Shown piece after piece: positions 1-64,000 of a stretch of 64,000 nucleotides of DNA (positions within the stretch are counted from its first letter, which is position 1; each line of letters starts with the position of its first letter). The DNA comes from Planctomycetaceae bacterium (GTDB lineage Bacteria > Planctomycetota > Planctomycetia > Planctomycetales > Planctomycetaceae). The notes under the pieces were generated by a model that saw nothing but the letters and a program-made list of their open reading frames with translations, made no database searches and was not told the origin of the DNA. A program made the position numbers and the translations under genes. Location: contig JAKFUF010000077.1 of NCBI GenBank assembly GCA_021732845.1, positions 1 to 64,000 on the forward strand. Direction: 5' to 3'.

Positions 1-691
1 GGGCGGGTCCGAGCCACAGGTCGTAGTCCACGCCATCAGGGACCGCAGTGTCGGCGTGCCGACCGATTGGTTTGCGCTGCTGCACGGTCCAAGCCTTGGC
101 CAGATGCACCGTGCCCAGCCGGCCGCTGCGAAGGTAGTCGACTGCCGATAAGAACTGCTGGCCGCTGCGCTGCGGCAGCCCGACGGCCACGATGCGGTTT
201 GAAGACTGGGCCACCGCCGTCAGCATCTGGCCCTCTGCCAGGGTGTGCGTGACCGGGGTTTCGAGATAGAGGTCCTTGCCAGCCTGCAGGGCCATCGCGG
301 CCATTGTGGCATGCCAGTGATTGGGGGTGGCGATGACCACCGCATCAATCGCCGGATCGTCCAGCAGGCGGCGAAAATCTCGCTCCATTGCGGGGGACCG
401 GCCCTGTTCGGCAGCCACCGCATGCACAGCGGTCGCCAGAACGGAGTCGTCCACATCGCACAATGTCGCGATGTGAGCCCCGGGCAACCGGGCCAAAGCG
501 GTTGCCAAGGACCGGCCTTGCGAACGGACGCCAATAATTCCCAAGTTGACGGTGTCTCCGGGACCAGTCCCGGCCTTCACCAGTCCCACGCCGACACCGA
601 CCCCCACCACGCCAGCAGCCACGCCCGCAGCGTTTTTCGCACTGGAGCCGAGAAATTCGCGGCGGTTGATGGGGTTGTCGGAACGGGCCAT
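1..691 (-). CDS. Gfo/Idh/MocA family oxidoreductase, Tat-exported, 3' part cut by window edge
   Basis: The frame is open from an ATG at 691 to the left edge, giving 230 codons with no stop. The N-terminus has NRREFLGSS followed by an Ala/Gly/Val-rich hydrophobic stretch, a twin-arginine signal. A Rossmann-like segment follows (NLGIIGVRSQGRSL, about residues 51-64), then TLCDVDD and VVIATPNHWHA, typical of the large planctomycete Gfo/Idh/MocA family that acts on sugars or inositol-like substrates with NAD(P). The usual catalytic E-K-P triplet reads E144-T145-P146 here, so the conserved lysine is missing. The protein may be a degenerate or non-catalytic member, but the C-terminal substrate domain is outside the window. 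It stands alone, and its upstream region holds a family A repeat. Confidence 0.88.
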   Translation of the reverse strand, partial: MARSDNPINRREFLGSSAKNAAGVAAGVVGVGVGVGLVKAGTGPGDTVNLGIIGVRSQGRSLATALARLPGAHIATLCDVDDSVLATAVHAVAAEQGRSPAMERDFRRLLDDPAIDAVVIATPNHWHATMAAMALQAGKDLYLETPVTHTLAEGQMLTAVAQSSNRIVAVGLPQRSGQQFLSAVDYLRSGRLGTVHLAKAWTVQQRKPIGRHADTAVPDGVDYDLWLGPA

Positions 692-1227
692 GGGTCAAAA
701 GGAATCAAGGTCGATGTCGTTGCGTCCACATCCGCCTTGATTATGACAGCCCCCGCCTGAGAATCCAGCCGAAAGTTTTTTGGCTGAATTCCTCGGCCGG
801 AAAACCGGCCAGACAACGCGCCCCTAATCAGAAGATGTCAAACGGTATTCAGCACGAAAACCGGAGTCTGAACACAACGAGAAAACCGAATTTCTGTCGC
901 CATGGCGGTCCGGACCAATTTGTGGATCTTGAGATTGCTCCGGCCTTCAACCTCTGCGCTCTCTCCGGTCTCTCTCCGGTGAAATTCCGTTTTTCATCGT
1001 GAACGCGGCTTAGGACCGCGGCAAGAATAACTGTCGATTTTTGACGAGCCGCACAGCCAATGAGCCGGAGGGCCTTAGCCGGCCTTAGCCCCCGGTTGGA
1101 GGATGATCGGAAGACGCCAACGCCACGAACCGGACGCTAACGCGCGCTAACGCGTGCCGGCTGATGAATCTGCCCTCAATCGGCGTCCATCCCAAGCAAC
1201 TTCACCATGTTATTGTTGCCGCGATCC
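692..1227. other. Intergenic stretch with a family A repeat, no gene seen
   Basis: No convincing coding frame lies between the oxidoreductase start and the stop of the zinc-ribbon gene. Both neighbours are on the minus strand. The only structure I recognise is the palindromic repeat at 1063-1162. The rest should contain the promoter of the oxidoreductase, but no clear -35/-10 pair stands out. Confidence 0.5.
1063..1162. repeat. Dispersed repeat family A, core copy
   Basis: This 100-bp copy has a left hairpin arm starting AGCCGGAGGGCCTTAGCC and ending CCCGGTT, about 40 bp of unique sequence, and a right arm AACCGGACGCTAACGCG ending GTGCCGGCT. The outer ends are inverted (AGCCGG/CCGGCT). The right arm is almost identical to those at 25864-25961 and 32284-32381. 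The flanking terminal inverted repeats seen in those two copies are not evident here, so this looks like a degenerate copy. Confidence 0.8.
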
Positions 1228-2283
1228 TTAGGCGACATCGGGTGTCCTCGAATTGAGCTGCCCCGACATCATGAGGTAGGCCGTGGCGTTGATCACCATG
1301 GTCAGCGGAATGGCTGGGATCAGGCCGACGCAGAGGGCCAGAGTCCCTGCAACGGCAATGCCGAAGTTGGCAAGGGCCAGCACGAAGATGGAGCCGAGGT
1401 TGGGCCAGGCCAGCTTGTAGGTGCCATTGATTGTTTCCATGACCCCTTTATCGCGGTCGGCCAGGTAATACAGGACTGGCGACATGACAAGTCCCACGAT
1501 AATCGCGCCGATGCACACCGCGAGTAAGCCCACCATCACCATCAGGCCGACGAGCAGCATGACCAACAGGCCGCGCAGATAGAATTTGCCGGCCCCAAAC
1601 AGATCGCCGACAGTGGCTTCCTCACCGCGACACATCTTCAGGAAAAAGATCGCCTGCCCCAGACCGAAGTATGTGCCCATCAGCCAGCGCAGCAAAACGT
1701 CCGACCCGTTCGATGCCACTTGAATCGACGCCATTTGAAAATCGTCGGGTTTCATGCCCTGTTGAATCATCGCGAACATGACCGCGAAGATCACCGTGCT
1801 AACGATCATCTGCACAACGAAGGTGATCACCGCGGGGATGATCATCCCCACAATGGCCATCCCGATGTTCTCTTTGAAGGTGCCCCAGGCGACGGAGAGG
1901 ACTTCACCGGCCTCAATCGTGGTGGGGGCGAATTTTCCGCTCCCCGCCGGAACGGATTTTCCATCGTCAAACCGCTCGCCGCAGTGCCGGCAGAGCCGCG
2001 CTGCCGACATGATTTCCTGTCCGCACATCGGACAGGGACGCTTCTTTCGCTGCGGCGGCGCGAATTCCTCCTTGTCGGTGGCCTGACCCTCACTCTCATT
2101 CCAGTCATCCCATCCGTCCTTGGCTTTCGATTCCCGCGCCGGTTCCGATTCAATCGCCTCACTCTTGGATGCCGGAACAACCAGAACCTGCCCGCACCCA
2201 GGACATTTGGCGGAGAGTCCCGCTTTGTCGTCGGCTGTCTTCAGGACTTTGCTGCAGGAGGGGCAGTTGAATTCGATGGTCAC
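1228..2283 (-). CDS. Zinc-ribbon polytopic membrane protein
   Basis: The 351-residue protein has two N-terminal zinc-ribbon-like modules: C7-x2-C10 with C27-x2-C30, and C84-x2-C87 with C98-x2-C101. A charged linker separates them. From about residue 130 onward it is strongly hydrophobic, with several membrane segments (for example 141-172) and a glycine/valine-rich block near 240-270. The layout, short cytoplasmic zinc-binding head plus membrane domain, recurs in planctomycete hypothetical proteins. The ribbons probably bind zinc structurally, but I cannot name a substrate or partner. The ATG at 2283 directly precedes the first ribbon, which supports the start. There is no obvious operon partner. 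Confidence 0.85.
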   Translation of the reverse strand: MTIEFNCPSCSKVLKTADDKAGLSAKCPGCGQVLVVPASKSEAIESEPARESKAKDGWDDWNESEGQATDKEEFAPPQRKKRPCPMCGQEIMSAARLCRHCGERFDDGKSVPAGSGKFAPTTIEAGEVLSVAWGTFKENIGMAIVGMIIPAVITFVVQMIVSTVIFAVMFAMIQQGMKPDDFQMASIQVASNGSDVLLRWLMGTYFGLGQAIFFLKMCRGEEATVGDLFGAGKFYLRGLLVMLLVGLMVMVGLLAVCIGAIIVGLVMSPVLYYLADRDKGVMETINGTYKLAWPNLGSIFVLALANFGIAVAGTLALCVGLIPAIPLTMVINATAYLMMSGQLNSRTPDVA

Positions 2284-2551
2284 AAATGCGCTCCAGAGTG
2301 GATTTACAACCGGCGGAAGGAGGAACCGGTTAGCTGTTCAATCGACTTGCCCTGCTGCCCTTCGCCGAAGGCGGCGTGTTCGTTGCCCGTTGAAACGTTC
2401 CCCGCAGAGGGACGGTTCAAAGGGAATCTGAATATCAACCTGGAGGATGCGAGAACAGGGAATCCGACCTGAAATTGAAACATGCGGCCGTGATGACTGG
2501 CAACGAGATTTTTGGATTCAGGCGACAGTGCCGGAGTTTGGCACAGTTGGC

Positions 2552-3613
2552 CTACACCTTTCGCAGCTTCGTCACCCGACCAGAGAGGACCCATTCGACC
2601 ACAAAGATGTTCCCGTCCTTGTCGTAGCAGGCATCGTGGGGATGGACAAACTTGCCGGCCTGCCAGCGTTCCGGCTGGGTGCGCATCTTAAACCCTTCCA
2701 GGACCTGCTTGGTCCATTCGGGGTCGTACCCCAGGTGCGTGATGACCTTGTTGTCCTTGTCCAGAATCGTCACCCGTGCGTGCAGGTCGGGGATCAACAG
2801 TTCCTCGCCGCGGATGTCGAAGTGCGCGGGAAAGGAAACGCCTTCCACAATGCCCAGTGGCTTGCCGTCGAGGGTGAAGTATTGGAGCCGGGCATTGGCC
2901 CGGTCGGCGACGACAATGGAGGGTTCGCGGCCGGGCCGGTTGTCGAGCCACAGGCCATGCGGGGTTTTGAATTTGCCCGGTTCCGCTCCGGTGCCGCCCC
3001 AGGTCCGCACCCAGTTGACCGATTTGTCATATTGATGGATGTAGTTCGAGCCGTAACCATCGGCGACATAGAAGCCGCCGTCGGGAGCAAAACAGACATT
3101 GGTGGGGCTGAACTGTCCCACCTTTTGGTACGTTCCCGCTTCGAACGGATAGCAGATCTTCCAGACCTGCTCGCCCAGCAGCGTCGTTTTGGTGACGATG
3201 CGGTTTTTCACATCGCAGAGATACAGGAACTCTTCGCCGCCGTCGCGGCGGATGTCGATTCCATGCCCGCCACCATGATATTCCTTGCCGAAGGAGCGGA
3301 CGAACTTCCCGTCCGGATCGAAGACGGCCACGGCATCCATCGGCTCTGGCGTGTGCGAGCGGTGCTTGATGTAAACCAGTCCGGCGGAGTCGACGGCCAC
3401 GCCATGGGTTTCTCCCCACTTGATGTGGGCTGGAAGCTCGCCCCAGCCGTGCTGGCACTCGTAGACATGGTCCTTTTCGCCAATCACGACGGGCTTCACG
3501 CCGGCCTTGTCGGTGGCACCCACAAACGCGGGTGCCCCCGCAAGCAGTGCCGTGGCTCCCACGGCTTTGAGAAACGTCCGGCGATCGGGGGAGGAAGCGG
3601 TTGGGGAATCCAT
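2552..3613 (-). CDS. Tat-exported NHL/six-bladed beta-propeller protein
   Basis: The 353-residue protein starts at an ATG at 3613, chosen because a twin-arginine signal follows (D-R11-R12-T-F-L-K then a hydrophobic Ala/Leu stretch to about residue 33). The frame stays open upstream to 3934, but that extension is low-complexity and covers a hairpin region. The mature part has repeated blade-like units such as THGVAVDSAGLVYIKH, FDPDGKFVRSFG, PTNVCFAPDGGFYVADG, TPHGLWLD and PHDACYDKDGNIFVVEW, the pattern of NHL repeats and peptidylglycine-lyase-like propellers. The likely role is a periplasmic binding or hydrolytic propeller; the substrate is unknown. It is divergent from the DUF1801 gene across 236 bp. 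Confidence 0.85.
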   Translation of the reverse strand: MDSPTASSPDRRTFLKAVGATALLAGAPAFVGATDKAGVKPVVIGEKDHVYECQHGWGELPAHIKWGETHGVAVDSAGLVYIKHRSHTPEPMDAVAVFDPDGKFVRSFGKEYHGGGHGIDIRRDGGEEFLYLCDVKNRIVTKTTLLGEQVWKICYPFEAGTYQKVGQFSPTNVCFAPDGGFYVADGYGSNYIHQYDKSVNWVRTWGGTGAEPGKFKTPHGLWLDNRPGREPSIVVADRANARLQYFTLDGKPLGIVEGVSFPAHFDIRGEELLIPDLHARVTILDKDNKVITHLGYDPEWTKQVLEGFKMRTQPERWQAGKFVHPHDACYDKDGNIFVVEWVLSGRVTKLRKV

Positions 3614-3743
3614 GTGGTCGCCTTGCGTCTGGGGATTTGGAGAAAAGGGTTTTCCCACACGAACTTGTTGCCGGAACAGCTTACCACAGATGAGCCAGGT
3701 CGCGTAGAAAGGCCGAACCGTTTCAATTTGGGAAATGTCCGAA

Positions 3744-3834
3744 TTTGGACAGGATACGAATGGATGAAAAAGGATGTTATCGTGGCCAGCTCGGTCCAAC
3801 GGCAACGGATCTTTCCTTTCGTATCCTGTCCAAA
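3744..3834. repeat. Long inverted repeat (17-bp perfect arms) between divergent genes
   Basis: TTTGGACAGGATACGAA at 3744-3760 is repeated as its exact reverse complement at 3818-3834, with a 57-bp spacer. With one bulged base the pairing extends to 20 bp. The spacer contains AAAAAGGAT and GGATCTTTCC, so the whole could fold as a long imperfect cruciform. It lies 16 bp before the DUF1801 start. It may be an operator, an attenuator, or a relative of the GGAT-rich intergenic repeat at 11879-11908. Confidence 0.7.
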
Positions 3835-3849
3835 ATTCAAGAGACTTCG

Positions 3850-4413
3850 ATGCAAAGCAAGGCGACCACCGTTGAGGAATATCTCTCCAATCTTCCAGAC
3901 GACCGGCGGGCGGCGGTGCAGGCAGTTCGCTCACTGATCCTGGCGAATTTGGACGCCGACTTCGAGGAGGGGATGCAGTACGGGATGATCGGGTACTATG
4001 TCCCCCATCGGATTTTCCCGGCCGGGTATCACTGCAATCCGGCGGAGCCCCTGCCGTTTGCCGGCCTGGCGTCGCAGAAGAACCACATGTCGCTGTACCT
4101 GATGTGCCACTACATGGTCGAACAGGAGGGCCGCTGGTTTCGCGAGGCTTGGCAGCAGACCGGAAAAAAACTGGATATGGGCAAGTCCTGCATCCGCTTC
4201 AAGACGCTCGATGACCTGGCACTGGAGGTCATTGCCGAAGCCATCCGGCGCGTCCCTGCCAAGGCTCATGTGGACTTCTACCTGGCAGCGCGGAACGCTT
4301 CAACACCCGCCCCACGACCGGCGCGCGAAAAGTCGGCAGCGAAGAAGGCGTCGAAGGCGGCAGCGGTGAAGAAGACGGCGGCGAAAAAGGCGCGCTCGCC
4401 CAAAGGCAGATGA
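3850..4413 (+). CDS. DUF1801 (YdhG-like) protein with Lys/Ala-rich tail
   Basis: The ATG at 3850 gives 187 residues. Residues 1 to about 150 match the DUF1801 fold: TTVEEYLSNLPDDRR at the start, an FEEGMQYGMIGY segment, and KSCIRFKTLDDL near the end, the usual length for the family. These small proteins are of unknown function, sometimes compared to iron-chaperone or frataxin-like folds. The last 35 residues form a tail of AAKKA/KKTAAKKA type ending SPKGR, resembling histone-H1-like tails and suggesting nucleic-acid binding. An upstream extension to 3745 is open but would read through the inverted repeat at 3744-3834, so I reject it. Confidence 0.85.
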   Translation: MQSKATTVEEYLSNLPDDRRAAVQAVRSLILANLDADFEEGMQYGMIGYYVPHRIFPAGYHCNPAEPLPFAGLASQKNHMSLYLMCHYMVEQEGRWFREAWQQTGKKLDMGKSCIRFKTLDDLALEVIAEAIRRVPAKAHVDFYLAARNASTPAPRPAREKSAAKKASKAAAVKKTAAKKARSPKGR

Positions 4414-4464
4414 ACTTTTTCGCCGCGAAGGACGGGGGGACATCAGCTTTGCCGGACGAACCGC

Positions 4465-4788
4465 TCATTTGTCGGGAATCGGCTGGCCGGGCTTCAGACC
4501 GAGCTTTGTCCGCAGCCCCGTGATGTCGCGGGTATGGTTGCCCGTGTGAAACGTCTCTTCGTGCGACTCCATGACCCGCAGGCGATCCAAGTCGGCCTGG
4601 CGGATCTGCGCGGGCGTCTCGTAGTCCCGGCCGACACCCGGCGCGAAGCCTGGCGGCAGCGACGAGGATTTCATTTCCGCTGGTTTCAGCGCCATCAGGA
4701 CAATCACGATGAGCAGCGCGAGCACGGTCACGGTCAGCACGCCGATGATGGTGAGCATGACGGCGGTGGCGCTTTTCGGAGTGTTCAT
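4465..4788 (-). CDS. Small single-pass membrane protein, unknown
   Basis: From an ATG at 4788 the protein has 107 residues: MNTPKSATAV, one long hydrophobic helix (about residues 9-36), then a soluble domain with RQADLDRLRVMESHEETF and a C-terminus GLKPGQPIPDK. The frame is open to 4950, but that extension looks non-coding (AT-rich, no signal), so the membrane helix near the N-terminus fixes the start. It lies tail-to-tail with the DUF1801 gene, 51 bp apart. The pattern, a short cytoplasmic end, one helix and a small periplasmic domain, gives no function. Confidence 0.7.
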   Translation of the reverse strand: MNTPKSATAVMLTIIGVLTVTVLALLIVIVLMALKPAEMKSSSLPPGFAPGVGRDYETPAQIRQADLDRLRVMESHEETFHTGNHTRDITGLRTKLGLKPGQPIPDK

Positions 4789-5162
4789 GGTTGGTCCGAT
4801 GGCTGACAGGGCGCGTTGAATGGGCGGATGTGATGACACAATGCCGACTGGCAGAAATCTCCGTGCCGCGGGGCCGCGCGGAATGGAGAACTTTTTTGCC
4901 AATAATATTTTTGTCAACATTTTATGCCAGAATGCCGGCGAACAGAACACGCTGAAACATGCTGCCGCAGGAATTCTGAAATGTCACCGAGAATTTCTGT
5001 CAATCACTTCAATTTTAAGGCGGTTCATCTCTAAGCTTTGCTGAACGCGAGTCCTTCGACTCGATTTTGAACAGAAGGAAACGAAGGAAACGCAGTTGTG
5101 AAAATCAGCGGCCTGTCACCGTGCAGAGCGATTTTGATTCCAACCGGAAAGATGTCCCCACC
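4789..5162. other. Intergenic AT-rich region, divergent promoters likely
   Basis: This 374-bp stretch separates divergent genes. From about 4889 to 5060 it is clearly richer in A and T than its surroundings (runs of T, AATAATATTTTTG), which fits promoter DNA. The family D 23-mer lies at 5064-5086. I see no coding frame with a recognisable product. Confidence 0.5.
5064..5086 (+). repeat. Family D 23-mer, left copy
   Basis: A purine-rich 23-mer (ATTTTGAACAGAAGGAAACG plus AAG) recurs as its exact reverse complement at 7056-7078. The pair brackets the PmoA-like and cyclase genes. A second partial GGAAACG follows immediately, giving a GAAGGAAAC direct repeat. Confidence 0.75.
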
Positions 5163-6152
5163 ATGCTGCGTACCTCCAGAGGCCTGCAACTCCTCTCGAT
5201 TGTGTCTTCACTGCTGGCGATGATTGTTTTCTCGGGCTCAGTGGCTGCCGGAGAAAAATTCCACTGGGAGACGGATGAAAAGGCGGGCACGTCGGAACTG
5301 CGCTGGGGTGATCAACCGGTCGTGCGGTACATGTTCAAATACGACCCGTCGACTCCCGAAACGCTGCATGACACGTACAAGGTCTACCATCACGTCTTCG
5401 GCCCGGGAACCCAGCAGATCATCACCAAGGGGCCGGGTGGGTTGTACACGCACCACCGCGGGATGTTCGTCGCCTGGAACAAGACCGGCTACGAGGGGAA
5501 GAGCAGCGATTTCTGGCATTGCACGCAAGGAGCCCATCAAAAGCACGCCAAATTCGTCTCGCAGTCTGGCGATGAACACCAGGGGGAAATGACGGCGGAG
5601 ATTCACTGGAACGATGCCGCCGGCAAGCCGGTCATCATTGAAACACGGACATTGCGGGCGACACCCATCGAAGGCGGTGGTTGGCAGTTCGACTGGAGCA
5701 CGTCACTGGCAAGCCAGCGGGGCGAAATCACTCTGGATGGCGACCGCCAGCACTCGGGCTTTCAATACCGTGCCGACCAGCCCGTGGCTGTCAGTAATGG
5801 TGCCCGCTATGTCCGCCCAGACAGTTTTCCGCAACAGCCCGGGGCGTTCGAGGTCGACGACAAGAAGGATCCCGAAGGCCACATCAACCTGGGCTGGCTG
5901 GCGATGACCTATGAAATCGATGGGAAGCGCTACTCGGTTCAATACTGCGAGGACCCGTCGCTTCCCAAGCCATCCCGCTATTCGGAACGTCCCTATGGCC
6001 GGTTTGGAGCCTTCTTCAAAACAACGCTGGCCGCGGACAAGCCGCTGCGGATGCGTTACCGCGTGCTGGTGACGCCAAGCGAACCGGCCACCCGCACCGT
6101 GTTACAACAGCGTTTCGCGACCTTCACAAAAGAACTGGCGGAGAAGCCATGA
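5163..6152 (+). CDS. PmoA-like (DUF6807) secreted protein
   Basis: From ATG 5163 the protein has 329 residues. A signal peptide (LLSIVSSLLAMIVFSGSVAAG) ends near residue 30. The mature chain has the DUF6807/PmoA family hallmarks: VVRYMFKYD, YKVYHHVFGP, a central GGLYTHHRGMF with clustered histidines, FWHC, HSGFQYRA, and a terminal GRFGAFF..RMRYRVLVTP. The family is abundant in planctomycetes, often near carbohydrate or oxidoreductase genes. Despite the name it is not a methane monooxygenase subunit, and its exact reaction is unknown. The frame begins at 5067, but the signal peptide supports the later ATG. Its 3' end overlaps the convergent cyclase gene by 29 bp. Confidence 0.85.
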   Translation: MLRTSRGLQLLSIVSSLLAMIVFSGSVAAGEKFHWETDEKAGTSELRWGDQPVVRYMFKYDPSTPETLHDTYKVYHHVFGPGTQQIITKGPGGLYTHHRGMFVAWNKTGYEGKSSDFWHCTQGAHQKHAKFVSQSGDEHQGEMTAEIHWNDAAGKPVIIETRTLRATPIEGGGWQFDWSTSLASQRGEITLDGDRQHSGFQYRADQPVAVSNGARYVRPDSFPQQPGAFEVDDKKDPEGHINLGWLAMTYEIDGKRYSVQYCEDPSLPKPSRYSERPYGRFGAFFKTTLAADKPLRMRYRVLVTPSEPATRTVLQQRFATFTKELAEKP

Positions 6153-6816
6153 CGGCAGAGCCGCCGGCCGGTTCGTCCCCCACGAGGAAGATCGGTCGGA
6201 CAAACCGGTGGCAATGCAGGTCCAGGCCACTGATGGTGAAGGCGTCCGGGGTCAGGACATAGCGATTGGGAGGCAGTGCCTCGAAGGCGGCGTTCGTCAG
6301 CAGGATTTCCATTTTCGCCGCCAGGTCTTCGCCCAGCTTGCAGGCCAGATTCATCTCGTTGCCGAAGACATCCTCGTTACCCACCACCAGGCAGTCGCCA
6401 TAGCCAATGCCGATACTGCCAAAGATGTCGCGGCCCTCTGGCAGGACGGCATTCATTGCCTCGAAGGCCCGAAAAATGTCCCGTGCGGCCTCCAGCGCCT
6501 GGACAGGCTCTGGAAAGATGGCGAACAGGTTGTCGGCCTCCTGCTTGATCACGGTGCCGCCATTGGCTTCCACGGCCGGGCCGGCGGACTGTTCCATTTG
6601 ATGGACCATCGCCAGAAAATGGATGATGCCATACTGGACCGTGAGCCGCGAGAAGCCACACATGTCGAGGGCGAGAATGGCCACCCGGCGGCCAAATTTC
6701 TCCACGATCGCCGCGTCAATCTCGGCGGCCCGTTCTTGATACTGGTTGCGCTCCGACAGCATCTGCTTCAGCAGGGAGCGGTGGGGATGACGCTGATCAT
6801 GGTCGACATCCGGCAT
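6124..6816 (-). CDS. Class III nucleotide cyclase catalytic-domain protein
   Basis: From ATG 6816 the protein has 230 residues. A short helical N-terminus with LLKQMLSERNQYQERAAEID leads into a class III cyclase domain. Metal aspartates are D51 (LALDMCGFSR) and D95 (KQEADNLFAIF), with K91 at the purine-selecting region. The third motif reads GNEMNLACKL: N156 is kept, but the transition-state arginine position is K160. Such enzymes make cAMP or cGMP from ATP or GTP; with the R-to-K change activity is uncertain. The longer frame to 6918 is rejected because it runs into the family B repeat. No receiver or membrane domain is attached. Confidence 0.82.
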   Translation of the reverse strand: MPDVDHDQRHPHRSLLKQMLSERNQYQERAAEIDAAIVEKFGRRVAILALDMCGFSRLTVQYGIIHFLAMVHQMEQSAGPAVEANGGTVIKQEADNLFAIFPEPVQALEAARDIFRAFEAMNAVLPEGRDIFGSIGIGYGDCLVVGNEDVFGNEMNLACKLGEDLAAKMEILLTNAAFEALPPNRYVLTPDAFTISGLDLHCHRFVRPIFLVGDEPAGGSAVMASPPVLL

Positions 6817-6875
6817 GGGAGGAGGCTCGCCTGAAATTCGAGGAGACAGTTCGAACGCCCGATTCAAAGCAGTTT

Positions 6876-6986
6876 CAAATTTGAGGTCTCCGACAAAAGT
6901 CGGGCGTCTCTGATTCACGGAATTTCAAATTTCAGATCTAAAATTTCACAGTAAAATGTTTTTATTAACACCGCATTGTAGGGCAA
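6876..6986. repeat. Dispersed repeat family B, single half
   Basis: This 111-bp stretch aligns along its whole length with 27704-27816. Shared blocks in the same order are CAAATTTGA, TCCGACAAAAGTC, AATTTCAAATTTCAGAT, AATTTCACAGTAAAAT and GGGCAA. It fills much of the 303-bp gap between the cyclase and argD genes (6817-7119), where I see no gene. The AT-rich half-palindromes suggest a structured element, but the mirrored second half seen at 27948-27988 is absent here. Confidence 0.75.
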
Positions 6987-7055
6987 AAAATGCGTCCTGC
7001 CTCGCGGAAATGACGCACCCGGTTCGAAGCGACGACAGACTCTGAGTTCAATACT

Positions 7056-7078
7056 CTTCGTTTCCTTCTGTTCAAAAT
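7056..7078 (-). repeat. Family D 23-mer, right copy (inverted)
   Basis: This is the exact reverse complement of 5064-5086, beginning CTTCGTTTCCTTCTGTTC. It lies 41 bp downstream of the argD stop (argD is on the minus strand). Similar purine-rich intergenic repeats are common in several bacterial genomes, so a random insertion history is as likely as a paired function. Confidence 0.75.
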
Positions 7079-7119
7079 TAATCACATGGAATCGACGTGG
7101 CGATGCCAACGTTTCACAG

Positions 7120-8328
7120 TCACTGCGCGGCGGCCATCTCGCGCAGCACCTCGCACACCACCCGGGCACCTTCGTCCACCTGTTCGGCGGTGATGTTCAG
7201 GGCGGGCAAGAGGCGGATGACGGTGTCGTGCGTGCAGTTGATCAGCACCCCGCGCTCCATGCACCTGGCCACGGCGGGCGTGCCGGTGATCGTCAGGTCG
7301 AGGCCGATCATCATCCCGCGGATCCGCAGTTCCCGGATGATCGGGATCTCCTGCTGCAGTTTGGTGAAGTGCTCGCGGAAGCGGGCGGACATCACCTTCA
7401 CATTCTCCAGCAGGTGATCCTGCTCGATCGTTTCGACCGTCGCCAGTCCGGCGGCCATCGCCAGCGGGTTGCCGCCAAAAGTGCTGGCGTGCTTGCCCGG
7501 TTTGAGCATCGCCGCGATCTCTGTTTTGGCGATCATGGCACCGCAAGCCACGCCACCGGCCAGCCCCTTGGCCATGGTGAAAATGTCCGGCTGGACGCCC
7601 CACTGCTGGTAGCCGAACCACGTTCCCGTACGGCCCATGCAGGTCTGGACTTCATCGAAAATCAACAGGGCACCGGCATCGTCGGCAATTTTTCGCAGGC
7701 TGGCCAGATAGCCCTCGTTGGGCAGGTTGATGCCGCCTTCGCCCTGGACCGGCTCGAGCATGAGAGCCACGGTCTCTTTGTCGACGAGACGTTTCGCCGC
7801 CTCCAAGTCGTTCAGCGGCGCGTACTCGAAGCCGGGCATCAGCGGGCCGATCCCCTCGTGATACTTCGGCTGCGCCGTCGCCGTCACCGTGGCATAGGTT
7901 CGTCCGTGAAAACTGTTGGAGAAGGTGATGATCTTGAACTTGCCCTGGGGTGCGCCCCACACGCGGGCCAGCTTGAAAGCCGCCTCGTTCGCCTCGGCAC
8001 CGCTGTTGCAGAAGAACGCCTGCCCAAAACTCCGCGAACAGAGTGCCTCGGCAAACCGTCCCTGAGCCTCCGTGTACCACGTGTTCGGGATATGGATCAG
8101 GTGCGCGACCTGTTCCTGCAACGCCTTGACCACGCGCGGCGGACAGTGCCCGAGGATTCCGCAGCCCCAGCCGGGAAACAGGTCGAGGTATTTTTTCCCC
8201 TCGGCATCCCAGACAGAGGAGCCCTCGCCATGCACCAGGCTGATCGGATAGCGAACGTAATTGGGGATGACATGCTGCTGAAACAGCGAAATGGTGTCGG
8301 CACTGGAACGCGTGGCGGCTGGGTGCAT
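7120..8328 (-). CDS. argD: Acetylornithine/class III PLP aminotransferase
   Basis: The 402-residue protein fits a class III aminotransferase at the usual ArgD length. Motifs: [14 protein letters not shown] near 51-64, [18 protein letters not shown] (phosphate and substrate binding), [25 protein letters not shown] with D225 contacting the pyridine nitrogen, and TMAKGLAGG with K254 as the PLP lysine. The C-terminus has [13 protein letters not shown]. ArgD converts N-acetylglutamate semialdehyde to N-acetylornithine in cytosolic arginine synthesis. Close relatives act on ornithine or succinylornithine, so the exact substrate is inferred. It is the last of the same-strand genes moeA, lnt, argD, but gaps of 183-257 bp argue against a single tight operon. 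Confidence 0.9.
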
Positions 8329-8511
8329 GGTGTCGATTCTAAATCACGAAAGACGAGCACGATTTTTCAGAACGCGGCGAATGGCCAAAGATTATACGCG
8401 GTCCCGCGGATGGCGAGCGGCATTTTAGCGTTGGGGCGTTCTTTCCAAAACGCCGGGGGTGAATTCCGTCAGCGACAAAGAGCGGGTCCGCGACCTGTTG
8501 TTACCGCGATC

Positions 8512-10323
8512 CTATGTCCCGAGCGCGGCCACCTTCTGTGGCTTGCGCTGAGCCGCGCGACGGGCAACGGGGGCGATCGTGATCCCAAAGCAACATGCGA
8601 GGCACAAGCCAGAGAACCAGTCTCCCGCGACAAGGTACAGGCTGCCCCGGCTGTCGAGCGGGACGGTGTCCACCAGCACGGCGTCCACCTGTTTTGACGC
8701 TCCCGTCCCCTTCAAATCCTGAGCCACGCTGCGGACGACACCGTCGCCATCAATGATGGCGGAGATGCCGGTGTTCGCGGCGCGGACCAGCGGAGTTCGG
8801 AGTTCGACGCTGCGGAAGGCGGCGGTGATCAGGTGCTGATCGTGTTCGCTGGAGCCATGAAACCAGCCGTCGTTGGAGAGATTGACCAGCAGGTCGACCT
8901 TCTGCAGTTTTCCGGCCGCATTCTTCTGGCGGGTCGCTGCCACGATGCCCCGCACGAAGTGCGGCACCGTGTCTTCAAAGCAGATGACCGGCGCGCAGCG
9001 GAATTTGCGAAAGGCAAACGCCGCGCTGGCCTTCCCCTTGTTGATCCCGAAATCTCCGCGGTAGGTCGTCATCCCCTCCATGAACGGCAAGTCATTGATC
9101 CACGGGATGTATTCGCCAAAGACAACCCGGTGAATCTTGTCGTACCGGCCGGCCACGCCGTCTGGCCGAAAGAATGCCGCCGAGTTGTAAACGGACATCT
9201 GCTTCATGTCGGCTTCAACCGTCGTCAGGCCGATCAGCGTGGCGGCACCGGCCTTCTGGCTCATGTCACGCAGGATTTTCTCGGAGTTCTGCTGGTGCAA
9301 CTGGCGGATTCCGAACCCGTCATATTTGGCATCCAATGCGGCGATCCGGTCGTGACCCGGCGTCGACAGCAATGGGGCGGGAAACATCCCCTCCGGCCAG
9401 ACGATCAAGTCCGGCTGCTGCTGAACAGCCAGCGAAGTCAGGTAGTCATAAGCGAGATACTGCTTCTGCAGCATGACCGGGTCGTGCTTGAGCGACGCCG
9501 GAAAGTTTCCCTGAATCAGCGCGACACGAGGTCCGGGCGCGAACGCCGCGTGGCTCCGCTGCCAGAAGCCATAGCACAGCACAATCCCAAAAATTCCCAG
9601 ACAGGCCAGGATTTGAACGAGCGGACGACGGGGGGAGACGATGGCGGGGTCGTTTCCAGCCGAGACAGCGGGCAGCAACTGGCAAAACCGAAACCAGCCA
9701 GGTGGCAGCACGGCCACGAGTGTCGCCGACGTCAGGACCAGCAGGAAGGACACCCCATACGCACCCGTGATGTCAGAAATCTGAATCAATTCCACCCAGC
9801 GATACTGGCTGTGCCCCAGGTCGTACCACGGGAAGCCGGTCATGAGATGAGCGCGCAGCAATTCCAGCCCCGTCCAGGCAACAGGTGCCGCAACCATCAG
9901 CGGTACGCGATACTGATGCACGGCGGCCCGCGAGATGCCGATGAAGATCGGAAAATAGGCCGCGAGATAGGCTGAGAGCGCGACCCAGGCGATGTACATC
10001 GTGGGATCGCCAAGCCGCATCCATTGCAGAGACGCCAGCCAGAACACAAGCCCGCCAACATAAGCCGAGCGGTACATCCTGGCCGTCGGCCGCTCAATGC
10101 GGATGAGGGCCAGCAGAGGCACTAGGCAGATCCAGCCCAGCGGCCCCCAGTCGAGCGGCGTAAACGCGCCCCACATCAGCACTGCCGACAGGCAACTGGC
10201 GGTCAGCGATGCCAGCCGTGAGGCGGGCGCCGTCCGGGCGGCCGCAATGATTTCAGCGGGCGTGGCGTCACGAGACGTTCTCGGAACGAGGGCAGCGGGG
10301 CGAGTCATTGTCGCGGTCGCCAT
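8512..10323 (-). CDS. lnt: Apolipoprotein N-acyltransferase
   Basis: Lnt transfers an acyl chain from phospholipid to the N-terminal cysteine of lipoproteins in the inner membrane. The 603-residue protein has several N-terminal membrane helices (about residues 40-240), then a nitrilase-like periplasmic domain starting RVALIQGNF. The catalytic triad is visible: E311 in VWPEGMFP, K396 in YDKIHR and C448 in [18 protein letters not shown] and [26 protein letters not shown] are also family hallmarks. A last hydrophobic helix lies near the C-terminus. It is about 90 residues longer than the E. coli enzyme, mainly in the N-terminus and in the [14 protein letters not shown] insert. The many lipoprotein-like genes in the window are plausible substrates. 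Confidence 0.93.
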
Positions 10324-10469
10324 ATCTCCATCCTTGGAGCAGCTTGAGGTGGTGCGTCATGTGCGGCGACATCAACTGCGGAGGGAGGCCGTCGCGTTCA
10401 ATTTCAACAAGTCTTGGTCGTGGCCGATTCAAAAGCGTTGTCGCTGGGCTGCACGGATCTCAAATGCCA

Positions 10470-10577
10470 AATCTTAAAACTGACAGTAATAATACCTTTT
10501 ACGGCACCGTTCATCCTGGGATTCATTTGCAAGACAACGCTGTTTTAAGTCGTTTTGCTGTGAAATTTGAAATTCCG
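10470..10577. repeat. Diverged family B element between moeA and lnt
   Basis: ATCTTAAAACTGACAGTAAT at the left and TTTTGCTGTGAAATTTGAAA at the right resemble, in opposite orientation, the two arms of the perfect inverted repeat at 27750-27988. Here the arms are degraded and the spacer is about 50-60 bp. It occupies most of the 257-bp gap between the moeA stop and the lnt start, where I find no gene. Confidence 0.55.
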
Positions 10578-10580
10578 TTT

Positions 10581-11798
10581 TCACCACGGAATCACCTGCA
10601 GCATTTCCCCTGCCGCATGCACTGCGTCCCCCGCGGGAAACACAGCCATGCAGTTGGCTTCCACGGTGGCGGACAGGTCGGCCGAACCGACCCAAGGGAC
10701 CAACTGGCACAGGGGGCCTGCTGGTGTGAAGGAGAGCTGCGCCGGATGATAGGTGGGACGACTGCCGACATGCGTAAACGGCTCGGTCAAGCGGGCAAAA
10801 GTCGATTTGGGAGTAATGTCAGCCAAGCCACGCATCAAGTTTAGGACCGGACGGACGAAAAGTTCGAAGCAGACCATACTTCCAACCGGATTTCCCGGCA
10901 AGCCGAAAACCAGCGTGGCTCCGCCCTTGCGCCTGTGGACTCCGAACCACAGAGGCTGGCCCGGTTTGACCCGGACCTTGTGAAACACCTGTTCGACACC
11001 GAGATCTTGCAGTGCTCCGGGAACAAGGTCGAGATTCCCGGCCGAAACTCCTCCAGACAACAGCAGGACATCCAATTCGAGCCCCGCGGCGATTTTCTCC
11101 TTCAAATGCCCGATCTCATCCCGCGCGATGCCCAGCGGGACCGGCGTGGCTCCGGCCTGATGGACCTGCGCGACCAGCATCGTTTCATTGGAATTCCGGA
11201 TTTGACCGGGACCCGGTGTGTCGTCGACGGGAACCAGTTCATCCCCGGTCGCCAACACCCCCACGCGTGGAGCAACCTCGACCGCGACGGTTGCCCGCCC
11301 CAACTCCGCCAAACATCCCAGTTCCTGTGCCCGCAGCAAACGACCTGCCTCTAACACAGATTCGCCAACCCGCGTAGATTGACCGCGGCGCAGAATGTTC
11401 CGGCCAGTGATGAACTGTGGAGCGTCGATCTGAGCATGGATGGCATTGCCTTCCTTAATGACTTCCACGACTTCGATGGGCACGACCGCATCGGCCCCGT
11501 CTGGCAGGGGAGCCCCTGTCATGATGCGGGTGGCATGCCCGGGTGAAACCGCTCGGGTGGGCACACGGCCGGCAGTCACCTCTTCGATTTGGGCGAGCCG
11601 AACCTTGCCGCCAGCAAGGTCCGCCACACAAACGGCGAAGCCATCCATCAAGGCCTTGTCAAACGGTGGCGAGTCGGTATCGGCGACGATCTCCTCGCGC
11701 AGGACGTGCCCCAGCGCTCCGGCCAAGGGCACAGGCGTTGTGCCACCAGACTTGGCGTGGCTCAGAATCGTGGCGAGGGCCTCGTCAACCGTCAACAT
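10581..11798 (-). CDS. moeA: Molybdopterin molybdenumtransferase MoeA
   Basis: MoeA inserts molybdate into adenylylated molybdopterin to finish the molybdenum cofactor in the cytosol. The 405-residue length is standard. Motifs: DSPPFDKALMDGFAV near 42-56 (domain I), GRVPTRAV..GHATRIMTGAPLPDGADAVVPIE, VGVLATGDELVPVDDTPGPG, RNSNETML, and LLSGGVSAGNLDLVP in the MPT-binding domain. In the C-terminal domain, FGLPGNPVGSMVCFELFV is present. The PPFDN position reads PPFDK and the GGVSVG(D/E) position reads GGVSAGN; both are mild deviations. No other Mo-cofactor gene is nearby. The gene ends next to the family B repeat at 10470-10577. Confidence 0.93.
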   Translation of the reverse strand: MLTVDEALATILSHAKSGGTTPVPLAGALGHVLREEIVADTDSPPFDKALMDGFAVCVADLAGGKVRLAQIEEVTAGRVPTRAVSPGHATRIMTGAPLPDGADAVVPIEVVEVIKEGNAIHAQIDAPQFITGRNILRRGQSTRVGESVLEAGRLLRAQELGCLAELGRATVAVEVAPRVGVLATGDELVPVDDTPGPGQIRNSNETMLVAQVHQAGATPVPLGIARDEIGHLKEKIAAGLELDVLLLSGGVSAGNLDLVPGALQDLGVEQVFHKVRVKPGQPLWFGVHRRKGGATLVFGLPGNPVGSMVCFELFVRPVLNLMRGLADITPKSTFARLTEPFTHVGSRPTYHPAQLSFTPAGPLCQLVPWVGSADLSATVEANCMAVFPAGDAVHAAGEMLQVIPW

Positions 11799-11878
11799 GG
11801 CATGAATTGGTCAAGGTGAGATCAGAGATGCAGGCGGCTTGTCGTGAATCAATGCGGGAACCAGGCGACAGGGAATTG

Positions 11879-11908
11879 AACAGGATGAACAGGATTGAAA
11901 GGATGAGA
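11879..11908. repeat. Short GGAT-rich intergenic direct repeat
   Basis: AACAGGATGAACAGGATTGA followed by AAGGATGAGA contains three GGAT units at about 10-bp spacing. The same word family appears in the arms and spacer of the inverted repeat at 3744-3834. It sits between the divergent-facing ends of moeA (start side) and the DUF1080 gene (stop side). Confidence 0.5.
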
Positions 11909-11950
11909 GAGGAAATTTGAAATTCTCTTCAGAGACTCGCAAGAGCGAAA

Positions 11951-11978
11951 ACAGCCCTGCGGCATGCCGCAGGGCTGT
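11951..11978 (-). terminator. Rho-independent terminator of the DUF1080 gene
   Basis: A perfect 28-bp palindrome (arm ACAGCCCTGCGGCA, then its complement) begins 17 bp beyond the stop at 11995. On the minus strand it is followed by TTTTCGCTC, so a strong GC hairpin plus short U-run is present in the direction of the DUF1080 gene. Confidence 0.8.
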
Positions 11979-11994
11979 CGGGCTCATCGCGCGA

Positions 11995-12696
11995 CTATTT
12001 GGCCGCGGGCAGTTCCTTGATGTAGACGTTCTTGAAGTACAGTGTGTTCCCGTGGTTCTGGAGTTCGATCTGGCCGGTCGGATAGATCGGCTTGTCGCGC
12101 TCCCAGTAGTTTTCCAGGGTCACATTGTCGACGACCAGTTCGCCGTTCAGTTTGATGGTCACTTTTTCACCGACCATCTTGATGTGGAACGTGTTCCATT
12201 CGCCGATCGGTTTGTCCGCCGTCTTGTCGGGCTTGGACGGGTTCTTCTGGTTGTTGTAGAGCCCGCCCGAGCCGATGTTGTTGAGAGCCACGTCCCAGAT
12301 TTGAACCTGGGGGCTGCCGCGCAGGTAGATTCCGCTGTCGCCTTTGGGCAGGATCTTCCAGTCGACGTACATTTCAAAGTCGCCATAGTCCTTGATCGTG
12401 CAGAGCGAGTCGCCCTTGCCATCGAACACCAGCACGCCATCGACGACCTTCCAGTGAGCCGCCATCTTCTCGTCGGCTTTGGCCTGGGCTGCGGCGAGGT
12501 CCTCCTTGGACATCTTCGCCCGGCTCTTCGGGTCGCCGACCAGGCCCTTCCAGTTGGTCAGATCCTTGCCATTGAACACCGCCGTATACCCCTCGGGCGG
12601 GGTGTTGTCCTTCTTCTCTTCGGCGTTGACCGCGGAGAACGCCGCGGCAGAAATGAGGGCGAGGGACGCCAGGAGCCAGACACGCTTCAGCAGCAT
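11995..12696 (-). CDS. DUF1080 (3-keto-disaccharide hydrolase-like) secreted protein
   Basis: From ATG 12696 the protein has 233 residues with a clear signal peptide (LLKRVWLLASLALISAAAFSAVNA). The mature part is a DUF1080 concanavalin-like domain: GYTAVFNGKDLTNWKG at the start, DGVLVFDGKGDSLCTIKDYGDF, GDSGIYLRGSPQVQIWD in the centre, and GQIELQNHG..LYFKNVYIKEL at the end. The family binds or cleaves glycans and is heavily expanded in planctomycetes; some members hydrolyse 3-keto-glycosides. An insert with AAAQAKADEKMAAHW lies after the first strand. The frame continues to 12753, but the signal peptide fixes the start. It has its own terminator at 11951-11978, so it is probably monocistronic. 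Confidence 0.88.
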   Translation of the reverse strand: MLLKRVWLLASLALISAAAFSAVNAEEKKDNTPPEGYTAVFNGKDLTNWKGLVGDPKSRAKMSKEDLAAAQAKADEKMAAHWKVVDGVLVFDGKGDSLCTIKDYGDFEMYVDWKILPKGDSGIYLRGSPQVQIWDVALNNIGSGGLYNNQKNPSKPDKTADKPIGEWNTFHIKMVGEKVTIKLNGELVVDNVTLENYWERDKPIYPTGQIELQNHGNTLYFKNVYIKELPAAK

Positions 12697-12960
12697 GGGA
12701 CATTCCTTCAGTGAGGTCGATCGGTGAGAAGCCAACGGGCCGATTGTAGCCATTCCCGCGCCGTCTCACAGGGCATCAGACGGGCGAGTCCGTGCAAGGG
12801 CGTGCGCCCCCATTCGCGCGTGACATTGGCCGTGATGAAAGCCGATCTGCATGAGGAGATGGGTCTGGGACTCGTAGAGCCTGCGAAGCCAGACGATTGG
12901 TTCGTCCCATCGACTTTCAAGTCACTCAAAAGGCCGGTCGGATTGAGCTTTCAGCACGCT

Positions 12961-14598
12961 TCACTCGCTGTAATTCTCCAGCGCTTCCTGCACGCGAGCT
13001 TCCTCCAGGTCGAGCATCCGTTCAATCTGACGGCAGATCTCCTGGGGGACGAGTCCGTGCCTGGCGAGTTCAGACAATTTGCGGCGCTGGACCGTCAAGA
13101 CCTCCAGGGTCAGGTGGCAGAGTGAGTCGACCGGCGGCGTCGAATCTCCCGTGATTTCCGGCGCGAGTTCGGCGGCGAGCAGCCGCCAGTAACGTTCTCG
13201 AAGGTGCCCGACCGCCCCCTCGACATCATGGTCCTTGGCGTTCTCCGCCCGGATTGCCTCCAAGTCCAGATGATGCAGGGCCGCGTACAGGATTTCCCGC
13301 CGGGCCTCGGTCGCAGCGTTGGAATGCTCCTCGGCTTCGGGGGCCACATTCAGCCACCGAATCAACGCCGCCAGCGTCTGGCCCTGCAAAATCAGCGTAC
13401 ACAGCACCACGGCGAACGCGACCAGGACCACAATGTTGCGGTTCGGCAGGGGCGAACCGTCGGCAGTCAGCCGCGGCAGCGCCAGTGCCGCGGCAATTGT
13501 CACCACGCCCCGCATGCCGGCCCAACCCAGGACCACCAGGTCGCGCGCCCTCGGCCGTGGCTCACTTTCACGCACGCTGCGAAACAGCAGCCGGGGAATG
13601 TACGCCGAGGGAAAGACCCACAGCATGCGGACAGCGATCACCGTGACGCACACCAGCCCTGTCAGCAGCAGCAATTCGGCCAGCGGCCGTTGCGACACGG
13701 CGTCGAACGCCAGCGGAATCTGCAGGCCGATTAACGTGAACGCCAGGCCGTTGAGCACAAACACCAGCACATCCCAGGTCGCGGTGGCATGCAGCCGGGT
13801 GCTGGGCGCGAAAATCGTCGAGGCATGTTTTGAGACGTACATCCCCGCCGCGACCGTGGCCAGCACACCCGAAACGTCCATCAGTTCCGCCGGGATGTAG
13901 GCCGCGAACGGCGTCAGCAGCGTGAAGACGCTTTCAATGGTCGCGTCTTTGATTTGCCGATGAGCCCACACCGCCAGCCACCCGATGGCAATCCCCACCG
14001 CGACACCGCCCACCGGTGCCAGCAGGAAATGCATGGCCGCTTCGCTCGGCGAGAACACACCCGTCACGGCGGCAGCAACGGCACTGCGATACAACACCAG
14101 GCCGGTGGCGTCGTTGACCAGACTCTCGCCCTCGATGACCGTCACCAGCCGCGGTGGCAGCGGCAGCCGCTGAGTGACCGCGGCCGCAGCCACGGCGTCC
14201 GGCGGAGCCACAAGGGCACCCAGGGCAAAGGCCAGCGGCCACGACATTCCGTCGATGCACTCGTGCGCCAAAATGGCCACGACAACGGTCGTCGCCAGCA
14301 CCAGGCCAACGGCCAATAGGGAAATGGGCCGAAGGTTGGAACGAAAATCCCGCCACGACATTTGCCAGGCTGCCGCATACAGCAGCGGCGGCAGGAAGAC
14401 CAGCAGCACCGTTTCGGAATCAAACTCCAGATGCGGCAACCCCGGAATCCAGCCGAGCGTGGCTCCGGCCATGACCATCAGCGTGGGATACGGAATCAGA
14501 AACTTGCGTGACGCGAGAGCGAGCAGAGTGACGGCCGCCAAAAGCAGCAGAACCGTCGAAGCGGGGTTGGTCACCGGGCGACATTCTCCATGGGTCAT
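12961..14598 (-). CDS. CPA1-family Na+/H+ antiporter
   Basis: The 545-residue protein (ATG 14598) has about 12 membrane helices up to roughly residue 410, then a cytoplasmic tail of about 130 charged residues. CPA1 hallmarks are FLPPLLYAAAW, ALVAPPDAVAAAAVTQRL and EGESLVNDATGLVLYR, where the N-D pair (about 162-163) is the ion-binding site; GWAGMRGVVTIAAALALP is the second conserved block. It exchanges cytosolic Na+ for H+ (or the reverse) across the inner membrane. The start is uncertain: ATGs at 14628 and 14598 and a GTG at 14574 with an upstream GGAG are all possible. No regulator is adjacent. Confidence 0.9.
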   Translation of the reverse strand: MTHGECRPVTNPASTVLLLLAAVTLLALASRKFLIPYPTLMVMAGATLGWIPGLPHLEFDSETVLLVFLPPLLYAAAWQMSWRDFRSNLRPISLLAVGLVLATTVVVAILAHECIDGMSWPLAFALGALVAPPDAVAAAAVTQRLPLPPRLVTVIEGESLVNDATGLVLYRSAVAAAVTGVFSPSEAAMHFLLAPVGGVAVGIAIGWLAVWAHRQIKDATIESVFTLLTPFAAYIPAELMDVSGVLATVAAGMYVSKHASTIFAPSTRLHATATWDVLVFVLNGLAFTLIGLQIPLAFDAVSQRPLAELLLLTGLVCVTVIAVRMLWVFPSAYIPRLLFRSVRESEPRPRARDLVVLGWAGMRGVVTIAAALALPRLTADGSPLPNRNIVVLVAFAVVLCTLILQGQTLAALIRWLNVAPEAEEHSNAATEARREILYAALHHLDLEAIRAENAKDHDVEGAVGHLRERYWRLLAAELAPEITGDSTPPVDSLCHLTLEVLTVQRRKLSELARHGLVPQEICRQIERMLDLEEARVQEALENYSE

Positions 14599-14780
14599 CC
14601 TCCTGACGGCCGCAGCGAACGCCGGCAATCTGTCCGGTGTTTATACAGCATTGGTGACCAGCAAGTGAACCGGAATTCCGCACAGACACGCAGCATCGGT
14701 CACCGAGGCGGAAATGCCCGGCATGAGTGTGGCCTGCCACAAACCGCAACAGCGTTCACCACATCTCGCCCCGAGGCACA

Positions 14781-15044
14781 TTATGGAGAAAAGCCGAAAT
14801 GCTTGCACAATTCCATCTGATACCCATAGAACGCCTCGACGGTCGGGCTCTGCTCCGCGATCCACGAGAGTGGGTAATAAACGGCCATGACTGCCGTAAG
14901 CACCCACTCGCTTTCCGCGAATCCCAGCAGATGGACCAGGACGAAAACCGGAACGGGGCTCAAAACGTAGGCCAGCAGAATCAAAATCCCGCCCGTCACC
15001 GCAGTCGAGAGCCCAGACGCGGAACCACGACATCCTTCGTTCAT
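14781..15044 (-). CDS. Small membrane protein, paralogue 1 of a tandem set
   Basis: The 87-residue protein has a short polar N-terminus, a hydrophobic segment of about 35 residues (likely two helices; ILILLAYVLSPVPVFVLV) and a C-terminal region with YYPLSWIAEQSPTVEAFYGY ending GFSP. It aligns end to end with the protein at 15099-15362 (shared LLAYVLSP-PV, EWV, Y-P-SW-A, FY-YQ--LC). I know no family. The tandem arrangement suggests recent duplication. The C-terminal aromatic and Cys-containing stretch is the most conserved part. Confidence 0.78.
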   Translation of the reverse strand: MNEGCRGSASGLSTAVTGGILILLAYVLSPVPVFVLVHLLGFAESEWVLTAVMAVYYPLSWIAEQSPTVEAFYGYQMELCKHFGFSP

Positions 15045-15098
15045 GTCGACTCTCCCGCCGAGTCTCTGTCGTGGACTGCGGCGTGGCTGAATTGCTGG

Positions 15099-15362
15099 CT
15101 ATGGCACAATCCCAAGTTGCTCGCAAAGCTGACCTTGGTACTCGTAAAACCCATTGACAGTCTGACTGTTGTCCGCGGCCCACGAGATCGGGGTATAGAT
15201 TGTCTCTGTGGCCGACTGCACCCATTCATTGTCTTCAAATCCCGCGAAATACAGCAGGAGGTAGACGGGAATGGGGCTCAGAACGTACGCGAGCAACAAC
15301 ACAATCCCGCAGATCAGCGAGATCGTGAACCCGGACACCGCGCTTCGATCGTCGTCGTTCAT
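15099..15362 (-). CDS. Small membrane protein, paralogue 2 of a tandem set
   Basis: This 87-residue protein has the same length as its downstream neighbour (54 bp away) and the same plan: acidic N-terminus MNDDDRS, hydrophobic stretch ISLICGIVLLLAYVLSPIPV, then EWVQSATETIYTPISWAADN and a C-terminus with FYEYQGQLCEQLG. Function unknown. The paired hydrophobic helices split by a proline, with a conserved extramembrane tail, could suit a small membrane-bound partner of a larger complex, but nothing nearby identifies one. Confidence 0.78.
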   Translation of the reverse strand: MNDDDRSAVSGFTISLICGIVLLLAYVLSPIPVYLLLYFAGFEDNEWVQSATETIYTPISWAADNSQTVNGFYEYQGQLCEQLGIVP

Positions 15363-15401
15363 CCTTGAGCCTCCTCGACCAATTGGCTTTTGTCGAACAC
15401 G

Positions 15402-15570
15402 TCACATACTGGCAGATTTGTGCGTTCGAATGAAGGCCGGATGACATCGCCCGATCTCGGGCCATGGCGAACGGCGAATGCGGTCGCAGAGTTCATCCTG
15501 ATATTCGAAAAACAAGTTGATCGTCGGGTTGTTCTCCGCTGCCCAGATCACAGGGGCGTAAAAAGTCTGA
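15402..15570 (-). pseudogene. Decayed third copy of the small membrane protein
   Basis: In the minus-strand frame running through 15402-15764, the part from about 15570 downward encodes TFYAPVIWAAENNPTINLF followed by FEYQDELCDRI. This matches the C-terminal half of both intact paralogues (TIYTPISWAADNSQTVNGFY). The expected hydrophobic N-terminal half is missing; unrelated sequence precedes it, overlapping the start of the lipoprotein gene on the other strand. The C-terminus also runs on past the usual end. I read this as a truncated remnant. Confidence 0.65.
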
Positions 15571-15755
15571 ACGCCCTTCGGCAACCTCGAAAACTGGCCA
15601 GCTTGGCAGCCGCAGCGGCTGGTTGACAACTGCCCGGCCCGGAGCATAATAGAACCACCGTTCAAGAAAACCCTGAATGTAGCAGGAATTACGCCAAAAT
15701 GTGGTTCACTTCGCTTTCTGAGCCACACCCCGCATTGATCCCGGAGCAGTCGAAA

Positions 15756-16238
15756 ATGGTCCATGGTCCCCGTCAGTTGGTCGTGTCGGTCTTCGCGGCA
15801 TCCTTGCTCTTGGCGGGATGCACAGGCGACGCCACGAAAGCCCGTCCTCCCCTGGCCCCCTACTCTGGAATCGTCAAATACAAGGGCAAGCCGGTGGAAG
15901 GGGCTTCAGTCACGTTCATCATGGACGGGATGCCGCGCACGTCGATGGGTATGACGGATGCGGAAGGCAGGTTCAAGTTGACGACGTATGACACGAATGA
16001 CGGGGCCTTTGTCGGGTCCAACAAGGTCACGGTGGTCAAGTCGACAACCGCCGTTCCCGGCAAGGCCGCCGCGGATCTGAAGCCGGAGGACATGGCAAAA
16101 ATGAGCATGAGCGGCGCCCTGCAGCCTGGCATGCAATCCGACGTGATCCCCGCCAAGTATGCGGATGTGAAAACCACCACATTGAAGTACGAGGTCGTGG
16201 CGGGCGGCACCACCGACAAGGCAATCGATTTGGAATAA
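15756..16238 (+). CDS. Lipoprotein with carboxypeptidase-regulatory-like domain
   Basis: From ATG 15756 the protein has 160 residues. The signal ends in a lipobox LLLAGC, so the mature protein starts at Cys and should be lipidated. The domain has YSGIVKYKGKPVEGASVTF and TDAEGRFKLTTYD, the beta-sandwich pattern of carboxypeptidase-regulatory or transthyretin-like planctomycete lipoproteins, usually thought to be structural or binding modules. The second half has a Met-rich stretch (DMAKMSMSGALQPGM) and ends TTTLKYEVVAGGTTDKAIDLE-like. It lies 7 bp upstream of the cytochrome gene on the same strand, so it is probably the first gene of that transcript. Confidence 0.85.
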   Translation: MVHGPRQLVVSVFAASLLLAGCTGDATKARPPLAPYSGIVKYKGKPVEGASVTFIMDGMPRTSMGMTDAEGRFKLTTYDTNDGAFVGSNKVTVVKSTTAVPGKAAADLKPEDMAKMSMSGALQPGMQSDVIPAKYADVKTTTLKYEVVAGGTTDKAIDLE

Positions 16239-16245
16239 TCGCGAC

Positions 16246-18768
16246 ATGCTTCCGCGCCCGTTGGCACAGTGCCGCCAGTCTGGTTGTTGCCCGCGCTGGT
16301 GCGTGCTGCTGTTCTTGGTGGCGGGATGCTGGTGCGTCACTGGCTGCGGCGGCGACAATTCGCTGCAGCCACCGCTTTTGGCAGAGGGTGGTTCCACCCT
16401 GCCCTTCGACATCAAATCTCCCGGCAACCCCGGCTATGTGGGTTGGAAAGCCTGCGGGGAGTGTCACGCGGCGCGGGTCAAAGAATTCCAGCAGACGCGG
16501 CACTTCCAAGCCCTGGTCTTGACGGAGGAGGCAACGCTGCCGCGTGGCTTTCAGGCCGGCGCGAACATTTTCCAGCCGCCACGTGCCGCGGTGCGGTTCG
16601 AAATGGCGCTGGCCCCGAAGCCGACCGTCAAGGTCGTGCCGCAGCCTCCGGGGGCAGGTCCGTCCACCGCGCCCATCGACTTCATCTATGGGTCCGGGGC
16701 CGGAACGGATGAAGTCTATTTCACGCGCCATGATCGTGAGCTGTTTGAACTGCCGGTCGTCTGGTTGTCACAGCAGGATTGTTGGGGAACCAGCCTGCTC
16801 AATCCGCATGTGACGGGCGACCGTTCACGACCGTTGTCTCCCCAATGCCTCGAGTGCCACACGGTCTGGGTCGACTATCAGCGGGGCTCGCTGAACGAGT
16901 ATGGCCCGCTTGAGCCACAGTTGCTGGGAGTGACCTGCGAACGATGCCACGGGCCGGCCGAAACACATGTCGCCTGGCATCGTGGTCATCCAGCGGCAAA
17001 AGCCGGCACTGAAGAGCCGCCAGCGGAGGACATTGTGCGACCGAACCGGCTGAGCCGCGAACGGCTGATGGATTTGTGCGCGCAGTGCCATACCAACACC
17101 GTGCGTCACCGCCGCCCGCCGTTCAGCTACCGCCCTGGAGAAGTGCTCGAAGAGTCTTTTCATGTGCTGGAAATGAAGTATCCCGAGCAAAACCGGGTCG
17201 CCAATCAGGTCCAGGGGCTGAAGGAGAGCCGCTGCTACCAGCAGACTGAAACGCTGACATGCATCACCTGCCACGATCCGCATCACGTGCCGAACCGCAC
17301 GAATCCCAGTGAGCGAGGAACCCCGACAGCGGATGAAGCAGGCGGCGCAAGCCGCCCATCCGCGCCAGGGGTTCCGCAGCGAGCAAAACTGACCAGCGAG
17401 CGAGGAACCCCGACAGCGGATGAAGGCGGCGCAAGCCGCCCATCCGCGCCAGGGGTTCCGCAGCGAGCAAAACTGACCAGCGAGCGAGGAACCCCGACAG
17501 CGGATGAAGAAGGCGGCGCAAGCCGCCCATCCGCGCCAGGGGTTCCGGAGCGAGCAAAACTGACCCGCGAGCGAGGAACCCCGACAGCGGATGAAGCAGG
17601 CGGCGCAAGCCGCCCATCCGCGCCAGGGGTTCCGCAGCGAACAAGGCTTGCCAGTGCTTCAAACCAATCCTGCAAGACGTGCCATCAACCACAGGCGTGC
17701 GGCGCACGCGAGCGGTTGCCAGAGCCGGTCCGCGACCAGTGTGCCACATGCCACATGCCAAAGCGGAACAAGGTCCAGGTGAACTTCGAGACCGCCGATG
17801 GCGGCATTAAGTTTCCCGCCCCACGCTACGAACACCGCATTGCCATCTATCCCGAAGCGGAGCGCGAGGCGATGCATGAATGGCATCGCGGGCAGGAGAC
17901 CGCGGAATCAACGGAGCAGTTGCGGCAACTGGGTCATGCACTGCAGGACCATTGGAGGCAGGCGGGAGTGGCCGCCCAGGCCGACCAGCGCTGGATCGTG
18001 GCAATTGACGCCTATCGGTCCGCACTGCGATTTGGTGAAGTGGACGAGGTTCGCACACGACTTGCCGACGTGACGCGGAATTATAAGGAGTCCAACCGGC
18101 TGTGGTTCGAAGGCAGCCACCAGAAGCAGACGCGGCAATTGCAGGAAGCGATCGGCACATTCCAATCGCTGTTGGAACTTGAGCCAAAGTCGGCAAGAGT
18201 TCATTACGAACTGGGAACGCTGTACGCCGCCATCGACCGGCGGCCGCTGGCACGGAAGCACCTGGAATTGGCCGGACAGCTTGACCTCAACGACCCCGGC
18301 GCGGAGGTGATGCTGGGGTGGCTCGATTTTTTAGAGGGCAATCCAGCATCGGCGTCAAAGCACTACCAGACTGCGCAAACGATTGAGCCTTGGAGCGAGC
18401 GGATCGAATGGATGCTCGGCCGCTGCCTGGCGAAGACCGGCCGCTGGGAGGAGTCCGTCACAGCGTTCCAACGGGCCCTCACCATCGACCCACACTTTGC
18501 GGACGCGGCCACCGAACTGCGGGCCGTCCTGCGGGAACGCCTGACTCCCGCCGCAGCCCTTCCCCATGCCGTGGAGGGGGTGAAAGCCACCTTGGGCGAG
18601 GATCTCGGACTGCTCCTGGCCCTGGCGGAAATCTACCGCGATCTGGACCGATTGCCGGAAGCCCGCCGCACAGTTGACTTTGCCAAAAAGCGAGCCCGGG
18701 AAAAAAAATCGGAACTTCTCACACAGATCGAAGCCTTGGAGGCTTCGATCCTCGAAATCCACAAATGA
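16246..18768 (+). CDS. Seven-haem cytochrome c fused to TPRs, with in-frame repeat insert
   Basis: The 840-residue exported protein has a hydrophobic signal with Cys-rich LVAGCWCVTGC, possibly a lipobox. Seven CxxCH haem sites begin at C70, C201, C231, C278, C339, C476 and C499 (CGECH, CLECH, CERCH, CAQCH, CITCH, CKTCH, CATCH). From about residue 560 to the end the chain is helical TPR sequence (for example HYELGTLYAAIDRRPLARKH). Such cytochrome-TPR fusions are common in planctomycetes and are presumed to carry electrons in the periplasm. Between haems 5 and 6, residues 356-469 are encoded by four tandem copies of a dispersed palindromic repeat, all in frame. Without them the loop would be short. 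The next genes downstream are on the same strand. Confidence 0.9.
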   Translation: MLPRPLAQCRQSGCCPRWCVLLFLVAGCWCVTGCGGDNSLQPPLLAEGGSTLPFDIKSPGNPGYVGWKACGECHAARVKEFQQTRHFQALVLTEEATLPRGFQAGANIFQPPRAAVRFEMALAPKPTVKVVPQPPGAGPSTAPIDFIYGSGAGTDEVYFTRHDRELFELPVVWLSQQDCWGTSLLNPHVTGDRSRPLSPQCLECHTVWVDYQRGSLNEYGPLEPQLLGVTCERCHGPAETHVAWHRGHPAAKAGTEEPPAEDIVRPNRLSRERLMDLCAQCHTNTVRHRRPPFSYRPGEVLEESFHVLEMKYPEQNRVANQVQGLKESRCYQQTETLTCITCHDPHHVPNRTNPSERGTPTADEAGGASRPSAPGVPQRAKLTSERGTPTADEGGASRPSAPGVPQRAKLTSERGTPTADEEGGASRPSAPGVPERAKLTRERGTPTADEAGGASRPSAPGVPQRTRLASASNQSCKTCHQPQACGARERLPEPVRDQCATCHMPKRNKVQVNFETADGGIKFPAPRYEHRIAIYPEAEREAMHEWHRGQETAESTEQLRQLGHALQDHWRQAGVAAQADQRWIVAIDAYRSALRFGEVDEVRTRLADVTRNYKESNRLWFEGSHQKQTRQLQEAIGTFQSLLELEPKSARVHYELGTLYAAIDRRPLARKHLELAGQLDLNDPGAEVMLGWLDFLEGNPASASKHYQTAQTIEPWSERIEWMLGRCLAKTGRWEESVTAFQRALTIDPHFADAATELRAVLRERLTPAAALPHAVEGVKATLGEDLGLLLALAEIYRDLDRLPEARRTVDFAKKRAREKKSELLTQIEALEASILEIHK
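17311..17652. repeat. Four tandem copies of palindromic repeat family C inside the cytochrome gene
   Basis: Copies start at 17311, 17398, 17482 and 17569 (spacing 87, 84 and 87 bp, all multiples of three). Each unit is a hairpin: GGAACCCC pairs with GGGGTTCC, GCGGATG with CATCCGC, and GGCGGC with GCCGCC around a GCAA loop. In copy 1 these lie at 17317-17324, 17330-17336, 17341-17346, 17351-17356 and 17368-17375. The unit is flanked by GAGCGAG on both sides. It is translated as ERGTPTADEAGGASRPSAPG and on. A fifth copy is intergenic at 30563-30648. Confidence 0.95.
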
Positions 18769-18976
18769 GTTGAGAAATGGGGTGGTCTGGCATTCATAAG
18801 TAGCCGATCCGGTAGAATTGGAAACGCCGCACAACGCCGCCTCGGCTTGACATTCTCGAAGTCTGTCCAGAGAATTTCGAGGTTGGTGCATAGACAGGAT
18901 CCCCCTTCGACTGCGGAGCAATTTCGCAGTGTTTTCGTTTTTGGGCCTCTTCCCAAAACTTTTTTCGAGGTGTCAC

Positions 18977-19924
18977 ATGCGGAAATCCGGACGTCGTGCA
19001 TTCACGTTGATCGAATTACTGGTGGTGATCGCCATCATCGCCATCCTGGTGGCACTTCTGCTGCCAGCCGTGCAGCAGGCCCGCGAGGCAGCCCGGCGGG
19101 CAAGCTGCAAGAACAATCTGAAGCAGCTTGGGCTGGCACTGCACATGTATCACGACACCTTCAACCGCCTGCCAGGTGCGAACAATTACTTCCCCTGCTG
19201 CGAAGGCGGCGCGGGTTTCCTGGTCGGCCTTCTGCCCTACCTCGATCAGACGCCGCTCTACAATTCAATCAACATGGGTGCCGGGTCCTCAACCTGCGGG
19301 GGTGTGGCGAAATGCTTCCCGCTGCTCAGTTCAGGACCAATCCCCTATCAAAACGTGCTCCTCAGCGCGCTGCAGTGCCCCAGTGATTCTGGACCGAAGA
19401 CCTACGGCGGACAGGGTGTGACGAATTACGCCCCCTGCCTTGGGCCAATTGTCGGCATCAGCCCCAATGGCTGCACCGCCTATCCTGGAAACGTGTTCGG
19501 CGACGGTGGCACGTTCGACGACACCAGCCGGACAGGGGCGTCGATCCCTGGCATCTATCATCGCGACGGATGGTATCCGAAGCTCAGCGAAGTCCCCGAT
19601 GGTTTGTCCAACACGATCTTCATGGGTGAGACACGCCCGGAATGTTCCGACCACGAGCAGAGCAGTTGGGCCTCCGTGAACGCCCATTGGATCACCACCA
19701 CGGCTCCCATCAATTTCATGACCTGCCCGCAAAACAATTCGGGCCTGCCCTGCAATGCCACCAACAACTGGATGACCTCCATGGGCTACAAGTCGGTGCA
19801 TACCGGCGGGGCGAACTTCGTGCTGGGTGATGGTACGGTGCGTTATCTCAGCGAAAACATCGACTACCTGACCTACAACAAACTGGGTGACCGTCACGAC
19901 GCGAAGTCGATCGGCGACTTTTAA
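18977..19924 (+). CDS. DUF1559 pilin-like protein
   Basis: From ATG 18977, preceded by GAGG at good spacing, the protein has 315 residues. The N-terminus is a type IV pilin/pseudopilin leader: [20 protein letters not shown], with processing expected before F, then [32 protein letters not shown], the signature of the DUF1559 family. The C-terminal half has [10 protein letters not shown] and a final [19 protein letters not shown], also characteristic. Planctomycete genomes carry dozens of these; they are exported and perhaps assembled by a type II/IV-like system. The family's function is not established. A strong terminator follows at 19954-19982. Confidence 0.92.
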
Positions 19925-19953
19925 AGTTGACTGTGGCAATCCCATCGAACTGA

Positions 19954-19982
19954 AAACCGGCCGCCCTTCAGGCGGCCGGTTT
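19954..19982 (+). terminator. Rho-independent-like hairpin after the DUF1559 gene
   Basis: AAACCGGCCGCC pairs perfectly with GGCGGCCGGTTT around a short CTTCA-type loop, 30 bp past the stop at 19924. The U-run is only three bases, so termination may be partial. The hairpin ends 14 bp before the ATG of the next gene, so it could also affect that gene's ribosome site. Confidence 0.75.
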
Positions 19983-19995
19983 GGCTTACAGCCCC

Positions 19996-21780
19996 ATGGT
20001 TCCCATGTGCCACCGAATTTTCCGGGATGCCCTGCTGCTCGGTGTGTTCTTGATCTGTGCCGGCCTGGGGTGCGCGGGCTGCGAGGCAAAATCCACACCT
20101 GTCGCGTCGGTTCCCAAAACGAGCGCCCCTGTTGCCCCCCCCGTCACAATTCCCGAGAATGCCGCACAGCGTCCGGCGACTGCCTCCCATGTGGCCTTGT
20201 TTGAGAAGGCCGCCGACAGCGGAGTGAAGTTCGTTTATCGAAACGGGGAAGAAGCGACACAGCTCTCCATTCTTGAATCGCTCGGCGGTGGCGTGGGCCT
20301 GCTTGACTACGATCAGGACGGCAGTCTGGACCTGCTCTTTCCCGGAGGCGGTGGCTTTGCCACCAGCGGCGAAGTGACAGGTCTTTCCGCGGCGCTCTTT
20401 CGTCAAACCGGTGCCTGGAAATTCGAGGATGTGAGCAGCACCGCGGGGATCACCACTACCAAGTATTACACGCATGGCACCGCGGTGGCTGATGCCGACA
20501 ATGATGGCTTTCCCGACCTGCTGCTGACCGGCTTCGGTGGCCTCTTGTTTTTTCGCAACCAGGGAGACGGCACGTTCAAGGAGTGTGCCGAGGTCTGCGG
20601 TTTGACGGACCACCTGTGGAGCAGCAGCGCTGCCTGGGGAGATCTGAACCAAGACAGCATTCCAGATTTGTATGTCGCCCACTACGTCGACTGGTCGCCC
20701 CGGAACAACCCGCAATGCATGAGCCTCAGCGGCGACCGCCGCGACGTTTGTCCCCCCAAAAGATTTGAGCCTCTTCCCGACATCCTCTACTTCGGCGTGG
20801 GAGACGGCACCTTTCGGGATGGCTCCAAAGAAGCGGGTTTGTCAACCAAGGGGAAGGGGCTGGGCGTCCTGCTGGAGGACGTGAATCTCGACGGTCGCAT
20901 GGATGTGTATGTGGCCAATGACACGGTTCCCAATTTCCTCTACCGCAACCTGGGAAATGGACGGCTGGAGGATGTGTCCGAAACCAGCGGCACGGCGGTG
21001 AACGACCATGGCCTGCCCGACGGCAGCATGGGGATTGGCCTGGGGGACTTCAATCTGGACGGGTTGCCGGACCTGTGGGTCTCGAACTACGAACGTGAGA
21101 GTTTTGCCCTCTATCGGAACTTTGGCAACTGCGTCTTTCGCCATGTCAGCCTGGCCACCGGCATCACCGCCGTGGGCGATGGTTTTGTGGGCTGGGGAAC
21201 GGTCTTTCTGGATGTCGACGCGGACGGAGACGAAGATGTCTTCGTCTCCAATGGCCACGTGGTGCATTTTCCCGCGCAAGGCACGGTCGACCAGACTCCG
21301 CTGCTGTTTGAGAATCTTGCAGGCCGGCGTTTCCAGAACATTGCCCCCTCCACAGGTGCCTGGATGGCGAGCCGCCACCCAGGCCGTGGCTGCGCTGCCG
21401 GAGACCTCGACCGGGATGGCGACCTCGATCTCGTCGTGTCCCTGGTCAATCGGCCAGTGGCCGTGATCGACAATCAAACGCCGCGCTCGAACCACTGGAC
21501 GCAAATCAGCCTGGTGGGAACGACCAGCAGCCGCGACGCCTCGGGAGCCCGAGTCACGGTTCGCACGATGAAGGGCTCGCAGCTCCGTCAGATCAAAGGC
21601 GGAGGCAGCTATGCCTCCTCGGGCGACCGCTGCCTGCACTTCGGCCTGGCCGATGCGGACCGGATCGAAGAAGTGCAGGTCGCCTGGCCATCCGGGATCA
21701 CACAAGTGCTGGCCGGGTTGGGTGTCAACCAGCGGCACACGATCCATGAACCGTCCCCAAACCAGGTGCCAAACCCATGA
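19996..21780 (+). CDS. CRTAC1-type FG-GAP repeat / UnbV (ASPIC) protein, lipoprotein-like
   Basis: The protein is about 594 residues from ATG 19996 (20005 is also possible). A signal segment LLLGVFLICAGLGCAGC has two possible lipobox cysteines. Seven or more calcium-binding FG-GAP loops are visible: DYDQDGSLDLLF, DADNDGFPDLLL, DLNQDSIPDLYV, DVNLDGRMDVYV, DFNLDGLPDLWV, DVDADGDEDVFV and DLDRDGDLDLVV, predicting an integrin-like beta-propeller. The C-terminus is an UnbV/ASPIC domain (NHWTQISLVGT, SGARVTVRT, SYASSGDRCLHFGL, VAWPSG). The family often sits with TPR and cytochrome proteins in planctomycetes, as here. It is probably a surface or periplasmic ligand-binding protein. The stop overlaps the next start by four bases. 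Confidence 0.9.
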   Translation: MVPMCHRIFRDALLLGVFLICAGLGCAGCEAKSTPVASVPKTSAPVAPPVTIPENAAQRPATASHVALFEKAADSGVKFVYRNGEEATQLSILESLGGGVGLLDYDQDGSLDLLFPGGGGFATSGEVTGLSAALFRQTGAWKFEDVSSTAGITTTKYYTHGTAVADADNDGFPDLLLTGFGGLLFFRNQGDGTFKECAEVCGLTDHLWSSSAAWGDLNQDSIPDLYVAHYVDWSPRNNPQCMSLSGDRRDVCPPKRFEPLPDILYFGVGDGTFRDGSKEAGLSTKGKGLGVLLEDVNLDGRMDVYVANDTVPNFLYRNLGNGRLEDVSETSGTAVNDHGLPDGSMGIGLGDFNLDGLPDLWVSNYERESFALYRNFGNCVFRHVSLATGITAVGDGFVGWGTVFLDVDADGDEDVFVSNGHVVHFPAQGTVDQTPLLFENLAGRRFQNIAPSTGAWMASRHPGRGCAAGDLDRDGDLDLVVSLVNRPVAVIDNQTPRSNHWTQISLVGTTSSRDASGARVTVRTMKGSQLRQIKGGGSYASSGDRCLHFGLADADRIEEVQVAWPSGITQVLAGLGVNQRHTIHEPSPNQVPNP

Positions 21781-22988
21781 AGCGGCGGTGGCTCGGGCCG
21801 GTCCTCTTGTGCATTCTCTGTGTCATGGTGGCAGGAGTTGTGGCACTCCGTCTGCGGTCGCGGGCCACGCCCGATGAGATGTTCGCCACAGGGATGGCCG
21901 CTCTGGATCGCGGCGACTGGCCGGCGGCGCTCCGTGCGGCCGATCAATTGCGGCGGCATCCCGACCATGCGGACCAGGAGCAGTTGCTGCGCGGCCTGCA
22001 TGCGCTCAAGAACAATCACCCCAAGGCGGCTCTGCAGGAGCTGGACCTGATCACCAGCCCCAAGGGGGCACTGCGGGAGCCAGCGCTGCTGGCCGCTGGC
22101 GAGGCACTGTATCATCTCGGCCGGCTGGCCGAGGCGGACCGCCTGTTTCTCACTGTCGCCTCCGAGCATCCCGGCCATCTCGACGCCCATCGCTGGCTGG
22201 CTGCCATTGCCTATGACTTGAGCGACATGACGCGGGCTCTGGATGAGTTGGGGATTGTTTCCCGTCTGACCCCCACCGACCACCGGCCCTACATCCTGAA
22301 GGGGCAGATTCACGCGGATTTCGAACAGTATCGCGAAGCGATTGAAGCGTATTCTCAGGCGGCACGGAGGAATCCGACAGCGGATGTGCTGGCGGAGATG
22401 CTGCCGCGCCTGGCGCGGTGCCAGATGCAGACCCGCGACTACGCGGGGGCGTTAAAAACTCTGTCACAGGCCAGTCCCTCCGCGAAGGCCCTGTCGTTGG
22501 AGGCGGAATGCCACCTGAGTCTCGGGAATGAGGCGCAGGCACAAACGCGTCTGGCCGAGGCACGAAAACTCGATCCGGAGGATCTGGAAGCCCTGCGGCT
22601 GTTCGGTCGCATGGAGCTGGACGCCGGCCGGCCGCAGGCCGCGCTTGAGCCACTGCGCGCGGTGGTCAAGCGTGATCCCCAGGATCACGAAAGCCGGCAT
22701 CATCTGGCACAGGCCCTGCGGTTGACCGGACAGATTCCCGAAGCCGAGGCTGAAGCCCGCAAGTCAGCCCGATTGGTCAGTTTGAAGCTGGACCTGGCAA
22801 AACTCAATGTCGAGGCGATTGAGCGACCGCAGGATGACAAGGTGCGTGACCGTCTGGCAGCGGTTTGCGAGGAACTGGGCAAGCCACAACTCGCCGCCGC
22901 CTGGCGCACGGCCGCCGCCGCCTGCCGGCAGCGGGCGAAGGAAATCAAGGCAATGCCTTTGGAGAAGGCCGAGCAAGCCCGTCCGTAA
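21777..22988 (+). CDS. Membrane-anchored TPR protein
   Basis: The ATG at 21777 overlaps the upstream stop (ATGA), implying translational coupling. The 403-residue protein has one N-terminal membrane helix (LGPVLLCILCVMVAGVVAL) and then TPR units to the end, for example DEMFATGMAALDRGDWPAAL, ALYHLGRLAEADRLFL, HRPYILKGQIHADFEQYREA and EDLEALRLFGRMELDAGRPQ. With the helix at the N-terminus the repeats should face the periplasm. Given the coupling it probably works with the FG-GAP protein and perhaps the cytochrome-TPR protein as a scaffold. Confidence 0.88.
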   Translation: MKRRWLGPVLLCILCVMVAGVVALRLRSRATPDEMFATGMAALDRGDWPAALRAADQLRRHPDHADQEQLLRGLHALKNNHPKAALQELDLITSPKGALREPALLAAGEALYHLGRLAEADRLFLTVASEHPGHLDAHRWLAAIAYDLSDMTRALDELGIVSRLTPTDHRPYILKGQIHADFEQYREAIEAYSQAARRNPTADVLAEMLPRLARCQMQTRDYAGALKTLSQASPSAKALSLEAECHLSLGNEAQAQTRLAEARKLDPEDLEALRLFGRMELDAGRPQAALEPLRAVVKRDPQDHESRHHLAQALRLTGQIPEAEAEARKSARLVSLKLDLAKLNVEAIERPQDDKVRDRLAAVCEELGKPQLAAAWRTAAAACRQRAKEIKAMPLEKAEQARP

Positions 22989-23003
22989 CACACAATATCT
23001 CGT

Positions 23004-24392
23004 TCAAAACAGTTCGAAGATCGGCTGTCCGGCGCTGGCCGGCCGGGTGAACCCGTCCAGCCCCAGCCGCGTGCCGGGGTCGACGCCGAGTGTGTGGAGC
23101 AGCGTGGCTCCGAAATTCTCCGGCGTGACAGGGTTGGACTGCACCTGGCCTCCCTGCTTGTCGGAGGCCCCATACACGCTGCCGCCCCGCACTCCGGCCC
23201 CTGCCAGCAATGCCGAATAACAGGCCGGCCAGTGGTCGCGACCCTGTTTGCTGACCCGCGGCGAGCGGCCGAACTCACCCACCATCACCACCAGCGTATT
23301 CTCCAGCAGCCCCCGCTCAGCGAGGTCATCCAGCAGAGCTGAAACAGATTGGTCGATGCGCGGCAAGGCAAACCCCAAACCGTACGATCCATTGCCAAAA
23401 ATACTGCCGATGTGTGCCGCCACGGGGCCATGCATGTCCCAGGTTTGCACGTTGGTGAACGACTCGCCCTCCGCCAGCCCGCACCAGGCGGTCACATTCA
23501 CCAGCCGCACTCCCGCTTCAACCAGCCGCCGGGCCATCAACAGGTTTTGCCCCAGGGGATTCCGGCCGTACCGCTCCCGAACCTTCGCCGACTCGTGGCT
23601 CAGCTCGAAGGCCTCGCGGGCGGCGGTGCCTCCCACGAGATCAAACGCTTTTTCCTGGAACCGTCGAAAGCCCGCCGTCTTGGCCTCGAGACTCGGGGTT
23701 TCAGACACTTCAGCCGCCAACGGTCCGCTGGCATCGAGCCGGTTCAACAGTTGCTGGCGGGCCTGGATCGCGGCGGCTGTGGTTCCTACCGGTGGGTCAA
23801 AGGCAGAAAACCGGAATTTGTCTGAGCTGGGGTTGTCGAGATCGGTCCCCACCCGCAACGGGCTGTGCGCGGAGCCCAAAAATCCGCCCCGCAAGTAGCG
23901 TGGCTCAACGTCACCCGCAAGATTTTGGAGCCACACGTAGGACGGCATGTTTGTCAGCGCCGGCCGCACGCGGGACAAGATCGAGCCGAAATAGGGAGTT
24001 TCGGGCAGAGGCACGGAGTGCCCGGTCATCGCCACGTGCATCCCGCCATCATGACCGCCATTGCCATGGGTCATCGAGCGAATGACGGTGTAGCGGTCGG
24101 ACCGCAAAGCCAGTTGCGGCAGCAGTTCTCCCACTTGGAGACCGGGTGTCTGCGTGGCAATCGGCTTGTACGGACCGCGAATCTCTTCAACCGCGTCGGG
24201 CTTGGGGTCGAAGCTGTCGATGTGGCTCGCCCCGCCATACTGCACGATGAAAATGCACGACCGTTCGGGACCGCTCACCTTCCGGGGAGCACCGGCGGAC
24301 AAGAGTTCCGGCAGTGTCAGCCCCAGTGCGGCAATTCCGCCCGCCTGAACGAGTTGACGGCGGGAAAGGGTCTCATTCAGCCTGACCGACAT
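23004..24392 (-). CDS. DUF1501 protein, Tat-exported
   Basis: From ATG 24392 the protein has 462 residues. The N-terminus LSRRQLVQAGGIAALGLTLP is a twin-arginine-like signal. DUF1501 features follow: CIFIVQYGGASHIDSFDPKP near the start, MTHGNGGHDGGMHVAMTGH, FLGSAHSPLRVG, ARRLVEAGVRLVNVTAW, WDMHGP, and VVMVGEFGRSP near the C-terminus. The family is related to alkaline-phosphatase/sulfatase-like enzymes and is almost specific to planctomycetes and relatives, often paired with a PSD/PSCyt cytochrome protein; no such partner is adjacent here. The frame extends to 24446, but the signal favours 24392. It is convergent with the TPR gene, 15 bp apart. Confidence 0.9.
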   Translation of the reverse strand: MSVRLNETLSRRQLVQAGGIAALGLTLPELLSAGAPRKVSGPERSCIFIVQYGGASHIDSFDPKPDAVEEIRGPYKPIATQTPGLQVGELLPQLALRSDRYTVIRSMTHGNGGHDGGMHVAMTGHSVPLPETPYFGSILSRVRPALTNMPSYVWLQNLAGDVEPRYLRGGFLGSAHSPLRVGTDLDNPSSDKFRFSAFDPPVGTTAAAIQARQQLLNRLDASGPLAAEVSETPSLEAKTAGFRRFQEKAFDLVGGTAAREAFELSHESAKVRERYGRNPLGQNLLMARRLVEAGVRLVNVTAWCGLAEGESFTNVQTWDMHGPVAAHIGSIFGNGSYGLGFALPRIDQSVSALLDDLAERGLLENTLVVMVGEFGRSPRVSKQGRDHWPACYSALLAGAGVRGGSVYGASDKQGGQVQSNPVTPENFGATLLHTLGVDPGTRLGLDGFTRPASAGQPIFELF

Positions 24393-24465
24393 GCACTCGC
24401 CTCCGCTGGAGCCACGATGGACGCATGGTACCGCGGTGCGAAACACCGATCAACGACTGTTGACG

Positions 24466-25740
24466 TTAATCGCGGAGGCGGAACAGCCGTTTCAATGCAT
24501 CCATCAGACCGTGCGGCGTCCCTTCGCGGGCTTCGTCACGCAGAGCTTCCAGCGGCGGGTGCAGCAGTTTGTTGACCATCTGCTCGATGGTCCGCTCAAT
24601 TTCCTGCCGGTCGGTTTCCAGATGGGGCAGGCGGGTGAACAGCTTGGCGGTTTCCTGATCGACCACCAGCCGCCACTGTTCCCGCAACCGCTTGACGATC
24701 GGCCCGGTGGCGCGGTGGTACACCTCGCTCATGAACCGCTGCGTCTCGTCGTCCACGATCTGGAGCGAACGTTCAATCTCTTTGGCCCGCGTCACGCGGT
24801 TCCGCTCGCAGGTGGCCTCCAGGTCATCAATGCAGTACAGGAAGACGTTGTCATCCAGATCGCTGATGCGGGGGTCAAAATCGCGGGGCACCGCCAGGTC
24901 CAGAATGAACACCGGCTTGGATCCGGATTTTGCCCGGACCCTGGCAAACCGCGCCTTGTCCACCAGCCGTGGCTCAGCCCCGGTCGTGGACACGATCACG
25001 TCCGCCCGCATCATCAATTCATCCAACTGCTCGAAGGGCCGCACCTCCCCGCCCCATTCGGCAGCCACCGCCTCCGCCCGCTCGCGGGTGCGGTTGGTCA
25101 CCAGAATCTGCCGTGCCCCCTCCTCTTTGAGGTAGCGCACCGTTTCGACCGCCATCTCGCCGGCACCGATGACCAGAACCACCTTGTCGTCAAAGCGGTC
25201 GAAGATCCCCTTGCCGAACTCACCCACCGCCACACTGGCGATGGAGACGCGGCCTTCGGCCAGGGCCGTCTCCGTCCGCACCCGTTTGGCGACGCTCAAC
25301 GCGCGCTGAAACAGGGCGTGGGTCAGCGGACCGGTGGCAGCGTGCGACTGGGCTTCGGTATAGGCGGTTTTGACCTGGGCGATGATCTGTGGCTCGCCAA
25401 GCACCATGCTGTCGAGACTGGAGGCCACTTGAAACAGGTGGCGGACTGCGTCTGGACCGGTCCGTTCAAAGAGTTCGTCAAAGAACTCCTGCATCGGCAC
25501 ATTGTGGAATTTCGCCAGAAAATCGGCGAGGTCCCTGTGCGTCGGCCCGCGGTCCGCCTGTTCGTGCGCTGTGTAAACTTCGACCCGGTTGCAGGTGGAG
25601 AGCACCACCAGTTCGCTGCCGGGAAAATTCAACCGAAGCTGGTCGTACGCCCGGGAAAGATCCTGGGGCGCGAACGCCAGCCGCGACCGGACCGCAAGGT
25701 CGGCCGTGTGGTGATTGCAATAAACAACCTGCAGATTCAC
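24466..25740 (-). CDS. hemA: Glutamyl-tRNA reductase
   Basis: HemA reduces glutamyl-tRNA to glutamate-1-semialdehyde, the first step of C5 tetrapyrrole synthesis in the cytosol. The 424-residue protein has the catalytic cysteine C50 in VLSTCNRVEVY, the SLDSMVLGEPQI motif, the NADPH-binding VLVIGAGEMAVETVRYL, and ILDLAVPRDFDP. A C-terminal dimerisation helix region runs from YCIDDLEA to the end. The length is normal for the family. No other haem-synthesis gene is adjacent in the window. It lies 73 bp beyond the DUF1501 start on the same strand, so cotranscription with that gene is possible but not shown. Confidence 0.95.
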   Translation of the reverse strand: MNLQVVYCNHHTADLAVRSRLAFAPQDLSRAYDQLRLNFPGSELVVLSTCNRVEVYTAHEQADRGPTHRDLADFLAKFHNVPMQEFFDELFERTGPDAVRHLFQVASSLDSMVLGEPQIIAQVKTAYTEAQSHAATGPLTHALFQRALSVAKRVRTETALAEGRVSIASVAVGEFGKGIFDRFDDKVVLVIGAGEMAVETVRYLKEEGARQILVTNRTRERAEAVAAEWGGEVRPFEQLDELMMRADVIVSTTGAEPRLVDKARFARVRAKSGSKPVFILDLAVPRDFDPRISDLDDNVFLYCIDDLEATCERNRVTRAKEIERSLQIVDDETQRFMSEVYHRATGPIVKRLREQWRLVVDQETAKLFTRLPHLETDRQEIERTIEQMVNKLLHPPLEALRDEAREGTPHGLMDALKRLFRLRD

Positions 25741-25830
25741 GTGGCATCCTTACTGATGCGCCCACTCTCTCCCAACATTTTCGCGGGCCGCAACTTGCCG
25801 GTCAATGCTGCCTGTCGATGTCGGCAGGGC

Positions 25831-25981
25831 TGACCAGTTCTTGACGATGGCGAAGCCTGAATCAGCCGGAGGCCGTTAGGCCCCGGTTCTGATCGTTCTA
25901 AAAGGCGGTGATTGCGCAAGCTCGGCAACCGGACGCTAACGCGCGCTAACGCGTTCCGGCTGATTTTTCGAAAAGTGGCCA
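25831..25981. repeat. Dispersed repeat family A, full element with terminal inverted repeats
   Basis: The 98-bp core (25864-25961) has the arm AGCCGGAGGCCGTTAGGC ending CCCCGGTT and the arm AACCGGACGCTAACGCG ending CCGGCT. It is enclosed by terminal inverted repeats TGACCAGTTC (25831-25840) and AAAAGTGGCCA (25971-25981); the pairing extends outward to CAGGGCTG/CAGCCCTG. A 14-bp direct repeat CCTGTCGATGTCGG flanks it at 25811-25824 and 25984-25997. Together these look like a small non-autonomous mobile element with a target duplication. The rest of the 504-bp gap between hemA and the TPR gene (25741-26244) shows no gene. Confidence 0.82.
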
Positions 25982-26244
25982 GCCCTGTCGATGTCGGTGT
26001 CCCGCTTATAGTCTCCGGCAGAGCTTTTCGGGTTGAGAAATGCGGGAATTGCCCAGGATTCGGCCAAAACAACTGTAGCTTGCTTCCTGAAATGGTATAT
26101 TGGAACTTCACCCCGGCACCGACACATCTGCCACGGGTTGATTTCTGGTCGGAAACAGTTCAGAACTGAGTGTTGATGACCCAGTTGATCCGTAGCTCTC
26201 ACCAGTGCCTTCCAGTCTGGCTCTCAGGTATTTCAGGTTGATCC

Positions 26245-27639
26245 ATGGCCAGTGAAAACGAAAAGAAAATTGCCGCACAGTGCTGGTTGGCCGGGAACAA
26301 GGCCGTTCCCGCCGAAAACTGGGATTATGCAATCAGCAGCTATAAGAAGGCTGTCAAACTGGTGCCGGACAACCTGATGTACCGCCAGTCCCTGCGCGGA
26401 GCCGAACAAAAAAAATTCGGCAATAACGGCAAGGGGGCTTCCATGGCCAATATGCGTCTGATGGGGACCCGCGGGCAGATCAAAAAATCGCGCATGACCA
26501 AGAACTGGGCACAGGTCGCGGATGCTGCCGAAGATGGCCTGGAATTGAATCCGTGGGATGCACAGCTCAATGCCGACCTGGGCGATGCCTGCCGGGAGCT
26601 GGGGTTTCTGGACGTGGCCATGTTCGCCTACGAAGAGGCGATCAAGGCGGACCCTGCCAATAAGTCCAATCTGGCTTCGCTGGCGCACATCCTGGAAGAC
26701 CGCGGCGAATACATGAAGGCGGCCGCCTGTTGGGAAAAAGTGCTCAAACTGGACTCGCTGTATCAGGGTGCCCGGCAGAAAATCACCGATCTCAGCACCC
26801 GCCAAACGATCGACCGGGGCAAGTTTGAATCTTCGAGCACCAAGGGCCAGCTCTCCGCGCATGAGATTGCCGACCGCCTCAACAAGAACGGCGTCGACGG
26901 ACCGGGAGCTTCGGCCGAAGGAGATTTGCAGCGGGCAATCCGCAAAGACCCCAAGGTCGTCGACAACTACATCAAGCTCGGCGACTTCTACATTCGCGAG
27001 GGCGAATACGAGAAGGCCGAAGAGCAGTTCAAAATCGCCCTGCAGGCCTCCGGCAACAACGTCGACATCCGCCAGCGGCTGGAGGATGTGCAGCTCGACA
27101 TGCTGCGGCAAAACATCGAAGCGGCCAAGAACAATGCCGCCGCCAACCCCGATGAGCCAGATCTGAAAAAGAAGACCGGCGAACTGGCCCGCGAACTCTT
27201 GAGCCGCGAGATCGAGATCTTCAGCGGCCGGGTTGAGCGCTATCCGCAGGACATGCGGCTCAAGTTCGAACTCGGACAGCGGCATATGCGCGTGCAGGCC
27301 TGGCAAAAGGCGATTCCGCTGTTCCAGCAGTCGCGGGGTGACGCCCGCATCCGAGGGGAATCGCTGCTGGCACTGGGGAAATGCTTCTACCACGATGGCA
27401 AGGCCCAGCTCGCCTACAAGCAGTTCAGTTCGGCATTGCCGGATGTCAACAGCATGGAGCACCAGGACCTGTTCAAAGACCTGCACTACACGTTCGCGCG
27501 GCTCTGCGAGGAAATGAAGAAGACCGACGAAGCGATCGAGCACTACCAGCAGGTGATGGAAGTCGACTATGGCTACCGCGACGTGAACAAGCGGCTGGAC
27601 GCCTTGGAAAGTGGTGGCGGAGCCACGGCGGAAGCTTAG
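26245..27639 (+). CDS. Cytoplasmic TPR protein
   Basis: The 464-residue protein lacks a signal or membrane segment. TPR-like units run through most of it: AQCWLAGNKAVPAENWDYAISSYKKAV at the start, DAQLNADLGDACRELGFLD, YIKLGDFYIREGEYEKAEEQ, and LLALGKCFYHDGKAQLAY near the end. A basic stretch (RGQIKKSRMTKNW, about residues 75-90) and a charged central linker separate two TPR blocks. Such proteins act as assembly scaffolds; the partner is unknown. It is followed by the family B element and then the orphan binding protein. The C-terminus GGGATAEA is low complexity. Confidence 0.85.
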   Translation: MASENEKKIAAQCWLAGNKAVPAENWDYAISSYKKAVKLVPDNLMYRQSLRGAEQKKFGNNGKGASMANMRLMGTRGQIKKSRMTKNWAQVADAAEDGLELNPWDAQLNADLGDACRELGFLDVAMFAYEEAIKADPANKSNLASLAHILEDRGEYMKAAACWEKVLKLDSLYQGARQKITDLSTRQTIDRGKFESSSTKGQLSAHEIADRLNKNGVDGPGASAEGDLQRAIRKDPKVVDNYIKLGDFYIREGEYEKAEEQFKIALQASGNNVDIRQRLEDVQLDMLRQNIEAAKNNAAANPDEPDLKKKTGELARELLSREIEIFSGRVERYPQDMRLKFELGQRHMRVQAWQKAIPLFQQSRGDARIRGESLLALGKCFYHDGKAQLAYKQFSSALPDVNSMEHQDLFKDLHYTFARLCEEMKKTDEAIEHYQQVMEVDYGYRDVNKRLDALESGGGATAEA

Positions 27640-27703
27640 GAAGTTCCAACTGGCCGCGACTGCAGTAGGGCTCAGCTCTGATGGGTCCCTGAGTGGTAAA
27701 TCT

Positions 27704-27988
27704 CAAATTTGACGTGTCCGACAAAAGTCCATTTGCTGGCTCCAACGCAATTTCAAATTTCAGATTTCAAATTTCACAGTAAAATACTTTGTCGCAGCAT
27801 CCACACTGTGGGGCAACAGTTACATTCGCGCCATTGAAGCTCAGTCGACAGTTCGGTGTAGCTGAACAGACTGTGCGGCGACATCGAACTATCGGCGATG
27901 CCTCCACAGCAAAGAAAAGCTCTCGCCCAAAAGGCTGATGTTGTGAAAAAGTATTTTACTGTGAAATTTGAAATCTGAAATTTGAAAT
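27704..27988. repeat. Family B element with perfect 41-bp inverted repeat
   Basis: The 41 bases at 27750-27790 are exactly repeated in reverse complement at 27948-27988 (arm starts ATTTCAAATTTCAGATTT and ends GTAAAATACTTT). The 157-bp spacer (27791-27947) continues to pair imperfectly near its ends. Left of the arm, 27704-27749 matches the single-half copy at 6876. The arms are about 80% A+T in a 60% GC region. It fills most of the 426-bp gap 27640-28065, which holds no gene I can support. The structure could be a MITE-like element or give a very long transcript hairpin. Confidence 0.92.
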
Positions 27989-28065
27989 CAAATTGATCTG
28001 CGAGGGCGACCCTTTCCATAACCTCTTGGTCCCCAGCCGACACAATAATCCCGCATACCTCACGA

Positions 28066-30564
28066 ATGGGATTTCGCATGCGCCATGGGCTCTCCACCCT
28101 GATGCTGGCCATCGGCCTGCTGGCATCTTGCGTTTCCCCGGCGTGGGCACAACCTGCCAACCCGCCACAACCGGCTCAGCCGGCTGAAGCCCCGGCGGAG
28201 GCCGAAGAGCGTGATGGCGAGCAGCGCGACCTGCCGCTGAAGGCCGATTTGCAGGTGCCGACGACCCAGGAGCTGTTGCAGGGTCCGGCCTTCGACCGCA
28301 TTGTCCTGCGGGCGGACCGTGTCATCATCAGCGAACCGGTCAACCCGCGCCCGGGCACGCTGGAGCAGATGAACGCCAAGATCAAGGCGGCCTTGAAGAA
28401 CAAGCCGTTCAACGAAACCGCCGAACAGGTGGCCGAGCGGCAAAAGCTGTATCAACTGCGGCTCACACTGCTCAATGAAAAAGAGGGGGTCGAGTACAGC
28501 CTCAATATTGAACTCGTCAAGGAGATCATCCACTTCGAAGATCTCTACCTGCAGCGAATCGACATTCTGCTCGGGGTGGGTGATGTCGCCGGTGCCCAGC
28601 AGTTGCTGATCGCCCTGGATGCGCGGCACAAGGGCTGGCCCGGTTGGACCGAGCGGCAGCGGCGGCTGATCTGGGTGGAAGCCGATCAGAAGCTGAAACA
28701 GGGTCTGCCCGAGCATGCGCTGACACTGCTGGAGGAGCTTCACGCCGTTGAACCGAAGTACCCCGAACTCTTCAATCGTCTGGGGAAGGTGACCGACGAA
28801 TTGATTTCGACAGCCCTGCAGTGGAACGACTATCGGTGCGCACGGCATTTCATCAGCCGCCTGCAGGCCCGCGAGCCGTCGCACAGCGTGGCTCAGCGGC
28901 GCAGCGACGAACTGTTGGCAATGACCCGCGAAGCCCTGAAACTTTCCGCGGGCTTGGAAGCGAAGGGAGAGTTCTCTGCCGCCGTGGATGAGATGGAGCG
29001 CGGGGCGGCCATCTGGCCAGCCACCCCGGAACTCAAGTCCGCCCATTCGCGGCTTTGCAACCGCTGGCAGCGGCTGCACGTGGGTGTTGTTGCGCTGGAG
29101 ACATCTCCGGCGCCAGCCGGCGGCGCGGGGGAGGGGCCAGCAGCAGCGGGCGATGCAACAGCGCCAGCGCCCGGAGTCGCACAGTCCCAGTCAGAGTTTG
29201 ATCAACCAGAGGCCCTTCGTCGCGTGCGATGGTTGACAGAGCGGCGGTTTTTTCGCCCAGACCGCACCGGGGTCAAAACCATCCGCTATGAATCTCCATT
29301 TCTTCAAGAGTGGGAACCGACCGAATTGGGGCACAGCGTCCGGCTGACAATGCAACTCCAGCGGAAAAGCTGGGAATCTCGGCCGATGCTGACATCTGGG
29401 GAGGTGGCAGCCGCCTTGCGATCCCGGCTTGACCCCCGCCATGCGGACTTCGATGAGCGGATGGCAGCCATTGTCGAGTCCATTGGCGTGCGCACGCCGG
29501 GGGAATTTGAAGTCCGGTTTCGCACCGTGCCGTTGCGTCCAGAGGCCCTGTTTTCCTTTTCTGTCGGCGAGCAGGCGGGAACGACCAGCCCGTTTCATCG
29601 GGTGAAAATCGACGAACAACAGGCGGTGTATCACCGGACCTTCGCGGAGCCGCCAGCTCCCGCCGACTGGCATTTGGCGGAGGTGGTGGAGGTCAAATAC
29701 CAGAATCACGACAAGGCCATTCAGGGCCTCCTTCGCGGCGAAGTATCCCTGCTCTCGCAGGTCCCTGCCTGGAATGTTCCCGCACTGCAGAAGCAGGCCG
29801 ATCTGCTGGTCGACCGCTACGCACTGCCACGAACTCACTTTCTTCAGTTTCATCCCAACTCCAAGGCAGCCACCAGCCGGACGCTGCGGCGGGCACTGAT
29901 CTACGCCCTTGACCGCTCACGAATGCTGAATGAGCTGTTTCTGCACGACCCCGCCAGCCGCCATGGCCGGCTGACCTCGGCCCCCATGCCCACGCAAAGC
30001 TACGCCTACAGCCCGTCGGTGCTTCCGCACAAGTATGACCCCGTGCTGGCCGTCTCCCTGATGGTTGCGGCCAACAAGGAATTCGGCAAAGCGCTGCCGG
30101 GTCTGACACTGATGGTCCCGGAAGAGCCCGCTCTCCAGCAAGCGGCAGCGCAGATCGTTGACAGTTGGAAGCGGCTGGGACTGAAAGTGACCGTGGTTCC
30201 GCCGACAACCACGACCTGGGATGTGGCCTACCGCACCTGCAGCCTGGCCGAACCGCTGGTCGAACTTTGGCCGTGCCTGACTCAGCCGGCCGGCACCAAG
30301 GTGGAAGCCTTGCGGAATGTCCCCCCGTGGCTCCGTGAACAGTTGCTGCAACTCGACTCCGCCAGCGACTGGCCCACCGCCGAAAGCCTGCTGTTCCGCA
30401 TTCACCGTCAGCTTTGGGCGGATGTCCAAAACATTCCGCTCTGGGAACTGGACCAGGTGTACGCCGCGCGGAAGATCATCAAGGGGATGCCCAGCCGACC
30501 ACTTGAGACCTACGCGGACTGCGAACGCTGGAAAATCGACCCTTGGTATCCGAAGGACCAGTGA
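28066..30564 (+). CDS. Orphan ABC-type solute-binding protein (SBP_bac_5-like) with long N-terminal extension
   Basis: The 832-residue exported protein has a signal LSTLMLAIGLLASCVSPAWA; ATG 28066 or 28078 is possible. The first ~380 residues are helical, TPR-like and Pro/Ala-rich with no clear family. From about residue 385 a family 5 binding-protein pattern appears: RRVRWLTERRFFRP, ALIYALDRSRMLNELFLH, SYAYSPSVLPHKYDPVLA, VDSWKRLGLKVTVVPP, and a C-terminal IHRQLWADVQNIPLWELDQV. That family normally binds peptides or nickel for an ABC importer, but no permease or ATPase is adjacent. A scaffold or sensor role is possible. Its stop codon TGA lies within the first bases of the family C repeat at 30563. 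Confidence 0.75.
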   Translation: MGFRMRHGLSTLMLAIGLLASCVSPAWAQPANPPQPAQPAEAPAEAEERDGEQRDLPLKADLQVPTTQELLQGPAFDRIVLRADRVIISEPVNPRPGTLEQMNAKIKAALKNKPFNETAEQVAERQKLYQLRLTLLNEKEGVEYSLNIELVKEIIHFEDLYLQRIDILLGVGDVAGAQQLLIALDARHKGWPGWTERQRRLIWVEADQKLKQGLPEHALTLLEELHAVEPKYPELFNRLGKVTDELISTALQWNDYRCARHFISRLQAREPSHSVAQRRSDELLAMTREALKLSAGLEAKGEFSAAVDEMERGAAIWPATPELKSAHSRLCNRWQRLHVGVVALETSPAPAGGAGEGPAAAGDATAPAPGVAQSQSEFDQPEALRRVRWLTERRFFRPDRTGVKTIRYESPFLQEWEPTELGHSVRLTMQLQRKSWESRPMLTSGEVAAALRSRLDPRHADFDERMAAIVESIGVRTPGEFEVRFRTVPLRPEALFSFSVGEQAGTTSPFHRVKIDEQQAVYHRTFAEPPAPADWHLAEVVEVKYQNHDKAIQGLLRGEVSLLSQVPAWNVPALQKQADLLVDRYALPRTHFLQFHPNSKAATSRTLRRALIYALDRSRMLNELFLHDPASRHGRLTSAPMPTQSYAYSPSVLPHKYDPVLAVSLMVAANKEFGKALPGLTLMVPEEPALQQAAAQIVDSWKRLGLKVTVVPPTTTTWDVAYRTCSLAEPLVELWPCLTQPAGTKVEALRNVPPWLREQLLQLDSASDWPTAESLLFRIHRQLWADVQNIPLWELDQVYAARKIIKGMPSRPLETYADCERWKIDPWYPKDQ

Positions 30565-30648
30565 GCGAGGAACCCCGACAGCGGAGGAAGCAGGTGGCGC
30601 AAGCCACCGCATCCGCGCTAGGGGTTCCAGAGCGAGCAAGACTTACCA
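30563..30648. repeat. Palindromic repeat family C, intergenic copy
   Basis: This single copy has GGAACCCC (30569-30576) pairing with GGGGTTCC (30621-30628), GCGGA with TCCGC, and GGTGGC (30593-30598) pairing with GCCACC (30603-30608) around GCAA. Relative to the four cytochrome copies, the inner stem changed on both sides (GGCGGC/GCCGCC to GGTGGC/GCCACC), a compensatory change. The G and A of its first GAGCGAG also serve as the end of the upstream gene's TGA stop. Confidence 0.92.
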
Positions 30649-30784
30649 TTGACGATCGAAGTTTTGCGTGAACCTTGCAGGTCACAGTGTGTCCCAACCC
30701 CTTTGAGCTACGGCGACGGAGCGTAGCGCTTGCGCGCCGTTTCTGATGGGTCCATCGCCGGTTTCACTTGATTAAAGGGGATTC

Positions 30785-32242
30785 ATGCCAGGCACCGAGA
30801 TGCTGCTTGTCGGCCTTGTGGTGGGGATTGTGGCGGGTTGTGGAGGCATGCTCGCCGTCAAGCGGCGACAGGTGGTGGAGGCGAAGCCCCGGTCACCCAT
30901 CGCGGCGCTGTTGAGGGCACATTTTCATCCCACGCCAACCGACAACATCACCATCACCGAGCGCCAGTTTCCAATTCGCGTCCGGGCGGACCTGCAGCGG
31001 GCCTTGGAAGAATTATTTGGCGACCACACGCAGATCCTGCATTTCTGTGGTGTCCGGCGGGAATACCCTCATGAGGCGCTCGGAATCTCCGACTGCATCA
31101 TCGAAACCGACCACAATCAGGCGGTGGCGGTGCCGCCAGAATATGAAGAAATCAACATCGGAGAGGCATTGCCGGTCCGCGCCCTGAAAAGCGGCTTGTG
31201 GCTGTTGGAACGGAACCGCATCCGCTTTGCCCTGCTGATGTCGCCTGCCCGCTGCTATGGACAGGTCTCCGGAATGCAATTCCAGGTGGGAACCCCCAAT
31301 TCGGCCGAAGGAACGGCGGTTGTCCAGGAGTTTTTCAGATGCCTCGAATTGGCGATTCTCAAAGGAGCCTCCTATCGCGGAAAGATTCTCTCGCTGGAGA
31401 AGTCGGAACACTCTTACTCGGGTGAGTCGACGGGGATCACGGTTCACAAGCTTCGCGCGGTGGCTCGGGATCAGGTGATCCTGCCCGCCTCGACCCTGAA
31501 CCTGCTGGAGCGCAACGTCATTCACTTCGTGAAGCAGCGGCGGCGGCTGTCGGAATTTCACCAGGCAACCAAGAAGGGGATTCTCTTTTATGGCCCGCCG
31601 GGAACGGGAAAAACTCACACCATTCACTACCTCGCGCGGGCGCTGGAAGGCCATACGACGCTGTTGATCTCGGCCGAGCAGGTGGCATTATTGGCGGAAT
31701 ACATGACGCTGGCACGCCTGCTGCAGCCGAGTATTGTGGTCATGGAGGACGTGGACCTGATCGCCCGCGACCGCGACAAGATGGACAGTCCCTGCGAAGA
31801 GGCCCTGCTCAACAAGCTCTTGAACGAGATGGACGGACTCAAGGAAGAGGCGGACATTCTGTTCATCCTCACGACCAACCGCCCCGAAGCACTGGAAGGC
31901 GCGCTGGCGTCGCGACCGGGCCGCGTCGACCAGGCGATTGAGTTTCCCGTGCCGGATGAGGTCGGGCGGGGAAAGCTGGTGATCCTCTATGCGAAGGAAG
32001 CACCTCTGCCAGCAGAGGTGGTCACTGAGATTGTCCGCAGAACCGACGGCGTGAGCGCGGCGTTCATCAAGGAACTGATGCGGCGCATCATTCAATTCCA
32101 CATCGAGCGCACGGGTGCCACCGAAATCAGTCATGCCGATGTGGATCAGGCGCTCGACGAGATGCTCTTCAGCGGTGGTTCGCTCAACCTGAAACTTTTG
32201 GGCGCGGGGAGCGTGAACACGGGGAAACAGGCGGCAGAATGA
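30785..32242 (+). CDS. Membrane-anchored AAA+ ATPase
   Basis: The 485-residue protein starts with one membrane helix (MLLVGLVVGIVAGCGGML), followed by a 200-residue region of unknown fold and then a classical AAA+ domain. Walker A is GPPGTGKT (270-277, K276), Walker B is IVVMEDVDLI (E321, D322), sensor 1 region FILTTNRPE, and the arginine-finger segment ALASRPGRVDQAIEFPVPD. A C-terminal alpha-helical lid with DGVSAAFIKELMRRII follows. It resembles the Bcs1/FtsH/katanin-like AAA group rather than a protease, since no HExxH is present. It is likely a remodelling ATPase tethered to the inner membrane; the substrate is unknown. It is 220 bp downstream of the binding-protein gene. Confidence 0.87.
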   Translation: MPGTEMLLVGLVVGIVAGCGGMLAVKRRQVVEAKPRSPIAALLRAHFHPTPTDNITITERQFPIRVRADLQRALEELFGDHTQILHFCGVRREYPHEALGISDCIIETDHNQAVAVPPEYEEINIGEALPVRALKSGLWLLERNRIRFALLMSPARCYGQVSGMQFQVGTPNSAEGTAVVQEFFRCLELAILKGASYRGKILSLEKSEHSYSGESTGITVHKLRAVARDQVILPASTLNLLERNVIHFVKQRRRLSEFHQATKKGILFYGPPGTGKTHTIHYLARALEGHTTLLISAEQVALLAEYMTLARLLQPSIVVMEDVDLIARDRDKMDSPCEEALLNKLLNEMDGLKEEADILFILTTNRPEALEGALASRPGRVDQAIEFPVPDEVGRGKLVILYAKEAPLPAEVVTEIVRRTDGVSAAFIKELMRRIIQFHIERTGATEISHADVDQALDEMLFSGGSLNLKLLGAGSVNTGKQAAE

Positions 32243-32251
32243 GTAAACGGT

Positions 32252-32401
32252 TGGCCAGTTTCTGAGGTTAGGGAGCTTGAATCAGCCGGAGGCCGTTAGG
32301 CCCCGGTTCCGGCCTCACTGAAAATCAACGATCGCGCGTGGTTCGGAACCGGACGCTAACGCGCGCTAACGCGTTCCGGCTCACTTTTTGAAAACTGGCC
32401 A
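32252..32401. repeat. Dispersed repeat family A, full element with terminal inverted repeats
   Basis: The 150-bp element is bounded by TGGCCAGTTT (32252-32261) and AAAACTGGCCA (32391-32401). The core 32284-32381 is nearly identical to the copy at 25864-25961 in both arms, while the central segment differs. It lies just after the AAA+ ATPase stop and 58 bp before the flavoprotein start. No clear target duplication is seen. Confidence 0.85.
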
Positions 32402-32459
32402 GCCTGGAATGACCCCGGTGAATTTCGACGTGCCTGCCCAAACCTGTTAAAGTGGTGGC

Positions 32460-34073
32460 ATGCCACTGCGAATCAGCAATATTCAACTGCCGTACGACCA
32501 GCCTGAGGACACCCTGCCAGGGGTGTTGTCGCGCGTTTTGGGTGTGCGCGAAAACGACCTCGGCTCCTGGCGGATCCTCCGCAAGAGTCTGGACGCACGC
32601 AGCCGCCGGTCCTTGAAATTCGTGTATTCGGCAGTGGTCGACTTGCCGGAAGAGGCCGCCCGGAAGCTGAAACCCAGCCCGCAGATCGAGGCGTATCTGC
32701 CCCCGGCGTTCGAAGCCCCCCAACCCGGCAACGCGCCCCTGCCCGAGCGGCCGGTTGTGGTGGGTTCCGGTCCGGCCGGACTGCTGGCGGCCTATTACCT
32801 GGCGATGCACGGCTACCGGCCGCTGGTGCTGGAACGCGGTGACCCGGTCAAGCTCCGCGTCCCGGCCATTCGGGCCTTCGACGGGGGCGGTGCCTTTGAT
32901 GCCGAGAACAACTACCTGTTCGGCGAAGGCGGCGCGGGCACCTTCAGCGACGGCAAGCTGACGTGCCGGCTGAGCGGGCCGGACATCGACTGGACGCTGG
33001 ACCGGTTTGTGGAATGCGGCGGCAAGCCACAGATCCGGTATGAACACCGGCCGCACCTGGGCAGCAACCGCCTGCCCATGCTGGTTCGCAACTTTCGCCG
33101 CAAGATCGAAGCGTGGGGCGGCGAGTACAAGTTTCGCTGCCGCGTCGAAGGCCTCGAGATTCGCGACGGTCACATTCGGGGCGTGCAGACCTCCAGTGGC
33201 CTGATTCCCGCCAGTGTGGTCGTTCTGGCCATTGGCCACAGCGCCCGCGACACCTACTTCAAACTGCATGAGCAGGGCGTGGCGATGGAGGCCCGCGCGT
33301 TTCAACTCGGGCTGCGGATCGAGCAGCCCCAGGAGCAGGTCAATCGCCACAAATACGGCAACCCGGAGGCGGCGTCGCTGCTCGGAGCCGCAGACTACAC
33401 GCTGATTGCCCACGGCCAGCGGGATCTGTTCACGTTCTGCATGTGCGCTGGTGGCTCAGTCATTCCCAGCGTCTCCGAACCGGAGATGTTCTGCACCAAC
33501 GGCATGAGCAACTCGCGCCATGATACGACGTTCGCCAACAGCGGTCTGGTGGTGACGCTCAACCCCAGTGAATTTGGAAGCCCCCATCCGCTGGCTGGCG
33601 TGCGGGTCCAGCAGCAGTTCGAGGCCGCCGCGTTCGCACTGGGAGGAAGGCAATACCTGGCACCAATTCAGCCCGCCCACAGCTTTATTCAAGGTCGTGC
33701 GCCTCAGCCTGGCGACCAGTATCCCTCGTCCTATCAACGGGGAACCCGCTCCCTGGAGTTATCACAACTGTTGCCTCCCGTGATTGCCGCAGCGATCCGC
33801 AGCGGCCTGCCGATCATGGACCAGAAGTGGCGGGGCGATTTCCTCCGCAATGCGCATCTGCTGGGTCCCGAGATGCGCGGCAGTTCGCCCGTGCGGATGG
33901 CGCGGGACAGCGTGACGCGCGAGATGCCGGGAGTGGGTGGCTTGTATCCCGTGGGTGAAGGCGCGGGATACGCCGGAGGCATTATCAGTGCGGCCGTCGA
34001 TGGTTTGCGGTCGGCAAAGTCCATCGTCGCCCGCTTCGCGCCATTGCAGGCCGCAGCCCCTGCCTCCTCGTAA
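32460..34073 (+). CDS. FAD-dependent oxidoreductase (COG2509-type)
   Basis: The 537-residue protein begins with a small N-terminal domain (LRISNIQLPYDQPEDTLPGVL to about residue 75) typical of the uncharacterised COG2509 FAD dehydrogenases. The dinucleotide fold follows: VVVGSGPAGLLAAYYLAMHG, then LVLERGDPV. NNYLFGEGGAGTFSDGKLT is the family's conserved second motif. Other blocks are VLAIGHSARDTYF and the C-terminal GLYPVGEGAGYAGGIISAAVDG, which closes over FAD. The length is usual for the family. The cytosolic substrate is unknown. The ASCH gene follows after 15 bp on the same strand. Confidence 0.9.
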   Translation: MPLRISNIQLPYDQPEDTLPGVLSRVLGVRENDLGSWRILRKSLDARSRRSLKFVYSAVVDLPEEAARKLKPSPQIEAYLPPAFEAPQPGNAPLPERPVVVGSGPAGLLAAYYLAMHGYRPLVLERGDPVKLRVPAIRAFDGGGAFDAENNYLFGEGGAGTFSDGKLTCRLSGPDIDWTLDRFVECGGKPQIRYEHRPHLGSNRLPMLVRNFRRKIEAWGGEYKFRCRVEGLEIRDGHIRGVQTSSGLIPASVVVLAIGHSARDTYFKLHEQGVAMEARAFQLGLRIEQPQEQVNRHKYGNPEAASLLGAADYTLIAHGQRDLFTFCMCAGGSVIPSVSEPEMFCTNGMSNSRHDTTFANSGLVVTLNPSEFGSPHPLAGVRVQQQFEAAAFALGGRQYLAPIQPAHSFIQGRAPQPGDQYPSSYQRGTRSLELSQLLPPVIAAAIRSGLPIMDQKWRGDFLRNAHLLGPEMRGSSPVRMARDSVTREMPGVGGLYPVGEGAGYAGGIISAAVDGLRSAKSIVARFAPLQAAAPASS

Positions 34074-34088
34074 CTTGAAGATCAGATC

Positions 34089-34601
34089 ATGGTCCCGCCC
34101 CCGTTTCAGCCGGATCCACACCTCTTGGCGTTGGGTGTCCGGCAGCCGTGGGCCGAATTGATTCTACGCGGCGTGAAAACGATCGAAGTCCGGTCGCAGA
34201 AAACCCAGATCCGCGGTGTCATCCATCTGTATGCCTCCCGCAGGATTTCGGATCTGCCAGAGGCTCGCGAAGCCGCGAAGCGCCACGGAGTCGAAGTGGC
34301 GCGGCTGCCGCGCGGAAGGATTGTCGGCAGCGTTGAGATCTGTGATTGCCGACCGAGTGAACCGACCGACGCCGAGGCGGCTCAGGTTTCCGTCGATTTG
34401 CTGCTGGGGCAGCAGGTTTGGCACCTGAGACATCCCCTGCGGTTCGATCCGCCCGTTCCCATTTCCATGCCACCCTACGGGATCTGGTTTTACCCGTTTC
34501 GTGTGCCGCAGCCACGGGCGATTCGCGAAGAGGTCGCTGGGGTCGAGTCATGTGAGGCCAATGCAGAATGCCGGTTGTTGCCAGGAACTCTCGTTCCATG
34601 A
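34089..34601 (+). CDS. ASCH domain protein
   Basis: The 170-residue protein has the ASCH signature near its start: LALGVRQPWAELILRGVKT, then TIEVRSQKTQIRGVIHLYAS. The beta-barrel fold is related to PUA domains and is thought to bind RNA or modified nucleosides; some ASCH proteins hydrolyse N4-acetylcytidine. The centre has RIVGSVEICDC and the C-terminus has WHLRHPLRFDPPVP, also typical. It is 15 bp from the flavoprotein gene, so the two are probably cotranscribed. The final 25 residues are polar and not conserved in the family as I know it. Confidence 0.82.
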   Translation: MVPPPFQPDPHLLALGVRQPWAELILRGVKTIEVRSQKTQIRGVIHLYASRRISDLPEAREAAKRHGVEVARLPRGRIVGSVEICDCRPSEPTDAEAAQVSVDLLLGQQVWHLRHPLRFDPPVPISMPPYGIWFYPFRVPQPRAIREEVAGVESCEANAECRLLPGTLVP

Positions 34602-34655
34602 CAACAACCGGCATCGCTCGACTCGTGATGCGGGCTCGGTGGATCGGCCTGCTGC

Positions 34656-35507
34656 CTACTGCTTGAACGAGTAGGCTTCGTTCCGGTAGTCGAAGTCGGC
34701 GTCGCTGAAGTTGGCGAACTTCACGTCGTGGTATTCATAGCGTTCCAGCAGGGTTGCCTCATTGGCCACATTCTCTCCCTCGGCCCAGCCGTAGCCACGG
34801 AAGCTCAGCGGGATCGAAAGCTCGCGGTCAATGTGGTAAACCGCCTTGCGGAACGTCGGCTCGATGCTTGTATCGGCATACTCGGCGATGTAGCAGTCGC
34901 AGGGACGGTCGCCGATCGATTCACCCGGGGCACGTGTCAGCTTGACGCCGGGTTGGCTCAGATCCCGTTCCCGATACTCAAGGATCAACTTCGCCAAATT
35001 GAGGATGCCGAGATCCGTGACTGGATGTCGCCCCTCGGTGCGGGCGAGGGCGGAGTCGGGGTTGACCGTCACATCGCCCAGCAGCCCCTTGATCCCGTTG
35101 TAATGCACGCGCAATTTTTCGCTGCCAGCCTCGCTGGGGAACAAGACTTCCTTCTTCGAGGTGCGCCACTTCAAGTGGGCTCCGAAGGGCTCGTTCCGAA
35201 CCCGCAAATCAATCTCTTGCAGATCGCGAAGCGAACCATTCAAGCATTCCTGCATCCGAAACGTGGAGGTGTAACCGGATTTGTCGCTCAAAAACGCGAT
35301 CCCTTTTTTCAGCGCCGCGATGTTCTCGGTCAACACCGCGTCTTGTTTCGCGGTGTCTCCCAAGCTCAGGCGTTCCTCGGTTGCAGAACTGCGGACTTGT
35401 GGCGCGTTACGATGGGCCGTGTTCTCGGGGGCCGGCATCAACCCAGCCATCTGCAGACTCAGAATGCCGGCGCTACCAAGCACGGTGAAGGGAATGAGCA
35501 GTTTCAT
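34656..35507 (-). CDS. DUF1571-like exported protein
   Basis: From ATG 35507 the protein has 283 residues with a signal (KLLIPFTVLGSAGILSLQMAGL). The mature part has YTSTFRMQECLNGSLRDLQ, IDLRVRNEPFGAHLKW, EVLFPSEAGSEKLRVHYNG, and YHIDRELSIPLSFRGYGW, which matches the planctomycete DUF1571 pattern (a LolA-like beta-barrel). A role in lipid or lipoprotein handling is only inferred from that fold. Its end, RYEYHDVKFANFSDADFD, fits the same family. The frame extends to 35612, but the signal peptide decides the start. It is convergent with the ASCH gene. Confidence 0.8.
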   Translation of the reverse strand: MKLLIPFTVLGSAGILSLQMAGLMPAPENTAHRNAPQVRSSATEERLSLGDTAKQDAVLTENIAALKKGIAFLSDKSGYTSTFRMQECLNGSLRDLQEIDLRVRNEPFGAHLKWRTSKKEVLFPSEAGSEKLRVHYNGIKGLLGDVTVNPDSALARTEGRHPVTDLGILNLAKLILEYRERDLSQPGVKLTRAPGESIGDRPCDCYIAEYADTSIEPTFRKAVYHIDRELSIPLSFRGYGWAEGENVANEATLLERYEYHDVKFANFSDADFDYRNEAYSFKQ

Positions 35508-35894
35508 GAAAGGGTCCTTGTAAGGGCAGCCTGGGCATTGCCGAGGTTTTTGGGTTGAGGCAGCCCTGCACCGCCGCGCGGCTGGCTTTGATGGGTTAGA
35601 GAACCCCGCCATTCCGCTCGCGGCTCATCATCCACTTTGCAGAGCGGAAGAAGGGCAAAGCAAACTCCGCGCCGAAGTCACATTGCCTGCAGAATCTGTC
35701 GCAGATCACGAAAAGTCCGCGGCGCGACATGCGGTCCTTGGATGCCCAGAGAGCAGCGCGACGCGATTTCATTCACTGCCGTTGTTCAGCCAGCGCCGAT
35801 ACTTAGGATTCTTTCGACTGCGCGAAACTGGATCCCCAAGTCCAGTGAAGAGACTTTATCACTGAGGTGCTCATCAGCGCACCCTCATCGGGGT
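35508..35894. other. Intergenic stretch, no gene seen
   Basis: This 387-bp gap lies between two minus-strand genes. I find no frame with a convincing product. A weak hairpin (GGTGC/GCACC) near 35866-35884 is just past the stop of the esterase gene and could help end its transcript. Confidence 0.4.
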
Positions 35895-37847
35895 TCAGCG
35901 GTCGCCCGGTTGCCAGCGTTCATTGAAGTATCCCGCCGAAAGAACGGACTCGAGTTCGGCCGGGGCGGCTCCATTGTGCGGTTGCACTTTGAGCATCGCC
36001 CAGTCGCCCCACCGGGGGAACAGCAGGTAGTTCAGCTTGTTCAACTCTGCTTCGCGAAAGGTATGACCACTGTTCAAAACGAGATACCGGTCGCCGGCGG
36101 ACACCAAGGGATTGGGAGCGATCAGCGCCGGCACGTGTTCGGTGGCAGGGTAGCTCTGGCCACCGAACTGCACGGTGTCGCGGGTCCAGACGAGTGGCAG
36201 GTGCGGCAGGGCCAGGGCGATCCAAGGATTGCTGCCGGGATCGCCAAACAAGATCAGGTTTCGCGAACGAAGGTCGGCGTCGGTGACCTCGGTGTCGGCC
36301 TTGATTGGCAGTTCGCCACGGAAATAGTGCCGCCACTCCTCCGCAAACCGCGCCAAACTGGCATCCGCGTACGCTTGAACCGCCGGGTTCCAGGCCGTGC
36401 CCGTTCCACGCACACAGAGAAAAGGAGTTGTAAAGGCATCGTCGATGGGTCCCTGCATTCCCGGCCGCTTGCTGCCGAGCCGGTTGGGAGCAGCAATCTC
36501 GGCGGGTGAACCAACCTGCTGCCATCCGCCGCCACCGTTGGCGAAGACCAAATCGCCGTCGCCCATCACCGGGACCAGGCCGGTCGGAAACCGGACCGAT
36601 TTGACCAACATCGGTAGCTGACTCGCCCGCAGCCGAAAGGCCGAGATGTTCTCCAACTTGGAGATCTCCAGCAGCCCGGCCTCGCCTTCGCTGAACTGCA
36701 GTTGGATTTCAGCCCGGGCGTAGTGCTGTTCCAGCCCGAGCAGCTCAACCCAGTGGCAGCGCGGGTACTTCAGGGTCCAAGTCACGAAGCGGATCTTTTT
36801 GGGGCGATGATCCAGTCCGCGTTCGACATGCACGCCGATCTGTCGCATCTGTTCGGCATGCGTGACCGGATCGATGGTGTGGCCGGTGCCGGGCGAAATC
36901 AGATTGATCATTTTCAGCCCTTCGCGTTCCATCGCGGCCCCCATGATGACGTGGGCGTCGAAGAACACGTCCTTTTCGCCCATGCAGCCGATGGCCGGGA
37001 CGACACCGGCATTCGCGGCATAGTCCACGGAGTCCAGCATGTGGAGTCCGAGTTCCTGGTGGGGCGGGAGCGGACCAACCTTCACGAAATTCGGCAGCGG
37101 TGTTTCCGAGAAGCGGTGAGTGTCCACGTAGCCACAGTACGGGCCGAGCGCGACGAATTTGTCGGGGTGCTTGAGCCCCAGGTGCCATGTTCCAGATGCT
37201 CCCATGGACATGCCGCGCAGCACGATCCGATCGCGGTCGATGTTGTACCGTTGGCAGACATCTTCAATCGCTTCGAACACGTCGGTCTCGCCCGCCCAGC
37301 GGTAGCAGTTCTCCACCCTGCCGAGCGGATGCAACTCGATGTAGGGAACTTCAGGCGCTGCGCCACCCGCATCCCCTTCATCGAACCGGGCGATGAATCG
37401 CAGCTCACTCATCCCCACTGGTCGCGTGCTGCCATGCAGGACCACGTCCAGACGGATCGGTTTGGCGGAATCGTAGCCCGCAGGAACGATGATCCCATAC
37501 GGCTGCACCGAACCGTCGACTTTGGACCTGTAGCCCAAAGCCAGCTTGCCCCGTTTGTCGAGCCACGGTTTGGAGGTGATGGCCTCAGCCGCACTGCGCT
37601 GCGTGTGACGGGTCACCGCGCTTTTCAGCAAAGCCAGATCGGCCGGTGTGAAATCCTGGTCGTATCTCAGTGCCCATTTCAGCCCCTTGCTGAAAATCCC
37701 CGCCTCCACCGGTTTCTCAGCCAGCGTGTCTGCGGTCCGCTGCAGCTCAACGCGGAGTTCCGTCGGCAAATCCGCCGCGCTGACCAGGGAACCAAGACCG
37801 ACGATCAACAGCCACGACATCACCGTGGCTCGCAGGCAGCGCATCAT
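35895..37847 (-). CDS. Secreted prolyl-oligopeptidase-like serine hydrolase
   Basis: From ATG 37847 (with GGAG upstream) the protein has 650 residues and a signal MSWLLIVGLGSLVSAADL. After an N-terminal domain, an alpha/beta hydrolase runs through PYGIIVPAGYDSAKPIRLDVVLHGS, the nucleophile elbow GMSMGASG (S214), and a likely catalytic His in ISPGTGHTIDP. The C-terminal third is beta-rich and includes RNLILFGDPGSNP and GDRYLVLNSGHTFRE. This two-part layout recurs in planctomycete peptidase/esterase proteins; the substrate may be a peptide or an acylated glycan. It lies 57 bp from the dehydrogenase gene, same strand, downstream of it. Confidence 0.83.
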   Translation of the reverse strand: MMRCLRATVMSWLLIVGLGSLVSAADLPTELRVELQRTADTLAEKPVEAGIFSKGLKWALRYDQDFTPADLALLKSAVTRHTQRSAAEAITSKPWLDKRGKLALGYRSKVDGSVQPYGIIVPAGYDSAKPIRLDVVLHGSTRPVGMSELRFIARFDEGDAGGAAPEVPYIELHPLGRVENCYRWAGETDVFEAIEDVCQRYNIDRDRIVLRGMSMGASGTWHLGLKHPDKFVALGPYCGYVDTHRFSETPLPNFVKVGPLPPHQELGLHMLDSVDYAANAGVVPAIGCMGEKDVFFDAHVIMGAAMEREGLKMINLISPGTGHTIDPVTHAEQMRQIGVHVERGLDHRPKKIRFVTWTLKYPRCHWVELLGLEQHYARAEIQLQFSEGEAGLLEISKLENISAFRLRASQLPMLVKSVRFPTGLVPVMGDGDLVFANGGGGWQQVGSPAEIAAPNRLGSKRPGMQGPIDDAFTTPFLCVRGTGTAWNPAVQAYADASLARFAEEWRHYFRGELPIKADTEVTDADLRSRNLILFGDPGSNPWIALALPHLPLVWTRDTVQFGGQSYPATEHVPALIAPNPLVSAGDRYLVLNSGHTFREAELNKLNYLLFPRWGDWAMLKVQPHNGAAPAELESVLSAGYFNERWQPGDR

Positions 37848-37904
37848 CAGGTCTCCGACGTCAAAAGGTCCGTGAAGGATTCGGTTTGACATACATCCGG
37901 GTTT

Positions 37905-38879
37905 CTACAGAAAGTCGACCAGCACCTTTTGCGCGCCGTCGACGCGGTCGCGGAAGGTTTCGAACGCCGTCTGAATGTCCTTCAACGGAAAGCGGTGCGT
38001 CGCCAGCGGCGAGAGGTCCATGCGGCCCTCGGCCAGCCACCGCATGGCCAGCGGGAAGTCGCGTTCAAAATCGGGACCGACACTCGTGTGAACCTGCACG
38101 TTTTTGACGAACACTTCGCGCCACCGCAAACCGTCAATCGTCTCCGGAGGCACGCCGAAAAACAGCAGGTGTGAAAGCCGCCGGCAAAGCGCGATCGCCA
38201 GGTTGAACGCCTGGTCGGCATGTCCCACCGCCTCGATCACGATATCAGCCATGGCCCCGTTGGTGATCCGCTTCACGGCCTCGACCGGATCGTCCTTGGC
38301 ATTGCAGATCGTGTGCGTCGCCCCCATCCGGGGCGACATCTTGAGGCGGCTTTCCAGCTTGTCGATGCCGATGATTTCGCGGGCACCCATGTTGCGGAGG
38401 CAGGCGTTGAACATCTGCCCGATCGGCCCCTGCCCCACGATCACCACATCCTTGTCGAGCACGGTCGGCAGCTTTTTGAGGGCATAGATCACGGTTCCCA
38501 GTGGCTGCGCCATGATCGCCTTGTCCAGCGGCAGCCGCAGGTCGACGGGGATCGCCTGGGCCTCCGTGACCACGAACCGCTGGAACAGCCCCCGCTGGTT
38601 CGTTGGCACCGCCAGCACCTTGTCACCCTCCTTGAACTTCGTGCCAGTGGTCCCCAGGACAGTGCCCACCATCTCGTGCAGCGAATGCCCGATGGTGCCG
38701 GGAAACTCCGGGGCTTCCCCGTTGAAGTACGGCAGGTCCGAGCCACACAGGCAGGTCACCTCCGGCTGGAAAAGGATGTCGCCCGGGCCGGTGGCTCCGG
38801 GAACCCGCTTTTCGAGCGTCGGTTCGGGAACGTCAACCAGTTCGATGCGATGCTTCGCGGAAAAGCGGCCGGCCAGCAC
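37905..38879 (-). CDS. Zinc-type alcohol dehydrogenase family protein (MDR)
   Basis: I place the start at a GTG at 38879 because GGAG lies 8 bp upstream and the MDR fold begins right after (VLAGRFSAKHRIELVDVPEP); the frame is open to 39017. This gives 324 residues. The catalytic-zinc region reads TCLCGSDLPYFNG (C45) and GHSLHEMVG (H65, E69). The structural-zinc cysteine lobe seems to be missing. The Rossmann motif is VVIVGQGPIGQMF. The family oxidises alcohols or polyols with NAD(P); the substrate is unknown. It lies upstream of the secreted hydrolase and may be cotranscribed with it. Confidence 0.8.
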   Translation of the reverse strand: MLAGRFSAKHRIELVDVPEPTLEKRVPGATGPGDILFQPEVTCLCGSDLPYFNGEAPEFPGTIGHSLHEMVGTVLGTTGTKFKEGDKVLAVPTNQRGLFQRFVVTEAQAIPVDLRLPLDKAIMAQPLGTVIYALKKLPTVLDKDVVIVGQGPIGQMFNACLRNMGAREIIGIDKLESRLKMSPRMGATHTICNAKDDPVEAVKRITNGAMADIVIEAVGHADQAFNLAIALCRRLSHLLFFGVPPETIDGLRWREVFVKNVQVHTSVGPDFERDFPLAMRWLAEGRMDLSPLATHRFPLKDIQTAFETFRDRVDGAQKVLVDFL

Positions 38880-39100
38880 GGAAAGCACTCCGGAATGATG
38901 TTGGAGAAGATTTGCCGCATGATAGCCACGCGAGCATGACTTGTCCGCGCAGCGAAATTCGCTGTGAATCGCACCCATTCGCCGTGAGCCGCAGCCCATT
39001 GCGGGAGCGGTTGCCAACCCTCAAAGGCAGATGGACACGCGCCCTACGACCGTTTCCGCTGCGGATTGCTGCTCCCCCGAGCCCGGCTTATACTCACCGC

Positions 39101-40234
39101 ATGCGACAGCGGCCCTCCTCATCACATCTGGCAAATCTGCAGCGACAGCAACGACGGCTGGTCTGGCTGGTATTTTTCTTTGTGGTTGTTGTTCTGCTGG
39201 CGGTCAAGGCGGCGGATCCCAAGAGCTGGGTGTGGCTCACCAACGAAGGCCTCACCCCTCGCCGGCCAAAGGATGTCACCAAGCCGATCAATCTTGAACG
39301 GGAGCCCCTGGCACCGGGAGCGTTTCGTCTTCCCTCCGCTCCCGACGCGGCGATGCCCGAGCAAAAGGCCGGGGCCGGCAAACCTTCAAATCCGTCCGAC
39401 CCGGTGGGATTTGACTTGCATTTCCCGCCGGAATTGTTTGCCAACACGAGAGATGACACGCTGACCATCCGGACCCAGGAGTTGCCGGCTTACTACGCAA
39501 TTTTGGGGCGGATCAAGGACATGCCCCTGCGTGTTTTGGAGCAGGCCGCCAACAAGCGGATTTCCTATTCCGAGATCTACAACGACATCGGCAGGCATCG
39601 CGGTGAGCTGGTGCTGCTGGAAGGTGACCTGCGGCGGCTGGAGGCAATTCCAGCCCCCGAAGACAACCCGCTGGGCATCAAGACTCTCTATGAAGGCTGG
39701 CTGTTTACCGAGGCCGGTGCCCGGCATCCCATTCGAATTCAATGCACGAGCCTGCCACCGGGAATGCCGCTGGGCGAGTCAATCAAGCTGCCCGTCAAAT
39801 TCAGCGGATATGTCTTCAAGCGGACCTCTTATGAAACGCAGTTGGGGCTCAATACCGCCCCGCTGATTCTTGGGTCGCGGCCCCGCTGGAATCCGCCGAC
39901 GGAGCATCAGACTCCCCCCGCGCGGGCGGCAGGCTACATTTTCGCTTCGGTGACGATTTTGGGGCTGATGTTCGGCGTGGCGGCGTGGCGGTATTCGCTG
40001 GCGACTCCGCCACGTCAGACCGCGGATGAAGTGCCTTCGTTTGCCGGACTGGAGCATGTTCGCCACACCAATCTGAATGAACTCATGGCGGAATTTGAAC
40101 TGGTGCCGCATGAAAGTCTGTCTCCCGAGGACAACGCATCCCCTCCGGGACCTGCTGATCAGCCGCGTGATGCCGCCGCGTACAAAGAGTCGGCGGACGC
40201 GGCTGACGATGAGACGCGCATCGTGGGCCGATAA
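39101..40234 (+). CDS. Two-helix membrane protein, unknown
   Basis: From ATG 39101 the protein has 377 residues. One membrane helix (LVWLVFFFVVVVLLAVKA, about 20-37) follows a basic N-terminus, and a second (YIFASVTILGLMFGVAAW) lies near residue 290. Between them is a domain of about 250 residues with YYAILGRIKDMPLRVLEQAA, GELVLLEGDLRRLE and PLGESIKLPVKFSGYVFKR, perhaps an OB-like beta domain facing the periplasm. The C-terminal tail is acidic and cytoplasmic. I know similar proteins only as planctomycete hypotheticals. It is divergent from the dehydrogenase gene. Confidence 0.78.
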   Translation: MRQRPSSSHLANLQRQQRRLVWLVFFFVVVVLLAVKAADPKSWVWLTNEGLTPRRPKDVTKPINLEREPLAPGAFRLPSAPDAAMPEQKAGAGKPSNPSDPVGFDLHFPPELFANTRDDTLTIRTQELPAYYAILGRIKDMPLRVLEQAANKRISYSEIYNDIGRHRGELVLLEGDLRRLEAIPAPEDNPLGIKTLYEGWLFTEAGARHPIRIQCTSLPPGMPLGESIKLPVKFSGYVFKRTSYETQLGLNTAPLILGSRPRWNPPTEHQTPPARAAGYIFASVTILGLMFGVAAWRYSLATPPRQTADEVPSFAGLEHVRHTNLNELMAEFELVPHESLSPEDNASPPGPADQPRDAAAYKESADAADDETRIVGR

Positions 40235-40651
40235 CAGGCAGGGACCCCAACTGATGCGCGCCCCTTTTTGGAGATTGTCGACTCGCGTCTATGCGACGGT
40301 TCCGCGAAGTTGCTAAACTCATGGATACCCGAAAGAATGGGCCTGTCAGGCCAGCCTGAAGCTGTTGGCGGGGTGGAGCGGGCCACATCCACCCCACTGG
40401 CCGGTCCAAGTCCGAGAATTGCGGACTCAGCGCACACTTAGAAGCGGCTTCAATTGTGCAGATTAGCATGTGGTCCGACCGGTGATGGATGCATGGACGC
40501 GCGGCAGTGCGCTCCAAAATCCGCACGCGGGTGGTCGTGAACCAGTCGCGCAATTGAATTTTGTTTGTGAGTGCGCCTCTGGCAACCTCGGAATCCGGCC
40601 AGCCCTGGCCAGATTTGACGCCTTTTGGTCTTTGATATTGGAACGCTCCAA
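40235..40651. other. Intergenic region with two hairpins, no gene seen
   Basis: The gap holds GGCCTGTCAGGCC at about 40340-40352 (short palindrome) and a hairpin of GGGGTGGA (40370-40377) with TCCACCCC (40388-40395). The second could end transcription of the upstream gene or lie in the leader of the PIN-TRAM gene. No U-run follows. I see no coding frame of interest. Confidence 0.45.
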
Positions 40652-41767
40652 ATGTCGAATTCGAATGCTCCTCCGGATGTCGCCACGCTCCCTGAGCGAC
40701 TGCGTGGTTCGGATGGGCAGTTGTTGCTGATTATTCGCCTGGTCTACGTAGTCGTGTGTGCGGGCGCCGTCGTGGCGTTCGTCCGCACCACGGACCGTCT
40801 TCCCGAAATGCCCCTCATTGGCAGCAACCAGCTCGCCTATTTCGTCGTGCTGCTCTCGTTGACGCAGGTGGCCTCGGTTCTCGATTGGCTGATCCGCAAG
40901 AAGCGGATCGAAATCATTTCAGCCGTTTATTTTGGCCTGCTGGTTGGAACGCTGCTGAGCTATCTGCTGAATTTGGCGATCGCCCCGCTCGTCGACTTCA
41001 CCATCAAGGAGGACATGATCCACTCGGTGAAGGCCATGGTCCAGATGTTGTCAACATTGGCCATGACCTATCTATGCGTCTCTCTGCTGCTGCAGACGAA
41101 GGACAACTTCCGGTTCATCATCCCCTACATCGAGTTCAACAAGGAGGTCCGCGGAGGCCGCCCCTATCTGCTGGATACCAGTTCGATTATTGATGGGCGG
41201 ATCGCCGATGTGATCGACACCCGGATCATCGACTCGCCGTTGATCGTGCCGTCATTCGTGCTGTCGGAACTTCAGGACATTGCCGACAGCAGTGACAAGC
41301 TGCGGCGCAACCGCGGCCGCCGCGGGCTGGATGTGCTGTCGCGTCTGCAGGCCAACACGCATGTCGATGTCAAGCTGTACGAGGCCAAGCCCGAAGAGTC
41401 CAAGGGCCAGTCCGTTGATCAGCGGCTGGTGGTGCTGGCCAAGGCGCTCGGCGGCCGCGTGGTTACCAACGACTTCAACCTGAACAAGGTGGCCAGCGTG
41501 CAGGGTGTGGATGTCATCAACCTGAACGACCTGGCGAACTGCCTCAAGCCACGCTACCTGCCAGGCGAACGCCTCTCCATCAAGGTGATGAAGCAGGGTG
41601 AGTCAGTCGGGCAGGGCGTTGGCTACCTGGATGACGGGACGATGGTGGTCTGCGAGGAGGGCTCGGGCCTGATCGGCAAAGAGGCCGACGTGATCGTCAA
41701 GACGGTCCTGCAGAGCAGTGCCGGCCGAATGATCTTCGCCCGCCTGCCCAGCCCGACTGACAGGTGA
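40652..41767 (+). CDS. PIN-TRAM domain membrane protein (YacL-like)
   Basis: The 371-residue protein has about four membrane helices in residues 24-148 (LIIRLVYVVVCAGAVVAFV, AYFVVLLSLTQVASVLDWL and others), followed by a PIN nuclease-like domain starting PYLLDTSSIIDGRIADV with D175 as the first acidic residue. FNLNKVASVQGVDVINLNDLA closes the PIN domain. The C-terminal 65 residues form a TRAM domain (GERLSIKVMKQGESVGQGVG, DGTMVVCEEG), an RNA-binding beta-barrel. The order matches the widespread YacL family, which is a presumed membrane-bound RNase or RNA-binding factor. A terminator follows at 41788. Confidence 0.92.
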   Translation: MSNSNAPPDVATLPERLRGSDGQLLLIIRLVYVVVCAGAVVAFVRTTDRLPEMPLIGSNQLAYFVVLLSLTQVASVLDWLIRKKRIEIISAVYFGLLVGTLLSYLLNLAIAPLVDFTIKEDMIHSVKAMVQMLSTLAMTYLCVSLLLQTKDNFRFIIPYIEFNKEVRGGRPYLLDTSSIIDGRIADVIDTRIIDSPLIVPSFVLSELQDIADSSDKLRRNRGRRGLDVLSRLQANTHVDVKLYEAKPEESKGQSVDQRLVVLAKALGGRVVTNDFNLNKVASVQGVDVINLNDLANCLKPRYLPGERLSIKVMKQGESVGQGVGYLDDGTMVVCEEGSGLIGKEADVIVKTVLQSSAGRMIFARLPSPTDR

Positions 41768-41787
41768 CTACCGCACAGGAAATGACA

Positions 41788-41820
41788 ACGGGCGAGCCCA
41801 GCCGGCCCGCCCGTGTTTGT
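41788..41820 (+). terminator. Terminator between convergent genes
   Basis: ACGGGCG (41788-41794) pairs with CGCCCGT (41808-41814), and TTTGT follows, 20 bp after the PIN-TRAM stop. It also lies 20 bp beyond the stop of the opposing gene at 41840, so it may serve both directions. Confidence 0.72.
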
Positions 41821-41839
41821 TTCCCTCGGCAATTGCCGG

Positions 41840-42373
41840 CTACTCTTCCTTTTCGGTCTTGTCGTCGTCGGCCTTCTCTTCGCCGCCGCCGACAATCGCC
41901 AGAATCCGCTTGCGAGTTTCTTCGCGCAGCTTGTCCCAGTGCTTGGCGGTCTTGGCGTCCGACTTCTTCCAGAATTTCTCCAGCGTCTCGCCCTGTTCCT
42001 TCAGCATCAGCGAGATCGCGGCGAATTCGCGGACAACCTTGGCGTCGGCTTCTTCCAGCTTCTCCGAATCGGCCAGCGCTTCGAGCTGCTTGGCGACATT
42101 GGCCGACAACCCGATCGTCTGCTTGACCAGGGAGGTGGCCGTTTCGGTGTCATACACACCCTTGGCCTTGGCATCTCCCAGCATTCCCAGCGACTGCTGG
42201 GTTTCGAACAGATAGGCGATGCCCAGCCCGCCGATCACTCCAGGCATCGACGCTTCTTCCTCTTCCTTCTCCTTCTCGTTTTCTGCCCGCAGTCCGCTCG
42301 AGGCGACCACCGCCAGACAGATTCCCGCCACCATCACCACCGCCGCCCACCGCCTCCATGCCTTCGTAAACAC
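41840..42373 (-). CDS. Exported charged protein, unknown
   Basis: I choose a GTG at 42373 because GGGGAG lies 6 bp upstream and a signal peptide follows (AWRRWAAVVMVAGICLAVVA). This gives 177 residues; the frame is open to 42508. The mature part starts with an acidic EKEKEEEEA run, then YLFETQQSLGMLGDAKAKGV and a helical region rich in Lys, Glu and Ala ending EEKADDDKTEKEE. No family is recognised. The long helices could form a coiled coil. The product is likely periplasmic. Confidence 0.7.
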   Translation of the reverse strand: MFTKAWRRWAAVVMVAGICLAVVASSGLRAENEKEKEEEEASMPGVIGGLGIAYLFETQQSLGMLGDAKAKGVYDTETATSLVKQTIGLSANVAKQLEALADSEKLEEADAKVVREFAAISLMLKEQGETLEKFWKKSDAKTAKHWDKLREETRKRILAIVGGGEEKADDDKTEKEE

Positions 42374-42523
42374 GTCTGCTCCCCTGAATGTAGTTTCCCA
42401 GGCTCCCGCAGTCCGCGCTCGCGGTCCGTCGCCAGAGCCACCGCGCGCAACATAACTGCTGTTGAGAAAACGCGAAAGCTCATTTTTGGAGAAACTGAGT
42501 TCTGCCATGGGCTTACAGTCAGA

Positions 42524-43405
42524 TTAACCCGTCATGCCGTTAATGACGCAGTGAAGTGGAAGTTGTTCCAGCCACTTTAAGAGGTCACTCAAGAACTCTT
42601 CGCGGCGGTCTTCAAATTCCAGCGTGTGTTCCGCCGTTGGGTATTCTTTGATCGTCCACGGCGTGCCGGGCGATGCCGCCAGTGCCCGCCGTGTGGCTTG
42701 GTTGTCGATGATGCGGTCTCGTCCGGCCAGCAGGCACAGGCTGGGCCGGCGGATTTCTCCGAGCGCGCGGCGCGACTGGTGTTGTAATTCCAAGTGGGCC
42801 AGCAGGAACCCGACCGTCACTTCGTGCAGCGCCAGAGGATCAGAGCGGATGAACGCCTGAGCCTCCGGATTGGACGTGAACAACGCGGGATCGGACAGCG
42901 GAATTTTCACTTTCCGCCGCGTCAAACCCATCGTCTCGGCCAAGGCCAGGCGGAGCCGCTGGTCCCAGCGGGTTTCGAGCTGGGTGAAGATTCCCGGGTA
43001 CAGCAGTGCCAGTCCGTTGAACCATTCCGGCCGCCGCTGGGCAACGACTGCTGCCAGCCGGCCGCCCCAGCTCACGGACATCAGGACCAATGGCAGCGCG
43101 GGCGAGCGGACGGCACCGATAGATTGCAAAACGTCGTAGACGAGGCGGTCGGAGTGAGCCACGTGGCCCCGGTCAGGCTCGTTGAGACCTGAGCCACGCC
43201 GGTCGAGGAAAATGACCTCCCAGCCGGCCAGCGCCAACCGGTGGCTCGACCAGCCATACCACCCCCCGTGGCTCTGAATGCCGTGCAGCGCCACAATCTG
43301 CCCGCGCCTGTTGCCCGCCGGTCGCCATCGTCGCAGATGCAACGGGTAGCCGTCCGACGCGGTGATGATCTCCACCTCACCGCCGGTTTCTGGTGTCCAA
43401 GTCAT
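42524..43405 (-). CDS. Alpha/beta hydrolase (serine aminopeptidase/lysophospholipase-like)
   Basis: The 293-residue protein has the alpha/beta hydrolase pattern of the S33/monoacylglycerol-lipase type: [15 protein letters not shown] (oxyanion region), [10 protein letters not shown], the nucleophile elbow [10 protein letters not shown] with S112, the acid loop [10 protein letters not shown], and the catalytic His in [10 protein letters not shown]. No signal peptide is seen, so it is probably cytoplasmic. The start overlaps the macrodomain gene stop by four bases, which implies coupling. The substrate is not predictable from sequence; esters of lipids or small acylated molecules are typical. 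Confidence 0.87.
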
Positions 43406-43974
43406 CGCGCCGCCGCATGCGAACCAGGAGCCACCAGCCGCTCCAAGACACGGGCCCAGGCCCCGAACGAGCCGGCGTCGAACAGCACCACCCGCACCTC
43501 CAGCCCGCCGTGGCTCGGAGGCAGCTTGGCGAAAAATTCGCGAATCGCCTCAATCGCCGTCTCTGCCGCCAGATCCCGGGGATAGCCATAGACCCCCGTG
43601 CTGATCGCCGGAAACGCCACCGAGCGGCACTGGTTTTCGACGGCCAGTTCGAGGCAGCGGCGGTAGGCACTCGCCAGCAATTCCGGCTCCCCCTTCTGCC
43701 CCCCACGCCAGACAGGCCCCACGGCATGGAACACGAACTTCGCCGACAGCTTCCCGGCCGAAGTGGGCACCGCCGAACCGGTGGGGCAGCCATTGGGAAA
43801 CCGCCGCCGCGTCTCCTGCATCAACGAAGGCCCCGCCGCATCATGAATCGCCCCATCCACCCCGCCGCCACCCGCCAGCGCCGAGTTGGCGGCATTGACG
43901 ATCGCATCGACCTGCTGCCGGGTAATGTCCCCCTGCGCCAGTTCGATGTAGGAATTTGAGAACTGCACTCGCAT
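43402..43974 (-). CDS. Macrodomain protein, O-acetyl-ADP-ribose deacetylase-like
   Basis: From ATG 43974 (GAGGAG 7 bp upstream) the protein has 190 residues, a single macrodomain. The ligand-binding motifs are [20 protein letters not shown] with N27 and N30, the [10 protein letters not shown] loop (35-44), and [15 protein letters not shown]. These match YmdB/MacroD-type hydrolases that remove ADP-ribose or acetyl from O-acetyl-ADP-ribose in the cytosol. The stop overlaps the downstream hydrolase start (TGAC/ATGA type), so the two products may act in sequence. The C-terminal 20 residues are not part of the core fold. Confidence 0.9.
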
Positions 43975-44024
43975 GGCGCGCTCCTCGGACATGTGTTGTC
44001 AAACTCATTCGGAGTCGAGGGCAT

Positions 44025-45566
44025 TCACTTTTGGTTCAGCGTTGAACGTGGCATTTCCGGCACTGTCGCAGAAAAATCGTCTTTGCCACCGGATTCCTCA
44101 ACCCGCAGGCCACCGTCGTCGACGTCATTCGACCAGACGCTGTAAATGCGGAGTTCATCGCCAACATGCCGGTATTTGAGCGGGAGCTCTGTGAAAGGGT
44201 CAATCGGCGGTTCCGACATGAAGTCCGGGTAGAGGTCTACCAGCTTCGCCGGGTCGGTGCCATGCTGTAACTGCCAGAGCTTAACGGCCAACTGCGTCTG
44301 CAGCACAATCCAGCCTGCGGAGGAACGGTCGTCCGACTTATAAAAGCCAGTTCCGCCATAGGATTGGATCACGCTGTCCGCCATGGCGCGGCTCCCCTGC
44401 AACCCAACTTCGGCCCAAGCCCCTGACGGTGCAGCGGCGAGGTCCTTTTCAAAATGCTGTAGCGCCGTGCGCCGACTTGGCCGCAAGGGAAGCGCGGCAA
44501 TCGCCTCCCATCGATCCGCCCATTCGTTCGCACGCTTCAAGACAACATCCCAATTCACGGCGCGCCTCTTGATCCAATGTGGCATCTGGGCTGCGATCGG
44601 ATCGATTTGGCTTAAGTCGCTCAGCGCTTGTGGATTACGAAATGCCATTTGAACGCTCTTCAAATACCTGCAGCGCTCATACTCGTGGGTATCGATGAAG
44701 CGTGGAAGGTCGGAAAGCTCCTGCAGGTCTTCGCGCATCTGCTGCAACAGCGGCTCATTCACTGGCAGCGAACGGACGAGGACCAGCGTCCCTACGACGG
44801 CCCGGGTATGGATCGCGCTGGCAAACACAACACTCAACGTGGATTGGCGCGCACTGATGAGGCGGGAAAGGCGATGCACTGCCAGCAAATCAGCCCATGC
44901 TGCTGCAAGATCGCCCTGGCCCAGTCGTAGCGCGGCACGGCAGGCCAGTCCCCGACACGAGTTGAAAGTGGGTGTCAGTAAGAATTCTGGGCAATCGAGT
45001 GTGGCATCAACCACCGGTTCAAAGAACCGCGGTCGCTTCGAGGCCTCGACAACCAAGTTGAACTGACTGGCGTGGGACTCAATCCACGCGGCCAGAGCTG
45101 GATTCTGGTCCGCCGTCCAAGGTTCCGTGCGTTCCACCTCATTCCGGGCATCCTTGCCAGCAAAATCCTTGAAAAACGCCTCCCCCGGTCGAAGTGGCTC
45201 AATCCCGAATTCGTGAAACTTGTCTCTGGTGTCGCCCGCAATCAGTGTCGGATCCACCGTCCGCGCCAAGAGGACCGCCGCGTTATTTCCTGGCGTGACA
45301 CCGACGCTCCCCTTGCGGTTCAGGGCTGCGAGGTAGTCGACATGGCCTTTGTTATCCAGTGGCTCAACGAAATAAGTCGTCTCGCGGCTGACTGTGATTT
45401 GAGGTTCATGAAATGCCAGACCAATCACCAGCGCCGCCAGAATCAATAGGATCAACAGGACGGGCATGAGGATGAGCTGACGCGGCCGCAGCAGCCAGCC
45501 TCGCCAGCCGGGGCGGGTCTTGGCTGCCGCCCTCTCACCTTCAGTCGGCAGCGCGGGACGTTGCAT
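44025..45566 (-). CDS. Large membrane-anchored protein, tandem paralogue 1
   Basis: The 513-residue protein has a basic N-terminus, one membrane helix (LILMPVLLILLILAALVIGL, about 31-50) and a large, probably periplasmic domain. It is clearly homologous along its whole length to the next gene (45638-47185): shared QITVSRETTYF, EPLD-KGHVDY, ALNRKGS-GVTP, RTEPWTAD-NPALAAWIES, RGLACRAALRLG-GD-AAAWADL, and a C-terminal PPIDPF-E-PLKY-HVGDELRIYS. The C-terminal DPF..PLKY..VDDGG pattern recurs in planctomycete exported hypotheticals. Function unknown. It is 50 bp upstream of the macrodomain gene on the same strand. Confidence 0.8.
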   Translation of the reverse strand: MQRPALPTEGERAAAKTRPGWRGWLLRPRQLILMPVLLILLILAALVIGLAFHEPQITVSRETTYFVEPLDNKGHVDYLAALNRKGSVGVTPGNNAAVLLARTVDPTLIAGDTRDKFHEFGIEPLRPGEAFFKDFAGKDARNEVERTEPWTADQNPALAAWIESHASQFNLVVEASKRPRFFEPVVDATLDCPEFLLTPTFNSCRGLACRAALRLGQGDLAAAWADLLAVHRLSRLISARQSTLSVVFASAIHTRAVVGTLVLVRSLPVNEPLLQQMREDLQELSDLPRFIDTHEYERCRYLKSVQMAFRNPQALSDLSQIDPIAAQMPHWIKRRAVNWDVVLKRANEWADRWEAIAALPLRPSRRTALQHFEKDLAAAPSGAWAEVGLQGSRAMADSVIQSYGGTGFYKSDDRSSAGWIVLQTQLAVKLWQLQHGTDPAKLVDLYPDFMSEPPIDPFTELPLKYRHVGDELRIYSVWSNDVDDGGLRVEESGGKDDFSATVPEMPRSTLNQK

Positions 45567-45637
45567 TGGTTATTCCAGAAACGGCAGCATCAGAGTCAAA
45601 ACTCACTGAGTTCGACAGGCGACGGTGGCTTGTAAGT

Positions 45638-47185
45638 TCAGGGATTGGTGGGCTGGAGGATTGCTTGGGATTTCAGTGACGCAGTGAGATCATCCTTCCC
45701 CCCTTGTTCCTCAACCCGTTCTCCGCCATCGTCGACGCCATTCAACCAGAGGCTGTAAATGCGGAGTTCATCGCCTACATGCAGGTATTTGAGTGGCATT
45801 TCAGAAAATGGGTCAATAGGCGGGACTGGCAACAGGTCTGGAACGAGATCCTCCAACTTTGCCGGGTCAGAGCCATGCCGCATCTGCCACAGTCTCGTGG
45901 CCAATTGGGCCTGTAGAACAGTCCACAGAGCGCAAGAAGCATCGTCTCCCCGGATGTGCAGCAGCCCCCCCGTGCCGATACTTCGCATCACGCTGTCCGC
46001 CATTTCGTGACTCCCGCGCAGCCCCGCTGCCGCCAATGCATCGACGCGAGTGTCCTGGAGATCGTGCCAAAAGAGCTGCAAGGCTGCACGACGACCTGTT
46101 CGCGACGGATTCGCCGCAATCGCCTGCCATCGATCATGCCACTCATTTGAGCGTTCCATGACGTCATCGAAGTTCACGGCGCGGCGAGTGAGCCAGAATG
46201 GCACCATGCATGCGGGATTATCTCGTCCGTGTTCGATTGAGACAAAATTGTGGCGGTCGCGCAATGCCGACTGAACGATTTTCAAGTGGCTGCAGCGCTC
46301 AAATTCATGGGCGTCAATTGTGCGTGGAAGGGGTGCAACTTCCCGCAGATCCTGGAGCATCTGCATCGCGAGTTGCTCAGTGATGAGTGACGACCGCACC
46401 AGGACCAAAGTTCCATTCACCGCCCGGTTATGCATGGCCATCGCAATGATGATGCTTGATGTCGATTGCCATGCACCGGCCAGGCGGGAAAGGCGAAGGA
46501 CCGTGTGCAAATCGGCCCAGGCTGCAGCAGCGTCTCCCTCGCCCAATCGCAAAGCCGCACGACATGCGAGTCCCCGGCTCAGTTTGAGAACCTCATCCGC
46601 AAGGAATCCGGACCACAAAAGATCCCTTGCCACAGGTTCAAAATAACGGGAACGCTGCGAGGCCTCTTCCGCGATTTCAAACGGTGCTTCCTGAGACTCA
46701 ATCCAAGCAGCCAGAGCCGGATTCTCATCCGCAGTCCAAGGCTCGGTCCGCTTCAGTTCTTCCGCAGCATCCTTGCCGGTGAACTCCTTGAAGAAGGCCT
46801 CGCCCGAACGAGGAAACTCGATTCCATACTCGTGGAACTTCGACCGTACCTCACCTGTCAGTCCTGCTGGAAGGGCCGCCCGCGCCAGCAGCACCGCCGC
46901 ATTGTTCACCGGGGTCACTCCGGCGCTCCCCTTTCGGTTCAGTGCCCCGGCGTAGTCGACATGGCCCTTCTCATCCAGTGGCTCAATGAAATAGGTCGTC
47001 TCGCGGCTCACGGTGATCTGTGGTTCCACAAAGGACTCGCCAATCACCAGCGCAACCACAGTCAACAGGATCAACAGGACGGGCATCAGGATCAACTGCC
47101 AAGGGCGCAGTCGTCGGTGACGCTGACCGGATTTGCTTTCGGCCGCCGTTATGTCACCCTCAGCCGGCATCGCGGGGCATAGCAT
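45638..47185 (-). CDS. Large membrane-anchored protein, tandem paralogue 2
   Basis: The 515-residue protein (ATG 47185; 47170 is possible) has the same plan as its downstream neighbour: membrane helix LILMPVLLILLTVVALVIGE near residue 31, then a long helical region with RGLACRAALRLGEGDAAAAW and MADSVMRSIGTGGLLHIRGD, and the terminal PPIDPFSEMPLKYLHVGDEL. The two genes are separated by 71 bp. Their extensive identity by eye, roughly half of positions, points to an older tandem duplication with both copies maintained. No catalytic motif is recognised. Confidence 0.8.
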   Translation of the reverse strand: MLCPAMPAEGDITAAESKSGQRHRRLRPWQLILMPVLLILLTVVALVIGESFVEPQITVSRETTYFIEPLDEKGHVDYAGALNRKGSAGVTPVNNAAVLLARAALPAGLTGEVRSKFHEYGIEFPRSGEAFFKEFTGKDAAEELKRTEPWTADENPALAAWIESQEAPFEIAEEASQRSRYFEPVARDLLWSGFLADEVLKLSRGLACRAALRLGEGDAAAAWADLHTVLRLSRLAGAWQSTSSIIIAMAMHNRAVNGTLVLVRSSLITEQLAMQMLQDLREVAPLPRTIDAHEFERCSHLKIVQSALRDRHNFVSIEHGRDNPACMVPFWLTRRAVNFDDVMERSNEWHDRWQAIAANPSRTGRRAALQLFWHDLQDTRVDALAAAGLRGSHEMADSVMRSIGTGGLLHIRGDDASCALWTVLQAQLATRLWQMRHGSDPAKLEDLVPDLLPVPPIDPFSEMPLKYLHVGDELRIYSLWLNGVDDGGERVEEQGGKDDLTASLKSQAILQPTNP

Positions 47186-47256
47186 TGGTTCTTCCGGAGG
47201 CGGACAGGTTTCAAGATGAACTCGCTGCGTTCTTCATCACTGTGCCAAACCGCTCG

Positions 47257-48345
47257 TCACTCGTCCACTACAGTCTCGCCATTCAGCAGCCGCAGGCACA
47301 GCGGGCTGACGCCGGACAGTTTCCGGATGGCGTCGGCCAGCAGCGTCGAGTGCGTGCTGACCCAGACCTGGGAGAACTTTGAAGCCTCGACGATCAGTTG
47401 GGCGAGCGGGGGCAGCAGGTCGGGATGCAGGCTGGCCTCGGGTTCGTTCAGGGCGATGAGTGCCGGCGGCCGCGGGCTGAGCAGGCAGGCGACGAGGCAC
47501 AGGAACTTGAGTGTCCCGTCGGACAGTTCATGGGCCAGCAGCAGCCGGTCACAACCTTCGGCACGCATGCCGATCAACAGGCTAGTTTCGGTCTGGAGAA
47601 TTTCCAGTGTGCGTCCCGGCAGGGCCGAGGCGATTATCTCGTTGAGCGTGTGCCGGTCTCCAATCTCGATAATGGTCTGCAGGGCGGCGGCAAGGTCGCC
47701 ACCGTCGTGGCTCAACACCGGCGTCCGCACGCTCACCTGGGCTGAGCGCATCGGCGACTCTTCGTCGGTCCGAAAGATGTGGTAGAACCGCCAGCCACGC
47801 ACCGCTTCCCGCAGCGAAAACAGTTCCGGAAAGCGGTGTGGCTCGCGCAACTGCGACAAGACCGATTCGTTGCTGTCCAAAATCAGTGGATACTCCACCC
47901 GCGCCCCCTCGACATCCCGAATCCTGGTGATCCCGCCTGCTCGCTCCAGCAGCGTCGTGGTTGGCTTCCGCCGCGGGCCATGCCAAACCGCCTCCTCCTT
48001 AATTTCGGGATCGCAACAAAAGGAACTCTGCGAAGCGCCTTCACCTCTCAAAGGAAAGCCACAGGTCAGTTCAAAGGAAAAGTCCTCCGTGCGAAAGCCA
48101 AGTGACATGCGGACCGGCTTCTTGCTGAGCCTCGGTCCCGCCCACAGCACGGAGGGCAGCCCGCCCTCGCGGCAAATCGAGCGGGCAAAGCTCCCCTCGC
48201 AGATTTTGGCAACGAGCCACAGGGCGCGGTAGAGGTTCGATTTTCCCGAACCGTTCGGCCCGGTAATGACGTTCAACTGCCGCAGGGGCAGTTCCATAAA
48301 GCGCAGTGAGCGATATTTTTGGACGCTCAGATGAGTCAAGGGCAT
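47257..48345 (-). CDS. AAA_21/RecF-like ABC-type ATPase
   Basis: The 362-residue protein starts with LTHLSVQKYRSLRFMELPL, then Walker A ITGPNGSGKSNLYRAL (G29-S36, K35), as in RecF/OLD-like ATPases that handle DNA or serve in defence modules. The signature-like LAHELSDGTLKFLCL is near residue 280, and the Walker B region reads ALIALNEPEASLHPDL, the LNEPE variant seen in this subfamily. The switch histidine lies in WVSTHSTLLADAI. No nuclease (Toprim) domain follows, so this is the short form. It is 71 bp upstream of the tandem paralogues and divergent from the SNF2 helicase across 190 bp. Confidence 0.88.
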   Translation of the reverse strand: MPLTHLSVQKYRSLRFMELPLRQLNVITGPNGSGKSNLYRALWLVAKICEGSFARSICREGGLPSVLWAGPRLSKKPVRMSLGFRTEDFSFELTCGFPLRGEGASQSSFCCDPEIKEEAVWHGPRRKPTTTLLERAGGITRIRDVEGARVEYPLILDSNESVLSQLREPHRFPELFSLREAVRGWRFYHIFRTDEESPMRSAQVSVRTPVLSHDGGDLAAALQTIIEIGDRHTLNEIIASALPGRTLEILQTETSLLIGMRAEGCDRLLLAHELSDGTLKFLCLVACLLSPRPPALIALNEPEASLHPDLLPPLAQLIVEASKFSQVWVSTHSTLLADAIRKLSGVSPLCLRLLNGETVVDE

Positions 48346-48535
48346 GTGGGGAACTCGGGTCGAATGGGCGACGGGTTCTCAACGGTGCTGATTTTCGATT
48401 TTCGAAGACGGAATTTCGATTGTGGTGGAGGTTTCGTCGGAGGCGATAGGCACATCATAAGACCGGATCGTCCATGAAACAGCCAACGGCGGCGGTGCTT
48501 GAGACAACGGCGGTCACCTGCGAATATTCGCCTCC

Positions 48536-51271
48536 ATGGCGAAACTGCAAACAACACTCCAGCTCACAATCACCGCCCTGGGGCGGTTGGTCAGCCGGTC
48601 TGAAGCCGCACAGACGGCACCCGGCGAAGAGCCGATGGCGGCGGGCGGTAAAACTGCCGCGCTGCAGGCGGCCTTTGACGAAAGCCCATCGCATGGGCTG
48701 CTGTACCTGGCCACGAGTGCCCTGCAGACTTCGTTCGGGCCGAGTTTCGATTTCGCCCGGCAGTTTGGCACCGCGTACCTGACAAAATTCTGCCATCGAC
48801 CGAACGACGACGGTACGGCGCTCAAGACTCCCGTCCTGCCACCGTCTCCGGCGGAACTGGCGACGCTGATATTGCAGGCCCCGCCCATGCTGGGGCAAGA
48901 GTATCTGACACCGGAACTCATGGCGGGTTGGTGGCACGACTTGGATGCACTGGTCCGGGCCGAGGCGGCGCGGCATCCCGGCGGACCACAGGCGTATCTC
49001 GCCGAGAAGAGCCCGTTGTGGCGGACGATGGGGCGGGTCACGTTTCATCTGGCGGAAAACAAGCGCGATCCCGATTCGCCATTCGCCTTCATGGCAACCT
49101 ACAGCCGGCAGCTTTCGGCCCAGGGGAAGGTGCTGCATGAGCCACTGGGCCGGGCCTTGCAGCACTATGCCGGCGACAAGAACCGCGAGGCACTGCTAAC
49201 CCTGTTGGGACCGATGCAACGGGCGACGGAGAAGAGCCCGCTCGCCAAGGAACTGGTCGACAGTGGCGATGTGTTTCATCCGCTGGCCTGGACACCTCAT
49301 CAGGCACACCGTTTTCTGCAGGAGATCCCCGCCCTCGAAGCCAGCGGGCTGATTGTCCGCGTGCCCGACTGGTGGAAGGCGACGCGCCCGCCCCGGCCGG
49401 TGGTCAGCGTCCAGGTGGGCGGCGTCCGCAATTCCGTGCTCGGCGCGGACGCGCTCCTCGACTTTCAGGTGGGCGTGGCGCTCGACGGCGAGGAGTTGAG
49501 TGAAGAGGAACTCGAACTGGCGCTGGAGTCGGTCGGGGGCCTGGTGCGGCTCAAAGGCAAGTGGGTGGAAGTCGACCGCGAAAAACTGGCGGCGGCGCTG
49601 GAACACTGGAAAGAGGTGGAACGCCGCACCCGTGACGGCCTGTCGTTCTTTGAGGGAATGCGGCTGCTCTCGGGAGCGCCGCTGGAACGGGACACCGCTG
49701 GTGCCCTGACCGCGGAAACGCGGGAGTGGACGGGCCTGTCGGCGGGGCCGTTTCTGGAACAGACACTCCAGCGGCTGCGGGCACCCGAGGCGACCAGCGG
49801 TGAAAAAGCGACAGGTCCCGCAGGTCTGAAGGCTGAACTTCGCCCCTATCAGCGGGTGGGGATGGACTGGCTGCGGTTTCTCACGGAACTCGGGCTGGGG
49901 GCGCTGCTCGCCGACGACATGGGACTGGGAAAGACCATCCAGGTCATCGCCCTGTTCCTGAAGCTGCGGGAGTCGCGCACCGGGAAAACAGAGAAGAAAC
50001 GTGAGCCACACTTGCTGGTGGTCCCGGCGTCGCTGGTGGGAAACTGGAAGGCGGAGCTTCAACGGTTTGCCCCCACGCTCAGCTCGGTCATCGTCCATCC
50101 CTCCGAAATGCCAGACATGGAGCATGGCGCGGATCTCACCCAGGCGGATGTGGTCATCACCACCTACGGGATGCTCCAACGGCTCCAGTGGCTCCGCGAG
50201 CGGCATTGGGACCTGGTGATTCTGGATGAGGCGCAGGCGATCAAGAACTCGGGGACGCGGCAGTCCAAGGCGGTCAAGGAACTGCGCTCGGCCGGAAGGA
50301 TCGCCCTGACCGGCACACCGGTCGAGAACCGCCTTTCCGATCTCTGGTCGCTGTTTGATTTTCTCAACCCCGGACTCTTGGGCAGCGCCAAAACTTTCGC
50401 CAATCTCGTCAAGCAGCTCAGCAGCGACCGTGGCTCATCGTACCAGCCACTGCGGACGCTGATTCAGCCCTACATCCTGCGGCGGCTGAAGACCGATACC
50501 CGGATCATTTCCGACCTGCCGCAAAAGACCGAGGTCCGCGCCTACAGTGGCCTGAGCCGCCAGCAGGCGGCGCTCTATGAACAGGCCGTTAGGGAACTCT
50601 CGAAACGGATTGCCGCAACCGACGGCATCCAGCGGAAGGGGCTGGTGCTGGCGCAGTTGATGCGGCTCAAGCAAATCTGCAATCACCCCGCGCAGTGGCT
50701 CGGCAACGGCGACTACGACCCACAGCACAGCGGCAAATTCCAGCGGCTGGCGGAACTCTGTGACGAGATGGCCGAGCGGCAGGAGAGGGTATTGGTCTTC
50801 ACGCAGTTCCGAGAGCTGACCGAACCGCTGGCGAACCATCTGGCCAAAGTGTTCCGGCGGCCGGGGCTGATCCTGCACGGCGGCACACCGGTGAAAGCCC
50901 GCCGCGAACTGGTGCAGCAGTTCCAGCAAGACAACGGCCCGCCGTTCTTTGTGCTGTCGCTGAAGGCAGGCGGCACGGGGCTCAATTTGACCGCCGCCTC
51001 ACAGGTGGTCCATTTCGACCGCTGGTGGAACCCCGCGGTCGAAAATCAGGCCACCGACCGCGCCTTTCGCATCGGCCAGAAGAGGAATGTGCTGGTCCAC
51101 AAATTCGTCTGCCGCGGCACCCTCGAAGAGCGGATCGACGAACTGATGACGGAGAAATCTGCCGTCGCCGGCGCGGTGCTGGAGGGTGGCGAGGCATTGT
51201 TGACCGAGATGGACGACGCCGAACTGCTGGAATTTGTGAAGCTCGATTTGCAGAAAGCCGTGGAGGCCTGA
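48536..51271 (+). CDS. SNF2-family DNA translocase/helicase (HepA-like)
   Basis: The 911-residue protein has an N-terminal SNF2-associated region (residues 1 to about 420, with LKGKWVEVDREKLAAALEHW) and then the two RecA-like lobes. Walker A is LADDMGLGKTIQVIALF (K466); the DExx box is LDEAQAIKN (D564); ALTGTPVENRLSDLWSLFDF is motif III. In lobe 2, VFTQFRELTEPLANHL, FFVLSLKAGGTGLNLTAASQ and HFDRWWNPAVENQATDRAFR are motifs IV-VI. These enzymes use ATP to move along double-stranded DNA and remodel bound proteins such as RNA polymerase. The length is typical of bacterial SNF2 proteins. It stands alone on its strand. Confidence 0.93.
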   Translation: MAKLQTTLQLTITALGRLVSRSEAAQTAPGEEPMAAGGKTAALQAAFDESPSHGLLYLATSALQTSFGPSFDFARQFGTAYLTKFCHRPNDDGTALKTPVLPPSPAELATLILQAPPMLGQEYLTPELMAGWWHDLDALVRAEAARHPGGPQAYLAEKSPLWRTMGRVTFHLAENKRDPDSPFAFMATYSRQLSAQGKVLHEPLGRALQHYAGDKNREALLTLLGPMQRATEKSPLAKELVDSGDVFHPLAWTPHQAHRFLQEIPALEASGLIVRVPDWWKATRPPRPVVSVQVGGVRNSVLGADALLDFQVGVALDGEELSEEELELALESVGGLVRLKGKWVEVDREKLAAALEHWKEVERRTRDGLSFFEGMRLLSGAPLERDTAGALTAETREWTGLSAGPFLEQTLQRLRAPEATSGEKATGPAGLKAELRPYQRVGMDWLRFLTELGLGALLADDMGLGKTIQVIALFLKLRESRTGKTEKKREPHLLVVPASLVGNWKAELQRFAPTLSSVIVHPSEMPDMEHGADLTQADVVITTYGMLQRLQWLRERHWDLVILDEAQAIKNSGTRQSKAVKELRSAGRIALTGTPVENRLSDLWSLFDFLNPGLLGSAKTFANLVKQLSSDRGSSYQPLRTLIQPYILRRLKTDTRIISDLPQKTEVRAYSGLSRQQAALYEQAVRELSKRIAATDGIQRKGLVLAQLMRLKQICNHPAQWLGNGDYDPQHSGKFQRLAELCDEMAERQERVLVFTQFRELTEPLANHLAKVFRRPGLILHGGTPVKARRELVQQFQQDNGPPFFVLSLKAGGTGLNLTAASQVVHFDRWWNPAVENQATDRAFRIGQKRNVLVHKFVCRGTLEERIDELMTEKSAVAGAVLEGGEALLTEMDDAELLEFVKLDLQKAVEA

Positions 51272-51398
51272 CAACAACAGCCACCGCAACTGTCGCAGCC
51301 GTTCGGCATGGGCGGGATCGGCACTCAGATCCTGCAGTTCATCCGGATCACTTTTCCCACAGACCAAGACACAGACCGTCAGCGGCCGCAGCATGCCT

Positions 51399-53342
51399 CT
51401 ACCCCTTGATCGTGAGTGTTCCGGCCATTGATTTCTCCCGTGGCTCCAAGTCGGTATGGGTTGATCCATCCGGCCTGTCGCGGCCGACCTTGACGATGTG
51501 CTTCCCTGCCACAAAGGCCGCAGGCTGGTATCGATCTCCGCGGACGCGGACCGTGGAGACCAGCACACCGGTGGCTTGTTCAATCACTTGCACCACAGGA
51601 TTTGTGAGCCCCTCAAAAATCAGCTCCGGCAGCCAGCCGACCGGCCGTCGGCCGTCGTTGTCGTCCATCGAAAACTTGACCGGCCAACCGGGAAACTGGG
51701 CCTGATCTCCCTGGGTGACATCCGAGAACCGTGGCCAGCATTCGAACACAATCTGCCGCGTGCGTTTGTTGAACCGCGCGATGCCGTAACCATCCGCGCG
51801 TTGCTTCTCGTCGCGGATGTCGGCCGGGTTTGCATAGGCCAGCATTGAAATGCGATTGCCCAGCCCATCCTTGAATTCGCCGGTCCACGGCAGCGGACTC
51901 TGGGGCACAGGGTTTGGCCCCGGCTGCTCATCGGCGGGATGCCACCAGCGACCGTAGATCGTGTTGACCAGTGCCGGACAGGTGAAGCCGTATGGCCCGT
52001 CGCCAAACTCCTGGATGCCATGCTTCACGACAACGGCCAGATGCTGGTCGCCGCACAGATGTGTGACTCGGGCGCGGCGGAGTTCTTCCAGGGCGCGATC
52101 ACGGCCCGACTGCGGCCAGCCATTGCAATCCAGATCGGCCAGCAGGCGGCCGTCGCGTGTGCCGTGCATGTGCACCGCGCCGCAGAACGCGGTTTGCGAC
52201 AAAGCCACCTTGATTTCGGCACCCGCCCAGTCCTGGCTCCAGTCGCGCAGAAACTTGAGTTGCCGGTCACCGAGCAACTGCAGGCCGGGCAGATCGATCG
52301 ATTTCGGGTCGTAGTGCGGGTCATTGACATGGTCGGGACGCGGCCCCATCTGCGGGATTTTCCCGGCGGGACCGGTCTTGAACTTGCGGTCTTCCAGCAC
52401 GGCAAAGTCGACGCCACCGACGCGGAGGCGTGTGAAGTAGACTGTGATGCCGCGTTCCACCGGAGCCGGGTCCACAGGGTCCGGCAGGTGCCACGTCTGC
52501 TGCCGCTGCACGAGGTTGACGTAATCGACGGGATAGAAATATCCACCGTCTGCGTTGCCGCTGAGCGTCGACCGTTTGCCGTTCTCACCCCACAAATTGC
52601 CATGCCCAACGTCATGATCATCGGGGATCGTGATCGTCGGCCGGTCGCGGAGTATCTCGCGGAACTGCAGTCCGAACTCAATCCAGCCGGCGGTGTGTTC
52701 GGTGTGCCGGTAGGTCTGGTCGCCGCCGAAAAACAGCAAGTCGGGATCCTGCCGCTTCAGGTTCTCAATGATCTCGGGACGTTCGCCCGTCGTGCGGCTC
52801 GAGTTGCATGACATGTTGGCGACGACAATTTCTTCTTTGTCCACTGGGTCGCGTCGAATCAACCCTTCGAACTGCGCCAGCTCACCATGGCGCACCCGGT
52901 ACGGCACAGATTGCGAACCGTCCCAGTCTTCGATGCGATAGTGCGCATCCCAACCGGGATAGAGCACCTCCGCCTGGGCCGCTTCCGTCCACTGGCCATC
53001 CCGTTGGAATTCCAGCCGAGCCACGCGTGGCTCGCCCGGTTTGAGGGGGAACAACTGCGCGGTCAGCTTCAAAATCTTGTCGTGATGTGTGTACACCGCG
53101 AAGGCAACCACTTCGGCGCGGGGCACATCCATGGAAGGCGGTTGTCCGCCCGTGCGCGGCTTTCCGGCTTGGATCGCCGCCTTGGTCCACCAGGGGCCGG
53201 TCGTCAGCGAATCGAGTTGAGGGAATTCCGGCCCGAATGGCTGCGGAGTTTCCTGCGAAACCAGTTCGCCGGGCGGCAGCGCCAGTGCTCCCAGACCGGC
53301 CGCCGTCAGTTTGATGGCATGCCGTCGATTGATGCGTTTCAT
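51399..53342 (-). CDS. PhoD-like metallophosphatase, Tat-exported
   Basis: From ATG 53342 the protein has 647 residues. The N-terminus INRRHAIKLTAAGLGALALP is a twin-arginine signal. A beta-rich domain precedes a PhoD-like metallophosphoesterase core: VVANMSCNSSRT, DLLFFGGDQTYRH (metal Asp), TIPDDHDVGHGNLWG (metal Asp-His), VALSQTAFCGAVHMHGT, and THLCGDQHLAVVVKHG. PhoD enzymes are periplasmic phosphodiesterase/alkaline phosphatases that use Ca2+ and Fe3+. The C-terminus adds a beta domain after GYGIARFNKRTRQIVFECWP. It is 66 bp from the sulfatase gene, same strand and downstream of it, so they may form one transcript. Confidence 0.87.
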   Translation of the reverse strand: MKRINRRHAIKLTAAGLGALALPPGELVSQETPQPFGPEFPQLDSLTTGPWWTKAAIQAGKPRTGGQPPSMDVPRAEVVAFAVYTHHDKILKLTAQLFPLKPGEPRVARLEFQRDGQWTEAAQAEVLYPGWDAHYRIEDWDGSQSVPYRVRHGELAQFEGLIRRDPVDKEEIVVANMSCNSSRTTGERPEIIENLKRQDPDLLFFGGDQTYRHTEHTAGWIEFGLQFREILRDRPTITIPDDHDVGHGNLWGENGKRSTLSGNADGGYFYPVDYVNLVQRQQTWHLPDPVDPAPVERGITVYFTRLRVGGVDFAVLEDRKFKTGPAGKIPQMGPRPDHVNDPHYDPKSIDLPGLQLLGDRQLKFLRDWSQDWAGAEIKVALSQTAFCGAVHMHGTRDGRLLADLDCNGWPQSGRDRALEELRRARVTHLCGDQHLAVVVKHGIQEFGDGPYGFTCPALVNTIYGRWWHPADEQPGPNPVPQSPLPWTGEFKDGLGNRISMLAYANPADIRDEKQRADGYGIARFNKRTRQIVFECWPRFSDVTQGDQAQFPGWPVKFSMDDNDGRRPVGWLPELIFEGLTNPVVQVIEQATGVLVSTVRVRGDRYQPAAFVAGKHIVKVGRDRPDGSTHTDLEPREKSMAGTLTIKG

Positions 53343-53408
53343 CGTCGGGTCTGCTCCAGAGTTGAACTTTCGTGTCGGCAAACAGTCAGATTTTTATCGG
53401 CTCGCTTT

Positions 53409-55187
53409 TCAATCGGTCAGGGTCAACGTCACGCGACGCACATCCATCACCGACTGGCCGGGAATTTCCACGGCGCGCAGCATGAGCGACCCCTGGCCTT
53501 TTTCGAGGTGGATCGTCCCCAGATTGAGCGGTCGAAATTCTTTCATCCGCGATTCGCCGTGCGGACGCGGCAGCGTGTCCTGATTGGTGTAGAGCGGCGG
53601 ATCCCAGCCGGGGCCGACTTTGCCAGCAAGTCGACTGGCACCAAAGCTGAGTTCTACCAGCGAGCCGGCATCCGCTTCGGGACAGGTGTAGTCGATGCTC
53701 ACTTCGTAGCGGCCTGAGGTATGAACGTCGAGCAGCCACACCATGCTGTCGCCGGCCTTGGTCCAATTCACGAAGTAAGAGCAGTTCGGAGCAGGGCTGC
53801 TGCGTTTCACGCCACCCCGTGGCTCACCGTCGCGGGCGGGGAGCATCGTGATGGGAAACTCCCGATAGCCCACGGGGATCGGACGTGGATCGACAGCATT
53901 CCCGGCGAGGCCCCCTTTCGCCGTGACCGTGCCAAACACTTCCTCCCGCCAGGCGGCGACTGCCGCCGCCAGCCGCGCGGCCGTTTCCGGATCCTGGCTG
54001 TTGATCGGCGTTTTCTGGTCAGGATCGGCCACGATGTCGAACAGTTTTTGCTGGTCATCGAGCCGGTGCTGCTGGGTGCGGACGCTCACCCGGCCGGCCC
54101 AGGTGGAAAACAGCATCCGGTCGGGCCAATCCACTTTCTGCTGCAACAGCAACGGGCTGAGGTCGCGCCCATCCAGTGGCTTGTCGCCCACCCGCGGCAC
54201 CTCCGCCAGCGCGGTTAATGTGGGCAACAGGTCGATGGCACCAGTGATCTGCGTGACGGTCTGGCCAGCGGGCAGTTTGGCCGGCCAACGAATGAACGCC
54301 GCCGAACGCACACCGCCTTCATCGGTGCTTCCTTTGATGCCTTTCATGCCGCCGTTCCAGCGCCAACTGTTGGGTCCGTTGTCGCAAAAATAGAGCACGA
54401 TCGTGTTTTCGTTGAGATTCAGGTCCTTGAGCTTCGACAGCACCCGGCCGACATTTCCGTCTTGGTTCTCAATCATCGCCAGCGCGCAGCGGGTTTCATC
54501 GGCCACTTCCCGGTCTGCCAGCGTGGCTCGCTGCGTTAGCGGCTTGTCCTTGTACTGCTGCCAGTTCTGGTCCGGCGCGGCCCACGGCGAGTGCGGCGTG
54601 GTGAACGGCACGTAGCAGAGAAAGGGCTTTGCCCGGTTGCGGTCGATGAAGTCCAGCGCGCGATCCGTGCAGACATCAACAATGTAGCCCTTGGTGCGAA
54701 GCATGCGGCCGTTGTCTTCCAACGGCGCATCGAAGTATTCGCCCCAATGGCCGGAGGAGTGGCCGAAGTACTCGTCGAAGCCACGGGCCATGGGATGATA
54801 GGGCCATTGCGTGCCGTTGTGCCACTTGCCAAACGCTCCCGTGGCATACCCCGCCGCCTTGAATGCGTCGGCAATGGTCCGCTCCTCCAGATCCAGCCGC
54901 TCTTGTCCGGTTGAAACTCCCCGAACTCCGCCGCGTGGGTGATACCGGCCCGTGAGGAACTCCGCGCGCGTCGGCGAACAGACGGGACAGACGAAGAACC
55001 GGTCGAGTGTCACTCCGTCGCGGCTCAGCGAATCGATGTGCGGGGTGCGAACGGTCGTGTTGCCATTTCGACCGTAGTCTCCCCAACCAGCGTCGTCCGC
55101 CAGGAAGATGACCACATTGGGCCGCGCGGCGAACGCCGGCTGGCCCACGGCAAAGATCAACACGGCGGCAAGAATCACTCTCTGCAT
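53409..55187 (-). CDS. Sulfatase (arylsulfatase A-like), secreted
   Basis: From ATG 55187 the protein has 592 residues with a signal [20 protein letters not shown]. The type I sulfatase motif is [16 protein letters not shown]70 is converted to formylglycine and R74 stabilises it. Metal residues D31 and D32 lie in [29 protein letters not shown] and [10 protein letters not shown] are further sulfatase blocks. After about residue 440 a C-terminal extension has a beta-sandwich-like segment ([20 protein letters not shown]), perhaps carbohydrate-binding. Planctomycetes use many sulfatases on sulfated polysaccharides. The frame extends to 55361, but the signal supports this start. Confidence 0.92.
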
Positions 55188-55489
55188 GGGATCTCCGATT
55201 TCACAGACCGTGCGGCAGTCCTGCCCAATTCCGTAAGACTGTATGCAAAGCGACGGCGGATCGTCGATGTCGCACCGCCTGGGAGCCTGGGAGCTGGGAG
55301 TCGCTCCCTTCGACGCCCTTGTCGTCACGCCGGCCAGATGTGGCACGCGGCCAGATTTCAACCGCTTTAGAATCGCTCTTCGCCGTCACACCGGTTAAGA
55401 TGCGAGGAGTCTGCGTCTTTCGAACGCTGGCCTGGCCAACGGTTCGGAACGCGTTTGAGATTTTTTCGCCGCGGGAACGACTGCAAAAC
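55188..55489. other. Divergent intergenic region, promoters likely
   Basis: This 302-bp stretch separates the sulfatase and MoxR starts. It contains inverted GGGAG/CTCCC words near 55281-55310 but no strong hairpin. No coding frame of note; both long frames that cross it lack signals for an earlier start. Confidence 0.4.
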
Positions 55490-56551
<1,062 letters not shown>

Positions 56552-57524
56552 GGCGATCGCCCGCGTCTCGCGGCTCGAAGTACTCGCCCGCAACGTCGTC
56601 GAAGGCTACCTGACCGGCCTGCATCGCAGTCCGTACTTCGGGCAGTCGATCGAGTTCGTGCAGCACCGCGAATACGCCAAGGGCGACGATCCGCGCCGCA
56701 TCGACTGGAAGGCCTGGTCGAAGACGGACAAGTACTACATCAAGCAGTACGAAGAAGAGACCAACCTCCGCTGCACGATCCTGCTGGATGTCAGCGAGTC
56801 GATGCGGTTTGGCACCGGCAAGCTCAACAAGTACGAGTATGGCTGCGCGATCACCGCCTGCCTCTCCTACCTGCTGTTGCGGCAGCAGGACTCAGTCGGG
56901 GTGATGGCGTTCGACGAAACGGTGAAGGCGACGGTCCCGCCACGCAGCAAGCGGAACCACCTGCATGCGATTCTGCATGCCCTCGACACCGGAAACCCGT
57001 CCCAAAAAAGCGACATGTACAAGGTGCTGTCGCAGGTGGCCGAGGAACAGTCGCAACGGGGGATGATCGTCCTGGTCTCGGACCTGTTCGCCCCGCGCGA
57101 GAGCCTGTTCCGCGGCCTGACAATGCTGCGGCATCGCGGGCATGACGTGATGGTTCTGCACGTGATGGACGACGAGGAACTCGATTTCAACTATGCCGGC
57201 ACGACCAAGTTCGAAGGCATGGAGGAGATGGGCGACCTGTTGTGCGACCCGCGTTCGCTGCGCGAAGGTTATCTCAAGGAGGTTCAGTCATTCCTGGATG
57301 AAGTCCGCCGCCAATGCGCCCGCAGTGTGATCGACTATCAAACGATCCGCACCAGTGAGAACCTGGATGCCGTTCTGTCGCGGTATCTCAACCATCGGCT
57401 GGGAATGCGGCAGTCGGGACGCGGGTAAGGATCGCCGTGACAAGCCCTGGGGCCGAGTTGGAGCGCGGACGGGAGCCCCAACGGGTGTGAGATTCATTCA
57501 ACGTCCGACAAGCAACGACGGTAA

Positions 57525-57562
57525 AACCGCACGCGAACGCGCGCTAATAACGCGTGCCGGCT
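57525..57562. repeat. Degenerate right arm of repeat family A
   Basis: AAACCGCACGCGAACGCG followed by CGCTAATAACGCG and GCCGGCT matches the right arm of the other family A copies, with a 3-base insertion and several changes. No clear left arm is seen, although 57455-57480 is GC-rich. It lies in a 342-bp gap (57429-57770) with no gene I can support. Confidence 0.65.
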
Positions 57563-57770
57563 CAGTGGCGGATCAACGAATCGTGGCTCGAAATCAATCC
57601 AGATTCCACCTCGCCACTCATGCTGCCTTGAGTGGCTGAAATTGGCGCGGCATGGAGGACGAATCCACCGATTCCAGCACGACACATCTCCTTGGGGCCG
57701 TTTGTTCGCGTGGATTGCAGACGGTACAATCCGGGGCTGAATTCACCATCTGCAACCGGAGCCCCGCATC

Positions 57771-58652
57771 GTGTCAGACCTGTCGCTCGAGTCGTTCGCC
57801 AAGCACAAGGAGTTTCTGATCGGGATCGACTCGGACGGCTGCGCGTTCGACACGATGGAAGTGAAGCACAAAGAGTGCTTCATCCCCAATACCATTCAGC
57901 ACTTCGGCCTGCAGGCAGTTTCGAAATACGCCCGTGAGGCGGCCGAGTTCGTCAACCTGTACTCAAAGTGGCGGGGCATCAACCGCTTTCCCGCCCTCGT
58001 CAACACCATCGACCTCTTGCTGGACCGCAGCGAAGTCTCCAAGCGTGGGACGAAACTGCCGGACATTGCCGGGCTGCGCGACTGGATCAAGCGGGAAACG
58101 AAGCTGGCGAATCCGCAGTTGGAAAAGGAAGTCGCCGCGACAAACGATCCCGCGTTGACCCGCGCCCTCGCCTGGTCGATCGCCGTCAACAAAACCATCG
58201 AACAGATGGTGGAGGGGGTGCCCCCCTTCCCGTTCCTTCGCGAATCCCTGCAAAAGCTCCAACCTGTCGCGGACATGCTCGTGTGCTCGGCCACTCCCAA
58301 TGCCGCACTGCGGACGGAATGGAAAGAGCACAATATCGCCCAGTATGTGGGTGCGATTTGCGGTCAGGAAGTCGGCAGCAAAAAGGAGATTCTGCAGCGG
58401 GCCACCGCGCTGGGTTATGGTCCCAACAAAGTCCTGATGATCGGCGACGCCCCCGGGGACCTGCAGGCCGCCCGCGGGGCCGGATCGCTGTTCTATCCGA
58501 TCAACCCCGGTGCCGAAGACGCCAGTTGGGAGCGGTTCTACAACGAGTCGTGCGACCGCTTCCTCAAAGGCACCTACGCGGGCGACCATGAGGCCAAACT
58601 GATCGCCGAGTTCGACACTTATCTTCCAGAAACACCTCCCTGGAAGCGCTGA
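57771..58652 (+). CDS. HAD-family phosphatase
   Basis: The GTG at 57771 gives 293 residues. The HAD nucleophile motif is LIGIDSDGCAFDTMEV with D20 and D22 (DxDGC). Motif II appears as MLVCSATPN, motif III lysine as GSKKEIL, and motif IV as VLMIGDAPGDLQAARGAG. A helical cap region lies between about residues 40 and 150. The enzyme probably removes phosphate from a small metabolite. It precedes mnmG by three bases, so translation is probably coupled, but a functional link to tRNA modification is not evident. Confidence 0.87.
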   Translation: MSDLSLESFAKHKEFLIGIDSDGCAFDTMEVKHKECFIPNTIQHFGLQAVSKYAREAAEFVNLYSKWRGINRFPALVNTIDLLLDRSEVSKRGTKLPDIAGLRDWIKRETKLANPQLEKEVAATNDPALTRALAWSIAVNKTIEQMVEGVPPFPFLRESLQKLQPVADMLVCSATPNAALRTEWKEHNIAQYVGAICGQEVGSKKEILQRATALGYGPNKVLMIGDAPGDLQAARGAGSLFYPINPGAEDASWERFYNESCDRFLKGTYAGDHEAKLIAEFDTYLPETPPWKR

Positions 58653-58655
58653 TAA

Positions 58656-60485
58656 ATGAACACGGAATACCAGTTTGACATCGTCGTCGTGGGGGCCGGG
58701 CACGCGGGCGTGGAGGCCGCGCTCGCCGCGGCACGCATGGGCGCGAAAACCGCCCTGCTGACGATGAGTTGCGACACCGTGGGGGCGATGAGCTGCAACC
58801 CGGCCATCGGAGGAATCGCCAAGGGCCAGATTGTTCGCGAGATTGACGCGCTTGGCGGCGAGATGGGAAAGGCGACGGATGCCACCGGCATCCAGTTCCG
58901 CATGCTCAACCGGACCAAAGGTCCGGCGATGCACAGTCCCCGCGCCCAGGCTGACAAAAAGGCGTATCAGTTCTATCTCAAGAACATCGTCGAGTGTCAG
59001 CCGGGCCTGACACTGCGGCAGGAGCTTGTGGAAGGCCTGGAGGTGGTGGATGGCGTGGCCCGGGGGGTGAAGGTCCGCGGGCCGGCCCTGTACCGTGCCC
59101 GCGCCGTGGTGCTGACGACCGGCACCTTCATGGCCAGCATCATGCACACCGGCGAAGCCAAGACCTCCGGCGGCCGGGCAGGGGAGGGGACCACCACCAC
59201 GGTCTCCGAAACGCTGCGGCAACTGGGGTTCGAACTGCAGCGGTTCAAAACTGGGACGCCGTGTCGGCTGAATGGGCGGACGATCGATTATTCCGTGTTG
59301 GAGCGGCAGCCGGGTGATGCCGAGCCACAGCCGTTCTCGTTCATGACGGAGCGGCTGACGCAGCCCCAGATGGACTGCTGGCTGACCGGCACAAACGCCG
59401 GGGCTCACGAACTGATCCGTGCCAACCTGCACCGGGCACCGATGTACAGCGGGCAGATCGAGTCGACCGGGCCGCGCTACTGCCCGTCCATCGAAGACAA
59501 AGTCGTGCGGTTTGCCGAACAGCCGTCGCACCAGATCTTTCTGGAACCGGAGGGCCGCAACACACAGGAGTTCTACTGCAACGGCATCTCGACGAGCCTG
59601 CCAAGGGATGTGCAGGATCAATTGGTCCGGTCGATCCGCGGTCTCGAACACGCTGAGATCATGCGCTACGGGTACGCCGTGGAATATGATTTCGCCCCGC
59701 CCACGCAGTTGCAGGCGACGCTTGAAACCAAGCGCGTCGCCAGTCTGTATTTCGCCGGGCAGATCAACGGCACGACCGGCTATGAAGAAGCGGCCGGCCA
59801 GGGGTTGATGGCCGGGATCAACGCCGCCCTCAATGTCGCCGGACAGCCGCCGCTGATTCTTGACCGATCGCAGGCCTATTTGGGCGTGCTGATTGACGAC
59901 CTTGTCACCAAGGGCGTCGACGAGCCCTATCGGATGTTTACCTCCCGGGCCGAATACCGCCTCCTGCTGCGGCAGGACAATGCCGACCGCCGGCTCACCC
60001 CGCTCGGCCAGCGGATCGGGCTGGTGACCGCCGACCGCTGGGAGAAGCTGCAGCGCCACGAAGCCGATTTCGCCCGCGGCCAGGCGTGGCTCGGCAGCCA
60101 TCATCATCATGGACAGACCCTGGAAGAGATCCTGCGACGCCCTGAAACGACATGGGCCGACCTCGTGGCTCTCAATCCCGAGCTTGCCGAACAACAGGTT
60201 CCCCCGCTCGCTCAGGAGCAACTGGCCATCGAAAGCAAGTACGCCGGCTACATCCGCCGGCAAACTGCCATGATCGACAAGCAGGAACAGGTCCACGCGC
60301 TGCCGATTCCCGAACATTTCGATTTTGCCGCCGTGCCACAACTGCGGGCCGAGGCCCGGCAGAAGCTGGCACGAGTTCAACCCAGAAACCTGGGCCAGGC
60401 CAGCCGCATCAGCGGAATTACGCCCGCCGACATCGCGATTCTGCTGCTGTACATTCGCGAGCCACACCGGATGGCGGCACTGTAA
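58656..60485 (+). CDS. mnmG: tRNA uridine-5-carboxymethylaminomethyl modification enzyme MnmG
   Basis: MnmG (GidA), with MnmE, adds the carboxymethylaminomethyl group to U34 of several tRNAs using FAD and methylene-THF. The 609-residue protein is the normal length. The FAD motif is DIVVVGAGHAGVEAALAAAR near residue 10. Other hallmarks: SCNPAIGGIAKGQIVREIDA, RMLNRTKGPAMHSPRAQAD, LTTGTFMASIMHTG, FKTGTPCRLNGRTID, CPSIEDKVVRF and LPRDVQDQ. The C-terminal helical domain ends with GITPADIAILLLYIR. mnmE is not in the window. It is the second gene after the HAD gene. Confidence 0.96.
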   Translation: MNTEYQFDIVVVGAGHAGVEAALAAARMGAKTALLTMSCDTVGAMSCNPAIGGIAKGQIVREIDALGGEMGKATDATGIQFRMLNRTKGPAMHSPRAQADKKAYQFYLKNIVECQPGLTLRQELVEGLEVVDGVARGVKVRGPALYRARAVVLTTGTFMASIMHTGEAKTSGGRAGEGTTTTVSETLRQLGFELQRFKTGTPCRLNGRTIDYSVLERQPGDAEPQPFSFMTERLTQPQMDCWLTGTNAGAHELIRANLHRAPMYSGQIESTGPRYCPSIEDKVVRFAEQPSHQIFLEPEGRNTQEFYCNGISTSLPRDVQDQLVRSIRGLEHAEIMRYGYAVEYDFAPPTQLQATLETKRVASLYFAGQINGTTGYEEAAGQGLMAGINAALNVAGQPPLILDRSQAYLGVLIDDLVTKGVDEPYRMFTSRAEYRLLLRQDNADRRLTPLGQRIGLVTADRWEKLQRHEADFARGQAWLGSHHHHGQTLEEILRRPETTWADLVALNPELAEQQVPPLAQEQLAIESKYAGYIRRQTAMIDKQEQVHALPIPEHFDFAAVPQLRAEARQKLARVQPRNLGQASRISGITPADIAILLLYIREPHRMAAL

Positions 60486-60605
60486 TTTGGGTGTCCGTTC
60501 GGGAGCGCCAGCGCGAAGCCTCAAGTTGTCTTTCCCATTGGCCACCTGTATTCTCACGGACCAAATGGGTTGCACCTTGTTCGGCAGGATCTGGAGTCAC
60601 GCGCG

Positions 60606-61802
60606 ATGGCGACAAACGGGACGTTGAATCGGAAGTTGCGGATGGCCCTGGTGGGCGGCGGGGCCGGATCGTTCATCGGTCGTGTGCATGTGACGGCGGC
60701 AGTGCTCGACAACCGGGCGGCACTGGTCGCCGGGGCGCTCTCGTCCGATGCCGCCAAGGCCAGGGCCTCCGCCGCCGATTACGACATCCCCGCCGCCCGC
60801 GCGTATGGCTCGGTCGATGAAATGATCGCCGCCGAGAAGGCACTGCCCGCCGACCAGCGGATTGACTTTGTCACCGTCGCCACCCCCAATCACACGCACT
60901 TCCCCATCTCGAAGGCGGCGGTCGAGGCCGGCTTCAATGTGATGTGCGACAAGCCGATGACGTTCGATCTCAAGCAGGCCGAAGAGCTGGCGGCCCTTGT
61001 CAAGAAAACGGGGGTGGTGTTTGGCGTCACCCACAACTACACCGGCTACCCGCTGGTCCGCCAGGCCCGGCAGATGATCCAAAACGGCGACCTCGGCGAA
61101 ATCCAGGCGTTCCGCTCGAACTACATTCAGGGCTGGCTGCGGACGCGGCTGGAAACCAGCGATCAGAAGCAGGCCGCCTGGCGGACGGACCCGGCCAAGT
61201 CCGGGGCCTCCGGCTGCTTCGGCGACATCGGCACGCATGCCTACAACCTCGCCCGCTACATGACCGGCCTGCTGCCGTCAGAAATCTCCTGCCACTTCAA
61301 GACATTTGAACCGGGCCGAAAGCTCGAAGACTACGGCCATGCCGTCATCAAGTTCGAGAACGGCGCGCTGGGCACGGTGACCGCCAGCCAGATCTCGCAC
61401 GGTCGCGAGAACGACCTGTTCATCGAGGTGGACGGCACCAAGGGGGCGCTGTCGTGGCGGCAGGAAGAGCCAAACGTCATGACCGTGCGCCGCAACGGCT
61501 CGCCCCACGCGCTATACACCCGCAACCCTGGTGCCCCGTACATGACGGAATGGGGCTCCGCCGCCTGCCGCCTCCCCGGCGGCCATCCCGAAGCCTTCTT
61601 CGAAGCCTTCGCCAACATCTACCGCTTCGCCTTCGACGACATGGTGGCCCGCGCCGCCGGGGAACAATTCGAAGCCGTCAACACCATCTACCCGAACGTG
61701 CAGGACGGTGTGGAAGGGATGTACTTCATCCAGCAGTGCGTGGAAAGCAGCCGCAACAACGGCCAGTGGCTGCCGCTGAAACACGCTCTGGCGCGGAAGT
61801 AA
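60606..61802 (+). CDS. Gfo/Idh/MocA family oxidoreductase
   Basis: From ATG 60606 the protein has 398 residues and no signal peptide, unlike the gene at the left edge. The Rossmann motif is RMALVGGGAGSFIGRVHV, followed by VTVATPNHTHFPISKAAVEA. The catalytic lysine is K116 in NVMCDKPMTF, and the second catalytic block is ASGCFGDIGTHAYNLARYM with the expected D and H. C-terminal VQDGVEGMYFIQQCVESS is typical. The enzyme oxidises a sugar or inositol derivative with NAD(P) in the cytosol. The length fits the family. The frame starts at 60570, but the later ATG fits better. Confidence 0.9.
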   Translation: MATNGTLNRKLRMALVGGGAGSFIGRVHVTAAVLDNRAALVAGALSSDAAKARASAADYDIPAARAYGSVDEMIAAEKALPADQRIDFVTVATPNHTHFPISKAAVEAGFNVMCDKPMTFDLKQAEELAALVKKTGVVFGVTHNYTGYPLVRQARQMIQNGDLGEIQAFRSNYIQGWLRTRLETSDQKQAAWRTDPAKSGASGCFGDIGTHAYNLARYMTGLLPSEISCHFKTFEPGRKLEDYGHAVIKFENGALGTVTASQISHGRENDLFIEVDGTKGALSWRQEEPNVMTVRRNGSPHALYTRNPGAPYMTEWGSAACRLPGGHPEAFFEAFANIYRFAFDDMVARAAGEQFEAVNTIYPNVQDGVEGMYFIQQCVESSRNNGQWLPLKHALARK

Positions 61803-62024
61803 ACTTCACGGTTGACCAGTCCCTGTTTCAACGGGAACGCCTTCGTGGGTGCCAATGGCCCGGAGAAGAGCCCACTCTTCGCGCCATCGGCGTCCTGCCG
61901 ACGGCTTCATCGGTGCGACCAAGACACAGCCGGACTGGTACAATTCCACGTTCGGTGGTACACACCGGCGTTGAATTGAAGCTGTGGATCGTGACTGTCG
62001 CCTCCGTTGTCGAAGGATGGATTC

Positions 62025-62840
62025 ATGGGCCACCGGAGTTCCTGCACCCTCCTGATGGGGGTATTGTGTTGCCTTCTGGCGTGTGTGGCCGGCTCAAACG
62101 CACACGCGCAAGGGACAGCTCCGGCGCCGCGCCGGGCACCGCAGCTTTTGGTTGTCCTGATCGGCGGCATGGATTCGGACCCGACGGCCGCCCAGATCGC
62201 CGGGACGGCGAAGCGCAGCGAAGGGAACAGCGGCCTTTATCAGTTGCAGCAGGATCTGCAGGAGCCCAATGTCCGCTGTGAGTATTTCAACTGGAACGGG
62301 ACGCGGGCGGGTCAGATCCGCGATCCGCACCCGCCGCGGACGGAGCCGATTGCCAGCGTGATCCGCGCTTCTTTGCGCGAGCAGCCACGCGATCGGGTCG
62401 CCATCGTGGGGAACAGTTGGGGCGGGCACACCGCCCTGGAAACCGTCTGCCGTCTGCACGACTGCGCGACTCCGCTGCAACTGGATCTGGTGGTGTTTCT
62501 CGACCCCTCTTCGACCGGCCGCGGCAAGCGGCCCAAGGGACTGCCGGCCAACGTCGGGTCGGCGGTGAATTTTCACACGCGCAACGCCTTCGTGTGGGGG
62601 ACCATCAAGGATGATCTCAGCGACCGGATTCTCAATTTGGATCTGGGACATCCCGACACCGGGTATCTCTCCAAGGGCGGCCCCGCCTACGATTCACCCT
62701 TCAATTTTCCCGCGCATGTGGCTGCCGAGTGGGATCCGCGGATCCATGCCAACATCCGCAACCGGCTGCTCGATCTGGCCCCCAAAAGCATTGCCCCAGA
62801 CGCCTCCCAGCCCACGCCTTCAACCGCCCGGACTCCATGA
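62025..62840 (+). CDS. Secreted alpha/beta-hydrolase-like protein
   Basis: From ATG 62025 the protein has 271 residues with a signal TLLMGVLCCLLACVAGSNAHA. The mature part has LLVVLIGGMDSDP (first strand), VAIVGNSWGGHTALETVC with the nucleophile elbow GNSWGG (S131), and LDLVVFLDPSSTG. This is a small alpha/beta hydrolase fold; the catalytic His would be expected near HPDTGY or later, but I cannot place it with confidence. It may be an esterase of the periplasm. The stop overlaps the next start (ATGA), so coupling with the cardiolipin synthase is likely. Confidence 0.75.
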   Translation: MGHRSSCTLLMGVLCCLLACVAGSNAHAQGTAPAPRRAPQLLVVLIGGMDSDPTAAQIAGTAKRSEGNSGLYQLQQDLQEPNVRCEYFNWNGTRAGQIRDPHPPRTEPIASVIRASLREQPRDRVAIVGNSWGGHTALETVCRLHDCATPLQLDLVVFLDPSSTGRGKRPKGLPANVGSAVNFHTRNAFVWGTIKDDLSDRILNLDLGHPDTGYLSKGGPAYDSPFNFPAHVAAEWDPRIHANIRNRLLDLAPKSIAPDASQPTPSTARTP

Positions 62841-64000
62841 GCAGCCTTTGGGGATTTCTGGTTCTCGAAGGTTACCTGCTCACCCTGCTGCTGGTGCCGT
62901 GGGTTTTCTTCCAGCGGAAGAAGACCTCGACCGCGGTCCTCGCCTGGATCATGGCGATCATCATGCTGCCGTATGTCGGTGGCTTCCTGTTCCTGATATT
63001 TGGCACGAACAACGTCCGCCGCCGGCAGGAGCGCAAGCGGGATGCGGCCGCAAAAATCAACCGCTACATGCCAGGCATCCCGCAGTATGAACTAATGCTG
63101 GATGAGGTGGCCCCCCAGGTCCGGCGGCTGACGCGGCTGGCTGAACGGGTGGGCGGCAACAAGGCGAGCGCCGGCAACCGGGTCGAGCTGATCAACGACA
63201 CAAACCGGGCGTTTGGGCTGATCGAGCAGGCGATCGGCCAGTCCACGCGCTCCATCAACCTCGAATACTACATCTGGCAGCCCGACCGCACCGGCACGCG
63301 GCTCCGCGATCTGCTGATCGAACGCGCCAAAGCCGGAGTGCAGATCCGATTCCTGTATGACGGTTTTGGCTCCATGCGGATCCGCCGCCGCTTCCTGCAG
63401 CCGATGCACGACGTGGGGATCCGCACGGCGGCGGCGATGCCCGGAGCGTCGTTCCGCGAGCGCTGGTCGATCAATTTTCGCAACCACCGCAAGATTGTCC
63501 TTTGCGACGGCCAGGTCGCCTTTACCGGCGGCATGAACGTCGGCGACGACTACCGGGGGCTCAACCCCCGCATCGGCTTCTGGCGGGACACCCACCTGGG
63601 CCTTCGCGGTCCCGCCGTGCTGCAGTTGCAGCAGGTGTTCGCCGAAGACTGGTTTTATGCCACGGGTGAGGAACTCTCCGGGCCGGAATGGTACCCCATC
63701 CCCGAGTCCATGGGCGACCACATGGCGCAGGTCGTTCCCGGCGGACCGTACGGCGGGGCCGACGCCTTCCATCACCTGTTCTTCGCCGCCATCAACGAAG
63801 CCGAGAATCGCATCACGCTCGCCACCTCGTTTTTCGTGCCGACGCCACCGCTCGTCACCGCTCTGGAAACCGCGGCCTACCGTGGGGTGAGCGTCCGGCT
63901 CATGCTGGCGGGCAAGCCCGACATTCGGGGAATGCTGACCGCCGGCCGGGCGTTCTACGACACCCTGCTGGAAAGCGGCGTCGAAATCTACGAGTACCAG
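62837..64000 (+). CDS. cls: Cardiolipin synthase (phospholipase D family), 3' end cut by window edge
   Basis: The frame is open for 388 codons to the right edge. Two membrane helices start the protein (LEGYLLTLLLVPWVFF and WIMAIIMLPYVGGFLFLIFG), then a PLD domain. The first HKD motif is NHRKIVLCDGQVAFTGGMNV with H217, K219 and D224. RSINLEYYIWQPDRTGTRL and ITLATSFFVPTPPLVTALE are family blocks. The second HKD motif should lie beyond the edge. The enzyme joins two phosphatidylglycerols, or PG and PE, to make cardiolipin in the inner membrane. Coupling to the upstream hydrolase gene is by a four-base overlap. Confidence 0.9.
   Translation, partial: MSSLWGFLVLEGYLLTLLLVPWVFFQRKKTSTAVLAWIMAIIMLPYVGGFLFLIFGTNNVRRRQERKRDAAAKINRYMPGIPQYELMLDEVAPQVRRLTRLAERVGGNKASAGNRVELINDTNRAFGLIEQAIGQSTRSINLEYYIWQPDRTGTRLRDLLIERAKAGVQIRFLYDGFGSMRIRRRFLQPMHDVGIRTAAAMPGASFRERWSINFRNHRKIVLCDGQVAFTGGMNVGDDYRGLNPRIGFWRDTHLGLRGPAVLQLQQVFAEDWFYATGEELSGPEWYPIPESMGDHMAQVVPGGPYGGADAFHHLFFAAINEAENRITLATSFFVPTPPLVTALETAAYRGVSVRLMLAGKPDIRGMLTAGRAFYDTLLESGVEIYEYQ

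Follow-up and report, generated by a model that had tools for sequence, protein, structure and literature searches.

The hairpin repeat at 30.6 kb of the window (the 64,000-nucleotide stretch of Planctomycetaceae DNA that was analysed) belongs to family C, a palindromic unit of about 87 nt. A covariance search of fetched loci finds that the genome has at least 174 copies of it, distributed over 83 loci. Family C is a new family of REP-like palindromes, of a kind already known. With somewhat more confidence than doubt, it is best explained as a non-autonomous, lineage-restricted, untagged mobile palindrome whose hairpin is kept through spreading. Copy number, arrays, single orientation, lineage restriction and insertion sites argue for a mobile element. 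The distribution of changes over the stems points to the process that keeps the fold.

Anatomy and copies of the family C unit

The consensus unit is CAGTGAGCGA-GGAACCCC-GACA-GCGGATG-AAGAA-GGTGGC-GCAA-GCCACC-CATCCGC-GCCA-GGGGTTCC-GCAGCGAGCAAAACTTAC, made up of a 59-nt hairpin with three stems (from GGAACCCC to GGGGTTCC) and a 28-nt tail. The left end and the outer stem are nearly invariant; the loop is variable. The first census, by BLAST, contained 93 copies, and the covariance model R1 was then built from 80. Searched with R1, the whole genome contains at least 150 copies, while the fetched loci gave 177 matches, of which 174 were used. Of the 83 loci, 42 hold a single copy and the rest hold arrays of two to eight, all arranged head to tail; mixed orientation was found at none of the 83, so that the inverted doublets of REPINs and BIMEs are absent. 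The 174 copies extracted exceed the figure of 100 short palindromes per genome used as a criterion for REPs. The tetranucleotide GT[AG]G is not present at the 5' foot of the hairpin, which is GCGA. Lacking both this foot and the inverted doublets, family C is not a canonical REP or REPIN.

The family appears to be confined to this genome. When up to one mismatch is allowed, a 16-nt motif from the left end has 179 sites here and a reversed control pattern has one; the genomes of other members of the bacterial family contain zero to two sites each. R1 gave no matches when 296 further genomes from the class were searched, under stricter filters with which weak matches are lost. Neither DNA comparison, nor the 16-nt pattern, nor the covariance model revealed a relative outside this genome. 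A 32-nt match in another genome (G032) was rejected because there is no hairpin there, and a search of viral contigs for an exact match to family C found none. Two loci depart from the general pattern. On contig C67 (L146, 6087–6491), three copies are spaced at 159 nt and not at about 87, which shows that extra sequence is present in some arrays. Contig C135 (L156, 1–238) carries a more distantly related hairpin repeat, scoring 43 bits to R1, in two copies placed in tandem, possibly a sister family.

The window contains five family C units, all on the forward strand, in or next to two genes:

16246..18768, + strand: multihaem cytochrome/TPR protein of 840 amino acids (ORF; Pfam Cytochrome_C554, Paired_CXXCH_1, TPR)
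17307..17393, + strand: family C unit 1 of 4, in frame in the cytochrome ORF (R1 113.9 bits, sequence)
17394..17477, + strand: family C unit 2 of 4 (R1 104.5 bits; 84 nt, bulge one codon shorter)
17478..17564, + strand: family C unit 3 of 4 (R1 112.9 bits)
17565..17651, + strand: family C unit 4 of 4 (R1 106.4 bits)
28066..30564, + strand: SBP_bac_5/TPR protein (ORF, Pfam; TGA stop at 30562–30564)
30559..30646, + strand: family C unit, single copy (R1 97.3 bits, folds, sequence): left end CAGTGAGCGA, hairpin 30569–30628, then linker
30569–30576/30621–30628: outer stem, 8 bp, GGAACCCC/GGGGTTCC
30581–30587/30610–30616: middle stem, broken at 30586, with an extra G at 30609
30593–30598/30603–30608: apical stem, with loop GCAA at 30599–30602

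The intergenic copy at 30.6 kb shares its outer stem with the cytochrome copies base for base, as the earlier note had stated. In the apical hairpin (30593–30608), it reads GGTGGC-GCAA-GCCACC; each of the four units within the cytochrome gene reads GGCGGC-GCAA-GCCGCC. The two-sided change described in the earlier note is thus real and amounts to one base pair, T30595–A30606 in place of C–G. The GCAA loop is likewise kept between these copies, but not throughout the family, where it occurs at 49 of the 83 loci; a GCA triloop or a different loop is found at many of the remaining ones. That all differences preserve pairing is incorrect: in the middle stem, the consensus GCGGATG/CATCCGC has become GCGGAGG (T to G at 30586), which breaks a pair, and there is an extra G at 30609; the copy refolds with a bulge. 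The hairpin is nevertheless far more stable than shuffled sequences, with z-scores of -6.6 as RNA and -5.5 as DNA, the latter for both strands. CAGTGA, the first six bases of the element (30559–30564), includes the stop codon at which the SBP_bac_5 gene upstream ends, and the insertion may therefore have set the carboxy-terminus of this protein.

Changes in the stems and where selection acts

Two-sided changes were seen at the apical pair only in the first alignment (80 sequences) and at five pairs in a model-fitted alignment of 150 copies, four of which turn out to be single events when counted by locus. As the five pairs are present only in the model-fitted alignment, our conclusions are based on counts per locus in an independent alignment made with MAFFT. 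By locus, the states of the apical pair are T–A 34, C–G 28, G·A 19, T·G 10, C·A 8 and A–T 1. Taking one copy per locus, T or C on one side is coupled to A or G on the other with a median Fisher p of 5e-8, so the covariation for which the earlier note proposed to test the genome copies is found, family-wide, at the very pair it cited. Outside this pair, four loci carry double changes, all of which keep pairing; the expectation from shuffling is 1.8 double changes in total (P=0.094) and 0.83 in which pairing is kept (P=0.0074). Shared ancestry is not completely accounted for in these figures. The broader claim, that compensatory changes show selection for a structure, is not borne out, since it depends on essentially one pair out of 21, and about 25% of the copies are unpaired there. 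The change between T–A and C–G is a family-wide dimorphism with T·G and C·A intermediates and does not point to a function at 30.6 kb.

Four or five hairpin backgrounds that are otherwise identical carry more than one apical state, and several of them hold both T–A and C–G. This probably reflects either repeated switching of the pair or the exchange of short tracts among units. Such a pattern might have a mutational origin: template switching, or quasipalindrome correction, would copy one arm onto the other, so that a change on one side comes to be present on both. Hairpins are reportedly created and maintained by template switching (PMC8794818), and the mixed backgrounds, together with the clustering of changes at a single pair near the loop, with T·G, C·A and G·A intermediates, fit this explanation. 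We nonetheless regard it as doubtful, given that G·A mismatches persist uncorrected in 19 of the 83 loci and that the other stems contain few corrections.

More can be learned when changes are divided into those present at two or more loci, which have spread (or recurred), and those private to one locus, which mostly arose after insertion. Shared changes number 1.5 per stem column, leaving out the apical pair, against 9.1 per unpaired hairpin column, while private changes number 0.67 and 0.65, respectively. Counted over the whole unit, the 42 stem columns hold 28 private alleles and the 45 other columns hold 27 (p=0.79), and of the one-sided private changes in stems, 20 break pairing and 4 keep it. 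The depletion of private, pairing-breaking changes in stems that a structured RNA acting in place should exhibit is thus not seen, and selection for structure is not visible at the resident sites. As shared changes avoid the stems and private ones do not, the fold seems to be kept via propagation, with residents decaying neutrally; the simplest reading of the sequences is that only foldable copies spread, by which the hairpin would be retained, and that copies drift once resident. Unpaired stem changes at the neutral rate, the observation that the earlier note thought would speak against its proposal, are accordingly what the resident copies display; the spreading lineage does not. In this way, the argument that compensatory changes imply function becomes a testable split between shared and private changes, pointing here to selection on spreading instead of a local role, and one that could be applied to other REP-like families.

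The same counts bear on two further explanations. If the hairpin had a role in transcripts, be it in mRNA stability, in termination or as a structured RNA, the pairs would be selected at the RNA level. The very stable fold and the GNRA-type loop would suit such a role, which we consider very improbable: the loop is variable, private changes are not depleted in the stems, the repeat is translated in frame inside the cytochrome, no Rfam family was matched in the window and no terminator-like site was found at 30.4–30.9 kb, where the tail after the hairpin is GCAGCGAGCAAAAC, with no run of T. Alternatively, conservation of the stems could reflect recognition of a sequence and not of a fold, which would count against a mobile element. 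REPs are reported to bind host proteins of this sort (PMC6006769, PMC2817692), examples being IHF and gyrase on BIMEs, and the near-invariance of the left end and outer stem would be expected of a double-stranded site of this type; the strong two-sided coupling at one pair would not, and private changes are equally common in the conserved stem columns and elsewhere. A double-stranded protein site as the main explanation strikes us as most improbable.

Insertion sites and boundaries

Insertion of whole units can be followed in two genes. The four units in the cytochrome gene, with hairpins spanning 17317–17633, add about 115 residues to the protein at a place where a CxxCH haem motif lies on either side; the added residues are SERGTPTADEAGGASRPSAPGVPQRAKLT repeats. 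The array is missing from 13 orthologues at the protein level and also from the aligned DNA of one locus (L238), making this a clear example of how such a repeat has entered a conserved cytochrome gene without disrupting the reading frame. Four of the six frames of the tandem consensus 87-mer are free of stop codons, so that in-frame insertion is tolerated. On contig C4, a unit is located inside an IS200-like gene, of which a 90%-identical paralogue on contig C233 does not have the unit. The two genes differ by 88 bp, with no evident target duplication and a one-base ambiguity at the junction.

Over the 83 loci, sequence information drops sharply beyond the left end of the unit and fades at the right over a pentamer that resembles C[A]G[T]G. 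The unit itself starts with C[A/C]G[T/C]G, and the same pentamer tends to follow it. The single copies show no sign of a target-site duplication, their left and right pentamers being identical at 10 loci against 9.1 expected (P=0.40). When all loci are taken, arrays included, the pentamers match slightly above chance (P=0.0008), so a target duplication may be involved.

If family C is a mobile palindrome, the unit would spread whole and accumulate singly or as head-to-tail arrays. We infer that a Y1 (HUH) transposase, of the TnpA_REP/IS200 type and acting in trans, would cut and rejoin the folded single strand. An inserted unit may bring with it a copy of its own target pentamer, as the left pentamer resembles the preferred target, and serial insertion would then lead to head-to-tail arrays. 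Such arrays could also grow by unequal recombination, which would weaken the case for mobility. It is also conceivable, although unlikely, that family C is a distinct type of palindromic element moving as a single strand, in which insertion rebuilds the target, arrays form by repeated transposition, coding sequences are entered and the enzyme is a class 3 TnpA_Y1; in that case, a length of 29 codons with four open frames would be what allows arrays to enter coding genes.

Known repeat systems and candidate enzymes

Untagged palindromic families, the REP-like stem-loop repeats, have been described (PMC3733652). Like these, family C consists of short, high-copy, lineage-specific palindromes with no conserved GTAG/CGTC end motif; it differs in its 87-nt unit with three stacked stems, its strictly head-to-tail arrangement and its insertion in coding sequence. 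For REPINs, compensatory substitutions on the two sides of the hairpin have been reported, as have tandem clusters that take in the flanks (PMC3116915), and with REPs and REPINs mobilised by RAYTs (PMC3116915, PMC8266576) family C shares the hairpin required by the proposed single-strand route. However, it has no GTAG foot, inverted doublets or adjacent cognate RAYT. As in non-autonomous derivatives of IS200/IS605, no locus-specific target duplication is seen among the single copies and a target-like pentamer is present at the boundary, but the family C unit is a single hairpin and does not have separate left and right end hairpins.

A RAYT or Y1 transposase gene elsewhere in the genome, for which the earlier note advised looking, is present many times over. 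Five matches to Y1_Tnp and fifteen to the REP-transposase model (RAYT-like) were found, in at least 15 loci. That a RAYT moves family C as it does a REP is consistent with these genes, but the GTAG foot, the REPIN doublets and an intact RAYT within roughly 0.5–1.5 kb of the loci are all missing. A RAYT profile scan of the flanks of the fetched family C loci (about 0.5 to several kb, in an assembly of 262 contigs) found no intact RAYT. The only match, on contig C12, is a decayed canonical RAYT relic about 200 nt from one family C copy and near two. Its position is not significant, about 0.7 such matches near family C being expected by chance. RAYTs are present in 69 of 81 sampled members of the bacterial family, many bracketed by repeats, and the canonical RAYTs of relatives are accompanied by GTAG-type repeats.

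Class 3 TnpA_Y1 genes are known from Planctomycetes, with atypical structures that do not contain GT[AG]G (PMC6006769), and one class 3-like gene, in which H-x-H and Y....Q are conserved, is present in this genome. The class 3 foot CnGA is loosely present in family C, as CCGA two bases before the middle stem. However, the sequence that family C has in common with the array of the class 3 gene in its own genome does not go beyond chance: the shared motif CGGTGAGCGAGGA was rejected as evidence of a partner, being a 13-nt match where shuffled sequences reach a maximum of 14. Repeats of the AGCGAGG type flank the class 3 genes found in relatives, where this motif is enriched to 0.61 per kb, against 0.15, and since the match to the array lies within that of shuffles, this enrichment is a lead only. 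An R1 search near the class 3 genes of relatives gave no match.

Several Y1/RAYT genes in this genome (G000) have repeat arrays of their own, so that a number of pairings of Y1 enzyme and repeat stand side by side in one planctomycete. The RAYT genes at L112, L113 and L003 (contigs C58, C63 and C57) are flanked by arrays of the palindrome GAGTCACGGAGTGACTCG, and the proteins from C58 and C63 are identical as translated. At L111 (C53:34500–38500), a RAYT gene is located between long arrays of a different repeat family, with a period of 99/100 nt on both sides, while the Y1/RAYT gene on C189 is flanked by an inverted pair of repeats. At L005 (C215, 1402–1908 and 1920–2210), the class 3-like gene is located beside a tandem array containing GGTGAGCGAGGATCGACCC. 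Finally, L085, L086, L087 and L089 (contigs C39, C26, C26 and C5) encode multicopy Y1-like proteins of 380–480 amino acids, with near-identical amino-terminal and diverging carboxy-terminal parts.
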